Origin: Actinomycetaceae bacterium | GTDB lineage: Bacteria > Actinomycetota > Actinomycetes > Actinomycetales > Actinomycetaceae | Reading direction: 5' to 3' | Assembly (NCBI GenBank): GCA_030540715.1 | Contig: JAUNVQ010000003.1 | Location: 1-64,000 of the forward strand | Length of the DNA stretch: 64,000 nt | Part shown: one piece after another, positions 1 to 64,000 of the stretch | How the letters are laid out: each line of letters opens with the position of its first letter | Numbering within the stretch: the stretch's first letter is position 1 | Notes under the pieces: model-generated | What the model was told of the DNA's origin: nothing | What the model saw: the letters and a program-made list of their open reading frames with translations, nothing else | Database searches by the model: none | Program-made: the position numbers and the translations under genes

Positions 1-3000
1 GGATAGGGCAGTGGCCTATACCAATCCGTACCGCGAGAGATTTTTTCACGCCTGAGAATAGAATTAAGACTGCCCATCATGTCTTTCACGCGGCTACCTT
101 GCGAATTCTTATATGTATAAGTGCTGGGATCAAGAATCAAGGTATAGAGCAGATCACGGCTTATCAGACCCACATCTTCAAGCCTGAACAGGGTTGTGAT
201 ACCAAAAAGGTATTCTTGTTCCTTTTGTAAAACGACAAGGTTAAGCACCAGCATATTAATGAACTCATCATCGAACCACGGAAGCGTATCATCATCATCG
301 AGCCAGGGAAGCGTATTGTCGTTATCGCCGATAGCTAGTCGCGCTACATAGTTAAGCCAATTAAAATAGGTGTATTGTCCAGCACTCTTAACGTCTTCAA
401 CCGGAAGCATCACCCCGGCTGTGATTCGCTCTTTTTCTTTTGTCATATGATAGGCAGTTAAATGAGCGAAATAGCGATGAGCATCTTGGCGTGCTTCTTG
501 GCTCGTGATACCTTCGCCGCTAAAGAGTTCGCGTCGCAGGCACTCCATCTCTAATACTTGCATGGCGTTGGCAAGGTAATACTTCTGCTCGGTGGATTTG
601 GTGTTCTTATCAGACCAGGTTTTAATCCATGGGTGCAGGTCAGGCAGGTAGCCGTTTTCGATAGCGTAATCAATGATCGGTTCTTTATCCTCTCGGCCGT
701 ACTCCTCGTAGTCTGCAACCAGGGAAATGAAGTGCTTATAGAGTATGCAATCTTTATTCTCTAGCTTTTCAGTCAGAGGAATAAACTCCTGCCAGAAAGC
801 ATAATCTTGATACGTTATGTTACGCCCTCGGTGTGAGGCGATGTTTTCCGTGGTGTGTAGATCGAACCCCACTCGCTGAAGCGTTTTTGAACCGTCATAG
901 TTCGTGACTTCTACTTCTTCGCCGTGGTGGTGAGAAAACACCTGATAACACTTGTTGACAAAATCGAAAAGTGTCGCAAAATCGTAGTTGAGATAGTCTT
1001 CCACCACTGTTTCATCCCACGTGAGCGCGGGACAGGGAACCTCGGTGATAGGAGTATAAAAATCAGCCTCCAGTTTATCTTCTGTTTTGACTTCACCTAA
1101 CAGCCTAGCAACCTGTTCGGCGACAGTTGCGTCAAAATCAATCCCAGCCAACAGCTCTTTGAGCTCAACATAGGCGGCAAGGTCTTTAATTCGGTCATAG
1201 TTATCAACCAGAATCCCAACGGCGCCCTCGCGCTTATTCTTATTGCGCGTCTTTAATGCTGCCACCGCTACGTCGATGACGGTGCTTGGCCCCGCTTTGC
1301 GCATCAGCTCGGCCACATTCGCCCTCACAGCAGAGCCCTTGAATCGTAAAAACTCCCCAATTACTAGGAAGTCGTCGTGGCTGAGTTCCACTTTGTTTTC
1401 TACCAGCATGTCTTTAGCATCATCAGAAATCCGGGTGCCGACAGCTTGTACCACCGCTTTATGAACTGCTGGGTGAGCCAGACGCTTCGACATACTAGCA
1501 GGTGAAGAATGCCAAGAGCTCCAGTACTTGGAAAATACCGAGTATGCTGCTTCGTAAAAATCGTCCACCTTGTCAACCAGAGTTAAGATCGCATCATAGA
1601 GTCTGGTCATTTCATAGCTGTTATAAGGACTATCGCCCTCGCCAAAAATTGTGTAATAGCGCGGGGAACCTTTCACCGCTGTAAACAACGGCAAGCAGGC
1701 GGCTAAAAACTCTCGCTCTTCCCCCTGTGACGCAAAAGTAATTTTTTGCAGATTCGCAATAATAGAAACCACTAGCTCTTGATCTAGTTCGCTTTGACCA
1801 ATCCGGACGAGCAAGCCGGTGATAAGTGCTGCCGGCAGTGGTAGCTGAGCTTGCTTCAAGAAATAGAGGGCAGCTACCTGCTGGTGCTTATCCCAAGAGA
1901 GGAAACGATCCGAAATAATCGCCAAGGCATCATCAAGATTATGGCAGGCCGTTAAATACAGCCCTAGATAGAACTTCACGTAGTTCTTTTCCGTTAAATA
2001 TTCTTCGGCACTATCATTGAGCATGCCCTGGGCGAGCCACTGGGCGTGTTTCGGGATAGTCTTTTCGCTCAGTTCCTCAGACAGGCCAGAAAAGGTGATA
2101 AAACTACGCTTTACGGAGGAAAAACGATAAAGATGAGCCTGGTCAATATAGCGTAAGAAATACTTAAATGTCTCCACCGAACCGGTGTCAATCTGTTCCA
2201 CAATAGAGGTACGCAACCCCTCAGAGAGCTTTGCCGCTTTCAGTAGGCTCATCACCAGCTCTAGCGCCTGTGGCACCCCAGAAGCAATCAAGCCTTTCAG
2301 TAAAGTTCCAGAGACTGCAGAAACACCTTCGGCAGCAAAAAAGTTTTGTTGCAAACTATCGAGCAGCCCTACCGCATCACGGGAAAGCAGACAACTCGCA
2401 TACACAGAACCCACCTCTTTGGCCAGTGTGCGCATAGCGTCATCAGCTTGGAAAACTGCCGCATAATAGGCGTAGGCATCATCCATAGCGTAGTGATCGA
2501 GATCCAGATGGGGGTCGGTTAACTGCCCTGAAAAATCAAATCCAGACTGCTGATAGACACAGAAGTTTCTTAGCACATGCCAAAAGATTTCCACAAACGC
2601 ATAAGGGTTGGTTGAATGGAAAGAACGCCGCTGCCAAAAATTATTGGCTACGGTTAGTTTCGGTGCCAGCAGAAGATAACGGAAAAATGCATCTTTGTAA
2701 TCTGCGTTGAGACTATCAAACATTGCCTGCATAGCGGGCAGTTCTAAAAGGTCATCAATGCTTTTTGGCTCTATGGTCTGGTAATGGGTAAGCAGTCGCT
2801 CATACAACGCGACACTCAGCCGGTTAACATCATTGTTATAGTGCGCCACCGCTTCTTGCGCAGTCTGGGGATCTTCCCAATCCAGCGTGCCCATTAAGAT
2901 GGGGCAAGCATCAGCTGTGCTGATACTTTCAGGCGAGGCTTCTTCATCTCCGGTGAGTAACGAACACAGAGAACCCAGGGTCTCAGGTGCTAGTTCATCG

Positions 3001-3131
3001 AGCAGTTGATCAAATAGCAGAACATGGGCGGCAGCCTTCGGGTGTATCTTTTTAGAGCGCAGCCTATCCGGGGTGATGAAAGCGTTAATCCATTCCCGTT
3101 TTGCAGTGTAGTAGTTGAATTCCCCAGCCAT
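1..3131 (-). CDS. Very large helical-repeat protein, 3' end outside window (possible DUF5724/DUF4132 type)
   Basis: Reading the minus strand from the ATG at 3131, the frame stays open to the window edge, giving at least 1043 codons with no stop; the C-terminus is missing. The start MAGEFNYYTAKREW follows an AGAGG-like ribosome site and lies 39 nt after the upstream small gene, so the two are probably co-transcribed. The protein is soluble, with no signal peptide or membrane segment seen. It is rich in Leu, Ala, Tyr and Phe, in a pattern suggesting stacked helical (HEAT/ARM-like) repeats. I recognise no catalytic motif. Length and texture recall DUF5724/DUF4132 (YehI/MolR-like) proteins, which often sit near MoxR ATPase, VWA and SWIM genes, but this is weak recall. 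Coding status is nearly certain; function is unknown. Confidence 0.8.
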   Translation of the reverse strand, partial: MAGEFNYYTAKREWINAFITPDRLRSKKIHPKAAAHVLLFDQLLDELAPETLGSLCSLLTGDEEASPESISTADACPILMGTLDWEDPQTAQEAVAHYNNDVNRLSVALYERLLTHYQTIEPKSIDDLLELPAMQAMFDSLNADYKDAFFRYLLLAPKLTVANNFWQRRSFHSTNPYAFVEIFWHVLRNFCVYQQSGFDFSGQLTDPHLDLDHYAMDDAYAYYAAVFQADDAMRTLAKEVGSVYASCLLSRDAVGLLDSLQQNFFAAEGVSAVSGTLLKGLIASGVPQALELVMSLLKAAKLSEGLRTSIVEQIDTGSVETFKYFLRYIDQAHLYRFSSVKRSFITFSGLSEELSEKTIPKHAQWLAQGMLNDSAEEYLTEKNYVKFYLGLYLTACHNLDDALAIISDRFLSWDKHQQVAALYFLKQAQLPLPAALITGLLVRIGQSELDQELVVSIIANLQKITFASQGEEREFLAACLPLFTAVKGSPRYYTIFGEGDSPYNSYEMTRLYDAILTLVDKVDDFYEAAYSVFSKYWSSWHSSPASMSKRLAHPAVHKAVVQAVGTRISDDAKDMLVENKVELSHDDFLVIGEFLRFKGSAVRANVAELMRKAGPSTVIDVAVAALKTRNKNKREGAVGILVDNYDRIKDLAAYVELKELLAGIDFDATVAEQVARLLGEVKTEDKLEADFYTPITEVPCPALTWDETVVEDYLNYDFATLFDFVNKCYQVFSHHHGEEVEVTNYDGSKTLQRVGFDLHTTENIASHRGRNITYQDYAFWQEFIPLTEKLENKDCILYKHFISLVADYEEYGREDKEPIIDYAIENGYLPDLHPWIKTWSDKNTKSTEQKYYLANAMQVLEMECLRRELFSGEGITSQEARQDAHRYFAHLTAYHMTKEKERITAGVMLPVEDVKSAGQYTYFNWLNYVARLAIGDNDNTLPWLDDDDTLPWFDDEFINMLVLNLVVLQKEQEYLFGITTLFRLEDVGLISRDLLYTLILDPSTYTYKNSQGSRVKDMMGSLNSILRREKISRGTDWYRPLPY
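265..318 (-). repeat. 27-nt in-frame tandem duplication inside the large ORF
   Basis: Two adjacent 27-nt copies (265-291 and 292-318) differ at about four positions. On the minus strand they encode a nine-residue unit twice, TLPWLDDDD then TLPWFDDEF, so the duplication keeps the frame. It adds an acidic, Trp-containing loop. Confidence 0.75.
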
Positions 3132-3170
3132 GTCTTGCTACCTCTAATTCCTTGCTTTTCGATATGGAAT

Positions 3171-3680
3171 CTAATATTGTCCAGTTAAAAATGTCAGCCG
3201 CAGCAGCGTAAGCATATCCCCGTCTTTTAATCGCAGTCGGGTATCCAGACCAGTATCTAACCCACTGACCTCTTCGTTATTAATAAATACCCTTACCAAA
3301 CCGTCCTCAACCGCTTGCAGTGCCACTAATATGGCCTGCTCAAGGTCTACTTTCCCGCTGTTATATGTGTAACCAAAAGAAATCTTGCCCGACTCCAAGA
3401 GCTCAGCCAGCTCCGCTTCGGTGTATCTTCGCTGCGGTAAAGAAGAAGGAATTTCGGGTGCGTGATCCTGGGTGTTATCTGCCGCTGCTGGAGGAATAAA
3501 ACCAGCCTCAAACTCTGCCACCTCATGGCGCACCAAAGCGACAATCAGCTCCCGTAAAGTTCCTAGCTCGCTGGGCTGCTCGTCTAACTCATAGGGGACC
3601 TTCGCTACGCCACGAGTCCTGCCAAGCGCCTTACGTTCCACAAATAACCGCAAAAATTCTCCTTTGAAAAATGCTAACAT
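3171..3680 (-). CDS. Small protein upstream of the large repeat protein; possible split beta-grasp fold
   Basis: 169 aa, ATG at 3680, TAG at 3171-3173. No confident family. The N-terminal part has a strand-like KVPYELDE followed by a helix TLRELIVALVRHEVAEF. A Pro/Ala-rich linker (about residues 62-85) follows, then a helical segment, then a C-terminal run with VFINNEEV, a Leu-Asp-Thr element, LKDGDMLTLL and a final TG. The C-terminal part resembles the last strands of MoaD/ThiS/ubiquitin-like beta-grasp proteins, but the ending is TGQY, not GG. No membrane segment or signal peptide. It precedes the large protein by 39 nt on the same strand, so the two are likely an operon and may interact. 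No Shine-Dalgarno is seen before the ATG; a leaderless or nearby start is possible. The fold is inference only. Confidence 0.65.
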   Translation of the reverse strand: MLAFFKGEFLRLFVERKALGRTRGVAKVPYELDEQPSELGTLRELIVALVRHEVAEFEAGFIPPAAADNTQDHAPEIPSSLPQRRYTEAELAELLESGKISFGYTYNSGKVDLEQAILVALQAVEDGLVRVFINNEEVSGLDTGLDTRLRLKDGDMLTLLRLTFLTGQY

Positions 3681-3697
3681 TTAATAACATTTTAGCA
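3672..3697 (-). promoter_or_regulatory. Imperfect inverted repeat across the start codon of the 169-aa gene
   Basis: Nine-base arms (3672-3680 and 3689-3697) pair with one mismatch around an 8-nt AT-rich centre. The start codon lies in one arm. It could be an operator or an mRNA hairpin blocking initiation. Confidence 0.35.
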
Positions 3698-3896
3698 GAT
3701 AGACCTGAGAATCCCTCTCGAACCTGCTTCCTTCGCACGTGTAGGAAACCCTAGAGGAGGTCTGTGCAATAAGGTTGATTATTGTGAAAGAGATTACCGC
3801 TTGGACACAAGCCGACTTCCATTACCTGAAAACTCGCCAGAACAAGGAAAAAACAATTTAAATCAGGAACTCATGGTATTCATTTCTGAGTCTCAC

Positions 3897-3970
3897 TGGA
3901 GCGGGTGACGGGAATCGAACCCGCATGACCAGCTTGGAAGGCTGGGGCTCTACCATTGAGCTACACCCGC
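3897..3970 (-). tRNA. tRNA-Gly (anticodon TCC), CCA encoded
   Basis: The minus strand folds as a full cloverleaf. The acceptor GCGGGTG pairs with CACCCGC, the D-arm carries AATGGTAGAG, the anticodon stem CCAGC/GCTGG holds loop CTTCCAA, and the T-arm contains GGTTCGATTCC. The discriminator is T, as usual for bacterial tRNA-Gly, and CCA is encoded at 3899-3897. It reads GGA and GGG codons. I see no convincing promoter or terminator for it. Confidence 0.97.
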
Positions 3971-4114
3971 ACAAAGCAGTAAAGCATCTACTGCAATGCG
4001 GTGGTGACAACCTTGTGACATCACGAAAAGTGGTTAAGTTTTACTGTGATGCCGCTTGGCTTTTACCACCTTCCATAGTGTAGCGCATAAGCGCCCTCTA
4101 AGAAAAATCTTGTC

Positions 4115-4326
4115 CTACCACTCTGGTGTCATCCAATAAACGTGCCTGCTAGAAGCCTTCTCAGCTTGCGTAACCGACCATTCCTCAGTCTCAGCGACCC
4201 AGCTCTCAGTTTGCGCAGCCTCGAAGAACGCTAGCCACGCATCCGACCAGCCGACAGGCCACGCATCCGACCAGTCAACAGGCAACACTTCCTACCAGCC
4301 CACACCTCATCATGCCCAACATTCAT
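4115..4326 (-). pseudogene. Trp-rich small ORF, probably frameshifted remnant
   Basis: On the minus strand a 57-codon frame from GTG at 4288 to TAG at 4115-4117 encodes eight tryptophans, including the duplicated WSDAW element, and ends MTPEW. Just upstream, in a different frame, an ATG at 4326 opens a stretch MNVGHDEVWAG that would continue into it if one base were changed near 4292-4300. This suggests a decayed gene with one frameshift. No family recognised and no strong ribosome site. It could also be chance, since the local plus strand is C-rich, which favours TGG codons on the other strand. Confidence 0.3.
4234..4281. repeat. 24-nt tandem duplication
   Basis: Copies at 4234-4257 and 4258-4281 differ at only two positions (GCCACGCATCCGACCAG then CCGACAG or TCAACAG). 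On the minus strand it encodes the repeated WSDAW unit of the Trp-rich frame. Confidence 0.85.
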
Positions 4327-4424
4327 AGCGCCCACCCACTAGCCATCGTGTCCCCACCCACCAGCCACCGCTCAACTCACTCCACTACGGGCCCACGCCG
4401 GCGTCCTCTGAAAATCCACATATT

Positions 4425-4453
4425 TTGAAAACGGCCATGCCATAGGATATGAT
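4425..4453 (+). promoter_or_regulatory. Promoter of tRNA-Pro
   Basis: TTGAAA (4425-4430), a 17-nt spacer and TATGAT (4448-4453) form a good sigma-70/SigA-type promoter. It would start transcription around 4460, just before the tRNA at 4465. Confidence 0.75.
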
Positions 4454-4464
4454 AATGCGGCACA

Positions 4465-4538
4465 CGGGATGTAGCGCAGCTTGGTAGCGCATCTGCTTTG
4501 GGAGCAGAGGGTCGCAGGTTCAAATCCTGTCATCCCGA
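4465..4538 (+). tRNA. tRNA-Pro (anticodon TGG)
   Basis: Cloverleaf with acceptor CGGGATG/CATCCCG, D-arm AGCGCAGCTTGGTAGCGC, anticodon stem TCTGC/GCAGA around loop TTTGGGA, and T-arm GCAGGTTCAAATCCTGT. The discriminator is A and CCA is not encoded. The TGG anticodon can read all CCN codons. It has its own promoter upstream and a strong terminator directly after it. Confidence 0.97.
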
Positions 4539-4541
4539 CTA

Positions 4542-4570
4542 AAACGCATCGTAAGATGCGTTTATTTTTA
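4542..4570 (+). terminator. Rho-independent terminator of tRNA-Pro
   Basis: A perfect 9-bp stem AAACGCATC/GATGCGTTT with a GTAA tetraloop is followed by ATTTTTA. Confidence 0.93.
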
Positions 4571-4662
4571 TCGGCTCAGCCACCACGCGGCCTGCAAAGC
4601 CCGCGCAACCGTCCCAAAGTACCGCATACATCCGCAAACTTTTAGTAACAATGTGAGAAAAT

Positions 4663-5994
4663 ATGACCGTTACACCCTATGATCTTCCCCACGTTACCTA
4701 TACCGATACGCTTGCGCATATCACGATTCCTGAAGGTGAAACCCAGATTCATCGCAGTGTTTTGCCCGGTGGTATTCGTGTTATCACCCAGCAGGTTCCC
4801 GCAACACGGTCGGTAGCAATTGGCATGTGGTTTGCGGTAGGCTCGCGAGACGAACATTCGGGGCACTACGGCTCCACTCACTATTTGGAGCACCTGCTGT
4901 TCAAAGGAACGAAACGTTTTTCGGCTATCGATATTGCGCGCTCTTTTGATGAAGTGGGTGGCGACACCAACGCAACTACCGCCAAAGAATACACCCACTA
5001 CTACGCTCACGTGTTGGGTGAAAACGTACCCATGGCAATTGATGTGTTGATGGATATGGTGACGGCTCCGCGACTAAGTGCCGAAGACTTTGACACCGAA
5101 CGCACGGTCATCCTAGAAGAACTGGCAATGTCGGCCGATGACCCCAGTGACGTTGCTCATGAATCATGGGCTGGCCAGGTGTTTTATAATCAAGATCTTG
5201 GTCGCCCGGTCGGTGGAACCAAAGCGACGGTGCTTGCCACCCCGCGAGAAGCCGTGATTGAGCACTACCGTAAAACGTATTCCTCGCAAACACTGGTGGT
5301 GTCGGCCTCGGGTGCTGTCGATCATGAACAGGTATGTGAACTGGTGTTAGAGCACGCGCGCGACAACGGGTGGGACACAACCAGTGAAAGCGCTCCGCAG
5401 CCGGTCCGTCAAGGTAAAGAGCTTGATCTTACCGAAGCAATGAACCGTCGTATTGAACGCGATTGGTCGCAGGCCCATATCTTGGTGGGGAGCCGCTCTT
5501 TTTCCGCAACCGATGAGCGTCGCCCAGCGATGTCACTGCTGTTGACGATTCTTGGCGGGGGAATGAGCTCGCGTCTGTTCCAAGAAGTCCGCGAAAAAAG
5601 GGGACTGGCCTATACGACCTACGCTTTCGATTCTGCGTACTCCGATTCGGGGGCCTTTGCTATGTACGCTGGATGTACACCCGATAATGCCGCAGAGGTC
5701 GAACGGGTCATGCTCGGTGAACTTGAAGGTATCGCGTCAGGAAATATTTCAGAGGACGAAGTGGCGCGCGCATGTGGACAGCTTCGAGGTGGAATCGCAC
5801 TAGATATGGAAGTAAACGGTGCCAGAATGTCGCGTCTTGGCCGCTCAGAAATAGTTCGCGGCGAAATATACACCATTGATCAAGTGTTGCAACGCCTGCG
5901 TGAGGTCCGACCAGAAGATATTTCTTCCGTTGCACAGCTACTGATGGAACGTCCCCGTGTGCGTACCTACGTGGGGCCTGCCGTCACGCAATAA
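4663..5994 (+). CDS. M16 family zinc metallopeptidase (pitrilysin/processing-peptidase type)
   Basis: 443 aa. The inverted zinc motif HxxEH is at H73-E76-H77 (HYLEHLLFKGT), followed by the expected distal acidic region (about residues 150-155, RTVILEEL). The second, inactive M16 lobe contains the RxxxY-type segment (FQEVREKRGLAYTTYAF). The length fits the single-chain bacterial family of 420-460 aa. No signal peptide, so probably cytoplasmic. In many actinobacteria this gene lies between pnp and dapB; here dapB is 2 kb downstream and two tRNAs replace the pnp side. The natural substrate is unknown for most family members. The ATG at 4663 has only a weak purine-rich leader, but the reading starts sensibly before the first conserved strand. 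Confidence 0.93.
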   Translation: MTVTPYDLPHVTYTDTLAHITIPEGETQIHRSVLPGGIRVITQQVPATRSVAIGMWFAVGSRDEHSGHYGSTHYLEHLLFKGTKRFSAIDIARSFDEVGGDTNATTAKEYTHYYAHVLGENVPMAIDVLMDMVTAPRLSAEDFDTERTVILEELAMSADDPSDVAHESWAGQVFYNQDLGRPVGGTKATVLATPREAVIEHYRKTYSSQTLVVSASGAVDHEQVCELVLEHARDNGWDTTSESAPQPVRQGKELDLTEAMNRRIERDWSQAHILVGSRSFSATDERRPAMSLLLTILGGGMSSRLFQEVREKRGLAYTTYAFDSAYSDSGAFAMYAGCTPDNAAEVERVMLGELEGIASGNISEDEVARACGQLRGGIALDMEVNGARMSRLGRSEIVRGEIYTIDQVLQRLREVRPEDISSVAQLLMERPRVRTYVGPAVTQ

Positions 5995-6220
5995 ACATAT
6001 TGCGTGCATGATGAAACACAGTGATGTCAATGAGTGTGCTCGGTGATAACTGTGCAGAAAGTAGCGACAATGCGCTCTGGCGCAATAATGTACACGCAGT
6101 CGCTGCCTCTGTTCTTATCGGGGTGAAGTCTCCTTTCATGGCAGGTCAGAAAATATTCTATAGGGGCCAAGTGTTGCTTTGTGGCACGACACTTACGGAT
6201 AGTACACGAAAGCGGTAGCA

Positions 6221-7603
6221 ATGGCAGTAGTCTATGAAGGTCGAAGCGACTACGCGGATGTGGTGATAAGCCGCGATAATCAGCATCTGCATATTGCTTT
6301 GGATGGACGGCCGTCCTCTGAAATTGATGGTGATGATCCGTCCGCATTGTGTTTTACCTATATGGCAATGATGGACGCGATAGTTTCCGTGACGCATCGC
6401 GAAAAGATACGCCGCGAGAATCCCGGAGGTCGGCATCTTGGCTCCACGAAAAGCACACGTCGCGCCAAAGGCTCGATAACTCAAGACGCAGTAATGACAC
6501 GCACAGATAAAGCGTATGCAAAGCCTCGCGGGAAAAATGGGGATGCTCTCAAGGTGTTGCATTTGGGAGGGTGCGCATGTGCGCTGGCCAGAAGCTGGTC
6601 TGTGAAATATCCGTCATCGCGCCACGTTGCTGTGGAGCTCGATGCAAAACTGATCGAGATAGTGCGCCAACATATTGGGCTTCCCAAAAAACCAGCACTT
6701 CGGATTCGACATGAAGATGCACGCCACACCATTGCAACCATGCGCCCCGATACCTGGGATATTATCGTGCGAGATGTCTTTGTCACCACGGAAAATGGGG
6801 ATGCCTCAACTCCAGATGAGCTCATGAATCCACAGTTTTACCGCCAGGTTACGGCTGGTTTACGCCCAGGTGGGGTAGTGCTGGTCAATATTCTTGGTGG
6901 CAAAACGGGCAGGGCGAAACAAGATATTGCGGCAGCCATGCAGATAATGCGCGAAGGTGGGAGTGCTGATAACAATGCACAGCAAGCCTTCGCTACACGT
7001 CACGACCCCAGCGAAAATCCCAGTAGGAGTCCCAGTGATATTCAACGGCTGATGAGTGACACCTGTGGCGGCCCCAGGAATAATCCTTTTGATAATCCCG
7101 GCAGCCAAACCATTATCGATCCCCTCGATGTTCCCGAGGTTCCCAGCGATTCTTGTCATCCGATGAACGGCACTGATAGTGCTCCTTCCATCGCATCCAA
7201 CCCTCACATTGGTGTGGACAGTCAACTTGTTGACGATAGTGGCACTGGCGCTGCTGCGGTAAATCAATTTGTTCGCAACGCTGGCAATAACACCGAAGCT
7301 CACCCTGGCGCTAACAGTCAGATTGGGACAGATCCCAGTAACGGTGACCTTCAGGAAGGCAATCGCACTGCCAGCCCAGCACAACCACATAACCCGCTGC
7401 GACCAGGCCTATCAGTTGTTGCTATTGCCGAGCGTGGAGATTTCCGTTCCCAGCATGAACACAATGTCGTCCTGGCACTGTCTTATGGTCCCATCGATGT
7501 TATTCACCTGCGCCAAGAGCTCATTGCGCGATATCTGAGCTGCGATATTTTGATTGGGGATAAACTGGAGCAGTGGCTTGGCGGAGCCCGCCCTCTGATA
7601 TAA
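6221..7603 (+). CDS. Spermidine-synthase-like methyltransferase-fold protein with long disordered inserts
   Basis: 460 aa. The Rossmann methyltransferase fold is recognisable: motif I LHLGGCACAL (about residues 113-122), the acidic end of strand 2 VAVELDAKL (137-144), EDARHTI (165-171), WDIIVRDVF (179-187) and LRPGGVVLVN (214-223). The final strands are at 397-424 (LSVVAIAERG ... HNVVLALSYG). It matches the actinobacterial spermidine-synthase-like family rather than a proven aminopropyltransferase. Two insertions interrupt the domain: about residues 62-108 (basic, Ser/Arg/Lys-rich) and about 246-394 (Asn/Ser/Pro/Gly/Asp-rich). An in-frame TAG at 6197-6199 forces the start to be downstream of it, supporting the ATG at 6221. 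Function beyond the fold is not known. Confidence 0.8.
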   Translation: MAVVYEGRSDYADVVISRDNQHLHIALDGRPSSEIDGDDPSALCFTYMAMMDAIVSVTHREKIRRENPGGRHLGSTKSTRRAKGSITQDAVMTRTDKAYAKPRGKNGDALKVLHLGGCACALARSWSVKYPSSRHVAVELDAKLIEIVRQHIGLPKKPALRIRHEDARHTIATMRPDTWDIIVRDVFVTTENGDASTPDELMNPQFYRQVTAGLRPGGVVLVNILGGKTGRAKQDIAAAMQIMREGGSADNNAQQAFATRHDPSENPSRSPSDIQRLMSDTCGGPRNNPFDNPGSQTIIDPLDVPEVPSDSCHPMNGTDSAPSIASNPHIGVDSQLVDDSGTGAAAVNQFVRNAGNNTEAHPGANSQIGTDPSNGDLQEGNRTASPAQPHNPLRPGLSVVAIAERGDFRSQHEHNVVLALSYGPIDVIHLRQELIARYLSCDILIGDKLEQWLGGARPLI

Positions 7604-8059
7604 GGACAGTCAACACGCATCAAGAGGTCTGTTAGTGTCCTCGGCACACATTATGTATGAACGGCCTCCACGCTGCCCTGCGTAACACGGTGAGCAACGT
7701 CTTCGTGTAAGTACGCCCCTTAACTTTGCTTTGCTATCTCGCTCAATTGTCTTGTCCGTCCAGCGTATCCGTGCCTTGTGTACTGGTGGTGCCCACACCG
7801 CAGCTCTCTTTTTCTTTTGACGCCGTATTTCTCTCATCATCCAATGGCATACCCGACTTTTGCGCAGCACCGTACCTCAATGTCTTTTCATTGGCTGTGC
7901 CACACCACGCTAGTGGATCATTTTCTTGGTACGTTGTTTCTCAACATTGCCGCTTGACCAAGGCCCCATTGTCAATTCCTGCCCAGTATATCCCGCTAAG
8001 CGTTTTGCCTATTGAACGCTCAAGTATCTCAACACGCTCACGTAGCGTAGGGTAGAGAC
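7604..8059. other. 456-nt gap before dapB, no gene recognised
   Basis: Short reading frames exist on both strands, but their predicted proteins lack domain-like patterning and no ribosome sites were seen. The region probably carries the dapB promoter, but I could not pick out a convincing -35/-10 pair. It may also hold decayed sequence. Confidence 0.6.
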
Positions 8060-8806
8060 ATGGAAAAAATACGTGTAGCTGTTGTCGGTGCAGATGGTCG
8101 AATGGGTGGAACGGTATGCAACGCCGTGAAAGCCGCTGACGATATGGAACTTGTTGCAGAAATTACTATCAACGATGAACTCACTACATCCACCCTTAAC
8201 GGTGCTGAAGTGGCAGTAGAATTCACCGTTCCTTCCGCTACTCAATCCAATGTTAAAAAACTTATTGACCTTGGATGTCACGTAGTAGTTGGAACAACTG
8301 GATGGACGCAAACGGCATATGATGACATTGCTGCAAAGATTTCAGAGGACGCAGCGCCGCATGTGTTGATTGCCCCTAATTTTGCATTGGGTGCTGTATT
8401 GATGATGAAGTTTGCAGCTATGGCTGCACCCTATTTTGAGTCCGTTGAGGTTATCGAGATGCATCATCCCAATAAAGTAGACGCCCCCTCGGGTACTGCA
8501 ATTGCCACGGCACAAAAAATTGCTGCGGCACGCCGAGATGCCGGATGTCAGCCACTACCTGATGCCACTGAAACAGATCCCAATGGCGCACGTGGAAGCC
8601 TTTATGATGGGGTCCCTGTTCACGCAGTTCGCCTGCGTGGATTAAATGCCCATGAAGAGATTTTGTTGGGTAATCCCGGTGAACAGTTTGTTCTTCGCTC
8701 TGACTGTTTTGACCGTGGCTCTTTTATGCCAGGTGTATTACATGCGGTAAGAAAAGTTGGTGCGCTTCCTGGCCTGACTATTGGCCTAGAGAAGATACTT
8801 GACTAA
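8060..8806 (+). CDS. dapB: 4-hydroxy-tetrahydrodipicolinate reductase
   Basis: 248 aa, a normal length for DapB. It catalyses the NAD(P)H-dependent reduction that follows DapA in the diaminopimelate/lysine pathway. The N-terminal nucleotide motif is VVGADGRMG (residues 8-16). The catalytic and substrate region reads EMHHPNKVDAPSGTA (about residues 134-148) and includes the conserved His-His, Lys and DAPSGTA. Cytoplasmic, homotetrameric in characterised members. Its partner dapA lies 1.7 kb downstream and dapF is at 30.2 kb, so most of the characteristic pathway is in this window. The ATG is preceded by GTAGGGTAGAGAC, a plausible ribosome site. Confidence 0.96.
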   Translation: MEKIRVAVVGADGRMGGTVCNAVKAADDMELVAEITINDELTTSTLNGAEVAVEFTVPSATQSNVKKLIDLGCHVVVGTTGWTQTAYDDIAAKISEDAAPHVLIAPNFALGAVLMMKFAAMAAPYFESVEVIEMHHPNKVDAPSGTAIATAQKIAAARRDAGCQPLPDATETDPNGARGSLYDGVPVHAVRLRGLNAHEEILLGNPGEQFVLRSDCFDRGSFMPGVLHAVRKVGALPGLTIGLEKILD

Positions 8807-8836
8807 AAATAAGTGCTCAGTTGTGAAAGGTATGTG

Positions 8837-9538
8837 ATGGTTGCACAATCACAGGACAATCAGTCGCTTCACGCTGACGTATCAGTGCGTCCAGCAGTAG
8901 CGAGCGATGCGCAAAGAATTGGCACTCTTCATGCGGCGGCACTCACGCGCTATATCGCCCATGCCGCACCAGAAAGTGTGGGAGTAGCGCAAGGTGAGGG
9001 AATGGAATCGCAGTCCATAGGCGCACAGTGGATGTATTCGATTTCCTATCCGCCCTCGCAATACCATCAAATCTTGGCAGCCTATGACCACGATAGACTT
9101 GTTGGTTTTGCTGCATTTGGCCCCCCGGAGGGCGAAGACATTGGTACAGACGTTCGCGCTGATACTGCCCCGAGTACAGCATCAGATACCACAGTACCAG
9201 CTGCAGAACATACCGCATCGACTTCTGGAAAGAATCAGGGGAGCCCAGGCCAGCCAGCTAGGGCACACAACCCCACAGACACATTAGAGCTTATTGCATT
9301 AGAAGTCGATCAGAACTATTGGCGCCAGGGGCACGGTTCACGACTATTGAATGCCTGCGCAGATATTGCAAAAGAACTGGGGGCCACACGCTTACAGATA
9401 TGGCTTCACCCGGCAGACGATCAGCGTTTACGGTTTTATTCCGACGCGGGCTTTGGCCCCGATGTGCAACGACGGGCCTTTAGTATTGGCGATACTCGAC
9501 TAGATGAACACCTGTGGTTTGCCCTGCTTGACAGTTAA
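8837..9538 (+). CDS. GNAT family N-acetyltransferase with internal low-complexity insert
   Basis: 233 aa from the ATG at 8837, chosen because GAAAGG (8825-8830) sits at good spacing; an in-frame GTG at 8813 is the alternative. GNAT hallmarks are the first strand VSVRPAVASDA, the LVGFAAFG strand, LELIALEVDQNYWRQGHGSRLL (acetyl-CoA pyrophosphate-binding loop Q/RxxGxG), and FYSDAGF near the end. A Thr/Ser/Ala/Pro-rich insert of about 50 residues (about residues 97-148) splits the central beta hairpin. The acceptor substrate cannot be told. It lies between dapB and dapA, as GNAT genes do in several actinobacteria. The gap after dapB is short, so it is likely co-transcribed with it. Confidence 0.87.
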   Translation: MVAQSQDNQSLHADVSVRPAVASDAQRIGTLHAAALTRYIAHAAPESVGVAQGEGMESQSIGAQWMYSISYPPSQYHQILAAYDHDRLVGFAAFGPPEGEDIGTDVRADTAPSTASDTTVPAAEHTASTSGKNQGSPGQPARAHNPTDTLELIALEVDQNYWRQGHGSRLLNACADIAKELGATRLQIWLHPADDQRLRFYSDAGFGPDVQRRAFSIGDTRLDEHLWFALLDS

Positions 9539-9790
9539 AAGCATCACGCACAATCCCGTGGCACGAACAATGTGGAAGAGATACGGCGGCGGTGGACTCG
9601 TACACACTCGTGAACACCGGGCTTGTGCCTCCCTGATTTTTATTATGCTCATTGGAAATACCCCTTGCCTGTGACAGACGGCCGAGTCACACTAAGGCAG
9701 GTACTCTATGCTAAAGCAATTCCGTCACTGACAAGTCCTACATTGCGAAACTTTATCGGTAATTGTTGTTCTATAGGTTAAAGTGAATTT

Positions 9791-10687
9791 ATGACGAAAA
9801 AACCTGAACGTGCTTTTGGAAAATTCTCCGTTGCCATGGTGACACCTTTTACACCTGATGGCGCTGTTGATTATCAGTCGGTGACTCGACTGGCAAAAAA
9901 ACTGGTTGCCGACGGCTGTGACACTCTTTTGTGTTCAGGAACAACGGGCGAAAGTCCCACCACGCACCAGCCTGAAAAGAACAAACTTATTGAAACAGTG
10001 CGCGAAGCTGTGGGCGATGATGTCTTCATCATGGCAGGTGCTGGCTCTAATGATACTGCACATGCGGTTCGCATGGCGAAAGGCTCCGCAAACTCAGGAG
10101 CTGATGGCCTGCTTGTGGTCAGCCCCTACTATAATCGACCATCTCAACGCGGCCTAGTTGAGCACTGTAAAGCAGTGACACAAGCTACCGATCTTCCAGT
10201 GATGCTCTACGATATTCCAGGCCGAACAGGGCTTGCTTTTAGTGATGAGGCATTGGATGAACTCAGCAAACTCGATCAGGTTGTTGGTGTTAAAGATGCA
10301 ACAGGACTGATTGATCAGGGGCTTGTGCGTATGCGTCGCACTGGACTGGAATACTATTCAGGCGATGACGCACTTAACTTTGCCTGGCAAACACATGGTG
10401 CTTCTGGCTGCGTGTCAGTTGTTGGGCACCTTACCGCTACACAGTATGTGCACATGACAGATCTTTTAGATGCTGGAAAGGTCGCCGAAGCGCTTGATAT
10501 TTCCTATAATCTTCAGCCCCTAGTTGATGCAATTATGGGTGGGGGACAAGGCGCTGTCATGGTTAAACATGCGCTTCATTTACAGGGCGTTATTGATTAT
10601 CCAACTGTGCGTTTGCCTCTTGTGCAGGCAACTGATGAAGAAGTGTCCAACCTGAAATCGGTGATGCGCGAATTTAATCTGTTGTAG
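9791..10687 (+). CDS. dapA: 4-hydroxy-tetrahydrodipicolinate synthase
   Basis: 298 aa, a typical length. It condenses pyruvate with aspartate semialdehyde in the first committed step of the diaminopimelate/lysine branch. TIM-barrel signatures are GTTGESPT (residues 50-57), YYNRPSQRGL (113-122), YDIPGRTG (140-147, with the proton-relay Tyr140) and GVKDATG (166-172), in which Lys168 is the Schiff-base lysine. Cytoplasmic homotetramer in the family. It is separated from the GNAT gene by 252 nt, so it probably has its own promoter; I could not identify one confidently. No lysine riboswitch was seen upstream. Confidence 0.96.
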   Translation: MTKKPERAFGKFSVAMVTPFTPDGAVDYQSVTRLAKKLVADGCDTLLCSGTTGESPTTHQPEKNKLIETVREAVGDDVFIMAGAGSNDTAHAVRMAKGSANSGADGLLVVSPYYNRPSQRGLVEHCKAVTQATDLPVMLYDIPGRTGLAFSDEALDELSKLDQVVGVKDATGLIDQGLVRMRRTGLEYYSGDDALNFAWQTHGASGCVSVVGHLTATQYVHMTDLLDAGKVAEALDISYNLQPLVDAIMGGGQGAVMVKHALHLQGVIDYPTVRLPLVQATDEEVSNLKSVMREFNLL

Positions 10688-10959
10688 AGACCATAGTGTG
10701 AACAACGCTTAGAAAAAACCTCGCACCCCGATGAATAATCCAGGTAAATGACGGTGATAATCTAGCGTTTATCTGCAACCACTGCGTATGTGTTCATGTG
10801 TCAACAGTGAGCCACATGCCGCCTACTTACGTTTTTTGGAAGGCAAAAGGGAACTTACGTCTTCACACAGCGCATTGAGACTGCCCTCCACCACACACTA
10901 CGCACATAACATCACCGAAATTGTCGAGAATCTAGTGATACGTGAGAGAATAAAGAACT

Positions 10960-12663
10960 GTGAGTGCACTATATCCAGATCTTCCAGAACCGCTGCCCCT
11001 TCAAGAACACGGCATACGCGTGACACCTCTGGGTGGGCTTGGCGATGTTGGCCGAAACATGACCGTTGTTGAAGATTCCAACGGACATATGCTTCTTATT
11101 GACTGCGGGTTGCTTTTTCCTGAAGAAATACAGCCTGGCGTTGATGTTATCCTTCCTGATTTTTCTTATATTGCTGAACGCATCGACAAAGTGGTTGCCC
11201 TGATATTAACCCACGGTCATGAAGACCATATTGGTGCAGTACCCTACCTGCTAAAACTACGCCCAGATATTCCTCTTTATGGTTCACAGCTGACAATGGC
11301 GTTTCTTGAAGCAAAGTTTAAAGAACATCGCTTAGAAAACGTCCATATTAACGTGGTTGCTGAAGATGACGTTATCGCCATTGAACCTTTTGAATGTGAA
11401 TTTGTTGCCGTCAACCATTCCATACCAGATGCTTTAGCGGTGATGGTACGCACACAGGCAGGAAATATTTTATTTACAGGCGACTTCAAAATGGATCAGC
11501 TTCCCCTTGATGGCCGACTAACTGATCTTCGAGCTTTTGGGCGTCTAGGTGAAGAAGGTGTCGATCTTTTTTGCGTGGATTCCACCAATGCGGAGGTTCC
11601 AGGTTTTGTTGCACATGAACGTGACATCGGCCCCGTACTTAATGACGTGTTTCGACGAGCAACAGGTCAGATTATTGTGGCCTCATTTGCATCGCATGTT
11701 CACCGTGTCCAACAGGTGCTTGATGCAGCAAAAGACAGCGGGCGCTATGTGGCATTTATTGGCCGTTCCATGGAACGAAATATGCGTATCGCTGCAGATA
11801 AGGGATTTCTTCACATTCCCGATAATCTTTTGGTAGATTCAAAAGATTTGCATGCGCTTCCTCTTGAAGAACGTGTTTATATGGCCACGGGCTCACAGGG
11901 GGAACCCATGGCAGCACTGTCACGTATCGCACATGATTCTCACCGTTTCGTTGAACTCAACCAGGGTGACACAGTAGTGTTGGCGTCCTCTTTAATTCCA
12001 GGAAACGAAAACTCGGTGTCACGTGTGATCAACGAGCTAATGAAACGTGGCGCCAACGTTGTTCACAAAGGTAATTCTAAAGTTCACGTATCAGGTCATG
12101 CTGCTGCCGGTGAACTGCTCTACACCTACAACATAGTGCAGCCACGAAATGTTTTACCTATTCACGGCGAGATTCGCCACCTGGTTGCCAACGGTAAACT
12201 TGCTATTCAAACCGGTGTTCCCGCCTCTAATGTTGTTATTGCAGAGGACGGAGTCTCTGTTGACCTAGTCGATGGTGAGGCATATGTAGCTGGTCAAACA
12301 CCCTGTAACTACATTTACGTTGATGGCCAGTCGATTGGCGAAATTAGTGAAGAAGAACTCAAGGACCGCATGACGTTAAGTAATGAAGGTTTCGTGTCGG
12401 TCTTTGCCACTGTTGATACCGCAGCAAAGACAATTATTGCAGGCCCACATGTGGCGGCCCGTGGAATGGCTGAAAATGACACAGTTTTCCGTGAAGTATT
12501 GCCAAGCATTACGAAGGCGCTTGATGATGCGCTGACCCGCGGTGAGACAGATACTTATGCCTTACAGCAGGCAATACGACGCGTGATTGGCCGTTGGGTC
12601 AGTCGCAAACTGCGTCGCCGTCCTATGATTGTTCCCGTTGTTGTGGAGGTTTCTGCCAAGTGA
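10960..12663 (+). CDS. rnj: Ribonuclease J
   Basis: 567 aa, the family's usual length. It is a metallo-beta-lactamase/beta-CASP ribonuclease with endo- and 5'-3' exonuclease activity in RNA processing and decay. Visible features are the zinc motif HGHEDH (residues 85-90), the second metal site FTGDFKMD, the beta-CASP region (FASHVHRVQQVL, FIGRSMERN), and the late His motif VSGHAAAGE with IHGE. A C-terminal domain of about 120 residues ends in RKLRRRPMIVPVVVEV. The GTG start is preceded by GAGAG, a weak ribosome site. It overlaps the next gene by 4 nt (GTGA), implying translational coupling with lysX. It often sits just after dapA in actinobacteria, as here. Confidence 0.95.
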   Translation: MSALYPDLPEPLPLQEHGIRVTPLGGLGDVGRNMTVVEDSNGHMLLIDCGLLFPEEIQPGVDVILPDFSYIAERIDKVVALILTHGHEDHIGAVPYLLKLRPDIPLYGSQLTMAFLEAKFKEHRLENVHINVVAEDDVIAIEPFECEFVAVNHSIPDALAVMVRTQAGNILFTGDFKMDQLPLDGRLTDLRAFGRLGEEGVDLFCVDSTNAEVPGFVAHERDIGPVLNDVFRRATGQIIVASFASHVHRVQQVLDAAKDSGRYVAFIGRSMERNMRIAADKGFLHIPDNLLVDSKDLHALPLEERVYMATGSQGEPMAALSRIAHDSHRFVELNQGDTVVLASSLIPGNENSVSRVINELMKRGANVVHKGNSKVHVSGHAAAGELLYTYNIVQPRNVLPIHGEIRHLVANGKLAIQTGVPASNVVIAEDGVSVDLVDGEAYVAGQTPCNYIYVDGQSIGEISEEELKDRMTLSNEGFVSVFATVDTAAKTIIAGPHVAARGMAENDTVFREVLPSITKALDDALTRGETDTYALQQAIRRVIGRWVSRKLRRRPMIVPVVVEVSAK

Positions 12664-15600
12664 CATCATCGATACAAATATCGGAACTTGGGTTAGACAT
12701 TAAAAAACAAAATAGTCTTTCAGAAAAACAGTTGCGTTGGGCAGCGCGTATCCCGCGTATTATTGGGTGGGTTTATGTGGTGGCTGCACTATGGTCTGCG
12801 GCAACATTTTTTATTGTCAAACTCAGCGGCTTTGAAGTCATCGGAATCATTGCCCTAGTCTTTGAAGTATTTAATGTTCCTGTTTCATCCAACCTTTTTA
12901 CTGCAGCAGTATTTCTCCTGTTTGCGGCCACATGTTTTATGCGCAAACGATTAGCCATGTGGCTTGTCATTGGTATGCAGGTCCTTGTGGTGTTAGCCCA
13001 TCTTGTTTCATCAATATGGCTTTACCTTGGCTTCTATGAACCAGTTGAAACCAGTTTTGCTATCATCCACTATGCGTTAACAGCAACGTCTTTAGCTATT
13101 GCCGTACTGACCGTCGTTGTTTTGTGGCGCTATCGTTTTGCTTTCCCCGGATATATTTATCCTGGTAATATCCCTGCCTCGCTGGTCACACTTATTGCAG
13201 GCCTCATCATTGATTTTGGTATTGGCTGCCTTCTGGTGTTTTCACGTGTTGATATCACTGCCTTGAGCGCTCATGAACAAATCCGCCACTTACGCTGGAT
13301 AGTTTCAACGATTGTTGGCAAAACACTGACTCATATTATAGTTCCAGGATATCAGCCAAAGGTTACCGAACCGGTATGGATCACTGCGGTGCTGTCAGTT
13401 ATTGCGGTCATTGTTGTGTTTATATCGGTAGTTATCTTCCTAAGAGGGCGCGTATTCCCAGCTCGTAGTCAAGAACAAGATTTTCAGTTAAGATCGCTTC
13501 TTTTGCAGTGGGGAAGCGAAGATTCGCTTAGCTACTATGGAACACGAAATGACCGTTGCCTCGTCTTTTCCTCTGATAAAAAAGCATGCATTTCTTACGG
13601 GATTGCTTCAGGGGTGGCCGTTGCTGGTGGTGATCCTATTGGTAACCCAGCAAGTTGGGATAATGCAGTGCGCCAATGGATTGCTACCTGCTATACCCAC
13701 GGGTGGATTCCCGCAGTGGAAGCGGCCTCTCAAAAAGGTGCGATCACATATCGTCGTGCAGGTTTACGTGCCCGCCTGATGGGTGATGAAGCCATTGTCT
13801 ATCCTGCTGATTTTGATGCTGCTGCACGATATGCCAAACCTCTGATGGCTGCTTATAGTCGTGTTAGTCGTGCGGGGGTGACTATCACGATGCAGCGCCA
13901 AAGTGAATTAAGTGAAAACCAGTTGATGAAACTACGCAAGGCTGCTGTTGAATATCGTGTGGGAAGTGAGCGCGGATTTTCTATGGCCCTTGACCGAATG
14001 TTTTCACCAGAAGACGAAGATGTTCTTGTTGTGACGGCAACCTCACAAGAGGGCACCATTGAATGTTTGCTGACCTTCGTTCCATGGGGGCGTGATGGAG
14101 TCTCGCTTAATCTTATGCGCCGCAAGCCTGATTCAGTTAACGGTGTTGTAGAAGCTATGGTTGTTCACATGTGCCTTCATGCACGTGACATTGGGATAAA
14201 CCGTATGAGTCTTAACTTTGCGATGCTGCGTCATGTATTTGTTGAAGGTGAAGCAGTTGATGCTGGCATTATTGACAGGCTTCAACGTCGTATTCTTGTG
14301 AAAGCTTCACGGGTATGGCAACTTGAATCACTCTATGAATCAAATGCTCGCTACCAGCCAGAATGGTATCCACGTTATATGTGTTATGCGGGAGATCCGT
14401 TGGTAGTCATATCAATGTCGGCAACTGCCATGCTTGAAGGATTCATGCCAGCGCCACGTATTTTGGTTCCGACAATTGCGCCGAACTGGCCTGTTACACC
14501 CGAGTATGTGGATAGCATCCGTCAACTCAAACGCCAAACACTTGAAAAGGCATTGACATATCGCCTCAACGATCAGCAGCGAGCCAGGCGTATGAAGGCA
14601 GTCCAGTTACGAGCCCTTGGCCGCGACCCCTTCCCGGCTGGTATTGATTTAGGGGAGTCCACCAGTAACGTGATAGAGGCCATGCGCTGTGTAGATGGTC
14701 GTCTGCTACGAGCTCATGGTCGTATCGTGTATCGACGTAACTTTGGTGGTGTCATCTTTTATGCACTTGTTAAAGACGGTTTCTTTTTCCAGGTTATTGC
14801 TGAACGCAACGTCATGAACAATGCCGACTTTACGGCTTTAAAACTTCTTGATCTTGGTGATGATGTGGTCTTTGAAGGCCCCACACTGTATTCTCACAAA
14901 GGTGAGCCCTCCATTGGAGCTACAACCTGGCAGGTGGCAACAAAGGCACTTCGTCCAGTACCAGAATATGGCGTGGAACTGGATGCGAATACAAAAACAC
15001 GGCAGCGCACAACGGCTCTCCTGGTAGATCATAGCCGTGTTCAGTTACTGAAACATCGCTCTGTTGCCATTGCTACAGCGCGGCGTGTCCTTGGGGAACA
15101 AGGGTATCTGGAAGTGGAAACCCCGATGCTCCAAGCTGTTCATGGGGGAGCCAACGCTCGCCCATTTACCACGTATTTTAATGCGTATTCAACAAATGTG
15201 TTTTTACGTATCGCCCCAGAGCTCTATCTGAAACGCCTGGCGGTGGCAGGAATGCCAGCGATTTATGAACTTGGGCGTTCATTTCGCAACGAGGGCGCCG
15301 ATGCTACGCATAATCCGGAGTTTACCTCGCTAGAAGTCTATAAAGCTGGTGGCGATTACCATACAATGCGTATCTTAACTGAACAGATGATTCGTGAATG
15401 TGCGACGGCTTTATATGGTCGACCGGTGATACGCAGACCCGCCGGGACACCAGGGACACAGGGTTTGCCTGTAGTCGAAACAGTTGATGGTGTTGACATG
15501 TGTGAGCTGTCAATCGAGGCTCCCTGGAAAGTTATTGATGTTTATTCTGCTGTTTCTCAGGCATCTGGTACGAGGGTTACTCCCGACACTTCGGAAGCGG

Positions 15601-16109
15601 AGCTGCGTGCCCTATGTGTATCTCATCACTGTGATGTACCACCAGGAGCTGACGAAGGCGCTTTGATTACGGTGCTTTATGATGAGCTTGTTGAAGCTGA
15701 CACCATTATGCCGACCTTCTATACTGATTTCCCAGTATCAACATCGCCTTTGACCCGTAAACATCGAAAAGATCCACGTCTTGCTGAACGCTGGGACCTG
15801 GTAGCTTTTGGAATGGAGCTTGGAACAGCCTACACCGAGCTCACTGATCCTGATGACCAACGGGAACGTTTTACAGCCCAATCTTTAGCTGCCGCAGCAG
15901 GGGACCCAGAGGCCATGAGTGTGGACTATGATTTCTTGCAATCATTGGAATTGGGACTAGTTCCCACTGGCGGGCTTGGCATCGGTATCGATCGTATGGT
16001 TATGCTACTAACAGGAGCATCGATCCGTCAGATTCTTGCTTTCCCGTTTGTTAAACCGGAGGAACAACATCATGACCAAAGCAGGCTTAAGACAACGCTC
16101 AGTCACTAA
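12660..16109 (+). CDS. lysX: Bifunctional phosphatidylglycerol lysyltransferase / lysyl-tRNA synthetase
   Basis: 1149 aa from the GTG at 12660, which overlaps the rnj stop; a longer frame from 12594 would lie inside rnj. Domains in order: a multi-helix membrane region (about residues 20-265, at least six hydrophobic segments), a cytoplasmic aminoacyl-lipid transferase (DUF2156-like, about 275-600), an OB-fold (about 680-770), and a class II LysRS core. Motif 2 is ELGRSFRNEGADATHNPEF near residue 870 and motif 3 is GLGIGIDRMVMLL near 1103. The architecture equals mycobacterial LysX, which charges tRNA-Lys and transfers lysine to phosphatidylglycerol, lowering surface charge and raising resistance to cationic peptides. 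Whether this is the cell's only LysRS cannot be seen here. Confidence 0.93.
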   Translation: MTSSIQISELGLDIKKQNSLSEKQLRWAARIPRIIGWVYVVAALWSAATFFIVKLSGFEVIGIIALVFEVFNVPVSSNLFTAAVFLLFAATCFMRKRLAMWLVIGMQVLVVLAHLVSSIWLYLGFYEPVETSFAIIHYALTATSLAIAVLTVVVLWRYRFAFPGYIYPGNIPASLVTLIAGLIIDFGIGCLLVFSRVDITALSAHEQIRHLRWIVSTIVGKTLTHIIVPGYQPKVTEPVWITAVLSVIAVIVVFISVVIFLRGRVFPARSQEQDFQLRSLLLQWGSEDSLSYYGTRNDRCLVFSSDKKACISYGIASGVAVAGGDPIGNPASWDNAVRQWIATCYTHGWIPAVEAASQKGAITYRRAGLRARLMGDEAIVYPADFDAAARYAKPLMAAYSRVSRAGVTITMQRQSELSENQLMKLRKAAVEYRVGSERGFSMALDRMFSPEDEDVLVVTATSQEGTIECLLTFVPWGRDGVSLNLMRRKPDSVNGVVEAMVVHMCLHARDIGINRMSLNFAMLRHVFVEGEAVDAGIIDRLQRRILVKASRVWQLESLYESNARYQPEWYPRYMCYAGDPLVVISMSATAMLEGFMPAPRILVPTIAPNWPVTPEYVDSIRQLKRQTLEKALTYRLNDQQRARRMKAVQLRALGRDPFPAGIDLGESTSNVIEAMRCVDGRLLRAHGRIVYRRNFGGVIFYALVKDGFFFQVIAERNVMNNADFTALKLLDLGDDVVFEGPTLYSHKGEPSIGATTWQVATKALRPVPEYGVELDANTKTRQRTTALLVDHSRVQLLKHRSVAIATARRVLGEQGYLEVETPMLQAVHGGANARPFTTYFNAYSTNVFLRIAPELYLKRLAVAGMPAIYELGRSFRNEGADATHNPEFTSLEVYKAGGDYHTMRILTEQMIRECATALYGRPVIRRPAGTPGTQGLPVVETVDGVDMCELSIEAPWKVIDVYSAVSQASGTRVTPDTSEAELRALCVSHHCDVPPGADEGALITVLYDELVEADTIMPTFYTDFPVSTSPLTRKHRKDPRLAERWDLVAFGMELGTAYTELTDPDDQRERFTAQSLAAAAGDPEAMSVDYDFLQSLELGLVPTGGLGIGIDRMVMLLTGASIRQILAFPFVKPEEQHHDQSRLKTTLSH

Positions 16110-17124
16110 CACTGGAACAACTGGATACCGCACTGTAAGGTCTGAGTCTTCGGATCGCCCTCGTGTGTTTTCGGTGAGCTCTGTGGTGGTTAATCTGCCT
16201 ATGCGTGTTCCAGCTATGCCATTACGAGGTTCAACAGTGGTGGCGTCATCCATTAGCAGTGAGGTTGGTGGTGCCTTCAACGTGATGGCTGCGATCGCTC
16301 GCCAAGGCGTTACTGTCATTAACGCGTCGCCTTTAGGTACGGGACCAAACTCGATGCTTGTGCGCCGCGAACTTCACAAGGAGGGGATAGAATCCTCGTC
16401 AAGTGAAATGGTTGGCGACACCGGGACGAAACTTATTTTTATCGAAGAGGACGGACATAACACCTCGATTTTGTCGCCTGGTGTGGAATCAGAACTCGAT
16501 CAAACGAACCTGCAATCATTAACCGTGAAACATGGTGACTATATTTATATTTCCGCAGGTGATCTTGTTTTTCCTGGCTTTCGTTCGGCAGTGATGCGCT
16601 GGCTTGATAGTATTGCTATTACTCCTTTTGTGTGCCTTGCGGTCTCGCCCTTGATCGATGCTGTTGAAGGTCAAGCTGTGCGTGATATTTTGCCTCATGT
16701 TTCGCTTTTGACGATGAATGAGCGAGAGCATCTGGTGTTGATGCATATTCTTGACCTTGATGACCATGATTGGCAGGGGTTATATCAGGCCGGACTTCCA
16801 ACAGATAGTTTTATTTTGCAACGAAGCGGTAACGAAGGCTGTTACATCCATTCCTCAGATCCTCACTATTGTCAACATATCAATGCGGTTGCTTCTGAAA
16901 TTGTTGACACAACTGGTGTAGGTGATGCCCATACAGGAGTGTGCGTGGCATCGCTGGTTCTTGGCTACGATCTGCCAGAGGCCGTGTGGCGAGGCAACAT
17001 TGCGGGTTCCCTTGTTGTGGCGAAACACGGATCGGCAACATGCCCATCTATTGAAGATATTGAACAGGTTATTGCGAATCTTCATGCTCAGTCTGAAAGC
17101 TCACAAACTGGCGATGACCTGTGA
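16072..17124 (+). CDS. PfkB family carbohydrate kinase
   Basis: 350 aa from the ATG at 16072, picked because GGAGGA (16058-16063) precedes it; it overlaps the end of lysX by 38 nt. Ribokinase-like features are the N-terminal GG pair (EVGGAFNVMAAIARQG) and the C-terminal catalytic block DTTGVGDAHTGV (D279-D285 and on), where the usual GAGD is GVGD and the last Asp is the catalytic base. About 40 N-terminal residues before the fold are basic and low in complexity. The substrate is not evident; several actinobacteria keep a PfkB-family sugar kinase in this position. Cytoplasmic. Confidence 0.85.
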   Translation: MTKAGLRQRSVTNTGTTGYRTVRSESSDRPRVFSVSSVVVNLPMRVPAMPLRGSTVVASSISSEVGGAFNVMAAIARQGVTVINASPLGTGPNSMLVRRELHKEGIESSSSEMVGDTGTKLIFIEEDGHNTSILSPGVESELDQTNLQSLTVKHGDYIYISAGDLVFPGFRSAVMRWLDSIAITPFVCLAVSPLIDAVEGQAVRDILPHVSLLTMNEREHLVLMHILDLDDHDWQGLYQAGLPTDSFILQRSGNEGCYIHSSDPHYCQHINAVASEIVDTTGVGDAHTGVCVASLVLGYDLPEAVWRGNIAGSLVVAKHGSATCPSIEDIEQVIANLHAQSESSQTGDDL

Positions 17125-17199
17125 GGTAACAAATAATCTGGGGCAAGGTCGGCGCGCCTATGCTTACTTCTTCACACCATTGGGTAGGCTTGGTGCGTT

Positions 17200-19866
17200 A
17201 TGGCAAGAAAAAACACGAAATCACAAACGGGTAAACAGTCCAGACCATCTTCAGGTTCTGCACGGTCATCGCGCCCATCATCACCCCAGGAATCATCTGC
17301 ACAGCCTCGTCAGGCAACACTGCGTAAAGACGGTATTGGCTTCCTTTTGATTGCCTGTGCGGTGACCATTGCGCTTTTTGAATGGTTTAATAGCACGGGA
17401 CTTGCGGGTCGTTTCCTTCATCATGTGTGTGCTGGGCTTCTAGGATTTTTCAGTTGGATAGTTCCCCTTATCTTAGTGTGGATTGCTGTGGATCTTTTCC
17501 GCGCTCGAAAAAGTGATCTGCTGGCAATTCACCACTATATTGGTGCTTTCGGTATTCTTGCTGCGCTTACAGGAATCATCCATATCGCTTCGGCAAGTCC
17601 CTCACCTTTCAGAAGTTTTGCCGCCGTAGAGGCCGCAGGAGGGCTTTTAGGGTGGTTCTTTGGTCATCCCATCGCCATTCTATTGTCGCAGGCCGGCGGT
17701 ATTATCGTTCTCATCTTATTGGCAGTGTATTCGTTACTGATTATTTTTCGAACCCCCCTGTGGGATGCCCTGGCCTGGATAGGCGATCTCTTTCGTTATT
17801 TCTTTCCTAAAAACGAGGATGATAATACACAATCTTCTTGTGAAGATGAATCTTCAACAGAACGTATGCCCAGGTGGCGGCGTAATGTGCGTTCTGAGCA
17901 TCTTATCGGTGATGGTTATGATGGTGATGAAGAATACAGAAAAGCGCATGACCGCGAAGAAACTCCCATTATTGAGCTCAATGATGATCGCGGACGCACC
18001 ACCGAAACACTAGTCCTAGATACGGGGACTCTTCCTGATGTATCAACTATGCTTCTTGACCAAGACGAACCCCGAAGTACGCCAGAAAAGAAGCCCCCCA
18101 CCCAGACATCTCAGACACAACGCCCTCCTTCAAAGAAAAATAACCCCAAAAAATCTGTGAGGCCATCCCAGGAACATCCCATGCCTGAAGATTCTCTTCT
18201 TGCTGGCTTTGACCCTGACTTTTCCTACGAACTTCCTGCACAGGAACTACTGGCCTACGGAGCTCCCCACAAGGAACGCTCAGTTGAAAATGACCGTATT
18301 GTTGAGGCCCTTACCAGAGTTCTTGCCGAGTTCAGGGTCGATGCAAAAGTGACAGGATTTACGCGAGGGCCAACTGTTACGCGCTATGAGCTTCATTTAG
18401 GGCCGGGGGTAAAAACAGATAAAATCACTAGCCTTTCCAGTAATATCGCCTATGCTGTAGCCAGTGCAGATGTCCGTATTTTATCTCCTATTCCAGGTAA
18501 ATCGGCAATTGGAATTGAGATTCCTAATGTTGACCGTGAAACTGTTGTACTTGGTGATATTTTGCGTTCTGATGTTGCAACACGTAGCCCGCACCCCATG
18601 ATTGTTGGTGTTGGTAAAGATGTTGAGGGTGGCTACGTCGTGACAAACCTGACCAAAACACCTCATCTTCTTGTTGCCGGTGCAACAGGGTCAGGTAAGT
18701 CATCCTTTATTAACTCAATGATTACCTCGATTATGATGAGGGCAACCCCTCAGCAGGTACGCATGATTTTAGTGGATCCCAAACGTGTGGAACTTACGAT
18801 TTACGAGGGAATTCCCCACCTGATTACACCTATCATTACTTCACCACAAAAGGCGGCCGAGGCATTGGAATGGGTAGTGAAGGAAATGGATGCCCGCTAC
18901 GATGATCTGTCACGTTTTGGGTTTAAACATATTGACGACTTTAATCGTGCGATCGTAACAGGAACAATTGAGGTGCCACCTGGGGTGGAAAAGGTTCCAC
19001 AGCCCTATCCGTATCTGCTGGTTGTTGTTGATGAGCTTGCTGATTTGATGATGGTTGCTCCCCGTGATGTTGAATCCTCAATTCAGCGCATTACCCAGCT
19101 TGCGCGTGCGGCAGGTGTACATCTTGTTCTTGCCACACAAAGACCATCGGTTGATGTGGTAACGGGGCTTATTAAGTCCAATATTCCCTCACGTCTGGCA
19201 TTTGAAACATCATCGGCTGTTGATTCGCGAACTATTTTGGATCAAAATGGGGCCGAAACACTTATTGGCCAAGGTGATGCTTTGTTCCTTCCAGCGGGGG
19301 AAGGCAAGCCTATGCGTGTCCAGGGCGCCTGGGTCAACGAGTCAGAGATCCATGCTGTTGTTACACATGTGAAATCCCAAATGGATCCTGATTATCGTGA
19401 AGATATCGTGGAAGAAAAAGCAGCGCAGCCTAAAGTGGCTGAAGATATTGGCGATGATCTGGATGATTTATTGCAAGCTTGTGAACTTGTGGTGAGTACA
19501 CGCTTTGGGTCAACTTCTATGCTGCAACGTAAACTTCGTATTGGTTTTGCGCGTGCAGGTCGCCTGATGGATTTATTGGAATCACGAGAAATCGTGGGCC
19601 CATCTGTGGGGTCGAAACCACGTGAAGTGTTAGCTCAGCCGGAGGATCTTCCAGGTCTGTTAGCAATGTTGCGTGGTGAACAACCAGAACAGTCACAGGG
19701 TGAGGCAGGAACAAATAACATAGTTGAAACTGATGAAACAACTACAGATATGCCCGATACCACACCTTCAGAGACAGCGACACCGAAGGTTAAGGCACGC
19801 ACCTATCATCCCGACTTAACTGCGGGAATTCCTGAGGCCATAGACTATGGCGACGATGGGGTATAG
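17200..19866 (+). CDS. ftsK: DNA translocase FtsK/SpoIIIE
   Basis: 888 aa. It pumps DNA through the closing septum and helps chromosome dimer resolution. A Ser-rich basic N-terminus (1-44) precedes about four transmembrane segments (about 46-64, 79-100, 115-132, 158-184). A charged Pro/Ser/Asp linker runs to about residue 340. The RecA-like motor has Walker A GATGSGKS (494-501) and Walker B LLVVVDELAD. The C-terminal winged-helix gamma domain is around residues 770-815 (STSMLQRKLRIGFARAGRLMDLLE), followed by an acidic Thr-rich tail. Length is usual for actinobacteria. It stands 75 nt after the kinase gene and 65 nt before pgsA on the same strand. Confidence 0.95.
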   Translation: MARKNTKSQTGKQSRPSSGSARSSRPSSPQESSAQPRQATLRKDGIGFLLIACAVTIALFEWFNSTGLAGRFLHHVCAGLLGFFSWIVPLILVWIAVDLFRARKSDLLAIHHYIGAFGILAALTGIIHIASASPSPFRSFAAVEAAGGLLGWFFGHPIAILLSQAGGIIVLILLAVYSLLIIFRTPLWDALAWIGDLFRYFFPKNEDDNTQSSCEDESSTERMPRWRRNVRSEHLIGDGYDGDEEYRKAHDREETPIIELNDDRGRTTETLVLDTGTLPDVSTMLLDQDEPRSTPEKKPPTQTSQTQRPPSKKNNPKKSVRPSQEHPMPEDSLLAGFDPDFSYELPAQELLAYGAPHKERSVENDRIVEALTRVLAEFRVDAKVTGFTRGPTVTRYELHLGPGVKTDKITSLSSNIAYAVASADVRILSPIPGKSAIGIEIPNVDRETVVLGDILRSDVATRSPHPMIVGVGKDVEGGYVVTNLTKTPHLLVAGATGSGKSSFINSMITSIMMRATPQQVRMILVDPKRVELTIYEGIPHLITPIITSPQKAAEALEWVVKEMDARYDDLSRFGFKHIDDFNRAIVTGTIEVPPGVEKVPQPYPYLLVVVDELADLMMVAPRDVESSIQRITQLARAAGVHLVLATQRPSVDVVTGLIKSNIPSRLAFETSSAVDSRTILDQNGAETLIGQGDALFLPAGEGKPMRVQGAWVNESEIHAVVTHVKSQMDPDYREDIVEEKAAQPKVAEDIGDDLDDLLQACELVVSTRFGSTSMLQRKLRIGFARAGRLMDLLESREIVGPSVGSKPREVLAQPEDLPGLLAMLRGEQPEQSQGEAGTNNIVETDETTTDMPDTTPSETATPKVKARTYHPDLTAGIPEAIDYGDDGV

Positions 19867-19931
19867 TATCTTTATGCCACCACCATTCGAACAAAATTCG
19901 CTAAGGTAGGCGACTTCGGGTTAGTGTAAAA

Positions 19932-21749
19932 GTGATGAGTGAAAGCACAGAGAAATCAATGAACAGCACCGATAACGACTCAGTATTATCGCAGACTGAA
20001 ACGGTTGAAGAACCCCCCGTCGCACATGAAGACCACGATGGTGATACGACACAAGAAAAAGCAGCTTTTAAGCAGATGAACCTGCCCAATATATTGACAA
20101 TCGCACGTATTATTATGGTGCCGATTCTTATTGTGATGATGCTGCGCGATGAACATTGGGCGGCGTGGACAGCTTTGATTATTTTTTGTGTGGCCGCCTA
20201 TACCGATCAGGTGGATGGAAAACTGGCTCGCAAGAATAATCAGGTGACAACATTTGGAAAGATAGCCGACCCGATTGCCGATAAACTACTGGTGCTGGGG
20301 TCGTTTATTACCCTATCTCTTTCCGCTGTTGAGTATCCCTACTGGTGGTTTACCAGTGTTGTCATTTTACGAGAAATAGCAGTGACTGGCCTGCGGATGG
20401 TGTTGCTGCGAAAGTCCATTGTGGTGCCAGCATCTAAGGGTGGTAAATTAAAAACCGCGCTGCAGATGCTACTTATTTTTATGATATTGCTGATTCAGGT
20501 GCTTTACCCCTATGTAGGGCTGGGAACATTTTTCTATGTATACCAAAAGCTGATGGAAATTGTGTTGATTCCTGCTTTTGTTGTTACTGTTTTGACTGGT
20601 CTTCAATACTTTTTGGATGCCTATGATAACGCTCAAGATAAAAAAGAGCAGTCGGTTAACAACGATGAACAAGACAGTGAGCACTTTGACCGTTTTGACG
20701 ATGTCGCTGCTTTGACCGAAGAGGAGATAGCTGGCGCTGAAGCCGAAGCTGCTGCAGCCGAACGTGAGTTACAGGCTGCGATAGAAGAACTGAAGTGCTT
20801 AGAACAAAGTGAAGAAGAAAAGGAACAGACCGCACAATCTCAGGAACTAGAAGCCGAAGAAGATATAGCTCCTGAAGAAAGTGGCGATGCTAAGGATGGC
20901 TTTGGTACAAAAGGTGATGCCCTAGGCACGACTGATGATGATGGACAAAGCATGGCTGAAGGAGCTCATCTTTTTGAAGGCTCTGAGGCTGCCGAGGGGG
21001 ATTCTACCGGTGAAAACGAAGGAGTTGACACTTCTGCGAACAACGAGTCGTCTATTGCACACAGCGAAGTCCAGCAACAAGAACATGACACTAATGAAAC
21101 AGGTGACTACAAAGCTGGCGACGTTAAGGAAACCATCATGGAAGCATCTGAAAACACTGAGGAGTCACACACTGAGGAAACCGACACCGACAAAACAGTA
21201 AAAAATAATTCTGATGAACTTGTTGCCCAGGATGCCCGTGATAACGTTACCGATGTATGTGAAGAAGCTCAGATAGATAATTACACGGGTAGCAGTACGG
21301 ATAGTATTACTAACACCTCGTCACAGGACGACTTGCAAGATCCAGATACAGATGCGACTGCATACCAAGAAGACGAACCGCAGATAATGCAGGATGATTC
21401 TACCGACGAAGAAGTGACACCGCGTATCGACCCGATCAATAAAGATGAAGTCAAAGCTAAACTTGCAGCTGTTCTTCAACGAAAAACTGCTGCCAGGCGT
21501 AAGAAAAAGATAGCGAATTCTGCGAGTAATCAGACAACACATGCTGAAAAAGAAACGCCACAAACAGCAAACATATCTGAAGAGAAAAAAGAAGAATTAT
21601 CTGAAGATACATCACGTGTACCTGTCAACAGAAAAAGCAGACGCCAACGTCGACGCAAAGAAATGCCTCATAGCAGGCGTTTGGAACATCGTATTGGGCA
21701 ACGCCCTCGTGAAATAAACTCAGAATCCACTCACTCTCAAGAAAAATGA
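19932..21749 (+). CDS. pgsA: CDP-diacylglycerol-glycerol-3-phosphate 3-phosphatidyltransferase with giant acidic tail
   Basis: 605 aa, against 180-230 for a normal PgsA. The enzyme makes phosphatidylglycerol-phosphate in the membrane. The CDP-alcohol phosphotransferase signature is complete: D92, D95-G96, A99-R100, G109, D113, D117. Hydrophobic helices fill about residues 52-229. An N-terminal extension of about 45 residues is Glu/Asp/Thr-rich. After residue 235 comes a tail of about 370 residues, very rich in Glu, Asp, Ser, Thr and Ala, with no domain recognised. It turns strongly basic near the end ([11 protein letters not shown]). Base composition changes little across the junction. GTG 19932 or ATG 19935 could start it. 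PgsA supplies the lipid that LysX upstream can lysinylate. Confidence 0.9.
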
Positions 21750-21903
21750 GGCCCATCTTACAATTCATTCGACCAAAAACGGGAATGCAAACACACTGAA
21801 AGATGTTGATACAAGTATGAAGACAATTAATGCACACAATGCTGGACGAGGACATAAGGATCGCGTGACCGGACCGATAGCACGTCACCCGGGGGTCATT
21901 ACT

Positions 21904-22278
21904 ATGCGCTACAATACAAGAATGAACTTAACGAAAGCGCCGCAAATTCCCGTGCAACCAGCACCAGTTCTTCGTGAAGAACTGGGCGAGGTATTGCGCG
22001 CTGTCAGGCGGCGCCAAGGCCGAACGCTAAGAGAAGTTTCGGCAAAAGCACAGGTATCATTGGGATATCTCTCTGAAGTTGAACGTGGACAAAAAGAAGC
22101 ATCATCAGAATTACTTGCAGCAATTTGCAAAGCTCTTGGGATTCCGATGGCGTTGCTGCTGCGCGAAGTGAGTGAGCGTATTGCTATTGCTGAAGGGATC
22201 CATGTTCCTGATACTGTGCCAGATGAACTGGTCAAACGCCACTCAATACAAAATACCGCATTAGTGGCGTCAGAATAG
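21904..22278 (+). CDS. clgR: XRE-family helix-turn-helix regulator, ClgR-like
   Basis: About 124 aa from the ATG at 21904; ATGs at 21817 and 21922 are possible alternatives and no ribosome site decides. The helix-turn-helix reads [36 protein letters not shown] in conserved pieces, the typical '[10 protein letters not shown]' recognition helix of ClgR/PopR regulators. Its position between pgsA and recA is the standard place of clgR in actinobacteria. Characterised ClgR activates clp protease and other stress genes and is itself unstable. That role is inferred from family and position. A terminator closes the unit 23 nt after the stop. Confidence 0.85.
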
Positions 22279-22300
22279 TTACCTGACATCAGACGAACAA

Positions 22301-22344
22301 AAAAGCCATTTCCTTTTATTGTGAAGGAGATGGCTTTTATTGTT
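22301..22344 (+). terminator. Terminator after clgR
   Basis: AAAAGCCATTTCCTT pairs with AAGGAGATGGCTTTT across a short TTATTGTG-type loop with one bulge, followed by ATTGTT. It separates clgR from the SOS-controlled recA promoter. Confidence 0.85.
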
Positions 22345-22526
22345 AGTGTGATTCATGTATCAAGGGGTGGATAAAAGATAACTGACCAAATCCTGGGTAA
22401 GTACAATCAACTTTTCCTTTCTTGATGCTGGAAAACCCAAGACAAACATGTTTGTTGCGCTGTGAGTTATCATATGAAAATCTGCAGGAAAGAGGATGAT
22501 TTATTCCCGCGACACGCACTGTGCAA

Positions 22527-22555
22527 TTGATTCGAACAAGTGTTCGGTGTAAAGT
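22527..22555 (+). promoter_or_regulatory. recA promoter with LexA (SOS) box in the spacer
   Basis: TTGATT (22527-22532) and TAAAGT (22550-22555) are separated by exactly 17 nt. The first 14 spacer bases (22533-22546) are CGAACAAGTGTTCG, a full match to the actinobacterial/Gram-positive SOS box CGAAC-N4-GTTCG. LexA bound there would cover the promoter. The leader to recA would be about 150 nt. Confidence 0.88.
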
Positions 22556-22709
22556 GTCCACAGTTGCCAAATAAATTGTGCAGTTGAACAAAGCTGTGAG
22601 TTTATTTTCTGCGGTTGTGGTCGGCCGTAGACTCAACTCGTAGCCTCGGTGAGGGGCTGTCGAAGCAGACCAGGACTTATTCGATACAACCTAAAAAGGG
22701 GAAAACACC

Positions 22710-23813
22710 ATGGTAGCACCAGTAAAAGCATCGCAGCGTCAGCAGGCGTTAGATTCCGCAATTTCTCAGATTGATAAACAATTTGGAAAGGGATCGGTGA
22801 TGCGTCTAGGTGAACGAACCTATACGCCTATTCAGGCCATTCCAACAGGTTCAATCGCGTTGGATGTAGCGCTGGGAGTAGGCGGGCTACCCAGAGGTCG
22901 TATTATTGAAATTTACGGTCCTGAATCTTCCGGTAAAACAACCGTTGCTCTTCATGCCGTAGCATCGGCACAAAAAGCCGGAGGAAACGCCGCTTTTATT
23001 GATGCTGAACATGCTCTGGACCCCGAGTATGCTCAACGTCTGGGTGTCAATACTGATGATCTCTTGGTGGCGCAACCAGATACAGGTGAACAGGCGCTAG
23101 AGATAACCGATATGCTTGTTCGTTCTGGCGGTATTGACATTATTGTTATTGACTCTGTTGCTGCACTTGTGCCAAAAGCTGAAATTGAGGGGGAAATGGG
23201 GGACTCCCATGTAGGTTTACAGGCACGCCTGATGTCTCAAGCTCTCCGTAAAATTACGGGTGCACTTTCTGCAACAGGAACAACAGCGATATTTATTAAC
23301 CAGCTACGTGAAAAAATTGGAGTCTTTTTCGGTTCTCCAGAAACAACAACTGGCGGTAAGGCACTCAAGTTTTATTCATCGGTTCGTCTAGATGTACGCC
23401 GTATAGAAACCCTCAAAGAGGCTGGAGTTCCCGTAGGTAACCATACACGTGTGAAAATAGTGAAAAACAAAGTAGCACCACCCTTCAAACAAGCAGAATT
23501 CGACATTATGTACGGGCAGGGAATTTCACGTGAAGGTTCCATTATTGATATGGGAGTTGATCTTAAACTAATTCGCAAGGCAGGCGCGTGGTACACCTAT
23601 GGTCAAGATCAACTAGGGCAAGGTAAAGAGAACGTTCGAACCTTTTTGAAAGACAATCCTGCCCTTGCTGATGAACTTGAAGCAAAAATTCTTGCTGAAG
23701 TTGGCATAGTTGGGCCGGATAACTCTGAAGAATCTGGGGGCGAAAAGTCTCAAGAAAGCGGTACAAATAAAACACGTGGTGCCGACGCAAAGAAGAAAGC
23801 TACCGCAAAATAA
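22710..23813 (+). CDS. recA: Recombinase RecA
   Basis: 367 aa. It forms filaments on single-stranded DNA, drives strand exchange, and acts as coprotease for LexA cleavage (lexA at 36.9 kb). Walker A is GPESSGKT (residues 70-77). Other signatures are the catalytic Glu region [10 protein letters not shown], Walker [14 protein letters not shown], loop L1 ([10 protein letters not shown]) and loop L2 ([22 protein letters not shown]). The tail after residue 330 is Glu/Lys/Ser-rich, as usual. No intein. It lies 155 nt downstream of an SOS-type promoter and is followed directly by recX. The ribosome site is AAAAGGGGAAAA before the ATG. Confidence 0.98.
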
Positions 23814-24425
23814 ATGGTGCGATACTTCGACCCCGAAAAAGACTCATCACGTGGCGCGTGCACACTATCATATTCCCAGCAGAAGCAGCGACGTAAAAAA
23901 CGCCAAGAAATAGCTGAAAGAGCACGTGTACAACGAGCTGAGCTTAGTTATGAAGATGCTTTTGAAAAGGCAAAACAAGATGCTTTTACTATCTTGGATT
24001 ATATGGCGCGATCACGCAAAGATCTGATTGAGCGGCTGGCTAAAAAAGGGTATCAACCTGATGTGTGTGCTGATGTGGCCACACGATGTGAAGAGCTAGG
24101 CGTTATCAACGATCGTGAGTTAGCATACTCGCTATTGCGTGACCGTTTTGAACGTAAAGGAGTCGTTGGAAAGGCTCTTTACCAAGAGCTTTTTCGAAAA
24201 GGGATACCCCATGCCATAGCACAAGAAATAGTGCACACAATAGACAGTGATGCGGTGGCTACGCGCTGCGACGAACTTGTTGCAAAGCGCGCCCGCGCAC
24301 TTCCAGAGGGGCTAAGTGACGATAAAATCAGGCAGCGTTTAACCGCATTCCTTATGCGTAAAGGTTACAGCTTTGACCAGATTAACCACAGTATTTCTTC
24401 TTATTTTCATTCGTATAACGATTAG
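23814..24425 (+). CDS. recX: Regulatory protein RecX
   Basis: 203 aa. The ATG follows the recA stop with no gap, so translation is probably coupled to recA. RecX binds RecA filaments and damps recombinase and coprotease activity. Family pattern: AFTILDYMARSRKDLIERLAKKGY, then the three-helix repeats (NDRELAYSLLRDRFERKGVVGKALYQELFRKGI and the last repeat ending IRQRLTAFLMRKGYSFD, cited here by their ends). A basic N-terminal stretch of about 45 residues precedes the domain. It is expected to be SOS-induced with recA. Confidence 0.93.
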   Translation: MVRYFDPEKDSSRGACTLSYSQQKQRRKKRQEIAERARVQRAELSYEDAFEKAKQDAFTILDYMARSRKDLIERLAKKGYQPDVCADVATRCEELGVINDRELAYSLLRDRFERKGVVGKALYQELFRKGIPHAIAQEIVHTIDSDAVATRCDELVAKRARALPEGLSDDKIRQRLTAFLMRKGYSFDQINHSISSYFHSYND

Positions 24426-24434
24426 GATAGAACT

Positions 24435-24950
24435 ATGGTGACTGAAGTGAATGTGAATCAAAATGACCACTTAGAAGCGATGGCTCACGCTGTGCTTGAA
24501 CACTGCGAACAACGAGGATGGACATTAGCAACGGCCGAATCGTTAACGGCTGGGATGCTGTGTGCACGGCTCTGCGATATTCCGGGAGCCTCCCAAGTGG
24601 TACGTGGAGGTGTTATCGCCTATGCAACCGATGTGAAACAAGATGTTTTGAGTGTTGATAAGCGCCGGCTAGCAGATATGGGGCCAGTTGACCAGCTTGT
24701 AAGCGAGCAAATGGCAGAGGGGGCTTGTCGCGTCATGCGTACTGATGTTGGTGTTTCAACAACGGGAGTTGCTGGCCCTGAACCTCAGGCAGGCCACGCT
24801 GTCGGTGAAGTCCATATTGCAGTAGTGACACCACAGGGTAGTGCGCACCGCAAACTTGAGCTTTCGGGGAACCGCCAATCAATTCGGCATCAAACAGTTG
24901 ACGCAGCCCTAGCTATGCTGTTGCGGGTACTGACTGATTCAACGCCTTAA
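24435..24950 (+). CDS. pncC: CinA C-terminal domain protein, nicotinamide-nucleotide amidase type
   Basis: 171 aa. It is only the C-terminal (PncC) domain of CinA, with no N-terminal molybdopterin-binding-like half. Signatures: ATAESLTAGMLCARLCDIPGAS (read as the conserved 'AESxTGG'-like start with Ser and Thr), GGVIAYATDVKQDVL, and STTGVAGPEPQAGHAVGEVHIAV. Characterised relatives deamidate NMN to nicotinate mononucleotide in NAD recycling. It lies 9 nt after recX and ends the recA run. In other actinobacteria cinA often precedes clgR; here it is moved to after recX. A weak GATGCG/CGCATC hairpin (24982-24999) follows but lacks a U-tract. Confidence 0.9.
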   Translation: MVTEVNVNQNDHLEAMAHAVLEHCEQRGWTLATAESLTAGMLCARLCDIPGASQVVRGGVIAYATDVKQDVLSVDKRRLADMGPVDQLVSEQMAEGACRVMRTDVGVSTTGVAGPEPQAGHAVGEVHIAVVTPQGSAHRKLELSGNRQSIRHQTVDAALAMLLRVLTDSTP

Positions 24951-25052
24951 CTGCCGTTGCTTGAAGTGATAGTATCTGGCGGATGCGAAGGGCCGCATCA
25001 AAGCTTACGCACTGCTTAGCCGTGAAATCAGACTGCCTGTAGTAAAAGATAT

Positions 25053-26342
25053 TTATGTTTGGCAAGTACGGGGATCGTACAGGGCGTGAAGAAATAACCC
25101 GGATACCAGTTTTGGTTCAAACCATGTTGACTTCGGTGGCATGATCTTCCCCTCATCCGCAATTGCCATGATTTCGTTTATACTTACGGGATACATCGAA
25201 AAGGCTACACCATCGCCTTGACGGTCCACCTCATCAGCTAAATACTGAAGACCGCGAACTCCGCCAACACAGCGAATACGTGAATCTGTGCGAGGATCGC
25301 CGACACGAAGAAGAGGCGTTAGTATTTTGTTTTGCAAAATTGACACATCTAGACGTTCCTGAGTAGTCATATTCTTATCATCAAGATGAGCCAGTACTTC
25401 ATACCACTTACCATCAAGATACATGCCAAAACTATGTGGTTTTTTGGGAGCAAAAACGCGTGTAGAAGGATCGGTTATTGCCGAAGAAACTTCAAAGCCA
25501 GCCTCCTTAATCATGCTGATAAAATCTGAAGGAGTCAAAGAGTTCAGATCTGAAATAATACGGTTATAATCCATAATCTTTAGGTTATGGTCAGCAAAAA
25601 TAACGGCCATCATGTAGTGATATTCAGGATCATCTCCTGGAGTTGTCCCCGCAGATGCCTTTCTTTTTTCACATACTGCAGCGGTGGAGGCAGAACGATG
25701 ATGTCCATCAGCAATATAGAGTGAATCTACCTGCTGAAATGCTCTGCGAAGGCAAGCAATCGTGTCAGGATCGTCAATACGCCACAGCTGGTGTCTTACC
25801 TGCAAGGCATCACTGAGTTCAACATCATCATCAGGTTCGTAGGTTGTTGTCCACTGTTCAATAATCTTGTCGATCTTTTCATGAGCCCGATACGTTAAAA
25901 AAATTGGTTCAGTTGAGGTGTCACAGGCGTCAAAATGGCAAATCCTATCTTCCTCTTTTGCTTTCAGAGTTAATTCGTGGCGTTTAATTTCACCATTATT
26001 GTATTCATCAACACTGACGCATCCCACTACACCAGTTTGGGTATGACCATCCATGATTTGGCGGTAAATATAAAGGCTATCGTTAGTATCAAACTGCAAT
26101 GCGCCCTCTGAAATAAAACTGTGAAGCTGCTCAGCCCCAGCCCTGTACACGCGGGGATCGTGCTCGTCAATATCGTCAGGTAAAAATGCATCTGCACGAA
26201 TAACCCGCAAAAATGAATACGGGTTATCAACAGCCATCTGAGCTGCTTCAGCTCGTGACATCACATCGTAAGGCAAGCAGGCCATACGTTGAGAAAGTGA
26301 TGGGAGTGGACGGATTGCACGAAAAGGGCGAACAGTGCTCAC
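25053..26342 (-). CDS. DUF1015 family protein
   Basis: 429 aa, GTG start at 26342. It has the family's N-terminal block RPFRAIRPLPS followed by CLPYDVMSRAEA, the SFLRVIRAD segment, and the central YIADGHHRSASTA motif with its His pair. DUF1015 proteins are widespread and soluble; some have been linked to phosphoserine or serine metabolism, but no activity can be read from this sequence. serA is in the same window at 39 kb, though not adjacent. It faces cinA tail to tail and is divergent from miaB, with 195 nt between. Function unassigned. Confidence 0.88.
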   Translation of the reverse strand: MSTVRPFRAIRPLPSLSQRMACLPYDVMSRAEAAQMAVDNPYSFLRVIRADAFLPDDIDEHDPRVYRAGAEQLHSFISEGALQFDTNDSLYIYRQIMDGHTQTGVVGCVSVDEYNNGEIKRHELTLKAKEEDRICHFDACDTSTEPIFLTYRAHEKIDKIIEQWTTTYEPDDDVELSDALQVRHQLWRIDDPDTIACLRRAFQQVDSLYIADGHHRSASTAAVCEKRKASAGTTPGDDPEYHYMMAVIFADHNLKIMDYNRIISDLNSLTPSDFISMIKEAGFEVSSAITDPSTRVFAPKKPHSFGMYLDGKWYEVLAHLDDKNMTTQERLDVSILQNKILTPLLRVGDPRTDSRIRCVGGVRGLQYLADEVDRQGDGVAFSMYPVSINEIMAIADEGKIMPPKSTWFEPKLVSGLFLHALYDPRTCQT

Positions 26343-26500
26343 AGCGGTTAGCCTTTCAGTAGTGAAAATGACATATAGGATATTCCTCTTTTAACCTACA
26401 CGCTTTTTACTGTACTGGCTAACCTTTGTCATCAAACGAGCCACACTTCGCACAGCATTGAGCTGCGGTGGTGTAACGTCTCACTAATGCCCGTTTCACT

Positions 26501-26530
26501 TTGAAAAAGAGTATCCAGCGGACATAGAAT
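26501..26530 (+). promoter_or_regulatory. miaB promoter giving a near-leaderless transcript
   Basis: TTGAAA (26501-26506), an 18-nt spacer and TAGAAT (26525-26530, five of six to consensus). A start 7 nt downstream falls at 26537-26538, at or one base before the ATG of miaB (26538). No Shine-Dalgarno is visible there. Confidence 0.65.
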
Positions 26531-26537
26531 TGGCTAA

Positions 26538-28091
26538 ATGCAGCACGAACAGACAGCACCGATTGACCTTGTGGATGCCCACGCTCCGGTAAGGACCTAC
26601 CATGTCCGTACACTTGGCTGCCAAATGAATGTTCACGATTCAGAGCGTATGGCTGGCCTTCTTGAACAACACGGCTTGGTAAACGTTGAACGTGTCCCAT
26701 CGCTTCATGCGCGAGCCACACAAGCTGGTGATCAAGGTGCCGACGTTGTGGTGATCAATACCTGTTCGGTTCGTGAGGCTGCAGCTAGTCGCCTGTTTGG
26801 AAATTTGGGTCAGCTAGCCCAAGTAAAGCGCCACCGCAAGGGAATGCAAATAGCGGTCGGCGGATGTTTAGCTCAGCAAATGCGCGACAAAATTATTGAA
26901 CGCGCGCCCTGGGTCGATGTGGTTTTTGGAACACACAACATTGATGTGTTGCCAGCACTGCTTGATCGTGCTCAGCACAACAACGAAGCCGCAGTTGAAA
27001 TTGAAGAATCGTTAAAGACTTTTCCCTCAACGCTTCCCACCAAGCGCGAATCAGCCTATGCGGCATGGGTATCCATATCGGTTGGATGCAATAACACATG
27101 CACATTTTGTATTGTTCCTTCCCTCCGCGGAAAAGAACGTGACCGCAGGCCAGGCGATATTTTATCGGAAGTTGAAGCCGTTGTCTCTCAAGGTGCCATT
27201 GAAGTGACATTGCTGGGACAAAACGTCAATTCCTACGGGGTTGGATTCGGTGATCGCGGTGCGTTTGCGAAACTCTTACGTGCTGTTGGACGCATTGACG
27301 GGCTGGAACGAGTGCGTTTTACCTCGCCGCATCCAGCCGCTTTTACCGATGACGTTATTGAAGCAATGGCCGAAACACCAACCGTGATGCCTTCACTTCA
27401 CATGCCGCTTCAATCTGGGTCGGATAACATCTTGCGTCAGATGCGTCGAAGCTATCGAACCAAGAAGTTCCGTGATATTTTGCAACGCGTACGCACCCAT
27501 ATCCCCGACGCGGCAATCACAACGGATCTGATTGTTGGTTTCCCTGGTGAAACTGAAGACGATTTCCAGCAAACACTTGACATGGTAGAAGAATCACGTT
27601 TCGCTTCTGCATTTTCCTTCTTGTATTCACCACGCCCGGGAACCCCGGCAGCCGACCGTGAAGACCAGGTTCCTGATGATATTAAAAACGAACGCTATCA
27701 GCGCCTGATTCGTCTGCTTAACCGTATTGCGTTGGAAGAAAATCAAGCGCAAGAGGGCAGATTAGTCGATATTTTGATTGCAGAGGGCGAAGGTCGAAAG
27801 GACTCGTCTACACAGCGACTATCTGGGCGTGCTGCCGATAATCGTTTAGTCCATGTAGCGTTGCCTGGAGGAATGACAGGTGAACACGCACCGCGACCAG
27901 GGGATATGGTAACTGCACGTATCACTCATGCGGCACCGCATCACTTGGTTGCTGACTCGGCACTTATAACGGGGGAGTTCACTATGCGACGCACCCGTGC
28001 GGGCGATGCCTGGCAATCACGCCAACAAAAAGAGGCCGATAACACCGTTATGCTGGGAATCCCCACTATCGCAGTGCGTCCAGCAGGCTAA
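26538..28091 (+). CDS. miaB: tRNA-2-methylthio-N6-dimethylallyladenosine synthase
   Basis: 517 aa. A radical SAM methylthiotransferase that acts on i6A37 made by MiaA (at 29.3 kb). The N-terminal UPF0004 domain carries its three cluster cysteines in [21 protein letters not shown] and VGGCLAQQ. The radical-SAM CxxxCxxC is C184-C188-C191 (CNNTCTFC). Later motifs are [18 protein letters not shown] and [18 protein letters not shown]-terminal TRAM domain is near 370-450. It continues about 60 residues past the TRAM domain with an Arg/Gln-rich stretch, a little longer than E. coli MiaB (474 aa). It faces the YbjN genes tail to tail. Confidence 0.96.
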
Positions 28092-28129
28092 ACAGCCAGA
28101 CTCAACCACATTATTGTTGGGCAGCGTGG

Positions 28130-28798
28130 TCATACAAACTTTTTGAGTGTCTTTGTTGCTTCAAGGCAGGCCTGGAATGTACTTCGCAGAAAGTCTTCAA
28201 GCTGATTGTATGAACATCCCTGTTCAATATTGAAAAATGTTTCCATGACAATACCTACGGTTTCTTCCGTAAGATTGGGATAAGTCTTTGGTGCTACATA
28301 CTCACTGTTATACATCCGTGTGGCATCGATTAGTCGACGACGCTGCTCATCAGCTTCCAGCAATGACAGATCAACTTCGAACAATGCCTGAATAAAAAAT
28401 ACCGTATGATGGGCCAGACGCAAACGGAAGGGAATCCCATTGATAGTGAGTTGAATGATATTTTCATCGGTGGAATAGGCAAGCTCCAGCAAGTCAAGGA
28501 TCGCGGTGACTGTTTGCCAACTAAATTCAATTACCCGGTTATTTGGATCCTTTTCCATTTCTTTATCACTTTGTTCAGTATGGGAACGGAGTGTAAACGG
28601 CATTGCGTTCTTCTCAACATACCCGGGAAACTCATCAGGAAACGATACGCCCTCGTAACGAACAACTGTCAGCTGAAAAGTGACTTCTTCAGGTGCCGGA
28701 GGCAACATGGCGCCAAATCGTAGGGGCGGGTTTGCACGAGAGTTATCTTTGGCTGTAGTATCGCGGGCTACATCAGGGCTATCTGTATTATCAAACAT
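28130..28798 (-). CDS. YbjN domain protein
   Basis: 222 aa from the ATG at 28798, which has AGAGGA 4-5 nt upstream and starts 10 nt after the stop of the preceding YbjN gene; a longer frame to 28897 would overlap that gene. The fold is read from alternating strands and helices (FQLTVVRYEGVSF, IIQLTINGIPFRL, HHTVFFIQALFEVD) and a C-terminal helix pair, like YbjN/type III chaperone-like proteins. The N-terminal 30 residues are polar and Asp/Thr-rich. The molecular role is unknown. Actinobacteria often carry such pairs beside miaA/miaB. Confidence 0.78.
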   Translation of the reverse strand: MFDNTDSPDVARDTTAKDNSRANPPLRFGAMLPPAPEEVTFQLTVVRYEGVSFPDEFPGYVEKNAMPFTLRSHTEQSDKEMEKDPNNRVIEFSWQTVTAILDLLELAYSTDENIIQLTINGIPFRLRLAHHTVFFIQALFEVDLSLLEADEQRRRLIDATRMYNSEYVAPKTYPNLTEETVGIVMETFFNIEQGCSYNQLEDFLRSTFQACLEATKTLKKFV

Positions 28799-28808
28799 AA
28801 CGTCCTCT

Positions 28809-29255
28809 TTAAGATGCTGATTCGGGGTGGAGCCTGATATCGGGGAAGTCTTGGGTAAGATGATTGAAGAAAATATGAAACTCCTGAAGACAATCACTTA
28901 GGAGCTTGTTCAACTGAGTATCTGTTAGGCCATGCGTTATTATATGGTTGCTTTCAGCGATCACAAGAACTGTTCCATCGTCTTCCGCTCGTGTATATGC
29001 CTTGGGTGCGAACATGCCCACATTTGTTTTCGCACAAAAAGCCTCCAGTTCGTCGCGACACGATATTGATGCTAAACGGTGCCACGGTGCTGAAATCATT
29101 AAAAATGCAGCGTTATTGGCCAACTGTATGCGAAACAGATGAGGGCCAATTGGCAGCAAAACGGTGACATCATCAAGCACTGCAGCCTTGAATGACATAG
29201 CCTTCAACTGTTTGGTAATGCGGTCGCGTGTCACAGGTGAAGTATATGAAGCCAT
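28809..29255 (-). CDS. YbjN domain protein (second, upstream copy)
   Basis: 148 aa. Begins MASYTSPVTRDRITKQL, then strands VTVLLPIGPHLFRIQL and AFLMISAPWHRLA, and a C-terminal helix HIFFNHLTQDF. This is the compact YbjN arrangement without the extra N-terminus of its neighbour. It is first in a two-gene unit reading leftward and is divergent from miaA, with 77 nt between the starts. Function unknown; an adaptor or chaperone-like role is only a family-level guess. Confidence 0.78.
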   Translation of the reverse strand: MASYTSPVTRDRITKQLKAMSFKAAVLDDVTVLLPIGPHLFRIQLANNAAFLMISAPWHRLASISCRDELEAFCAKTNVGMFAPKAYTRAEDDGTVLVIAESNHIITHGLTDTQLNKLLSDCLQEFHIFFNHLTQDFPDIRLHPESAS

Positions 29256-29332
29256 GCCTTTAGTCTAGCCTTAACGAAGACAAAGATATCCTTTGAGTCC
29301 GCGATATATACATTTGTCGATAAGATGGGAAT

Positions 29333-30271
29333 GTGAGGATAGCAATCGTTGGTCAAACAGGCTCGGGAAAATCGCAGACAGCCATCGAATTAGCCCACCT
29401 TTTAGGTGGTAAAAAGGCAGGCCATGCCATTGTTAGTGCGGATGCATATCAGTTGTATCGGGGCATGGATATTGGGACAGCCAAAGTTTTGCCTCACGAA
29501 ACCCGTGGTATTGATCACTTTCAAATCGATGTTCTTGATATTGAAGAAAAAGCGTCGGTTGCAGCCTATCAGCGCAGTGCACGAAAGGATTGCCAAAAAA
29601 TAAATGATGCGGGTGGCATCCCTATTATGGTGGGAGGGTCAGGGCTGTATATTCGAGCTGTCCTTGACGACCTTCAGTTTCCTGGAACCGATCCGCAGCT
29701 TCGTGCCGAGATTGAGCAAAGAGGGCGAAGCGAAGGATGGCAAAGTCTTCACAATGAACTCCGTGAGCGCGACCCGGTATCGGCTGAACGAATTGCGGTG
29801 CAAAACACGCGACGTGTCGTACGAGCGCTGGAAGTATGTCACCTGACAAAGAAACCATTTTCTGCCACGCTTCCCACTTACAACTATGTTGACGATTGGA
29901 TTCAGATTGGTTTACGGTGGCCACAATCAGTTTTGGAAACAATGATTGCACATCGAAGCGCCACAATGTTTACTGATGGATGGCTCAATGAAATTGAGGT
30001 ACTTCTTGCACAAGGTTTTGAACAGACTCCAACTGCCATCCGTGCATGTGGATACCGTGAAGCTATCGAGGTATTCCGTGGAACCATTTCCTTAGATGAA
30101 GGTATTGATGAAGTGACGCGTCAAACAATTCGTCTGGCAAAACGACAGTGGAAATGGTTTAAACGTGACCCGCGTATCCACTGGATAGATATGTCCGAAT
30201 TTCCAAAAGAAGAAGCGGCTATTCATGCAGCGCAAATTGCCCTTAAGCTGGTGAATCTACACCTGGAATAG
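29333..30271 (+). CDS. miaA: tRNA dimethylallyltransferase
   Basis: 312 aa. It transfers dimethylallyl from DMAPP to A37 of tRNAs reading UNN codons, making the substrate of MiaB. P-loop GQTGSGKS (residues 6-13), followed by SADAYQLYRGMDIGTAK, HFQIDVLD, GGSGLYIRAVLD, and the C-terminal RQTIRLAKRQWKWFKRDPRIHW. GTG start with a GATGGG leader. Its last 29 nt overlap the end of the convergent dapF gene. Confidence 0.96.
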   Translation: MRIAIVGQTGSGKSQTAIELAHLLGGKKAGHAIVSADAYQLYRGMDIGTAKVLPHETRGIDHFQIDVLDIEEKASVAAYQRSARKDCQKINDAGGIPIMVGGSGLYIRAVLDDLQFPGTDPQLRAEIEQRGRSEGWQSLHNELRERDPVSAERIAVQNTRRVVRALEVCHLTKKPFSATLPTYNYVDDWIQIGLRWPQSVLETMIAHRSATMFTDGWLNEIEVLLAQGFEQTPTAIRACGYREAIEVFRGTISLDEGIDEVTRQTIRLAKRQWKWFKRDPRIHWIDMSEFPKEEAAIHAAQIALKLVNLHLE

Positions 30272-31175
30272 GGATAAAACAGGTGCCAACAAGCGTTGCA
30301 GGGCCAGTCATGAACACAGTGTCGCGTGAGGTATCAATCGTCAGTTCACCACCGGGAACACGGACAGTCCATGGGATGTGTGGTTGACCATATGTGAAAG
30401 AGGCTGCCACCCCAACTGCGCAGCATCCTGTTCCACACGATAATGTTTCACCAACACCACGTTCGCACACCCTCATGTCAATTATCGCTTTTTCCTTATT
30501 AACAACAATGGCTTCATAGTTGGTGCCATTTACGGCAGCAGGTTGTTGGGTGGGACGCAAAGCGGGGGGAGCAAGCAGAGGATCAGTGTGCGGAAAAATA
30601 ATGGCATCAAGTTGCGTGTGATCGTCAAGAAAGACAACGGTGTGAGGATTTGGCATATCCACGCAATATCCGCGGTGTTCTTCCCCAATACCCGGCAGTG
30701 TTACTGTTACTGATTCGTTACCTAAAGATGCTTGACCAGGAACGACGGGAGCACCCATATCAACCTCATAGAAAGCATCACCACGTGCGGTTATTGTTTT
30801 TACTCCTGCACGTGTCATTACCTCAAATGGTAAGGAAGGATCCACTTTGTGGGTGGTCACCAGATAGTGAGAAAAAAGCCGAACTCCATTGCCGCACATT
30901 TCAGCAAGGGAACCATCTGCATTACGATAATCCATCAGCCACAGACGATTAAGGCGGTCATCGTTACTGGACATCTCACTGTGCGCTGTGCGCACAACGC
31001 GAATAACACCGTCAGCGCCAAAGCCCTTACGCCTATCGCACAAGGCCTTCACTTGTTGAGGCGAGATATCTAAGGCACCGCTTGGGTCGTCAAAAAGAAG
31101 AAAATCATTGCCAGTGGCATGACCCTTTGTAAAAACAATGCCACAGAGTTCGGTAAGGATATCTGAAGTGTCCAT
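30243..31175 (-). CDS. dapF: Diaminopimelate epimerase
   Basis: 310 aa from the ATG at 31175, which shares one base with the TAA of the upstream methyltransferase and has GAAAGAAAG before it. It interconverts LL- and meso-diaminopimelate. Both catalytic cysteines are present: EMCGNGVRLF and LSCGTGCCAVG. Other motifs are TKGHATGNDFLLFDD at the N-terminus and VDMPNPHTVVF. With dapA and dapB it completes the recognisable lysine-branch set. It is co-transcribed with the rsmC-like gene and overlaps miaA at the 3' ends. Confidence 0.95.
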   Translation of the reverse strand: MDTSDILTELCGIVFTKGHATGNDFLLFDDPSGALDISPQQVKALCDRRKGFGADGVIRVVRTAHSEMSSNDDRLNRLWLMDYRNADGSLAEMCGNGVRLFSHYLVTTHKVDPSLPFEVMTRAGVKTITARGDAFYEVDMGAPVVPGQASLGNESVTVTLPGIGEEHRGYCVDMPNPHTVVFLDDHTQLDAIIFPHTDPLLAPPALRPTQQPAAVNGTNYEAIVVNKEKAIIDMRVCERGVGETLSCGTGCCAVGVAASFTYGQPHIPWTVRVPGGELTIDTSRDTVFMTGPATLVGTCFIPIPGVDSPA

Positions 31176-31789
31176 TAATCTTTCTTTCCCTGGGTGATAC
31201 AAAGAATACGGAACCCCTTTTTTGAACCGACACGTTCAACAGTGTATCCGCGTTGAGTTAACCATACTCCCAAAGAGTCAGCACCTAGGTGTTTACCCAT
31301 GACTATCCACATTTCTCCATGTGGATGCAGGCGTTTGGCCCAGCGTTCAATCAATGAGTACAGTGCTTTCTTTCCGATTCGCACTGGTGGATTCGACACA
31401 ATTACATCAAAGAAAACATCGTCCTCTTCAATTGTGGCAAACGCTTCATCATCGTGAACGACATGTATGTTGTCGCGTTTGGGAAGGTTGAGGCGGGCAA
31501 GGTCAAGAGCCCGTTCATTGACATCAGTTGCCCATAGTTCGGCGTGTGGAAACTCCTGGGCCAATGCTAAAGAGATAGGGCCCCATCCACATCCAATATC
31601 AGCAACGGTAGCTACCGTAGTTGATGGGGGTACGAAAGCATTGAGTAACACTTCCGTTGCCTTATCAAGATGACGTGCACTAAACACACCTGGCGCACTG
31701 TAGACACAGTATTCCTTGTTACGGATAATAACGCGGTGTTGTTGAAGGTGATCGCTTGGTTCTTGTGACGTAAAATAGTGCGTAGTCAT
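31175..31789 (-). CDS. RsmC-like class I SAM methyltransferase
   Basis: 204 aa. SAM motif I is ADIGCGWGPISLAL, the acidic loop WATDVNERAL, and the catalytic NPP motif is IVSNPPVRIGKKALY, as in RsmC/RlmG-type N2-guanine rRNA methyltransferases. The C-terminal WIVMGKHLGADS fits as well. It is a single domain, lacking the N-terminal pseudo-methyltransferase half of E. coli RsmC, as is normal in actinobacteria. Target base likely in 16S rRNA, by family inference. It is divergent from hflX with 47 nt between the starts. Confidence 0.88.
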   Translation of the reverse strand: MTTHYFTSQEPSDHLQQHRVIIRNKEYCVYSAPGVFSARHLDKATEVLLNAFVPPSTTVATVADIGCGWGPISLALAQEFPHAELWATDVNERALDLARLNLPKRDNIHVVHDDEAFATIEEDDVFFDVIVSNPPVRIGKKALYSLIERWAKRLHPHGEMWIVMGKHLGADSLGVWLTQRGYTVERVGSKKGFRILCITQGKKD

Positions 31790-31836
31790 ATTTGTAGATT
31801 ACACGACAGATTGCCTGATTCCATAAGGAGGACTCA

Positions 31837-33420
31837 TTGTCGGCTGAAAATGATAGTGAACGCGCACAGGATGTGGTTCGACGTATCTTGGAACGTGAGA
31901 CATCAACACAGCCAGCCTCCAAGCACAACAAACGGCCGCAACAGCCCTTAGGTGACTACAATCGTAGGCAGGCATCATCTTCTCAACCTCTTTTCTCCTC
32001 GGCGCAAGCACTTTTATCCACCCAACGTGCCACACGTAAAGTGACAGGTGGTGAGCTTGAACGTGAAGCTCGTGCAGCTCTGACCCGCATCCAATCATTA
32101 CGTTCAGACAGAGAAGATATTTCAGAGGTTGAATACCGCCAGATTCGTTTGGAACGAGTTGTATTGGTAGGTTTATGGGATAAAGATTACAGCGCCGCAG
32201 TTAATTCTTTGCAAGAACTTGCTGCATTAGCGAAAACAGCGGGATCCTATGTGGTCGAAGGTGTACTTCAACATCGCACGATGCCCTCTGCATCAACTTA
32301 TGTAGGGCGCGGAAAAGCACAGGAAATTGCGCGAATTGTCAGTGAGGGTAATGCCGATACGGTGATTGTTGATGATGAGTTATCGCCCTCCCAACGCCGC
32401 GGCTTGGAAGATGTTGTTGATGCCAAAGTGGTGGATCGTACCGCTTTAATTCTTGATATTTTTGCTCAGCATGCAACATCACGTGAAGGCAAAGCACAAG
32501 TTGAGCTAGCTCAGCTGCGCTATTTGCTGCCACGTTTGCGTGGATGGGGTGAGTCAATGTCACGTCAGGCAGGCGGGCGAGTCTCTGGTGGTGCGGGCAT
32601 TGGTTCTCGTGGTCCTGGTGAAACAAAGATTGAGCTGGATAGACGAAGAATATCTCAGCGTGTAGCGAAACTGCGACGTGACATCAAGGCGATGGGGAAG
32701 ACCCGTGCCATGAAAAGAGGTCGTCGCAAGGCTCATCGTATTCCTTCCGTAGCTATCGTTGGTTACACGAATGCAGGAAAATCATCGCTGATGAATCGTT
32801 TAACAGATGCTGATGTCTTGGTACAAGATTCGCTTTTTGCCACCCTTGACCCGACGGTTCGTCAAAACCATACAGAGGACGGACGCGAATATACTTTGAC
32901 AGATACGGTGGGCTTTGTATCACGCTTACCTCACGAACTAATTGAAGCTTTCCGCTCAACCTTAGAAGAAGTTGAGCAAGCCGACCTGATTGTGCATGTC
33001 GTTGATGCTGCCCACCCTGATCCTGATGGGCAAGTAAAAGCAGTACGCGAAGTCATCGCTGATTTAGATGGTGCTGAAGCTATCCCCGAGATTTTGGTAT
33101 TCAATAAGGCCGATCTTGCTCAACCTGCGCGCGTGGCAATGCTGCGATCATCCTATGATGACGCACTTATCGTATCGGCATATTCTGGGAGGGGAATTGC
33201 GGAACTTGAACAACGTATCGCACAGCTATTACCGAAGCCGTCTATTTTTGTTGATGTGATAGTGCCTTACGATAAGGGGGCTCTGATTTCACAGATGCAC
33301 GAAGAAGGCCAGATTGATTCCATAGAATACTTAGAGATCGGTACCCACGTCGTAGGACGCGCCCGCAGTGATCTAGCTGCACGATTACAACGTGTTGATG
33401 CTGTTCAAGTACCCGAGTAA
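31837..33420 (+). CDS. hflX: GTPase HflX
   Basis: 527 aa, TTG start preceded by AAGGAGG. A ribosome-associated GTPase that can split stalled 70S ribosomes under stress. An N-terminal polar stretch of about 90 residues comes first. The HflX domain follows with YVGRGKAQEIA and VDDELSPSQRRGLED, then the Gly-rich linker (GGRVSGGAGIGSRGPGETK). G1 is GYTNAGKSS (from residue 309), G3 is DTVGFVSRLPHEL and G4 is FNKADL. dinG begins 14 nt downstream, so the two likely form an operon. The position after miaA-dapF is common in actinobacteria. Confidence 0.96.
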   Translation: MSAENDSERAQDVVRRILERETSTQPASKHNKRPQQPLGDYNRRQASSSQPLFSSAQALLSTQRATRKVTGGELEREARAALTRIQSLRSDREDISEVEYRQIRLERVVLVGLWDKDYSAAVNSLQELAALAKTAGSYVVEGVLQHRTMPSASTYVGRGKAQEIARIVSEGNADTVIVDDELSPSQRRGLEDVVDAKVVDRTALILDIFAQHATSREGKAQVELAQLRYLLPRLRGWGESMSRQAGGRVSGGAGIGSRGPGETKIELDRRRISQRVAKLRRDIKAMGKTRAMKRGRRKAHRIPSVAIVGYTNAGKSSLMNRLTDADVLVQDSLFATLDPTVRQNHTEDGREYTLTDTVGFVSRLPHELIEAFRSTLEEVEQADLIVHVVDAAHPDPDGQVKAVREVIADLDGAEAIPEILVFNKADLAQPARVAMLRSSYDDALIVSAYSGRGIAELEQRIAQLLPKPSIFVDVIVPYDKGALISQMHEEGQIDSIEYLEIGTHVVGRARSDLAARLQRVDAVQVPE

Positions 33421-33434
33421 GAGCGAGTAAAAGA

Positions 33435-35414
33435 GTGAGCACTCAGTCAAGTGAGGATATGCGCCAACGTTGTGACGAATTATTGGATGCAACTGTAGCT
33501 CTTATTCAAGGTCAGACGCGCAGCGGGCAAACAACAATGTCTCAATTGGTGGCAAAGACCTTGGAAAAGAAATCCTGCTTGATAGTACAGGCGGGAACCG
33601 GTACAGGAAAATCTTTAGCCTATTTGGTTCCTGCTACATTATGGGCAATCGACAACAATGCTACTGTGGTGGTGTCAACAGCAACACTTGCCCTGCAAAA
33701 ACAGTTATTTGACATTGATATTCCGCAGGTTGCCCACGTTATTGAACAGCAAGAAGGTAAGACACTAACATCGGCAGTATTAAAAGGGTGGCGCCACTAT
33801 GTGTGCCTTCATAAGATTCGTTCAAAGACTGCGGCTCCATCACTATTTGACACTGCAGACATTCCCAATAGTGAAGGAAGTGGAACTGATAGCGCAAACA
33901 TTTTAGGAAAAGAAGTTCAACGAATCCGCGACTGGGCCGAAACCAGCGACACGGGTGAACGTGACGAACTAGTGCCTCAAGTGAGTAATAAAGCCTGGTC
34001 TCATGCAAGTATAGAGTCAAAAGAATGCCTGGCAGATAGCTGCCCTTTTGTTGATGAATGTTTTGCGCGCCAGGCGCGAAAAGAAGCCGCACACGCACAT
34101 ATTGTTGTCACAAACCACGCACTATTGGGTATTGAAACCATGATGCCTATTCGCGTCCTTCCATCCTGTGACGCGATTATTATTGATGAGGCACATGAAC
34201 TCGTTCACTCGATTCGTTCTCAAGGTACTTTTGAACTATCGCAAGCCTATGCAGCCTCTTTAGCTGCTGGACTGGAAAAACATGTGCAGGTTGATACGTC
34301 ACTATTAAAACGGTTGATTGTGGCCTACGGGCGTATTATTGAAGCCTATCCCGAACAGGTTTTTCCTGAGCTTCCTGACGATATTCGACAAGCGGTGAAG
34401 GCTCTAGCTGATTGTTTACGCACAATTGTCTGCGACATCGCCGTTCCAGATAATGGTGATGAAACTCAGATGGCAGTGACCCGCCAGGCGCGTTCAGCAG
34501 TGGAAGAGCTTATGACGCGCTGTGAAGACATTGCTATGGCTAGTGCAGATACTCACGGAATGTGGTTGCGTATCGATCAATCTATGAATCGCTATGTGAC
34601 GATTGCGCCATTACAGGTTGGCACATACATGGCAACAAACCTATTTGATGATAAACCTGTTGTGCTCACCTCTGCGACATTACGGGTTGGCGGCTCCTTT
34701 GACCATATTGCACGTGAATGTGGGGTACATTCCTATGAATCGGAAGATGTCGGCACACCCTTTGCTTACGATAAACAGGCAATTCTGTATTGCCCATCTC
34801 ATATTCCAGCACCTGCACAGTCAGGAATAAGCAGCGAAGCCCTTGACGAATGCGAGCGGCTGATTCAAGCGTCGGATGGGGGAGCTCTATGCCTTTTTTC
34901 TTCGTATCAAGCATGTGAGCAAGCTGCCGAAATGTTGCGCGAATCCCATCCAGAACGAAAGTTTTTTGTGCAAAGACAAGACCAACTTCATACTCTTATT
35001 GAACGTTTTCACAGCGACCCGAACTCGTGTTTAATGGGAACAATGAGCCTGTGGCAAGGTATCGACATTCCAGGACTGGGGTGTCGCCTTGTTATTATAG
35101 ATCGTCTTCCTTTTCCTCACCTTCACGACCCCTTGATCAAGGCACTTAGTAACAATGCGCATGTAAGCGGTGGTAACGGGTTCATGGATGTGATGTTACC
35201 TCACGCAGCGCTGAAATTGGCTCAAGGAGCTGGACGTTTAATTCGGCGAAAAGATGATCGTGGGGTGGTAGCAGTCTTGGACTCTAGGCTTGTTCACCGA
35301 CGCTATGGCTCATTTTTTATGCGTACACTGCCGCCAATGTGGCCAACGCGTGATCCTAAAACAGTGTGCGCAGCTCTTGAACGTTTAGCCATCGAGGTGA
35401 AAGAAAATATGTAG
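33435..35414 (+). CDS. dinG: ATP-dependent DNA helicase DinG type
   Basis: 659 aa, GTG start. An XPD-like superfamily 2 helicase, 5'-3', that resolves R-loops and forks in characterised members. Walker A is GTGTGKS and the DEAH box is IIIDEAHEL. Four cysteines suited to a 4Fe-4S cluster lie between them (one in HYVCLHK, three in CLADSCPFVDECF). Helicase motifs V/VI are GTMSLWQGIDIPG and QGAGRLIRRKDDRG. Despite its name I see no SOS box directly upstream; it seems to be read with hflX. Confidence 0.93.
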   Translation: MSTQSSEDMRQRCDELLDATVALIQGQTRSGQTTMSQLVAKTLEKKSCLIVQAGTGTGKSLAYLVPATLWAIDNNATVVVSTATLALQKQLFDIDIPQVAHVIEQQEGKTLTSAVLKGWRHYVCLHKIRSKTAAPSLFDTADIPNSEGSGTDSANILGKEVQRIRDWAETSDTGERDELVPQVSNKAWSHASIESKECLADSCPFVDECFARQARKEAAHAHIVVTNHALLGIETMMPIRVLPSCDAIIIDEAHELVHSIRSQGTFELSQAYAASLAAGLEKHVQVDTSLLKRLIVAYGRIIEAYPEQVFPELPDDIRQAVKALADCLRTIVCDIAVPDNGDETQMAVTRQARSAVEELMTRCEDIAMASADTHGMWLRIDQSMNRYVTIAPLQVGTYMATNLFDDKPVVLTSATLRVGGSFDHIARECGVHSYESEDVGTPFAYDKQAILYCPSHIPAPAQSGISSEALDECERLIQASDGGALCLFSSYQACEQAAEMLRESHPERKFFVQRQDQLHTLIERFHSDPNSCLMGTMSLWQGIDIPGLGCRLVIIDRLPFPHLHDPLIKALSNNAHVSGGNGFMDVMLPHAALKLAQGAGRLIRRKDDRGVVAVLDSRLVHRRYGSFFMRTLPPMWPTRDPKTVCAALERLAIEVKENM

Positions 35415-35538
35415 AGTTGTGTTCACGTATCAATGCCAAGTGCGTCTTTACGATAGTGACAATGTTCATGCTGTAATTACCCTAAAAGGCCTAAGTAAAT
35501 CCTATGGAGTGGCTCTACGCTAGTAGTGACATAACAAC

Positions 35539-35553
35539 GTGTCAATACGACAC
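35539..35553. promoter_or_regulatory. Perfect inverted repeat upstream of ldh
   Basis: GTGTC-AATAC-GACAC lies 42 nt before the ldh start codon, within a 180-nt intergenic stretch that should hold the ldh promoter. It does not match the Rex or CRP/GlxR consensus I know. A regulator site is possible but unproven. Confidence 0.35.
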
Positions 35554-35594
35554 AACTAAACAACAGTGAATCACTGAAAGATAAGGATCGTTAT

Positions 35595-36593
35595 ATGACT
35601 ACTACACAGCGTGCAACCTCGTTGTATCCAGCAGCTTTAGCTGGAGCAAGGCCTGCGAAAGTATCGATTATTGGTGCTGGGGCGGTGGGGTCAACCTTAG
35701 CGTATGCAGCAGTTATTAAAGGAGTGGCGCGTGAAGTCGTCCTCTACGACATTAATCGTAGCCGTGTTGAGGCTGAAGCTCTTGATATAGCGCACGGTAT
35801 TCAGTTTACGCCGGTAGGAAATGTAGTTGGATCCGATGATGTTGAGGCAATGCGTGATTCCGATGTTGTTGTGATTACGGCGGGGCCCAAACAAGAGCCT
35901 GGTCAGTCACGTCTGGAGCTTGCTGGAGCATCGGCCAAATTGATGGAAAAAATGCTTCCCCGGGTGGTAGAAGTGGCTCCTGAAGCTATTTACATCATGG
36001 TGACCAATCCATGTGATGTGATGACTTATGTAGCTCTAAAGATTACAGGCCTTCCTCGAAATCAGCTTTTTGGCTCTGGAACTGTTTTGGATACCTCACG
36101 GCTGCGTTATCTTGTAGGTCAAGAAACAGGCATTGCTGTACAAAATATTCATGCCTATGTCACGGGAGAACATGGTGATTCCGAGATTCCACTGTGGTCT
36201 TGTTCAGAGATTGGTAATGTTCCATTGGCTCAGTGGGGCCAAACAGTTAACGGCGGTGTTTTCGATGGTGAAACTCGTAAACGAATTAAAACAGATGTTG
36301 TAAATTCCGCCTACGAGATTATTAACGGAAAAGGAGCCACCAATTATGCGGTGGGCCTGGCCGTCACTAATATTTTGGGAGCTGTTCTTCGTGACGAGTC
36401 CCGTGTGTTGACGATTTCAACTCTGCTTGATGACTGGCAGGGGCTTTCAGATGTGTGTCTTTCGGCTCCAACTGTTGTAGACCGTCAAGGAGCTGGGAAG
36501 ATTTTGTGTCCACCTATCACACTCAATGAACGTGACGGACTAACAGAATCTGCTAAACGCCTGCGTCAAGTTGCACGCGACCTTGGCTATTAA
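35595..36593 (+). CDS. ldh: L-lactate dehydrogenase
   Basis: 332 aa. It reduces pyruvate to L-lactate with NADH, supporting a fermentative lifestyle. The NAD-binding loop is IIGAGAVGSTLAYA, the adenine-binding Asp is in VVLYDINRSRVE, then TAGPKQEPGQSR (active-site loop with substrate Arg), VTNPCDVMTY, and the catalytic His in GEHGDSEIP. The substrate-specificity Gln sits in the KQEPGQSR loop, favouring lactate over malate. It has its own intergenic region, RBS AAGGAT, and two terminator hairpins downstream. It ends tail to tail with lexA. Confidence 0.96.
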   Translation: MTTTQRATSLYPAALAGARPAKVSIIGAGAVGSTLAYAAVIKGVAREVVLYDINRSRVEAEALDIAHGIQFTPVGNVVGSDDVEAMRDSDVVVITAGPKQEPGQSRLELAGASAKLMEKMLPRVVEVAPEAIYIMVTNPCDVMTYVALKITGLPRNQLFGSGTVLDTSRLRYLVGQETGIAVQNIHAYVTGEHGDSEIPLWSCSEIGNVPLAQWGQTVNGGVFDGETRKRIKTDVVNSAYEIINGKGATNYAVGLAVTNILGAVLRDESRVLTISTLLDDWQGLSDVCLSAPTVVDRQGAGKILCPPITLNERDGLTESAKRLRQVARDLGY

Positions 36594-36603
36594 AATCTTC
36601 ATA

Positions 36604-36690
36604 TGGCGCGCCTTCCGGTAGGGAAACCTTGAGGGGGCGCGTCATTTTGTCTTTCAAGAAGGCGCCCACTGGGGCGTGGCTTTTCTTTAT
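36604..36690 (+). terminator. Two successive terminator hairpins after ldh
   Basis: The first hairpin pairs 36604-36613 (TGGCGCGCCT) with 36635-36644 (GGGCGCGTCA), followed by TTTTGTCTTT. The second pairs 36662-36667 with 36672-36677 (GCGCCC/GGGCGT), followed by GGCTTTTCTTTATTCTT. They lie between convergent ldh and lexA. Confidence 0.75.
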
Positions 36691-36852
36691 TCTTGATGTC
36701 TCTGTACTTGATAATAGCCGTGACTAACGGTCATGGTACATACGGTAGTTGTGGTACGGCGTATGTACCACAATCTTGAGCCTGCTTTTTATTCTGCCGG
36801 GGGTAGAAGCGAACTATTGGCTCAGCGTTTCAGCGGAATCAGTGTGGCATCG

Positions 36853-37584
36853 TTATATTGTACGCAATACTGCAACGATTTTCCCAAGAATTTGCGCTTG
36901 ATCCCCCAAAATAGGTGAATAATGTGGGTTGTGGGGAAGCAGCCACATATGACCACCAGAATACGAGAGTGTTTTGACAGTGGCCTCATCGTCAAGTAGT
37001 GCAGCAACTATCTCACCTGGCTCAGCGGTTGGTTGGCGGCGTACAATCACATAGTCACCGTCACATATGGCTGCGTCAACCATCGAATCACCCTGTACAC
37101 GGAGCATAAAAACCTCGCCGCGTCCAGTTATTTGGTATGGAAGAATAAAAGTATCTTCCACATGCTGTTCAGCTAGTATTGGTGAACCTGCTGCAATATG
37201 GCCAACAAGGGGAACACATGTCACGTTTTGTTCTTGTCTATCGATATCAGTGCTGCCGGGTTGTGTAAAAGCTGAAAAATCGTTGTCTGGTTCTGAGCGG
37301 TCGCTGTCAGAAGATATTTGTGGAGCATCACCAAGACGGTTGCCGTCGCGGTCTTTAATGATTTCGATGGCACGCGGTTGGCCTGGACATCTGCGAATAA
37401 AACCCTTTTCTTCAAGGGCATCTAAATGGTGTTTAACTGATGAGGGAGAGGTCATACCTACCATGGTCGCCAGTTCGCGTACAGAGGGGGGGTAGCCCTT
37501 GTCTACGAGAGCGCTCGCTAATGCGTCGTAAATATCCTGTGTTCGGGGTCGCAACTGTGAGCTGACATTATGTGGCTTAGCCAT
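36853..37584 (-). CDS. lexA: SOS repressor LexA
   Basis: 243 aa. The N-terminal winged helix (LRPRTQDIYDAL, PPSVRELATMVGMTSPSSVKHHL) binds SOS boxes. The autocleavage bond is A132-G133 (HIAAGSP). The catalytic Ser167 is in GDSMVDA and Lys204 in ATVKTL. The linker between domains (about residues 80-118) is longer and more Asp/Ser-rich than in E. coli LexA, as in other actinobacteria. RecA, encoded at 22.7 kb, triggers its cleavage. A LexA-type box 69 nt upstream suggests autoregulation. Confidence 0.97.
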   Translation of the reverse strand: MAKPHNVSSQLRPRTQDIYDALASALVDKGYPPSVRELATMVGMTSPSSVKHHLDALEEKGFIRRCPGQPRAIEIIKDRDGNRLGDAPQISSDSDRSEPDNDFSAFTQPGSTDIDRQEQNVTCVPLVGHIAAGSPILAEQHVEDTFILPYQITGRGEVFMLRVQGDSMVDAAICDGDYVIVRRQPTAEPGEIVAALLDDEATVKTLSYSGGHMWLLPHNPHYSPILGDQAQILGKIVAVLRTI

Positions 37585-37652
37585 GGTATCTCCCGCTGTA
37601 GTCTGTTCGAGCAGTTGTTTTATTTAAGAATAGAGGGAAAGGAAAAAAAATT

Positions 37653-37746
37653 CAAACATTTGTTCGAGAATTTCCTCTTCATCTCTTGACAAGATAAAAA
37701 AAATTTGACAAACTATCGTACAGACGTTCGACAGAACATATGTTCG
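37653..37746. promoter_or_regulatory. Three LexA-type boxes between lexA and the LysM gene
   Basis: CAAACATTTGTTCG (37653-37666, one mismatch to CGAAC-N4-GTTCG) is on the lexA side. CGTACAGACGTTCG (37717-37730, one mismatch) and AGAACATATGTTCG (37733-37746, one mismatch at the outer base) sit nearly side by side on the LysM side. Two plus-strand TTGACA hexamers (37686 and 37705) lie just before the paired boxes, but no good -10 could be assigned. Confidence 0.8.
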
Positions 37747-37823
37747 ATCAAAAATAGGCGTTGAAGAAAGACAACGCAAACGTCGAAGAAAGAAGAAGCG
37801 TTCGATCGTGAGGGAGACGACTG

Positions 37824-38432
37824 ATGAGTGCACTCACTGTGGTGCAAAGTGTTGAAACACCACATGCACACACTAATGGGACAAAAGTGGAGTTTTGCTC
37901 TGGAGTCAATCGCCATATAGTAACTGACAACGTTCGATCGCCAAAACGACGTGTAGCGCATCTACGAATTGTAGATGCTTCTTATGTGGAAGCATTGGCA
38001 GCGCGCAAAGACACGGTCGAGCCTTCTTCTTTCTTTGTGAAACTTTCGCCTTCCTCTACACGTCCGAAGCGGCGTCCTGTCTTTCCAAAGAGTCGTGAAC
38101 AACACCACAATAGTAAGAGGATTGACCAGTATTCTATTATGAATGTGCGTTGTCTCACACTGCTTATTGGATGGTTATTTGCCTTTGTTCTTTCTATTGT
38201 CGTAGGGCTTGGGATTGGAACGCTTGCTATGCCAAGCTTTACGGGAGCGACGGAAACATATGTAGTTCAACCAGGCGATACATTATGGGAGCTTTCTCAA
38301 GGCGTAGGTAGTGACACTGATATTGAACAGACAGTTGCGCAGATTTCTTCAATGAATCAGCTTGATAATACTGCGTTAACGCCAGGACAAACAATAGAGT
38401 TGCCGGTACATCCTGCACGCTTGCAAAAGTAG
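37824..38432 (+). CDS. SOS-controlled LysM membrane protein, DivS/ChiZ (YneA)-like division inhibitor
   Basis: 202 aa. A polar, basic N-terminus (1-110) is followed by one transmembrane helix (about 111-136) and a single LysM domain (about 146-194, YVVQPGDTLWELS ... LTPGQTIELPV). The LysM domain would bind peptidoglycan outside the membrane. Divergent from lexA and followed by nrdR, the position matches M. tuberculosis Rv2719c (ChiZ) and C. glutamicum divS, SOS-induced genes that delay division. Sequence outside the LysM and helix is not conserved in such proteins, so the role rests on position, topology and the LexA boxes. RBS GAGGGAG before the ATG. Confidence 0.85.
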   Translation: MSALTVVQSVETPHAHTNGTKVEFCSGVNRHIVTDNVRSPKRRVAHLRIVDASYVEALAARKDTVEPSSFFVKLSPSSTRPKRRPVFPKSREQHHNSKRIDQYSIMNVRCLTLLIGWLFAFVLSIVVGLGIGTLAMPSFTGATETYVVQPGDTLWELSQGVGSDTDIEQTVAQISSMNQLDNTALTPGQTIELPVHPARLQK

Positions 38433-38553
38433 AGTGATCTTTCTTTTGTGGAGACATGATTGATAACTTTACTTTTTTTACAGAAGAAAACTTGCGTTCA
38501 TGGGTTCAAAGACGTACCTTTCAAGGAGTAGGAATTCTTGTGAAAGGATATGC

Positions 38554-39030
38554 GTGCGCTGCCCATTTTGTCATGAAACCGATTCCCGAGTCGTTGATTC
38601 GCGTACTGCGGAAGACGGAAACGCAATTCGTCGTCGGCGCCAGTGCCCTCACTGTGAACGGCGTTTTTCAACAATCGAAACAACTTCACTGTCGGTGATT
38701 AAACGAAGTGGTGTTGTTGAGCCGTTTTCGCGGCAAAAAGTAATGAATGGTGTGTCAAAGGCCTGCCAGGGACGCCCGGTCACAGAAGATGATTTGGCAT
38801 TATTAGCTCAAGAAGTCGAAGAAAATCTTCGAGATACAGGTAAAGCGCAGGTCGATACCCAAACAGTAGGGCGTACGATTCTGCAGCCACTCAAACGCCT
38901 TGATGTTGTTGCTTATCTACGTTTCGCTTCCGTATATAACGCATTTGAAAATCTACAGGATTTTGAAGATGCATTAGTTGAGCTTCGTCAACAAAAAGCT
39001 GAGGAAAAATCAAAACATTTTCACAACTAA
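38554..39030 (+). CDS. nrdR: Transcriptional repressor NrdR
   Basis: 158 aa from the GTG at 38554, with AAAGGA 5-6 nt upstream. The first residues then become VRCPFCHE, as in all NrdRs; a longer frame from 38500 would add a tail foreign to the family. The zinc ribbon has CPFC and CPHCERRF. The ATP-cone follows (VIKRSGVVEPFSRQKVMNGV, QTVGRTILQPLKRLDVVAYLRFASVY). It senses ATP/dATP and represses ribonucleotide reductase genes. The neighbouring lexA and LysM genes match the usual actinobacterial order. Confidence 0.95.
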   Translation: MRCPFCHETDSRVVDSRTAEDGNAIRRRRQCPHCERRFSTIETTSLSVIKRSGVVEPFSRQKVMNGVSKACQGRPVTEDDLALLAQEVEENLRDTGKAQVDTQTVGRTILQPLKRLDVVAYLRFASVYNAFENLQDFEDALVELRQQKAEEKSKHFHN

Positions 39031-39055
39031 GGTGACGGTATTTATACGATAAAAA

Positions 39056-39082
39056 CTGTGGCACTTTTAAAAAGTGCCACAG
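39056..39082 (-). terminator. Strong hairpin between convergent nrdR and serA
   Basis: CTGTGGCACTTTT and AAAAGTGCCACAG form a perfect palindrome of 13-base arms around one base (at least 11 bp paired with a real loop). On the minus strand it is followed by TTTTTATC, so it terminates serA; on the plus strand the U-tract is missing. Confidence 0.85.
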
Positions 39083-39098
39083 CTGTACCCTATAAGCT

Positions 39099-40313
39099 CT
39101 AGGCGTGCGGTGTTGTAAGAACCCGTGTGTTAATTGTTTCTTCCATATCGCGGATAGCTGTAACTGCCTCGACGGGAAGCTCTGACGAAATATCTGTCAG
39201 TACATAACCGATAGACCCTTCGGTACCTAAAATCTGTCCCGTAATATTGACTCCCTGTTCAGCGAAAGTCTGGTTAACCAGAGCCAAAACACCAGGATTG
39301 TTGCGGTGAATTAATGCCACCCGGTATCGGGCAACATCGGATGTAGGTAAAGTAAGATTTGGGATGTTCACCGACATGTCGGTTGAACCGCTCAACACAT
39401 AATCAACCAGTTTGCCTGAAACAAACTTACCGATGTCATATTGAGCTTCAAGAGTCGAACCACCAATATGAGGGGTCAAAATGGTGTTATCAAATCCGAG
39501 TAATGGTGATTCAAAAGGATCACCATTCTTCTTAGGTTCCTCTGGGAACACATCAACAGCTGCACCTGCTATATGGCCTGATTCAAGATTCTTTGCCAAC
39601 GCGTCAATGTCGACAACAAAACCGCGGGCCAAGTTAATAAATAGGGCGCCGGGTTTCATCTGAGCAAACTGTTGTTCACCGAACATGTTGATATTTGATT
39701 GACGTCCATCAACGTGTAAACTCACCACATCAGCCTGTTGAAGCACCTCTTCTTGTGTTTTACAGGCTATAGCATTACCCATTGCTAAGCGTTCAGCGCG
39801 GTCATAAAAAATTACTTTCATTCCCAATGCTTCAGCAAGAACCGATAACTGTGTGCCAATATTTCCGTAACCAATAATGCCCAAGGTTTTTCCGCGAACC
39901 TCATGTGAACCGGTTGCTGTTTTTTGCCATTGTCCACGTTGTAATGCCGAATTCTTGGGAGGGATGCGACGAGTGAGCGCAATAATGTCAGAAATAACCA
40001 GTTCAACAACGGAACGTGTATTAGAGTAAGGGGCATTAAAAATGGCAACACCATTTTCGGTGGCAACAGGAATATCAATTTGATTGGTACCAATACAGTA
40101 GGCACCAATAGCGGAAAGACGTGGACAACTTTCCAGGACTCTGCGTGTGAGCGATGTCTTCGAGCGGATACCAACCATATCGGCATCGCGTAGAATTTCG
40201 ATAAGCTGGTCTTCATCAACTGAGCCATTAATACGGGTAACGTTGATATTGGCATCAACAAAATGATTATCGGCCACTTCGTGTGGGTCTTCAAAAAGTA
40301 CAACCTGAGTCAT
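39099..40313 (-). CDS. serA: D-3-phosphoglycerate dehydrogenase
   Basis: 404 aa from the ATG at 40313; a TTG at 40349 would add 12 unlike residues. First step of serine synthesis. It is the short, E. coli-like type, with a substrate/NAD core and one C-terminal ACT domain, instead of the longer mycobacterial form. NAD motif is GIIGYGNIGTQL. Active-site residues are in NLARGFVVD (Arg), DVFPEEP (Glu) and LTPHIGGST (His). ACT domain about 330-404 (ALIHRNNPGVLALVNQTFAEQGVN), which in E. coli binds serine for feedback inhibition. It lies 49 nt after helD on the same strand. Confidence 0.95.
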   Translation of the reverse strand: MTQVVLFEDPHEVADNHFVDANINVTRINGSVDEDQLIEILRDADMVGIRSKTSLTRRVLESCPRLSAIGAYCIGTNQIDIPVATENGVAIFNAPYSNTRSVVELVISDIIALTRRIPPKNSALQRGQWQKTATGSHEVRGKTLGIIGYGNIGTQLSVLAEALGMKVIFYDRAERLAMGNAIACKTQEEVLQQADVVSLHVDGRQSNINMFGEQQFAQMKPGALFINLARGFVVDIDALAKNLESGHIAGAAVDVFPEEPKKNGDPFESPLLGFDNTILTPHIGGSTLEAQYDIGKFVSGKLVDYVLSGSTDMSVNIPNLTLPTSDVARYRVALIHRNNPGVLALVNQTFAEQGVNITGQILGTEGSIGYVLTDISSELPVEAVTAIRDMEETINTRVLTTPHA

Positions 40314-40362
40314 ACGTTCCACCGTAGCGCGCAAGCCTTCCCTATTCAACTAGCGAAGGGTT

Positions 40363-42600
40363 TTAGAGATCTCCATCTCTTGCCTTACCACGGTCAACTG
40401 GAAAACCATCAGGTAATTTATCAGAGTAAATGACATGAAGATGCTGCGTAGGGCGCGTCATTGCGACAAAAATATCACCAGGTCCCTGCTGAACAATAGC
40501 GTATGGTTCAATGAGACACACTACATCGTATTCAAGACCTTTGGCTTCTTGAGCTCGCATAACACTGAGACGCTGCGTAGCCAGATCCTCACTATATGAC
40601 GAGGCGCGTGCCAAGGTGTCAAGAACGTCTCGCATATTATCAGGGGAAATGATCGCTAAAGAGCGTCCTGAATCACGCCATTGCTTCCACAGACTACAAC
40701 ATGCTTGCCACCACATCTGTGGTGATGCCTGGACGTGTTCGTAGGTCAAACAGTTCTCGATTTCTCGAACAGCCTTAACAGGGTAGGCAAGTGGGCGACC
40801 AGATCTTCGCACAATCTCCTCGGCAGCGGTCATAATCTGGGCGGGAGTGCGGTAGCACACATTAAGTACTGCAGTTTGCTCAAGAGCACGCGAGGCTGGC
40901 CCTAAAATATCTTTCCAGGATTGTTTGTAGCTATCAGATTGCTGCGCTAAATCTCCCACAATAGTCATCGAGCGCGAGGGGCAGCGTCGCAATAGACAGT
41001 TCCATGCCATTGGGTGAAGCTCTTGAGCCTCATCAACAACAATATGACCGTATGTCCATGCTTCATCACGTTGAGCCAAATACGCCGCGCCACGTGTAGG
41101 GGTATGAGCGTGCGCTCGTTCAACAAGTGTATGGGCGTCAACAACGCCTTGACCTAAGTCTTGTCCGCTTAGTGCCTGTTTGGCAAGGGTGAGTTCATGT
41201 CTATACCGCTGGCTATCGCTGGTGTTGATAACCCGATCAGGTGTGCGCCCTACCAGAGAGCGCAACTCGTCAATAAGAGGAATATCCTCGATCGTGATAG
41301 GTGAGCCTTTCGGCCGTTGTAAAGCTAGGCATTCGTCAATAGTTAATTCGGGTGCTAGGCTGTGCAGGTAATGCGGATAGGCATAAAGTCGTTCCAACAC
41401 CGCAATCGAATCTGCGGGGAGCCACAGTTTATTGATAGCAACACGCACATCCCTATGTTGGCGGATTTCCTGGTAAATCCATTCTCTATCACTACCATCA
41501 CGCATCTGTGTGTCTTTGGATTGCTGGAGGTACTGCTCGCATAGATCGTCTAAAAGCGATAGAACAAAAGCTACACGTTGCTTATTGTGGGTACGTCCCG
41601 ACACGTAGGCTCTCTGTTGAGCACTACGCACGCTATCAGGTGTGATGAATAATGTATAGCCTCCAACTTCCAACTCAATAGGCTCTGTGGGAATACGCCG
41701 AAATGATGACACAACTCGGTGAAGGATTGATGTCCATTGAATGCGTCCCTTGATTTTACCAACATCGGGGGGATCGTTTTTTGTGGTAGTAATATCATTG
41801 AGCAGGTTTCCTATTGTTAGTGACACTACACCAGTTTCACCCAGCGAGGGAAGAACCTTGTCTATATAGCGTAAAAATACAGGTGAAGGACCAACAATTA
41901 GAAGGCCAGAATGAGCTAATCTGTTGTGGTTTTGATACAAAAGATAGGCCGCACGATGTAGCGCCACTGCAGTTTTTCCAGTTCCAGGCCCACCTTGTAC
42001 AACAAGAATTTGTGAACAGTCAGAACGAATGATCTGGTCCTGTTCTTTTTGGATAGTGGCAACAATGTCGCTCATCTGAGCGCTACGAGACTCATTTAAT
42101 GCTTGTAAAAGAGCTCCTTCACCTTGAAGAACCGTTCCTGTTTTAGCAGCGGCTTCCATATCAAAAACATCGTCTTCAATCGAGATAACCCGGCGTTGAT
42201 GTACCCCAAGGTGACGTCGACGAATCACGCCACATGGATGCGCAGGGGTTGCCTGATAAAATGGTGTAGCAGCTGGGGCCCGCCAATCGATGAGGGCGCG
42301 TTCGCCCTTATCATCAGATAAACCAACACGTCCAATATAGGATGGCGGGGCATCGGCAGAATCTAAACGTCCAAAAACCAAGCGGTCTTCTACCTGCTCC
42401 AGACGTGCAGCCTGATCCCCGTAGTGCGCCGACATTGCATCGCGTTCAGATCTATTTTGAGGCGTCCCCTCGGAGCCTTGAGCTTCATATGAGCGTTGAA
42501 TGCTTCGATACTTTTCGCGGGTTGTGTCAAGCAGGTGATAAATGGTGTCAATATTTTTTTGTTCGCGTTCACATTCACGGGTGCGTTGTGGGTCGGGCAT
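40363..42600 (-). CDS. UvrD/Rep-like helicase of the HelD/HelR family
   Basis: 745 aa. An N-terminal coiled-coil-like region (1-85, Arg/Glu-rich) precedes YIGRVGLSDDKGERALIDWRAP, a block typical of HelD. Walker A is GGPGTGKTA (about 203-211). The DEAQ box is IVVDEAQELHPMAW, followed by the IVGDLAQQSDSYKQSW block and C-terminal motifs VMRAQEAKGLEYDVV and FVAMTRPTQHLHV. Known actinobacterial HelD/HelR proteins bind RNA polymerase, push out stuck nucleic acid and can protect against rifampicin. I see no rifamycin-associated element upstream. It is divergent from the PAC2 gene. Which RNAP-related task it does here is inference. Confidence 0.88.
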   Translation of the reverse strand: MPDPQRTRECEREQKNIDTIYHLLDTTREKYRSIQRSYEAQGSEGTPQNRSERDAMSAHYGDQAARLEQVEDRLVFGRLDSADAPPSYIGRVGLSDDKGERALIDWRAPAATPFYQATPAHPCGVIRRRHLGVHQRRVISIEDDVFDMEAAAKTGTVLQGEGALLQALNESRSAQMSDIVATIQKEQDQIIRSDCSQILVVQGGPGTGKTAVALHRAAYLLYQNHNRLAHSGLLIVGPSPVFLRYIDKVLPSLGETGVVSLTIGNLLNDITTTKNDPPDVGKIKGRIQWTSILHRVVSSFRRIPTEPIELEVGGYTLFITPDSVRSAQQRAYVSGRTHNKQRVAFVLSLLDDLCEQYLQQSKDTQMRDGSDREWIYQEIRQHRDVRVAINKLWLPADSIAVLERLYAYPHYLHSLAPELTIDECLALQRPKGSPITIEDIPLIDELRSLVGRTPDRVINTSDSQRYRHELTLAKQALSGQDLGQGVVDAHTLVERAHAHTPTRGAAYLAQRDEAWTYGHIVVDEAQELHPMAWNCLLRRCPSRSMTIVGDLAQQSDSYKQSWKDILGPASRALEQTAVLNVCYRTPAQIMTAAEEIVRRSGRPLAYPVKAVREIENCLTYEHVQASPQMWWQACCSLWKQWRDSGRSLAIISPDNMRDVLDTLARASSYSEDLATQRLSVMRAQEAKGLEYDVVCLIEPYAIVQQGPGDIFVAMTRPTQHLHVIYSDKLPDGFPVDRGKARDGDL

Positions 42601-42843
42601 TCACTCATCCTAGCTACACAAGAAAATAATTAAAGAACAATTGTACGCTTCCTTCGAATCTCAAGAGTGCAGTTTAGGTACAAATGTTTAATCGCCTTGT
42701 TCACCCATAGGAAAACTGGAATACGAAGGGAGAGGTTGGTGTTGCTACCAATAGGGAACACTTTTCGCTATTGTAGAAGTTCACACCGACACGCGATAGG
42801 CTTACAGTAAGGAACTAGTCGACGTATGTGTAAGGAGGGAACA

Positions 42844-44052
42844 TTGGCTGACACAACAGACACGGTTTTTACGTGGGGTGATGCACCAGCGACAAAAGCA
42901 TCCGTGCTGGTTCACCAGCTATATGGTGCATTAGATGCTGGGGATGCGGGTCATTTGGCAGTCAGTCAGATTCTTACCTCACTATCTTCACAAAGAGTTG
43001 CAACTTTTGATACAGGGCATTTTGTTGACTACCGTTCGCGACGTCCAGCCATTGCAGTGGAAGATTGGCAGTTGACTGAGCTAACAGTTCCCGAGATAGC
43101 GATAGATCTGGTCACAGACTATTCCGGTAAGAAACTTTTAGTGCTTCATGGCCCCGAACCTGACTATCGGTGGGATGATTTTTCACATGCTGTTATCGAA
43201 ATTGCACAACGCTATCAGGTTGACACTGCAGTTGGTTTGATGGGAATGCCTGCAGGTATTCCCCACACTCGTTCAACTTATGTCCACCAAACAGCAACAG
43301 ATGCTATGGATGTACCGCCTCAGCCGCGTCAGCCAGCTCAAGTGCGCATGAGTGCTTCTATGGGGATGTATGTGCAGCACTGGTGTGGACAAGCAGGCAT
43401 GCATTCACTTGGCCTTGTGGCGGGGGTACCCTATTATCTGGCCGATACTGAGTTTTTTCAGGGAGGGGCTGCGCTTATCGATCAGCTTGCCGCAATAACA
43501 AACCTTCAGTTGCCTGTCGGGGATTTAGAGGCCGCAGCAACCCAGATGCGCAACATTATTGATAAACAGATTAGTTCCTCTGAAGAAGTTGCTGGAATTG
43601 TTCATATGATTGAGGAACGCTACGACTCTACCTTGGCCCAGACAGCACCGGAATCGGGAATAGTGCCACATACAACGACGCCAGCGATTATTCCGTCAGG
43701 TGATGATATTGCCTCAAAGTTCCAAGAGTTCTTTCATCGAGAAGCTGCCGCCAACCCATACGAAGCACCTTCACATTCGCTGTTTTCTGCACAGGTTGAT
43801 TCATTGTCACCTCGCCAACGAAAAGAGCGCGCGCAGGCGGCCTCTTTCATTCCACAAGAAAAATCCAGCACTGATGGTCAAAGTAGCCGAAACGGTGAGG
43901 TAATTACGGAAGCCACACAGCAAGGATACTTACAGGACAAACATGGCGCGCGCCATTTTGTGCCACGTAAACAACGCCGACGCAAGTTTCGTTCGCGCAA
44001 GCAGACTCGTCAGGCAAAAAATGAGCCCAAGAAGGACAAAGACGATCGATAG
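42844..44052 (+). CDS. PAC2 family protein
   Basis: 402 aa from the TTG at 42844, chosen because AGGAGG (42833-42838) is 5 nt upstream; an in-frame ATG at 42826 lacks such a site. PAC2 features: FDTGHFVDYRSRRPAI, LLVLHGPEPDYRW, VGLMGMPAGIPHTR, and GLVAGVPYYL. The family is named for a eukaryotic proteasome-assembly chaperone, but actinobacterial members (Rv2125-like) have no proven role. After about residue 300 there is a polar linker and a very basic tail (KQRRRKFRSRKQTRQAK), possibly nucleic-acid or membrane binding. dinB follows 30 nt later. Confidence 0.88.
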   Translation: MADTTDTVFTWGDAPATKASVLVHQLYGALDAGDAGHLAVSQILTSLSSQRVATFDTGHFVDYRSRRPAIAVEDWQLTELTVPEIAIDLVTDYSGKKLLVLHGPEPDYRWDDFSHAVIEIAQRYQVDTAVGLMGMPAGIPHTRSTYVHQTATDAMDVPPQPRQPAQVRMSASMGMYVQHWCGQAGMHSLGLVAGVPYYLADTEFFQGGAALIDQLAAITNLQLPVGDLEAAATQMRNIIDKQISSSEEVAGIVHMIEERYDSTLAQTAPESGIVPHTTTPAIIPSGDDIASKFQEFFHREAAANPYEAPSHSLFSAQVDSLSPRQRKERAQAASFIPQEKSSTDGQSSRNGEVITEATQQGYLQDKHGARHFVPRKQRRRKFRSRKQTRQAKNEPKKDKDDR

Positions 44053-44082
44053 AGATCTATCAGTGAAGAACAGCGAAGGAAA

Positions 44083-45309
44083 ATGTCCGTTGCTCCGCGC
44101 TTAGAACAGGCTAAACGTTCGTGGGGAAATGATGATTCCTGCACACCGATTTTACATGTAGATATGGATGCTTTCTTTGTGGAAGCGGAACTGCTTCAAC
44201 GTCCTGAACTTCGGGGGACACCCGTTATCGTTGGGGGGCGCTCTGGCCGAGGAGTTGTCACCTCCGCTTCCTACGAGGCACGTGACTACGGGGTAAAAGC
44301 GGGTATTCCTATGCTCCAAGCACGTCAACTTTGCCCTCATGCGACGGTGCTACCTACCTCGAAGGGATATTACTCACAGCTGTCACGTAAAGTAATGAAA
44401 GTATTAGCCGATATTACACCAGTGATAGAAACCGTGAGTATTGATGAAGCATTTATGGATGTTTCTGGGGCGCGTGCTCGTTTGGGAACACCCTACCAGA
44501 TTGCAGTATTACTTCGGCAAAAACTGCGTGAACAACTGGGTTTGCCTGCCTCTGTGGGAATAGCAGCCTCCAAGATGGTTGCTAAAATTGCGTCGGCTCA
44601 CGCAAAACCTGATGGTATTTTATTGATACCGCGTAAACACACAACAGATTTCTTGTGGATACTCCCTGTGGGAGCTATGTGGGGAGTAGGGCGAAAAACT
44701 CAGCAGCGACTGAGTGAACGTGGAATGACTACCATTGGCGATTTGGCCCATGAACCAGTGGAGAGGCTTATCCGACTACTTGGAGAAAGTGCTGGCCGAA
44801 ACCTGCATTTGCTTGCCAATGGAATCGATGAACGCATTGTTGAAGTACAGCGTGAAGATAAATCCTTCAGTGCTGAAAAAACCTTTGAACACGACATTTC
44901 ACAGCGTGCCATCATTGAACGTGTTTTGTTGGAACAAAGCCATCAATGTGCATATCGCCTGCGAAAGGTCCAAGTGAAAGCCCGCACAGTGAGTATCAAA
45001 GTACGTTCTGCTGATTTTCGCACTGTCACACGTTCACGTCAGCTACCTGTACCGTCCAATACAGCCGCTGACATTGTGAAGATTGCCTATCAGTTGTTTG
45101 GAGACTATGCAATACCCTCAAAAGGTATTCGCCTGATAGGAGTGCGAGTAGATAATCTGGTTGATGCGTCGGTAGGCTACCAGATGCTTTTTGATGACAA
45201 TCCGAAAGATCGTCAACGTGAAAGAGCGTTGGATCTTATTAAGGACAAATTTGGCGCAGATATGATGAAACCGGCAGCACTGCTTGACGATACCAACAAA
45301 AGGGGATAA
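44083..45309 (+). CDS. dinB: DNA polymerase IV
   Basis: 408 aa. A Y-family translesion polymerase. Metal-binding Asp in ILHVDMDAFFVE and the catalytic SIDEAFMD are intact. Further features are the dNTP-binding block VTSASYEARDYGVKAGIP and the helix-hairpin-helix region (MWGVGRKTQQRLSERGMTTIGDLA, cited by its ends). A little-finger domain follows from about 250. It lacks a clear C-terminal beta-clamp motif of the QLxLF type, though GYQMLFDD near residue 366 could serve. No SOS box is visible before it; it seems to be read with the PAC2 gene. Confidence 0.95.
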   Translation: MSVAPRLEQAKRSWGNDDSCTPILHVDMDAFFVEAELLQRPELRGTPVIVGGRSGRGVVTSASYEARDYGVKAGIPMLQARQLCPHATVLPTSKGYYSQLSRKVMKVLADITPVIETVSIDEAFMDVSGARARLGTPYQIAVLLRQKLREQLGLPASVGIAASKMVAKIASAHAKPDGILLIPRKHTTDFLWILPVGAMWGVGRKTQQRLSERGMTTIGDLAHEPVERLIRLLGESAGRNLHLLANGIDERIVEVQREDKSFSAEKTFEHDISQRAIIERVLLEQSHQCAYRLRKVQVKARTVSIKVRSADFRTVTRSRQLPVPSNTAADIVKIAYQLFGDYAIPSKGIRLIGVRVDNLVDASVGYQMLFDDNPKDRQRERALDLIKDKFGADMMKPAALLDDTNKRG

Positions 45310-45413
45310 TCGTAACGCTAACCGCCAAATAGGCATTTTCATCGAAATCACGTATTCTAGAGAGTAGATTTGAAACATATCATTCTACTATTTGTTTCAC
45401 CGAAGGGGGAAGG

Positions 45414-45863
45414 ATGGCGCTTTCAGACTACGAAAAGCAGATCCTTGAACAAATGGAGAGGCAGCTTCGTGCTGAAGACCCGGAGCTTGGCTCTGCATTT
45501 GATTCAACGACAGGTAGCTTTTCCGCGCCTTCAGACACAGATAGTCAATCGGGATCTTCACCTCGCTTCTATTCTTCACCGCGACTATGGGCTACAGTAT
45601 TTGTTAGTATTTTGCTGGGACTGACTTTATTGCTTGCAGGTGTTTCCCTTTTTCATACCTATACAATATTAGGTGTTATTTTGGCTGTTTGCGGTTTTCT
45701 AGCAATGCTGTTTGCCGTAACCTTGCCACTGAATAAAAAACTTGCCGTCAAATTAAAAGCCCGTAAACCTCATCAAAAACAACCGCAACCCACCGCTACT
45801 CAGCAGTCTTTTATGCAGCGTCAAGAAGAAAAGTGGGATCGGCGAAAGGGCCGTAGCAACTAG
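45414..45863 (+). CDS. DUF3040 membrane protein
   Basis: 149 aa. Starts MALSDYEKQILEQMERQL followed by RAEDPELGSAF, the hallmark of DUF3040 proteins, which are confined to actinobacteria. Two adjacent transmembrane helices (about 61-80 and 85-103) and a basic Gln/Lys-rich tail follow. In many actinobacteria it lies just upstream of mraZ and the dcw cluster, as here, though the fused murEF gene now sits in between. RBS GGGGGAAGG. Its stop is 7 nt from the stop of convergent murEF. Function unknown, likely cell envelope related by context. Confidence 0.92.
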   Translation: MALSDYEKQILEQMERQLRAEDPELGSAFDSTTGSFSAPSDTDSQSGSSPRFYSSPRLWATVFVSILLGLTLLLAGVSLFHTYTILGVILAVCGFLAMLFAVTLPLNKKLAVKLKARKPHQKQPQPTATQQSFMQRQEEKWDRRKGRSN

Positions 45864-45870
45864 CAGCTGA

Positions 45871-48800
45871 TTATTTGCATAGGTAGTCGGCTATTGACCA
45901 GATACGTGAACCAAAAGACCCTTTACAAAGAACGGTGTCACCGCTGCGTAAAAGATTATCGATTTCTTGTTGGGCTTCCTGCGCCGTATCGAAATAGTGG
46001 GACTCTATAGAGGAGCGTACACACTCGTAAAGAGGTAGGGCTTCTTTCCCAACAACAATGCAGCATTGGCAACCACATTCAATCGCAATCTTTCCAACAT
46101 GTTCATGCCATTGGCGTGATTGCGATCCAAGTTCAAGCATCTCGCCAAGAATAGCAACACTGCGGGAGCCTTGAGCCTGAGCTTGATGGTAAAGTGCACG
46201 AAGCCCAGCTTTCATTGAGTCGGGGTTGGCATTATAGGCATCATCAATCACACAGATACCATCTTTTCGCTGATAAACAGCCATTCGGTGAGCCGATACA
46301 GCTTCAAAAGACTCCAGAGCTTCAGCAAGCTGGTCAATATTCATTCCGCAGTGCAATGCAATTGCGGCACTGGCCAACGCATTATTGACATGATGAGCAC
46401 CCACTAGGCGAAGTTTTACGGTGCGCCGTTGGGGGTCAGAAGTATTGTCTTTGAGATAGCAGAGGACGAAGGATGCGCAACCATTAGTGCTGATGGTAAT
46501 GTCTTCTGCCCATACGCCGTAAGGCTGGCGAGTGCCTTTTGCGCTAAAAAATATCGGCCTGGCCCTTGTGGAATCTTTCATCGCCGCAACAAGTGGATCG
46601 TCAGCGTTGAAGATAGCTGTTGATGAACTATCCAAAGACTCCACCAGTTCTGCCTTAGCTGTTGCCAAAGTGGCTACATCACCAAAGCCACCCAGGTGGG
46701 CGGTGCCAACCATCAGCTCTACACCAATGTCAAGGTGAGCGAGTTTTGTTAGATAGCGAAGTTCACCCAGGGCAGAGGTTCCCATTTCAAGAACAAGATA
46801 GCGTGTATCGCAGCCAGCTTTTAACAGGGTATGGGGCACACCGATCTCATTATTGAAAGAACGTTCTGGGCCAATGGTCTTTCCCATATATGACAGCAGG
46901 TGAACGGTGAGATCTTTTGTGGTGGTCTTTCCTGCTGACCCCGTAATGCCAATAACAGTCATGGGGGTGCTAAAACGCTGTTGGTAGGAACGGATAGCAC
47001 TGATATGTGCTGCAGCTAAAGCTCCAAGAGCCTGCGTGGGATCATCAACAACGAGCACAGGAACAACCTGTTGTTGGATGGAACGATATACTGAGCTGAT
47101 TTGTTCTTCAGCCTTGTGTAGATTCGAGGCCATAATCGCTGTTGCGCCATTTCTTAGCGCCGAGGCAATGAAATCATGTCCGTCATGAGTTTCTCCAGTG
47201 CGCGCAACATATAAACTAGATGGCGTTACTTGGCGAGAGTCGATAGAAGCGCCAAAAAGAAGTGAGAAAGCTGGAAGAGTGAAAAAATCTTGTGTCGATT
47301 TCCCGTCGGGGCGGATAAAGAAAAGCCGTGCCCTTGTAGCTTTTACAGCGTGGCTTAATGACATCAAAAGATTTTGGTCACTGATGCGCGGATCCCTGTC
47401 AGTAATGGCTGCATAAAGAGGAATATCATAAAGACGTCCTGATTCAGTGCCAAGATGGTAGCGCCGTTGTAGCATACGTTTGGCAACAAGACGGTCATCA
47501 AAGAAATGGTCATAACCGTGCATAACCTGTAAATCTTCATGCCCGCGGCCAAGAATAACTAGGCAGTCATCGCTATGTGCGTCACGAATCATCTGCCAGA
47601 TAGCATCTTCACGAATCCCCATCACATCATAGGAGACATCGTAACCATCATTGATTGCCTGATGTATCCCCTGTGAGATAGCCAGGCGAACTTCAAGAGG
47701 ATTATCGTTGTAGGGAGTATCGTCACATATATGCACAATATCGGCGTGACGCGCTGCAGCATAACCCATATGGGGTCGTTTTTCTTTATCACGATCACCA
47801 TTAGCACCCACAATGCATTGAAGCTGCCCACGGCAATGCATGCGCAGTGTTTGTAAGACTGTATCAACAGCTTCTGGAGTGTGAGCATAATCAACGTAGA
47901 CACGAGGGGCATCCTTGGGTAACCCCGGGACCGTAATAGATTCAAGACGACCAGGAATAACAATACTTGTTGAGCATGCGGCAAAAGCTTCCTGCGGCTG
48001 ATAGCCAAGTTGAATAAGGCAACATGCAGCCATTACTGTATTCTCAATATTGTGTTCACCAGGTAATGTGGTGGATGCTTCAAAGGATTCACCGTTACGA
48101 AGATGAACCATAAAATACTGGCTGAGTGATGATGGACAACGAGTGATACTACTGATCCACAGGTCGAGATCGGGAGTCTCCTTGGCATCGCATCGTCCTT
48201 CGATGGCATAGGTAAGGGTGTCAAGTTCAGTGATGTCTGCAAGGCGGCGTCCCCATGAATCATTGAGACAAATCACGGCCTTGTCAGCATAGTTCGGGTG
48301 AAAAACGCTTGCTTTTGCGGCAAAATAGTTGTCCATTGTGCCATGAAAATCCAAATGATCATGTTGAAGATTAAGAAAACCTACGATACGAAAACGAGTT
48401 CCTTTCAGGCGTTGCGCCGCAATTCCTTGAGATGATACCTCAATGGATAAAAGCTCGTCGCCTGCTTCAACGCTGTGTGCAGCTAACTGCTGCAAGGTGG
48501 GTGCTTCCAGAGTAGTAAAAGCAGATTTGCGGGTAATCGATCCTGAAATCGTTTCAATAGTCCCCACAAGTCCACATTGGCGGTGAAGTCTTTGCAAAGC
48601 CTGACGAAGAATCATTGTTGCCGTTGTTTTGCCATTTGTGCCAGTAATCCCCACTACCTGAAGATTCTGGGTTGGATTGTTATAGATCCAAGCCGATAAC
48701 GTACCAAGGCAGTCACGTACGTCAGAAACAATGATAATTGGCACCTGTGATGTCAGTGTATCCTTTTGTGACTTATCATCACATAGCGTGGTAATGAGGT

Positions 48801-49125
48801 CATAACCACTGTGGTCGGTGATGATACATGAAGCCCCTTGAGTGACAACGTCATAAAAGAAAGATGCACCATGAAAAGAGGTGCCAGGAACAGCAAAAAA
48901 TACATCGCCAGGGTGAACATCACGCGAATCCATCGTTGCGCCACGTACTGTTGCGTGCGTGGCGAGCGCAGATTCCTTGTTGAGTTCTGCAGCGGTGTGC
49001 TGGGCGGGGCCAACAACTGTTAATGTGGCACTTGCGTCAAGTCTGACACACTGTTCGTAGAGTGCATCCACGTGATGGTGGTGAAGTGTCGCGGGACGAA
49101 GTGGATTGTCAGCCATGGTGTTCAT
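45871..49125 (-). CDS. murEF: Fused MurE-MurF peptidoglycan precursor ligase
   Basis: About 1084 aa from the ATG at 49125; a longer frame to 49278 (1135 aa) adds 51 residues unlike MurE, and the ATG at 49116 is also possible. Numbering below is for the longer frame. MurE half (about 60-605): ATP loop GTNGKTT (213-219), SSQGIAAQRL, HDHLDFHGT, VDYAHTPEA, GANGDRDKEKRPHMG. MurF half (about 675-1135): SIDSRQVTPSSLYVA, GITGSAGKTTTKD (780-786 core), SFNNEIGVPHTLL, DDAYNANPDSM. MurE adds the third stem amino acid and MurF adds D-Ala-D-Ala, so one chain would do two successive cytoplasmic steps. Where DAP enzymes have DNPR this has DTPY (520-523). It is antisense to, and just upstream of, the dcw cluster that lacks both genes. 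Confidence 0.95.
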   Translation of the reverse strand: MNTMADNPLRPATLHHHHVDALYEQCVRLDASATLTVVGPAQHTAAELNKESALATHATVRGATMDSRDVHPGDVFFAVPGTSFHGASFFYDVVTQGASCIITDHSGYDLITTLCDDKSQKDTLTSQVPIIIVSDVRDCLGTLSAWIYNNPTQNLQVVGITGTNGKTTATMILRQALQRLHRQCGLVGTIETISGSITRKSAFTTLEAPTLQQLAAHSVEAGDELLSIEVSSQGIAAQRLKGTRFRIVGFLNLQHDHLDFHGTMDNYFAAKASVFHPNYADKAVICLNDSWGRRLADITELDTLTYAIEGRCDAKETPDLDLWISSITRCPSSLSQYFMVHLRNGESFEASTTLPGEHNIENTVMAACCLIQLGYQPQEAFAACSTSIVIPGRLESITVPGLPKDAPRVYVDYAHTPEAVDTVLQTLRMHCRGQLQCIVGANGDRDKEKRPHMGYAAARHADIVHICDDTPYNDNPLEVRLAISQGIHQAINDGYDVSYDVMGIREDAIWQMIRDAHSDDCLVILGRGHEDLQVMHGYDHFFDDRLVAKRMLQRRYHLGTESGRLYDIPLYAAITDRDPRISDQNLLMSLSHAVKATRARLFFIRPDGKSTQDFFTLPAFSLLFGASIDSRQVTPSSLYVARTGETHDGHDFIASALRNGATAIMASNLHKAEEQISSVYRSIQQQVVPVLVVDDPTQALGALAAAHISAIRSYQQRFSTPMTVIGITGSAGKTTTKDLTVHLLSYMGKTIGPERSFNNEIGVPHTLLKAGCDTRYLVLEMGTSALGELRYLTKLAHLDIGVELMVGTAHLGGFGDVATLATAKAELVESLDSSSTAIFNADDPLVAAMKDSTRARPIFFSAKGTRQPYGVWAEDITISTNGCASFVLCYLKDNTSDPQRRTVKLRLVGAHHVNNALASAAIALHCGMNIDQLAEALESFEAVSAHRMAVYQRKDGICVIDDAYNANPDSMKAGLRALYHQAQAQGSRSVAILGEMLELGSQSRQWHEHVGKIAIECGCQCCIVVGKEALPLYECVRSSIESHYFDTAQEAQQEIDNLLRSGDTVLCKGSFGSRIWSIADYLCK

Positions 49126-49568
49126 GCTTTCTGTCGAGAGAGTGATGTCAACTAGGACAGCATCATTGTAGTACATTTTCTTTTGACACTCTGACACGAC
49201 AATCTCTGCTCTGACATTGCCATTGCTGCGATAGCGAAGATCTATGTGTAGGGGCATCATGAATGAATTCACGGACATGCGGTTGTCCTATCGCCCTCTG
49301 GAATTGTTTTCTTAACGCAACGGCGTAAAAACGTCCCTCCACGATCCACCACCCTGTGATAAAAATGTTTCTTCATATGCCATATATGACCTGTAAAGGC
49401 GGAATTGATGAAGCAATTGATGGCAAAACGGTTGCCATTGGGGGGAGGAGACGGCGAAAACAAAATAAGGAGACTGTTATTCTTCTCATTTCCTCCACTC
49501 AAATTTAGTCCTTTTGCCTGCGTTAATGAAAAAAATATGAGATAAATTTATTGAATAGGGTTTGCAGG

Positions 49569-49603
49569 TGGGGGAAAATGGGGTAAAGTGGAGGAAGTTG
49601 GAT
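49569..49603 (+). promoter_or_regulatory. Four MraZ-type operator repeats at 10-nt spacing
   Basis: TGGGG (49569), TGGGG (49579), TGGAG (49589) and TGGAT (49599) recur with an exact 10-nt period just before the mraZ ribosome site. MraZ is known to bind direct TGGGN-type repeats one helical turn apart upstream of its own operon. The stretch 49279-49568 otherwise holds no gene; TTGCCT (49514) and TATGAG (49536) could be a weak promoter. Confidence 0.82.
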
Positions 49604-49622
49604 CGCGAAGGAGGTGATTCCG

Positions 49623-50054
49623 GTGTTTTTAGGAACTTACGAGCCACGTATGGATGCCAAAGGCCGGTTGATCCTTCCCGCACGCTTTCGCGAACAACTA
49701 GCACCTGGAATCGTCTTAACAAAGGGTCAAGAACACTGTGTCTATGGCTTCACCTCAGCAGAGTTTGAGCAGATGTATGAGGAGCTGCGGCAGGCTCCTC
49801 TATCATCGAAACAGGCGCGAGACTATGTGCGTGTCATGTTGTCGGGGGCATCGGATGAAATTCCTGACAAGCAAGGCCGCGTCACGATTCCAGCGCAACT
49901 GCGAAACTATGCGGGTCTTGATAGGGAGCTTGTTGTTATTGGAGCAGGTGCCCGTATCGAGATCTGGAATAAGCAAGCATGGGAAGACTATCTAAGCGAT
50001 CAAGAAGATAACTTCGCATCAACAACTCAAGAGATCATACCGGGAATGTTTTAA
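49623..50054 (+). CDS. mraZ: Transcriptional regulator MraZ
   Basis: 143 aa from the GTG at 49623, preceded by AGGAGGTGA (49609-49617) and giving the canonical [23 protein letters not shown]-type start; an in-frame GTG at 49614 lies inside the ribosome site. It contains two SpoVT/AbrB-like DNA-binding repeats ([13 protein letters not shown] and [13 protein letters not shown]). MraZ forms ring oligomers that bind repeats upstream of its own operon and control the dcw cluster. First gene of a long plus-strand run to beyond the window end. Ribosome- or RsmH-linked roles have also been proposed for the family. Confidence 0.96.
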
Positions 50055-50205
50055 ATCAGGCATTCTTGTTGGTCTTCTTCCGGGTTCTGACATCACTTCC
50101 CCGATGGCAGAGCAAGCGGAAGAAGTCCAATGTGAATGCCTGACAATAAGACATCGGCAAGACAGCACGGTATACAAAGATGACGGACGCTTAAGGAGGT
50201 GAAAA

Positions 50206-51210
50206 GTGACGGCAGCAACCGCACATGTGCCCACACATGAACCAGTCCTTGCTCAAGCTTGCTGGCAACTCATCGCTCCAGCTTTCACCTCCTGCGATAC
50301 CCCCGTCATCATAGATGCCACCCTTGGCTTAGGAGGGCATAGCCAGTATTTTTTAGACAACCACCCACACGTTATCGTCATCGGTATTGACCGCGATATG
50401 AAGGCCATTGAACATTCGCAGCGCCGACTAGAACCCTATGGCGATCGCTTTATCGCTGTTCACACTACATATGACCACATCGCTCAGGCTATGGAAGTGG
50501 CTTCACAACATAGCAGCCTTCAAGGTCTTCATTCAGTAAATGCAGTATTTATGGACCTTGGAGTGTCGTCAATGCAACTAGATGATGATGAGCGAGGCTT
50601 TGCCTATTCACGTAATACCGCTTTAGATATGCGAATGGACCAAAGGCAAACAACCACAGCTAGGGATCTTATTAATACTGCATCGGTGAAAGAACTAGCA
50701 TCCATAATTAAAGAATATGGTGAAGAACGCAATGCGCTGCGCATTGCTCGATTGATTGAAGAGACAAGAAAAAAAGCACCAATAGAGTCCTCTCAAGAAC
50801 TGACCGATATTGTTTTTCGCGCGATTCCTCGTGTACAACAAGGGCGCAGCGGGCACCCCGCCAAGCGAACATTTCAGGCATTGCGGATTGCGGTCAATGA
50901 CGAACTCGAGATTTTGCGACGGAGCATCCCCACAGTCATCGAAGTGTTGGCGCTTAAGGGGCGACTTGTGGTGGAATCTTATCATTCACTGGAAGACCGC
51001 ATAGTGAAAACTGCAATGAAAAAGGCAGCCTCGGTGCAAGTCCCAGATGATCTGCCCGTAACAGCTGATGCGTTGCAAGCCGATTTTCAGCTTGTCACAC
51101 CAAAGGCTATTCAAGCAACGAAGGAAGAAAAGGAATCAAATCCGCGATCTCGTTCTGTGCGCTTACGAGCGCTTGAACGTGTCCGTTATCCTCAAAGGAG
51201 ATGTGCATGA
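50206..51210 (+). CDS. rsmH: 16S rRNA (cytosine1402-N4)-methyltransferase
   Basis: 334 aa, GTG start after GGAGGTGAAAA. SAM-binding block IDATLGLGGHSQYFL, VIGIDRDMKAIEHS, the substrate motif FMDLGVSSMQLDDDERGFAY, LDMRMD, and the late GHPAKRTFQALRIAVNDEL and SYHSLEDRIVK blocks are all present. It methylates C1402 in the ribosomal P site. It is 151 nt after mraZ, an unusually wide gap for this pair, and overlaps ftsL by 4 nt (ATGA). Confidence 0.96.
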   Translation: MTAATAHVPTHEPVLAQACWQLIAPAFTSCDTPVIIDATLGLGGHSQYFLDNHPHVIVIGIDRDMKAIEHSQRRLEPYGDRFIAVHTTYDHIAQAMEVASQHSSLQGLHSVNAVFMDLGVSSMQLDDDERGFAYSRNTALDMRMDQRQTTTARDLINTASVKELASIIKEYGEERNALRIARLIEETRKKAPIESSQELTDIVFRAIPRVQQGRSGHPAKRTFQALRIAVNDELEILRRSIPTVIEVLALKGRLVVESYHSLEDRIVKTAMKKAASVQVPDDLPVTADALQADFQLVTPKAIQATKEEKESNPRSRSVRLRALERVRYPQRRCA

Positions 51211-51644
51211 CACAGGCAGCACTTCGTATATCGCCACGACGTGTGGGTAACTATCAGCCTCAACGTCGCGTTGTCAGTGTTGTGCCCACAAGGCCACGCC
51301 GTGCACGCCCTTCGGTTGTTGTGGTGGCATCCATTATCGTGCTTATTGCAATTATTTCAGTACCGCTGCTGATGAATACTCAGATGGCGATGTTGAGCTA
51401 TCGTATCCATGACGATCAAGTGCGAATTGCAACGCTCAAAGAGGACAATCAGCAGCTTCAAACACGTGTTAACGAAAAGGCTTCTGCCGCTTCCTTACGT
51501 AAGGCGGCTAGCGATGCGGGATTGGTTCCGGCAGGAGCTATCGGTTTTATTACTTTGAAAACACAAAAAATTGAGGGTGGAACACCGGCAACGCCCCCCG
51601 TACAGGAATCTTCATCTGACGATAAAGACAAGGCTACAGAATAG
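51207..51644 (+). CDS. ftsL: Cell division protein FtsL-like
   Basis: 145 aa from the ATG at 51207, which overlaps the rsmH stop and has AAAGGAG upstream. A basic Arg/Pro-rich cytoplasmic N-terminus (1-35) is followed by one transmembrane helix (about 36-58) and a heptad-like coiled coil (RIHDDQVRIATLKEDNQQL, then the LQTRV repeat). It ends in a Pro/Ser/Asp tail. Low sequence conservation is normal; size, topology and position between rsmH and ftsI identify it. It would join FtsB/FtsQ and FtsI/FtsW at the septum. Confidence 0.88.
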   Translation: MTQAALRISPRRVGNYQPQRRVVSVVPTRPRRARPSVVVVASIIVLIAIISVPLLMNTQMAMLSYRIHDDQVRIATLKEDNQQLQTRVNEKASAASLRKAASDAGLVPAGAIGFITLKTQKIEGGTPATPPVQESSSDDKDKATE

Positions 51645-51655
51645 GGGATAATTTC

Positions 51656-53497
51656 GTGGCACGTACACGCAAATCATATCTTGAGCGCAGGCAGATACAG
51701 GGACGCTCAAAAGTCCTCTATGTTGCTGTCATGTGTGCGTTTATTGCATGTATTGGTCAGCTTATCCGTATTCAATTGATTGATGGTCCCGCGCTTGCCC
51801 AAGCAGCGCTTTCAGCACGAACATTTAATTCGGAAGTGGTGCCTCAGCGCGGCGATATTACCGACGCAAAAGGAACTGTGTTAGCTACATCGATAGAACG
51901 CTACGATATTGTGGTTAATCAAAAACAGGTGAAACGATATTTGCATCGGCAAGTTGTCGATGTTGACGGTAACAAAGTTACTGATAAAAAACACTATAAC
52001 GATCCGGGAAATAAAGTAGTGATCGTGGGTACTGGGGCTGCTGAGGCCGCCAGAGTATTGGCTCCAATCCTTCAGATGGATCGTGCTGAACTTGGCGGAC
52101 AGCTTGTGGGCGATAGAGGATACCTGCTGATAAAAAAAGGTGTTCTTCCTGAAACCTGGCGCACCATTAGACAGTATCGCATTGATGGTATTGACGGGAT
52201 CAAAAACTATGAACGTTCCTATCCAAACGGTGCTACAGGTGCCTCTATTCTTGGTTTTACCGACATAGATGGTAAAGGTATTGATGGTATTGAAGCAACG
52301 ATGGAGAAGTATCTAAAAGGCACGCCTGGAAGCCGTGAAATGGAGATCAGTCCATCAGGCCAAGTTATTCCTGGCGGCACTGATGAAGGTACCCCCGCTA
52401 AACCAGGCAGCACTTTGCAGCTGACGATTGACGCAGACTTACAGCATTTTACGCAAACAAAAATAGACGAAGTTACTCAGGCTTTTAATGCTGACTGGGC
52501 TTCAGCGGTTGTGGTCGAAGTAGCAACGGGAAAGGTTCTTGCCTTAGCCGATTCAGGATTAGAACCCCCGCTGGAAATGCGGAAGAAAAAAGGTGGAATC
52601 CGTTCGCATTGTGTTGAATCAGTATATGAGCCTGGGTCAACAGGAAAACTAGTTACCTTTGCTGCGGCTTTAGAAGAAAAAAAGATAACCCCTACCACAC
52701 CTTTTAGTGTGCCGTATCGCATTACGATGCCTGGGCCACACGACTTTAGGGATTCCCATGACCATCCTACTCTACAGCTCACAGCAACAGGTGTGCTAGC
52801 TCATTCTTCAAATACAGGAACGGTACAGGTTGGTAATTTGGTCGAAGATAGTGTTCGATTTGAAAAGATGAAAAAATTCGGATGGGGGCAGCCAACAGGT
52901 ATAGAGTTGCCAGGTGAAACCCCAGGTATTCTTGCTGACTATCATAATTGGGAACCTCGTCAGCGTTACACAACCATGTTTGGGCAAAGTTTGGGTACTT
53001 CTGTTCTTCAGATAGCCTCTCTTGTGGCTACGATCGCAAATGACGGGGTGCGTATGCCCATTCATATAGCTGAGAAAGTGACCGATCCCTACGGTAAAGT
53101 TACACAGCTTGAGCATTCTAAACCAGTGGAAGCACTTGACCGTGATGTAGCACGAACGCTGTCTACAATGATGGAATCGGTAGGTCAAAAGGGAGCAACA
53201 GGATATGCAGGAGTGGTTCCAGGGTATCGTACTGCTTTAAAAACAGGAACATCAGAAAGTCCGCACACTCCTGATAGCCCCAGTGGCGTTGTTGCCTCGA
53301 CTGCAGGATTTCTACCAGCTGATGATCCAAAAATAGCTATCAATGTTGTGGTGTTTCGGCCAAAAAGTGGAACTTGGGGTGGTGTTGTGGCAGCCCCCAC
53401 ATTTTCTGCTATCGGAAAACAGGCAATGGCACTGCTTGATATTCCACCTTCCACTGGGAAAGCAGATCTTTATCCGCAAGAAAGTGGTACACAGTGA
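51656..53497 (+). CDS. ftsI: Septal peptidoglycan transpeptidase FtsI (class B PBP)
   Basis: 613 aa, GTG start. An N-terminal membrane anchor (about 20-42) precedes the PBP dimerisation region (QRGDITDAKGTVLATS, GKGIDGIEATMEKYL). The transpeptidase has the active Ser in EPGSTGK (S328, K331; the usual STFK is STGK), SSN (384-386) and KTGT (529-532). No PASTA repeats. It cross-links septal wall together with FtsW. It is the last gene before a 206-nt gap where murE and murF usually follow. A four-residue tail after YPQ is polar. Confidence 0.95.
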   Translation: MARTRKSYLERRQIQGRSKVLYVAVMCAFIACIGQLIRIQLIDGPALAQAALSARTFNSEVVPQRGDITDAKGTVLATSIERYDIVVNQKQVKRYLHRQVVDVDGNKVTDKKHYNDPGNKVVIVGTGAAEAARVLAPILQMDRAELGGQLVGDRGYLLIKKGVLPETWRTIRQYRIDGIDGIKNYERSYPNGATGASILGFTDIDGKGIDGIEATMEKYLKGTPGSREMEISPSGQVIPGGTDEGTPAKPGSTLQLTIDADLQHFTQTKIDEVTQAFNADWASAVVVEVATGKVLALADSGLEPPLEMRKKKGGIRSHCVESVYEPGSTGKLVTFAAALEEKKITPTTPFSVPYRITMPGPHDFRDSHDHPTLQLTATGVLAHSSNTGTVQVGNLVEDSVRFEKMKKFGWGQPTGIELPGETPGILADYHNWEPRQRYTTMFGQSLGTSVLQIASLVATIANDGVRMPIHIAEKVTDPYGKVTQLEHSKPVEALDRDVARTLSTMMESVGQKGATGYAGVVPGYRTALKTGTSESPHTPDSPSGVVASTAGFLPADDPKIAINVVVFRPKSGTWGGVVAAPTFSAIGKQAMALLDIPPSTGKADLYPQESGTQ

Positions 53498-53703
53498 GTG
53501 CAATAATGGATGTCGTGCCTTCGTATTTTAATATGACAATATTGTCTCAACTAACAACGAGGCCGCGCCACGTGACATGTTAGCGACAAGAGTAGGGCCG
53601 CTTGAGGGGCACAATGACGTATTTTCTGTGGGCGCATACAGTTCAATTCGGCTATATATTGATAGAATCAGTAAACGAGTCAAAGATACGCAAGGAGTAA
53701 AAC
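53498..53703. other. Gap between ftsI and mraY where murE/murF are missing
   Basis: 206 nt without a gene, in a cluster whose other junctions mostly overlap or are under 20 nt. No remnant of murE or murF is recognisable in any frame. An AT-rich TATATTGATAGAATC stretch near 53653-53667 may be part of a promoter for mraY, and AAGGAG precedes the mraY GTG. Confidence 0.7.
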
Positions 53704-54795
53704 GTGGTTGCCATTGGAGTAGCGCTTAGCAGTGCACTAATTTTGTCGCTGTTTTTTACACCCGTGTTAATTCATGTTTTAACAAAACGAAACTTTGGCC
53801 AGTTTATCCGTCAAGATGGTCCCACTGGGCATTACACAAAACGCGGTACACCAACAATGGGTGGAATCGTTATTATTGGTGCAACAACTGTGGCGTGGAT
53901 TCTTGCCCATCTTGTCAGCGGAAGGATGCCAGGATTTTCCGCATTTTTGCTGATGTTTTTATTTATTGGTGCAGGTCTTATTGGTTTTATTGATGACTAT
54001 ATTAAGATTTCAAAACAGCGTTCCCTAGGGCTACACCCTAGTGCAAAGATCATTGGGCAGCTTTCCATAGGGACAATTTTTACTTTGCTTGCTTTACATC
54101 ACCCTAATGCTGATGGAATCACAGCTGCATCATTTCATATTTCTGTTGTCCGTGATACCGTGATTACTCTTGACAGTTGGGGTCTTATTATCGGATTTAT
54201 TCTTATCATTGCATGGCTTAATTTTTTAGTTGCAGCCTGGTCAAACGGTGTTAACCTTACAGACGGTCTAGATGGTTTAGCAACAGGGGCCTCTTTGTTT
54301 TCTTTTGGGGCCTACACGGCAGTGTCGTTATGGCAGTGGTACCAAAATTGCCCAACGGCTGACGACTCAGTGCTTCAGGCATGTTATGAGGTGCGTGATC
54401 CGCGCGACCTTGCAATTATTTCGGCTGCCATAGTCGGGGCTTGTTTTGGATTCTTGTGGTGGAATACCTCACCCGCACAGATTTTTATGGGTGATACTGG
54501 TTCGCTGGCATTAGGTGGTGCTTTTGCAGGCTTATCGATTTTGTCACGTACAGAGTTTTTGGCCGTTATTATTGGCGGTCTTTTTGTGGTGATTGTGATG
54601 AGTGATGTGATTCAGATTGGCGTGTTCAAACTTACCCGGAAACGGGTATTTCGTATGGCGCCGCTGCACCATCATTTCGAATTGAAAGGCTGGCCAGAGG
54701 TCACAATTGTAGTACGTTTTTGGATTATCGCGGGCTTATTCGCTGTGCTGGGTATCGCTCTGTTCTACGCAGAATGGGTAGTGAGGGCGCTATGA
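53704..54795 (+). CDS. mraY: Phospho-N-acetylmuramoyl-pentapeptide-transferase
   Basis: 363 aa, GTG start after AAGGAGTAAAAC. A polytopic membrane enzyme (about ten helices) that links the UDP-MurNAc-pentapeptide to undecaprenyl phosphate to form lipid I. Key motifs: TPTMGGIVI, FIDDYIK with the Asp pair, NGVNLTDGLDGLA, and MGDTGSLALG, as well as the His-rich MAPLHHHFELKGWPE loop. It consumes the product of the fused MurEF. It overlaps murD by 4 nt (ATGA). Confidence 0.97.
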   Translation: MVAIGVALSSALILSLFFTPVLIHVLTKRNFGQFIRQDGPTGHYTKRGTPTMGGIVIIGATTVAWILAHLVSGRMPGFSAFLLMFLFIGAGLIGFIDDYIKISKQRSLGLHPSAKIIGQLSIGTIFTLLALHHPNADGITAASFHISVVRDTVITLDSWGLIIGFILIIAWLNFLVAAWSNGVNLTDGLDGLATGASLFSFGAYTAVSLWQWYQNCPTADDSVLQACYEVRDPRDLAIISAAIVGACFGFLWWNTSPAQIFMGDTGSLALGGAFAGLSILSRTEFLAVIIGGLFVVIVMSDVIQIGVFKLTRKRVFRMAPLHHHFELKGWPEVTIVVRFWIIAGLFAVLGIALFYAEWVVRAL

Positions 54796-56291
54796 GCTAC
54801 ACTCCGTCTGGACAAACAAGCATCGATGCAGGTCACAAGAAATCTCAAACTGCCAGTGTTTTTCATGAAGCTATTGTTATTGTCGTTGGTTTAGGGACAT
54901 CTGGATTAGCTGCAGCAAAGGCGTTAACCCGAGTGGGGGCGCACGTCATTGGCATAGAAGAAAATCATCAAGCATTTCGCACGGCAAAGCTTCAAGGCGT
55001 GAATGCCCGCTGTGCGAATCCGGAGCAGATGGCACAGATAATTACCAATGAGCCCAGTATTGATTACGTTGTTATATCGCCAGGGATCCCGTCTCATCAC
55101 CCCGTTTTTGATGCTGCACGCATACGTGGTGTGGAGCTTATTGGTGAAGTGGAACTAGCTTGGCGTCTTCAACAAGAATCTGAACATCACGACATACCGT
55201 GGCTCTGTGTAACTGGTACGAACGGAAAAACCACAACAGTTGGTCTAGCGGTGTCAATGGCGCGTGCTGCCGGGTTGAATGCTGTGGCTGTTGGCAATAT
55301 CGGCAAACCTGTTGTTGAAGCAATTGGACAAGCCCATGCCGATGTGTTTGTTGTGGAGCTTTCCAGTTTTCAGCTACATACTGTCACAACAATGGCACCG
55401 ACGGCTTCAATATGTCTCAACATTGCTGAAGATCATTTGGATTGGCATGGGAGTAGCCTAGCCTATGCCCGTGACAAAGCACAGATTTATGAACGTACAC
55501 AAAAATTCTGTATCTATAACAAGGAGGAGCCTGCGACAGTTCGCATGGTTGAAGATGCCGAAGTTGTCGAAGGTGCACGCGCTGTTGGTATTCGGCTTGG
55601 TATTCCCGCTATCAGTGAAATTGGAATTGTTGACGATGTCATTGTCGACAGAGCCTTTATTGAGGATCGTGAGCGTCAGGCCGAAGAACTTGCAACTTTT
55701 GATGACCTGGTGCATTTGGGTCAGCCATTACCAGCACTACTGATCGATATTTTAGCGGCTGCAGCTCTAGTAAGGGCCCTGGATGTCGCACCTTCAGCAA
55801 TATCCCAGGGGATTCGTGATTTCCGCATGGCTGCTCATCGCCGTGCTTTAGTGGGGCAAGCACGTGATTTGACGTGGATTGACGATTCGAAAGCAACGAA
55901 CACACATGCCGCGTATTCTTCGCTGAAGAATATGCCTAAAAAATCGGTTATTTGGATCGTTGGGGGAGATGCCAAAGATCAAGATTTTCATCAACTTGTC
56001 ACGGATGTCGCGCCTATCGTTCGCGGAGCCGTTGTGATAGGTAAAGATCAGACTGCTCTTCGTCATGCTTTTGAACAATGTGCTCCTGACATTCCCAGGG
56101 TTCATATTCGTCCGCTTGATCCAGATGAAACTTTGGAAACGCTGATGACTGAAGTAGTTCACGAGGCTGTGGCTTTGAGTGTTCCTGGTAATACCGTGAT
56201 ATTAGCCCCTGCATGTGCGTCTTGGGATCAGTTTGACAACTACGCTCAGCGTGGCGATCTCTTTGCCCAGGTTGTTACTGATATAAGATAA
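54792..56291 (+). CDS. murD: UDP-N-acetylmuramoyl-L-alanine--D-glutamate ligase
   Basis: 499 aa from the ATG at 54792; the longer frame from 54720 lies inside mraY. The N-terminal Rossmann-like part is IVVGLGTSGLAAAKAL, with an acidic strand-end Glu. ATP loop is GTNGKTT (142-148). Central motifs VELSSFQL and NIAEDHLDWHGS and the C-terminal IDDSKATNTHAA (with the carbamylation-site region upstream) are present. It adds D-Glu to the stem. A 35-residue N-terminal extension before the Rossmann motif is polar. Confidence 0.96.
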   Translation: MSYTPSGQTSIDAGHKKSQTASVFHEAIVIVVGLGTSGLAAAKALTRVGAHVIGIEENHQAFRTAKLQGVNARCANPEQMAQIITNEPSIDYVVISPGIPSHHPVFDAARIRGVELIGEVELAWRLQQESEHHDIPWLCVTGTNGKTTTVGLAVSMARAAGLNAVAVGNIGKPVVEAIGQAHADVFVVELSSFQLHTVTTMAPTASICLNIAEDHLDWHGSSLAYARDKAQIYERTQKFCIYNKEEPATVRMVEDAEVVEGARAVGIRLGIPAISEIGIVDDVIVDRAFIEDRERQAEELATFDDLVHLGQPLPALLIDILAAAALVRALDVAPSAISQGIRDFRMAAHRRALVGQARDLTWIDDSKATNTHAAYSSLKNMPKKSVIWIVGGDAKDQDFHQLVTDVAPIVRGAVVIGKDQTALRHAFEQCAPDIPRVHIRPLDPDETLETLMTEVVHEAVALSVPGNTVILAPACASWDQFDNYAQRGDLFAQVVTDIR

Positions 56292-56296
56292 TTAAC

Positions 56297-57634
56297 ATGG
56301 CTGGATGGCGACAAAAGATACCCAAAATTTCTTTTACTTATGAAACTGGTAAGTCAGGCGAATCATTGAATATTAAATGGTTTGGTGACGGCTCAACACA
56401 ATCAAGGGTTGTCACCACCCATCTGATCTTTTGGCCAACGCTAGTTTTGACAGCCATTGGTTTGATGATGATTTTTTCTGCATCAACAATCATGGAGATT
56501 TCAGAGGGCATTAACCCCTATATCGGTTTTCGCCGCACATTGTTGATTGCGGCAATCGGATTGATGGGGCTCTTTATTACCGCAGGTTGGTTAACACCGA
56601 CGCGGCTTCGTAATTTGGCTCTTTTTGCCTACGCAAGTTCGCTGGCATTGCAGCTGGCAATCTTGACTCCATTGGGTATTGAGGTGAAAGGAAACAGGAA
56701 CTGGCTTCTTATTCCTGGCATTAACCAGGTTATTCAACCATCAGAGTTTTTAAAACTTGGGTTAGCTATGTATTTAGCTTGGGTTTTTATGTCCGGCAAA
56801 GTGATTGTCTCTTCGCTGCGTTCAGTGATGGGATGGGTGGGCCTTCCAGTATTTTTTGCTTTTTTTGCGGTGATGATCGGTCACGATTTGGGTACTCTTC
56901 TTGTGTTTGTGGTCCTGGTGTTTTCGGCAATCTTTGTAGCAGGAATTCGTTTGCTATGGCTAGGTGTTGCTGCAGTAATTGGTACGGGTGCGGCAGCGTT
57001 CCTGATTGGTATTTCAGCTAGTAGACGTGCACGTGTGTACTCCTTTCTTGTAGGTAAAGAAGCCGATCCGCTAGGTGGGGATCTGCAATCTATTCGTGCC
57101 CGATGGGGGTTGGGTACAGGGGGACTTACTGGAGTTGGGCCAGGTGCATCGCGCCAAAAATGGAATTATCTTCCAGAAGCACATACCGATTTTATTTTTG
57201 CAATTTTAGGTGAAGAGTTCGGTTTAATTGGTACCAGTGTTGTGATTTTACTGTTTTGTCTTTTAGGGTTTGGAATGGTGCGTCTGATTATGCATGCCAA
57301 ACGTGTAGATGCCTGTATTTATGCAGCCACGGTCGCGGGGTGGATTCTTTCACAGGCACTTATTAACATCGGAGTGGTAATCGGTTTACTTCCCGTTATC
57401 GGTGTTCCACTTCCTTTGGTTTCATCGGGTGGTTCTGCAATGCTTGCCACACTTTTTGCCATAGGCGTACTTTTATCCTATGCACGTGATGACGCTGGCT
57501 CGCCTCCACTGTCCCTGTCACGCTCTTTTCCACGTTCATCAGCAGTTGTTACCCCAGGAAGAAAACGTCCGCAGGGTAGTCGTGTAGCTCCAACACGGCG
57601 CAGTCGACCCACGGCTAAGAAAGGACGATCATGA
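56297..57634 (+). CDS. ftsW: Septal peptidoglycan glycosyltransferase FtsW
   Basis: 445 aa. A SEDS-family polymerase with about ten transmembrane helices. Typical pieces: GLMMIFSAS, GNRNWLLIPG (extracellular loop), QPSEFLKLGLAMYLAW, the catalytic-loop region EAHTDFIFAILGEEFGLIG with its Asp, and GVIIGLLPVIGVPLPLVSSGGSAM in near-consensus form. The Arg-rich tail (about 400-445) is cytoplasmic. It works with FtsI. The end overlaps murG by 4 nt. Confidence 0.95.
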   Translation: MAGWRQKIPKISFTYETGKSGESLNIKWFGDGSTQSRVVTTHLIFWPTLVLTAIGLMMIFSASTIMEISEGINPYIGFRRTLLIAAIGLMGLFITAGWLTPTRLRNLALFAYASSLALQLAILTPLGIEVKGNRNWLLIPGINQVIQPSEFLKLGLAMYLAWVFMSGKVIVSSLRSVMGWVGLPVFFAFFAVMIGHDLGTLLVFVVLVFSAIFVAGIRLLWLGVAAVIGTGAAAFLIGISASRRARVYSFLVGKEADPLGGDLQSIRARWGLGTGGLTGVGPGASRQKWNYLPEAHTDFIFAILGEEFGLIGTSVVILLFCLLGFGMVRLIMHAKRVDACIYAATVAGWILSQALINIGVVIGLLPVIGVPLPLVSSGGSAMLATLFAIGVLLSYARDDAGSPPLSLSRSFPRSSAVVTPGRKRPQGSRVAPTRRSRPTAKKGRS

Positions 57635-58863
57635 CAGATTGTGCAAGAAATATTTCTTACGATAACGCTGCCGACAATGTTAGTACCACGCCAATGTCTG
57701 ATATGAACTTCGGTGTGAATGGCGGAGTCTTTGACAATAGTGACACTCCAGTTGCCCTGTTGGCTGGTGGGGGAACTGCGGGCCATGTGAATCCTTTGCT
57801 GGCAACCGCAAAACAGCTGCGTCAACGTGGCTGGTTGGTCCATATTTTAGGTACGAGTCAAGGTCTTGAATCTGACCTTGTTCCACGCGCAGGCTTCGAG
57901 CTTCACACTATTGACAAAGTAGCGATGCCGCGGCGGTTCACAAGGGAACTAATAACTGTTCCCATGCGGTTATTTCGCAGTGTGAACCAAGTGCGGGAAC
58001 TTATTCGCAGGCTTCACGTTGATGTGGTAGTGGGATTTGGTGGCTATGTATCGACTCCGGCATACGTAGCTGCGCATCGGGAAAAAATTCCTCTTGTCAT
58101 CCATGAACAAAATGCGCGACCTGGCTTAGCCAATCGCCTTGGTGCGCGCTGGGCACAACATGTTGCGCTGACATTTTCATCGACAGATTTGACAGCTCGC
58201 CACGGCCAAACAAGCGTGATTGGTTTGCCACTTCGTGATGATATTGAACAGTTAGCGCGTCATAGAATATCGGATTCTCACAGCACACGAGTCCGTGCTG
58301 CAAGATTTTTTGATCTTCATCCTCAACGACCAATCTTACTGGTGACAGGAGGTTCGTTGGGTGCACAACAACTTAATGAAGCCATGGTTGGGGCACTAAA
58401 AGAGGGGATCGATCCGTCTACTCAGATTATTCATTTGACCGGTAAAGGAAAAGATGTCGAGGTTCGCAAGGCCGGCGCGTCAATGCCAAATTACCGCGTT
58501 TTTGATTATTTGAATGAAATGGATAAGGCTTTGGCATGTGCGGATTTAGTGGTGTGTCGTTCTGGCGCTGGTACGGTTTCAGAACTATGTGCTTTGGCAA
58601 TCCCGGCTGTCTATGTTCCTTTACCTCATGGTAACGGCGAGCAACGTTATAATGCCGCCGATGTGATTGAAGCTGGCGGAGCATTTCTTATCAACAACGA
58701 TGCGATGGATTCCACGGCCGTTCGAAAACGTATTCTTCCTTTGCTTGAGGAAGAAACGAAACTGAAGAAAATGTCGGAGGCCGCTGCTCGATGCGGTAAT
58801 ATTGCGGCAGCGCAGGCCCTGGCCGACCGTGTGGTTGAATGTAAAGGAGATCGCCGCTCATGA
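57631..58863 (+). CDS. murG: UDP-GlcNAc:lipid I N-acetylglucosaminyltransferase
   Basis: 410 aa; ATGA overlap with ftsW supports the ATG at 57631, although it leaves an unusual 40-residue polar N-terminus. ATGs at 57694 and 57703 are alternatives. Lipid-I loop GGGTAGHVNP (46-55), second GFGGYVSTPAYVAA, and the C-terminal VTGGSLGAQQLNE and VCRSGAGTVSELCA donor-binding blocks. It converts lipid I to lipid II on the inner face of the membrane. Confidence 0.96.
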   Translation: MTDCARNISYDNAADNVSTTPMSDMNFGVNGGVFDNSDTPVALLAGGGTAGHVNPLLATAKQLRQRGWLVHILGTSQGLESDLVPRAGFELHTIDKVAMPRRFTRELITVPMRLFRSVNQVRELIRRLHVDVVVGFGGYVSTPAYVAAHREKIPLVIHEQNARPGLANRLGARWAQHVALTFSSTDLTARHGQTSVIGLPLRDDIEQLARHRISDSHSTRVRAARFFDLHPQRPILLVTGGSLGAQQLNEAMVGALKEGIDPSTQIIHLTGKGKDVEVRKAGASMPNYRVFDYLNEMDKALACADLVVCRSGAGTVSELCALAIPAVYVPLPHGNGEQRYNAADVIEAGGAFLINNDAMDSTAVRKRILPLLEEETKLKKMSEAAARCGNIAAAQALADRVVECKGDRRS

Positions 58864-60296
58864 CCGCGAAGCCGCATATTATGTCTGTTGTATCTTCCCT
58901 TCCTAAACAGGGGATTGACAAAAATGTTCCACTGTATTGTGTAGGTATTGGTGGCGCTGGTATGAGCGTTATTGCAGAGCTTCTTCATATGCAAGGTTGG
59001 CGTGTGATGGGCTCTGATCGTTACGAATCCGATACGCTGAAACGTTTACGTACTTTGGGGATCACCTGCAATAGTGGCCATGATGGCCATGATGTGCCAT
59101 CGGATGCGGTACTGGTAGTGTCATCTGCGATACCTGTGGATAATCCACAGGTAGTAGTAGCCCTTGAACGCAAACAGTTGATTATTCATCGCAGTCACGC
59201 ATTGATGTTGGCATCGGCCAAGATGGATTTTATTGCTATTGCAGGGGCTCACGGTAAGACTACAACAAGTGCGATGACTGCTCACTGTTTGCAAGAATGT
59301 GGGATAGATGCCTCCTTTGCTGTAGGAGGAATAGTTGGCGGTTTTGGTACAGGAGCCTACCTGGGTTCTGCCCCCTATTTCGTAGCAGAGGCCGATGAAT
59401 CTGATGGGTCATTTATCAACTATCAACCAAGCATCGCGGTTGTCACCAACATTGAGGCCGATCATCTTGACCATTACGGTACTTCAGAGGCTTTTTTTGA
59501 GGCATTTGTGAGCTTTAGTCACCGTGTTCGAGATAACGGTGTGTTGATTTGCTGCGCCGATGATAGGGGAGCGCGAATGCTGGCCACAAAGGCTGCTTCG
59601 GTTTGCCGTGTTATCACCTACGGAACTTCTACCGCTGTGACGGGATGCGAACATGTGCACATCGTTCATGAACAATCAGAGGGCGAAGCTACCGATATTA
59701 CCTTTTATGACGGGAAAGAAGTTGTAGAGTTACGATTATCAATGCTTGGTCATCACAATGTGCTCAATGCGTGCGCTGCATGGCTTGTAGGGAAGCTATG
59801 TGGTGGTGACAGGAATGCTCTATGCGCGGCATTTTCTTCTTTCGAAGGAACAGGGCGTCGTTTTGAGCATCGTGGGTGCGTTGGTGGTGTCAATGTTATT
59901 GATGATTATGCTCATCATCCAACAGAGCTTGAAGCCTTGATGAAGCAGGCGCGTACCTATGTAGGTAATGGACAATTGCATGTTATTTTTCAGCCGCACC
60001 TGTTTTCGCGTACGCGTAACTTTGCACAGCGTTTTGCGGATGCTTTATCACAGGCAGATGATGTGATTGTGACAAAGATTTATCCAGCACGCGAGGAACC
60101 AATGCCGGGGGTCACCGGCGAACTGATTACCAGTTTGCTCCCCTCATCGGTCTATTGTGAGGACATGTATGAAGCGGGCAGGGCAATGGCTTCACGTGCA
60201 CAACCAGGAGATGTAATTTTGACGGTGGGAGCCGGCGATATTACCCACGTGGCATCATTTATTGTCAGTGACTATGAAGGGACTAGCCGATACTGA
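58860..60296 (+). CDS. murC: UDP-N-acetylmuramate--L-alanine ligase
   Basis: 478 aa; overlaps murG by 4 nt. N-terminal GIGGAGMSVIAELL for UDP-sugar binding, GSD at the strand end, and ATP loop GAHGKTTT. EADESDGSF, NIEADHLDHYG and the C-terminal DDYAHHPTEL plus FQPHLFSRT complete the Mur-ligase signatures. It attaches the first stem residue, L-Ala. The Mur ligases C, D, E and F are therefore all encoded within 15 kb, with E and F as one chain. Its TGA shares one base with the ftsQ ATG. Confidence 0.97.
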   Translation: MTAKPHIMSVVSSLPKQGIDKNVPLYCVGIGGAGMSVIAELLHMQGWRVMGSDRYESDTLKRLRTLGITCNSGHDGHDVPSDAVLVVSSAIPVDNPQVVVALERKQLIIHRSHALMLASAKMDFIAIAGAHGKTTTSAMTAHCLQECGIDASFAVGGIVGGFGTGAYLGSAPYFVAEADESDGSFINYQPSIAVVTNIEADHLDHYGTSEAFFEAFVSFSHRVRDNGVLICCADDRGARMLATKAASVCRVITYGTSTAVTGCEHVHIVHEQSEGEATDITFYDGKEVVELRLSMLGHHNVLNACAAWLVGKLCGGDRNALCAAFSSFEGTGRRFEHRGCVGGVNVIDDYAHHPTELEALMKQARTYVGNGQLHVIFQPHLFSRTRNFAQRFADALSQADDVIVTKIYPAREEPMPGVTGELITSLLPSSVYCEDMYEAGRAMASRAQPGDVILTVGAGDITHVASFIVSDYEGTSRY

Positions 60297-61228
60297 TGGC
60301 CCGTCCACGTCGCCCTCGAATTACTACTAGCAGTCAAAAGATTAAGACTGAAGCAAAGTCGAAGTCTGGCTTGAGGCCAGCAGATGCCTTGGCTTCGTCG
60401 CAACAATCGTTGCAAGTTCAGGCCATAAAAGATCGAAGTAAAGTTGAGCCTCGAACCACTTACGCATCAAAGACTAGTTCGCAAACTGCGCCTTCAACAA
60501 CGGTGACATATTCTTTTAAAGAACGTCTTGAACAGCGAAAACGATCAGTCAGGCGGCGTCGCCTGATCTGGTTGGGGTCTTTTTTAGGTATCGGCGTGGC
60601 TCTTGGTGGCGTTATATGGGCACTTTTGTTTTCGCCTTTATGCGAGCTAGATAAAGACCAGATTCGTTTGAAAGGTGAGTTCAACAGAGTATCTGAAAAA
60701 GACGTGAGGGAACGTCTTCATGATTTACAGGGTCGTTCCTTATTCCTTTTAACAAATTCCGCTGTTGAACAACAACTAATGGATATTGCGTGGATAAAGC
60801 ATAGTGAAGTTGAATGGAATTTTCCCCACGGTATGACCGTGACATTGAGTGAAAAAAAGCCTGTGGCTGTGGTACGTGTTAAGCAACAGCTATATTTGAC
60901 AGATACACACGCTACACTTTTACCTATAGTCAAGGAAGATGATAAACAGTTCCCATTGATTATTATTAAGGGCACCCACAACAGTCATGCTGATCTTGAC
61001 AGCGGTCTGCATATTTTAAAGATCTTGAAAGATCCTGTATTGTCACGACTGGAGGATATTACTGTTCAAAAAACCCAACTGGTCACTCTTCATTTAAGTG
61101 GAGGAGTTGTCATTGAATGGGGCGACGATGATGATAATGACATGAAGATGAAGGTTCTTCACACGCTGCTTCAGCGTTCGGCGAGTGTCTATGATGTGAG
61201 CGATCCGATTCACCCAGTAACATCATAA
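60296..61228 (+). CDS. ftsQ: Cell division protein FtsQ
   Basis: 310 aa. A long basic cytoplasmic N-terminus (1-88, Arg/Lys/Ser/Thr-rich) is followed by one transmembrane helix (about 90-112). A POTRA domain follows (about 120-190; LKGEFNRVSEKDVRERL, SLFLLTNSAVEQQLMDI, VEWNFPHGMTVTLSEKKPVA cited by parts) and then the beta domain. It links early and late divisome proteins through FtsB/FtsL. The N-terminal part is longer than in E. coli, as usual in actinobacteria. Confidence 0.92.
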   Translation: MARPRRPRITTSSQKIKTEAKSKSGLRPADALASSQQSLQVQAIKDRSKVEPRTTYASKTSSQTAPSTTVTYSFKERLEQRKRSVRRRRLIWLGSFLGIGVALGGVIWALLFSPLCELDKDQIRLKGEFNRVSEKDVRERLHDLQGRSLFLLTNSAVEQQLMDIAWIKHSEVEWNFPHGMTVTLSEKKPVAVVRVKQQLYLTDTHATLLPIVKEDDKQFPLIIIKGTHNSHADLDSGLHILKILKDPVLSRLEDITVQKTQLVTLHLSGGVVIEWGDDDDNDMKMKVLHTLLQRSASVYDVSDPIHPVTS

Positions 61229-61342
61229 AAATATGGAGTTGCCACACGTGTTATAAGGGTGAGCACGATTTTATGAGAGCGCTTTTGCGACACGCTTGCC
61301 GATATTCTTTGAAAACCTTTCGCAATCTTTTACGGTCATAGG

Positions 61343-61371
61343 TTGACAGAAATCAGGCGAGAGCTTAACCC
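61343..61371 (+). promoter_or_regulatory. Possible ftsZ promoter
   Basis: A perfect TTGACA (61343-61348) is followed after 17 nt by TAACCC (61366-61371), a poor -10. The 203-nt ftsQ-ftsZ gap is the usual place of dedicated ftsZ promoters. The call is tentative. Confidence 0.35.
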
Positions 61372-61431
61372 TCTACTAGAGCTTTAAGGTTTGGCCGGTA
61401 ACATATCCGTGGGCTTTGAAGGGAGCGGAAA

Positions 61432-62775
61432 GTGGACGATCAACAGGGCAACTATGTGGCAAAGATTATAGCTGTAGGCGTTGGCGGAGGAGGTGCCAAC
61501 GCTGTCAATAGAATGATCGCATCGGGACTGCGCGGTGCGGAGTTTGTAGCTATCAATACCGATGCTCAGGCGCTGGTGCTTTCTGATGCCAATGTCAAGC
61601 TTGATATTGGACAAGAAGAAACACGAGGACTAGGGGCTGGAGCCGATCCCGCAGTAGGTGAAAAGGCTGCAGAAGACCACTACGACCAGATTAAAGAGAC
61701 GCTTCAAGGCGCAGACATGGTGTTTGTTACTGCAGGTGAAGGTGGCGGAACCGGTACAGGTGGTGCACCCGTGGTTGCACGTATCGCTAAAGAGCTGGGA
61801 GCTTTAACTATTGGTATCGTGACCAAACCCTTTAGTTTTGAGGGCAATCGCCGCATGAAACAGGCACTTGCTGGTATCGAAAAGCTTTCCAAAGAAGTTG
61901 ACGCCCTTATCACTATTCCCAACGATCGTTTACTGGCTATGTCAGATACCAATGTTTCCGTTATCGATGCCTTCAAAGAAGCAGACAAAGTTCTGCATAG
62001 TGGTGTTCAGGGAATTACTGAACTCATCACGACCTCTGCTGAAGTAAATGTTGACTTCGCAGACGTTCAATCCGTGATGAAAGACGGTGGAACAGCCCTG
62101 ATGGGAATTGGACAGGCTTCCGGTGAAAATCGCGCGGTACGTGCAGTTGAGGCCGCAATTGCTTCACCTCTCCTTGAAGCTAGCATCGACGGAGCACACG
62201 GAGCCCTTATCTTCTTCCAGGGTGGCTCAGACCTGGGACTTATTGAAGTCAGTAATGCTGCCGACCTTGTTCGCGCCGCAGCCTATGAAGAAGCCAACAT
62301 TATTTTCGGCTACAACATTGACGACAGCCTAGGTGACGAAGTACGCGTGACAGTTATTGCAGCAGGGTTCGATCGACCTGAAAACGATGCAATGAAAGAA
62401 CCCGCGAAAACGTCCTCTTCTCAATCTGAGTCCAGACCAGCCTTGGCCTCAGACAAAGAAAAAGTCGACCAGGAAGCGTCCTCAAATAAAGAAGAAACAA
62501 AGCGTGATATCGGTGCTTTACCCTCATCAAGTGATAAAGAATCAATTTTTAGCGCTACTGCCCCCGCTCCATCACCCAGCTTTGGGTCGCGCAGCTCTTC
62601 CGCGTCGCATCGGGCACCTATCGCTGCGCCAACTCGCAGCCAGCCAGCAGACCCTGCCCCCGATCCTACGCCGATCTTTACCTATCAGTCGCGATCTTCT
62701 GCGCACACAGAAGCCACGCGCATTTACGATGAAGATGGCGATGACGGTCTTGATATTCCAGACTTTATGCAGTAA
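61432..62775 (+). CDS. ftsZ: Cell division GTPase FtsZ
   Basis: 447 aa, GTG start after AAGGGAGCGG. The tubulin-like core begins [14 protein letters not shown]. The signature GGGTGTG is at 104-110, [11 protein letters not shown] and the T7 loop region [11 protein letters not shown] follow. After about residue 320 there is a Ser/Pro/Ala/Glu-rich disordered linker of about 110 residues, then the conserved C-terminal peptide [11 protein letters not shown], which binds partners such as SepF (encoded downstream). No ftsA is nearby, as expected for actinobacteria. Confidence 0.98.
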
Positions 62776-62805
62776 AGCATCGTGCACTAAAAGAAGCGAG
62801 GACGT

Positions 62806-63555
62806 ATGTTTCGTTTAGGCGGAGCTCGGGCAGTCTTTACCAACCGAACTGGGGGAGTGTCACAGGCTCCCTACAACAGTTTGAATGTTGGTTTTCATGT
62901 TGGTGACGATCGACAACACGTTATCGAAAATCATAGGCGAATCAACGAAGCAATTGGTCATGATGTTGTATGGATGAAGCAAACGCATTCCAATCGTGTT
63001 ACCATGCTTCAGCCCGGTCATACTGATGGGCCTATTTCCGCTGATGGCCTGGTGATGGATGCACGAGCATTTTACAAGTTAGGGTTGACTCTGCCAGCGC
63101 TAGGCGTCATGGTTGCAGACTGTGTGCCGCTGTTGCTAGGTTCAAAAAACGGACACGTAGTGGCTGCGGTACATGCGGGGCGTTCTGGTATCGTCACAGG
63201 TATCGTTCGCGAAGCACTGTTTCTTTTGCGACAGCATGGCATTGCGGCCTCACAGCTACATGCCGCTATAGGGCCATCAATTTGTGGAAAATGCTATGAG
63301 GTTTCACATGAGCTCCACCAGTTTGTTACGAGCCATGTTCCAGCTGCATGGTCGCGTACGCGCTGGGGTAGTCCAGGGCTTGACCTGCGCTCGGCTGTGG
63401 TTTCTCAATTACAGGTGGCAGGGGTAACTGTCAGCTTTATTTCCAAGCGCTGTACCTATGAAGACCACAATCTTTATTCGTATCGTCGTGATACAACCAC
63501 TGGACGTTTTGCAGGAATTGCCTTGGCTACCCAGCCCTTGCAGGAAAATGGGTAG
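62806..63555 (+). CDS. pgeF: Peptidoglycan editing factor PgeF (YfiH/laccase-domain family)
   Basis: 249 aa. Family motifs: FTNRTGGVSQAPYNSLNVG, WMKQTHSNRV, MVADCVPLLL, AVHAGRSGIVTGIV and GPSICGKCYEV, containing the His/Cys metal-site residues (His in QTHS, Cys in ADCVP, His in VHAG). E. coli YfiH hydrolyses wrongly built UDP-MurNAc-L-Ser precursors, so it proofreads the MurC step. It stands between ftsZ and sepF, its normal actinobacterial position. Confidence 0.94.
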   Translation: MFRLGGARAVFTNRTGGVSQAPYNSLNVGFHVGDDRQHVIENHRRINEAIGHDVVWMKQTHSNRVTMLQPGHTDGPISADGLVMDARAFYKLGLTLPALGVMVADCVPLLLGSKNGHVVAAVHAGRSGIVTGIVREALFLLRQHGIAASQLHAAIGPSICGKCYEVSHELHQFVTSHVPAAWSRTRWGSPGLDLRSAVVSQLQVAGVTVSFISKRCTYEDHNLYSYRRDTTTGRFAGIALATQPLQENG

Positions 63556-63653
63556 ATGTCACGAATAGATTTTAAACACGCCGAGCATAATCACGCTAAA
63601 ATGCGTGACAAAAATATAGCGTCAATAACATAGGTACTGAAGAAAGGGAAACA

Positions 63654-64000
63654 ATGGGCGCCTTAAAGAAAACAATGGAATATATGGGATTTCGCGATCC
63701 GGCTCAGGATGAGCTGGCAGATTTTGACGATACCAGCTATGAGGATATTTCTTATCCCGTATCTGAAGCACCGCTTGAACCCGTCGCTTCTTTTCCTTCC
63801 TCACGTTTAGTTAATACGTCATCAGCTCACGGTGATCTTCGCCGAATAGTTACCGTTTGCCCGCGCACCTATAACGAGGCAAAACCCATTGGAGATGCCT
63901 TTCGAGATGGGACCCCAGTGATTATGAACCTGACTTCGATGTCAGAGGGTGAAGCACGGCGTATGGTCGATTTTGCTTCAGGGCTGATATATGGTCTTAA
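63654..64000 (+). CDS. sepF: Cell division protein SepF (3' end outside window)
   Basis: 115 codons seen, cut by the window end. The N-terminal amphipathic membrane-binding start MGALKKTMEYMGFRD is followed by an acidic Asp/Glu/Ser linker (about 18-60). The SepF core then begins (IVTVCPRTYNEAKPIGDAFRDGTPVIMNL, cited by its ends, and RRMVDFASGLIYGL). SepF tethers FtsZ to the membrane in place of FtsA. RBS GAAAGGGA. It lies 98 nt after pgeF. Confidence 0.95.
   Translation, partial: MGALKKTMEYMGFRDPAQDELADFDDTSYEDISYPVSEAPLEPVASFPSSRLVNTSSAHGDLRRIVTVCPRTYNEAKPIGDAFRDGTPVIMNLTSMSEGEARRMVDFASGLIYGL

Follow-up and report, generated by a model that had tools for sequence, protein, structure and literature searches.

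A murE-murF fusion gene adjacent to mraZ

The window analyzed here, a stretch of 64,000 nucleotides from an Actinomycetaceae bacterium (contig JAUNVQ010000003.1), contains a murE-murF fusion gene on the minus strand (45871..49125; 1084 aa from ATG 49125). The gene is convergent with a plus-strand DUF3040/SCO2097-family gene (45414..45863; family match below the curated cut-off), with 7 bp between their ends, and divergent from mraZ (49614..50054, plus strand), the first gene of the dcw cluster. The full open reading frame (45871..49278, minus strand) has 1135 codons and no internal stops, and both ligase families were recognized in it above their cut-offs, in agreement with the original prediction of MurE and MurF domains in a single unbroken minus-strand frame.

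Depending on the start codon, the protein has 1084 (49125), 1081 (49116) or 1135 residues (49278). The start proposed originally, 49125 (Met52 in the 1135-aa numbering), is better supported than 49278 because the LRP motif of family MurE N-termini comes just after it (MADNPLRP is found right after Met52/Met55, and MurE proteins of relatives begin with this motif, e.g., LSDLRP), because residues 1-56 are mostly predicted to be disordered (1-25 and 35-56), and because codon bias is weak upstream of Met52. A possible 51-aa N-terminal extension (49126..49278, minus strand), which shows this disorder and weak bias, is doubtful, although ATG 49278 has a better Shine-Dalgarno sequence (AGGA) than ATG 49125.

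Domain architecture and predicted activities

The MurE part (47470..48951, minus strand; residues 110-603 in the 1135-aa numbering) matched TIGR01085 with 510 bits (curated cut-off 257) and contains the P-loop GTNGKT, K322 within HGTMDNYFAAK, DDTPY in place of DNPR, and GRGHE. The MurF part (45880..47364, minus strand) is folded from approximately residue 639 and matched TIGR01143 over residues 679-1133 with 438 bits (curated cut-off 289); its motifs include GSAGKTTTK, NNEIGVP and DDAYNANP. In alignments, the catalytic loops were kept in both halves. When MurF-only and MurE-only sequences were aligned jointly to the fusion, the MurF rows were placed on the MurE half, and therefore the halves were modeled separately. 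These half-by-half models were confident (mean pLDDT 85 for MurE and 88 for MurF). Between the halves lies a linker of approximately 30-34 residues (605-638; 47365..47466, minus strand), which had low pLDDT in both models (below 50 for residues 612-639 in one and 601-634 in the other) and was predicted to be disordered (612-639).

MurE and MurF are essential cell-wall enzymes that act in succession. The N-terminal half is predicted to add the third amino acid to UDP-MurNAc-L-Ala-D-Glu, and the C-terminal half to add D-Ala-D-Ala, yielding UDP-MurNAc-pentapeptide. The flexible linker of approximately 30 residues would tie the halves together, such that they are produced one-to-one and stay near each other. 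A modest reading of the effect of the fusion is tethering and fixed stoichiometry rather than substrate channeling.

The arginine of the DNPR motif recognizes meso-diaminopimelate (meso-DAP). In the MurE half the third-residue loop is DDTPY, with GRGHE downstream; the DNPR sequence expected of a meso-DAP-adding MurE was not found. Among 58 aligned MurE proteins, GRGHE accompanied DDDPH/DDDIY-type loops, whereas DNPR was paired with GKG. Since DNPR is absent, the third amino acid is probably not diaminopimelate but L-lysine or a residue resembling it. It should be noted, however, that the DAP-ligase model NF001124 conflicts with the motif: the MurE half scored 550 bits against a curated cut-off of 476. 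Annotation pipelines would thus label this half a DAP ligase, contrary to its motif.

Copy number and distribution of the fusion

A second murE or murF had been named beforehand as the finding that would count against the original prediction. The source assembly is a draft of 54 contigs (2.56 Mb, 99.75% complete), and a Mur_ligase_M search of this whole genome detected the two fused domains together with MurC, MurD, MurT (matched below the cut-off of the MurT model) and FolC, but no second murE or murF.

As had been supposed, the arrangement is also not a standard actinobacterial one. A search with NF008896 covered 213 genomes of the family, 396 of the order and 396 of the phylum (overlapping sets, the latter two being samples; more than 900 actinobacterial genomes), and the only stop-free full-length match was the fusion described here. 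Other joined MurE-MurF matches in these genomes all contained stops and were rejected as same-frame neighbors. When 84,980 species genomes were scanned non-exhaustively for peptide patterns, a single further fusion free of stops was recovered, from a Cloacimonetes metagenome-assembled genome (MAG), and no actinobacterial MurE-MurF was found in the open-access literature searched.

Relocation and inversion within a conserved neighborhood

In approximately 40 mapped genomes of the family, covering most genera, the gene order is serA-HelR-orf-dinB-DUF3040-mraZ-rsmH-ftsL-ftsI-(murE)-murF-mraY; a few of these genes were not detected in some genomes. Cluster-resident murE and murF genes of these relatives were always located in the ftsI-mraY interval, and apart from the source genome none of these genomes had murE or murF between DUF3040 and mraZ. 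In the source genome this neighborhood is otherwise conserved, but the murE-murF gene is located between DUF3040 and mraZ on the minus strand, which supports the relocation and inversion predicted originally. The vacated place was also as predicted: ftsI ends at 53497 and mraY starts at 53704, leaving a gap of 206 bp (53498..53703, plus strand), and no murE or murF remnants were detected in the four neighboring gaps searched, including this one.

Partial departures from the family order were also observed. In approximately 10 genera of the family (L108-L112, L123-L127, L129 and L133-L140), murE is gone from the dcw cluster while murF remains. Many of these out-of-cluster MurE proteins form a group of their own and carry a DENPR loop, unlike dcw-resident MurE proteins, whose loops are of the DDDPH or DDDIY type. 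In G011 (L126), murE is near but outside the cluster, on the far side of serA and a few kb ahead of mraZ. G014 (L125) has a full murE on another contig and a weak MurE-like match (87 bits) between ftsI and murF, at the old murE place, which is perhaps a decayed remnant. In G028 (L127), one of the closest relatives of the source genome, ftsI appears split into three parts and murF into two; these breaks are probably sequencing indels, or perhaps real decay. Two murE matches with identical scores occur in G522 (C3:74925 and C15:3823), representing a duplicate or an assembly artefact. Within the window, the longest reading of murD (54720-56291, TTG start at 54720) overlaps mraY (53704-54795) by 76 bp, and murD probably begins at a more internal position.

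Origin of the two halves

We propose that a murE was fused to the native murF within the source lineage, and that transposition and inversion brought the gene into the gap between DUF3040 and mraZ, from which it would be transcribed away from mraZ. A tree built from eight dcw proteins grouped the source genome with G027 and G028 (support 100), and the MurF half grouped with G027 MurF (support 92; the broken G028 MurF was omitted). The MurE half did not group with MurE of the nearest relatives. A clade with MurE of G027, G028 and G517 was rejected (p-AU 0.016), which suggests that the MurE half might come from another lineage and have been joined to the native murF, instead of descending from the ancestral dcw murE. 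We consider such an acquisition possible but less likely than not; it concerns the origin only. The best matches of the MurE half were all actinobacterial, and its grouping with dcw-resident MurE of genus g24, though weak (support 57), fits retention; the DD..Y loop and GRGHE are common to both. In addition, the branch of the MurE half was the longest in both trees (2.4-2.8, median approximately 0.5), which makes its placement unsafe. A clade with all nine MurE proteins of the G027/G028 group (six from genomes with murE outside the cluster, G033 inside, G517 and G572 unmapped) was not rejected (p 0.12). The old cluster murE may have been retained in the source lineage and replaced in its near relatives, or the MurE half may have been acquired.

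Reality and function of the fusion

The fusion is known from one draft genome, the only member of its genus sampled, and could in principle reflect an assembly or consensus error joining two separate inverted genes through a lost stop or a misjoin. In 32 genomes of the order, murE and murF are in the same frame and separated by just one or two stops, such that one base error could mimic a fusion. However, the linker of approximately 30 residues is in frame with a positive codon score throughout, no good Shine-Dalgarno sequence is present at the would-be MurF start, GC content is even, and the flanking genes on both sides are the usual ones for the family; we therefore regard such an error as very improbable. 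Equally improbable is a translated fusion whose MurE half has lost or changed its function, its job being done by another enzyme: the MurE branch is very long and H is replaced by Q in the EVSSH motif, but 8f5d has I and some relatives have Q at the same site, the invariant columns retained include the P-loop, the context of the carbamylated lysine, PGR and GRGHE, and the genome has no other murE. Overall, we estimate a probability of approximately 85% that the gene encodes a real bifunctional ligase, the sole MurE and MurF of this organism, with the mechanism and origin proposed above.

Relation to the MraZ operator

An MraZ operator-like array (49569..49601, plus strand) composed of the 10-bp repeats TGGGGGAAAA TGGGGTAAAG TGGAGGAAGT followed by TGG directly precedes mraZ. 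With a matrix built from 26 relatives, the window excluded, it scored 36 bits and was the only such array in the window. Its distance to the candidate starts of murEF is approximately 290-450 bp, and the murEF side had no MraZ-like site (best score -1.0 bits versus 36 for the true operator), which fits an escape of the fused gene from direct MraZ repression. In a sigma-70 promoter scan, matches were no commoner than in shuffled sequences, with none in the intergenic region, and a literature search found no MraZ operator papers for Corynebacterium. The coupling of two successive steps and their escape from operon control, both put forward originally, are possible consequences of this arrangement. 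That the sole MurE and MurF are expressed from a promoter firing away from mraZ and lacking an MraZ operator, so that precursor supply would be regulated separately from the division genes under MraZ control, is a tentative idea that we hold as rather doubtful.

Comparison with known MurE-MurF proteins

The same two ligases appear to have been fused independently outside the phyla in which MurE-MurF has been described, and the location of the gene departs from one of the most conserved bacterial gene orders. As a natural experiment, the organism would allow one to ask whether cell-wall precursor supply changes when MurE is tethered to MurF or when the two leave the dcw operon.

As noted in the original prediction, such fusions exist in some other phyla. 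Examples are those of Bordetella (NCBIfam PRK11929) and of the Cloacimonetes MAG. In Bordetella, MurE and MurF form one bifunctional chain, whose linker has approximately 20 residues in B. pertussis; the protein is elongated, flexible, able to dimerize and interacts with MurG, and MurE-MurF has also been listed for Pseudovibrio, Desulfobulbus and Desulfobacula (PMC6420597). The actinobacterial fusion resembles the Bordetella protein (NF008896/PRK11929) in having MurE first and MurF second in one chain with a short linker, and matched this model over positions 18-950 of 965 without a stop. However, its score (704 bits) was below the curated cut-off of 1023, so it is probably an independent fusion of Bordetella-like architecture rather than an NF008896 member. 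It also differs in phylum, in a MurE loop that is not of the DNPR type, and in being located outside the operon and inverted. The PDB entry 8f5d_A ('Multifunctional fusion protein', 803 aa) aligned with the fusion over MurE and most of MurF. The Cloacimonetes protein (MAG UBA5553, L040) is likewise encoded by a stop-free MurE-MurF frame (976 aa), but it belongs to an unrelated phylum and is only 28% identical to the actinobacterial fusion. The separate murE and murF genes of the family (213 genomes) share the dcw neighborhood and encode MurF proteins up to 48% identical to the MurF half; they differ in being two genes, with murF between ftsI and mraY and murE either there or elsewhere.
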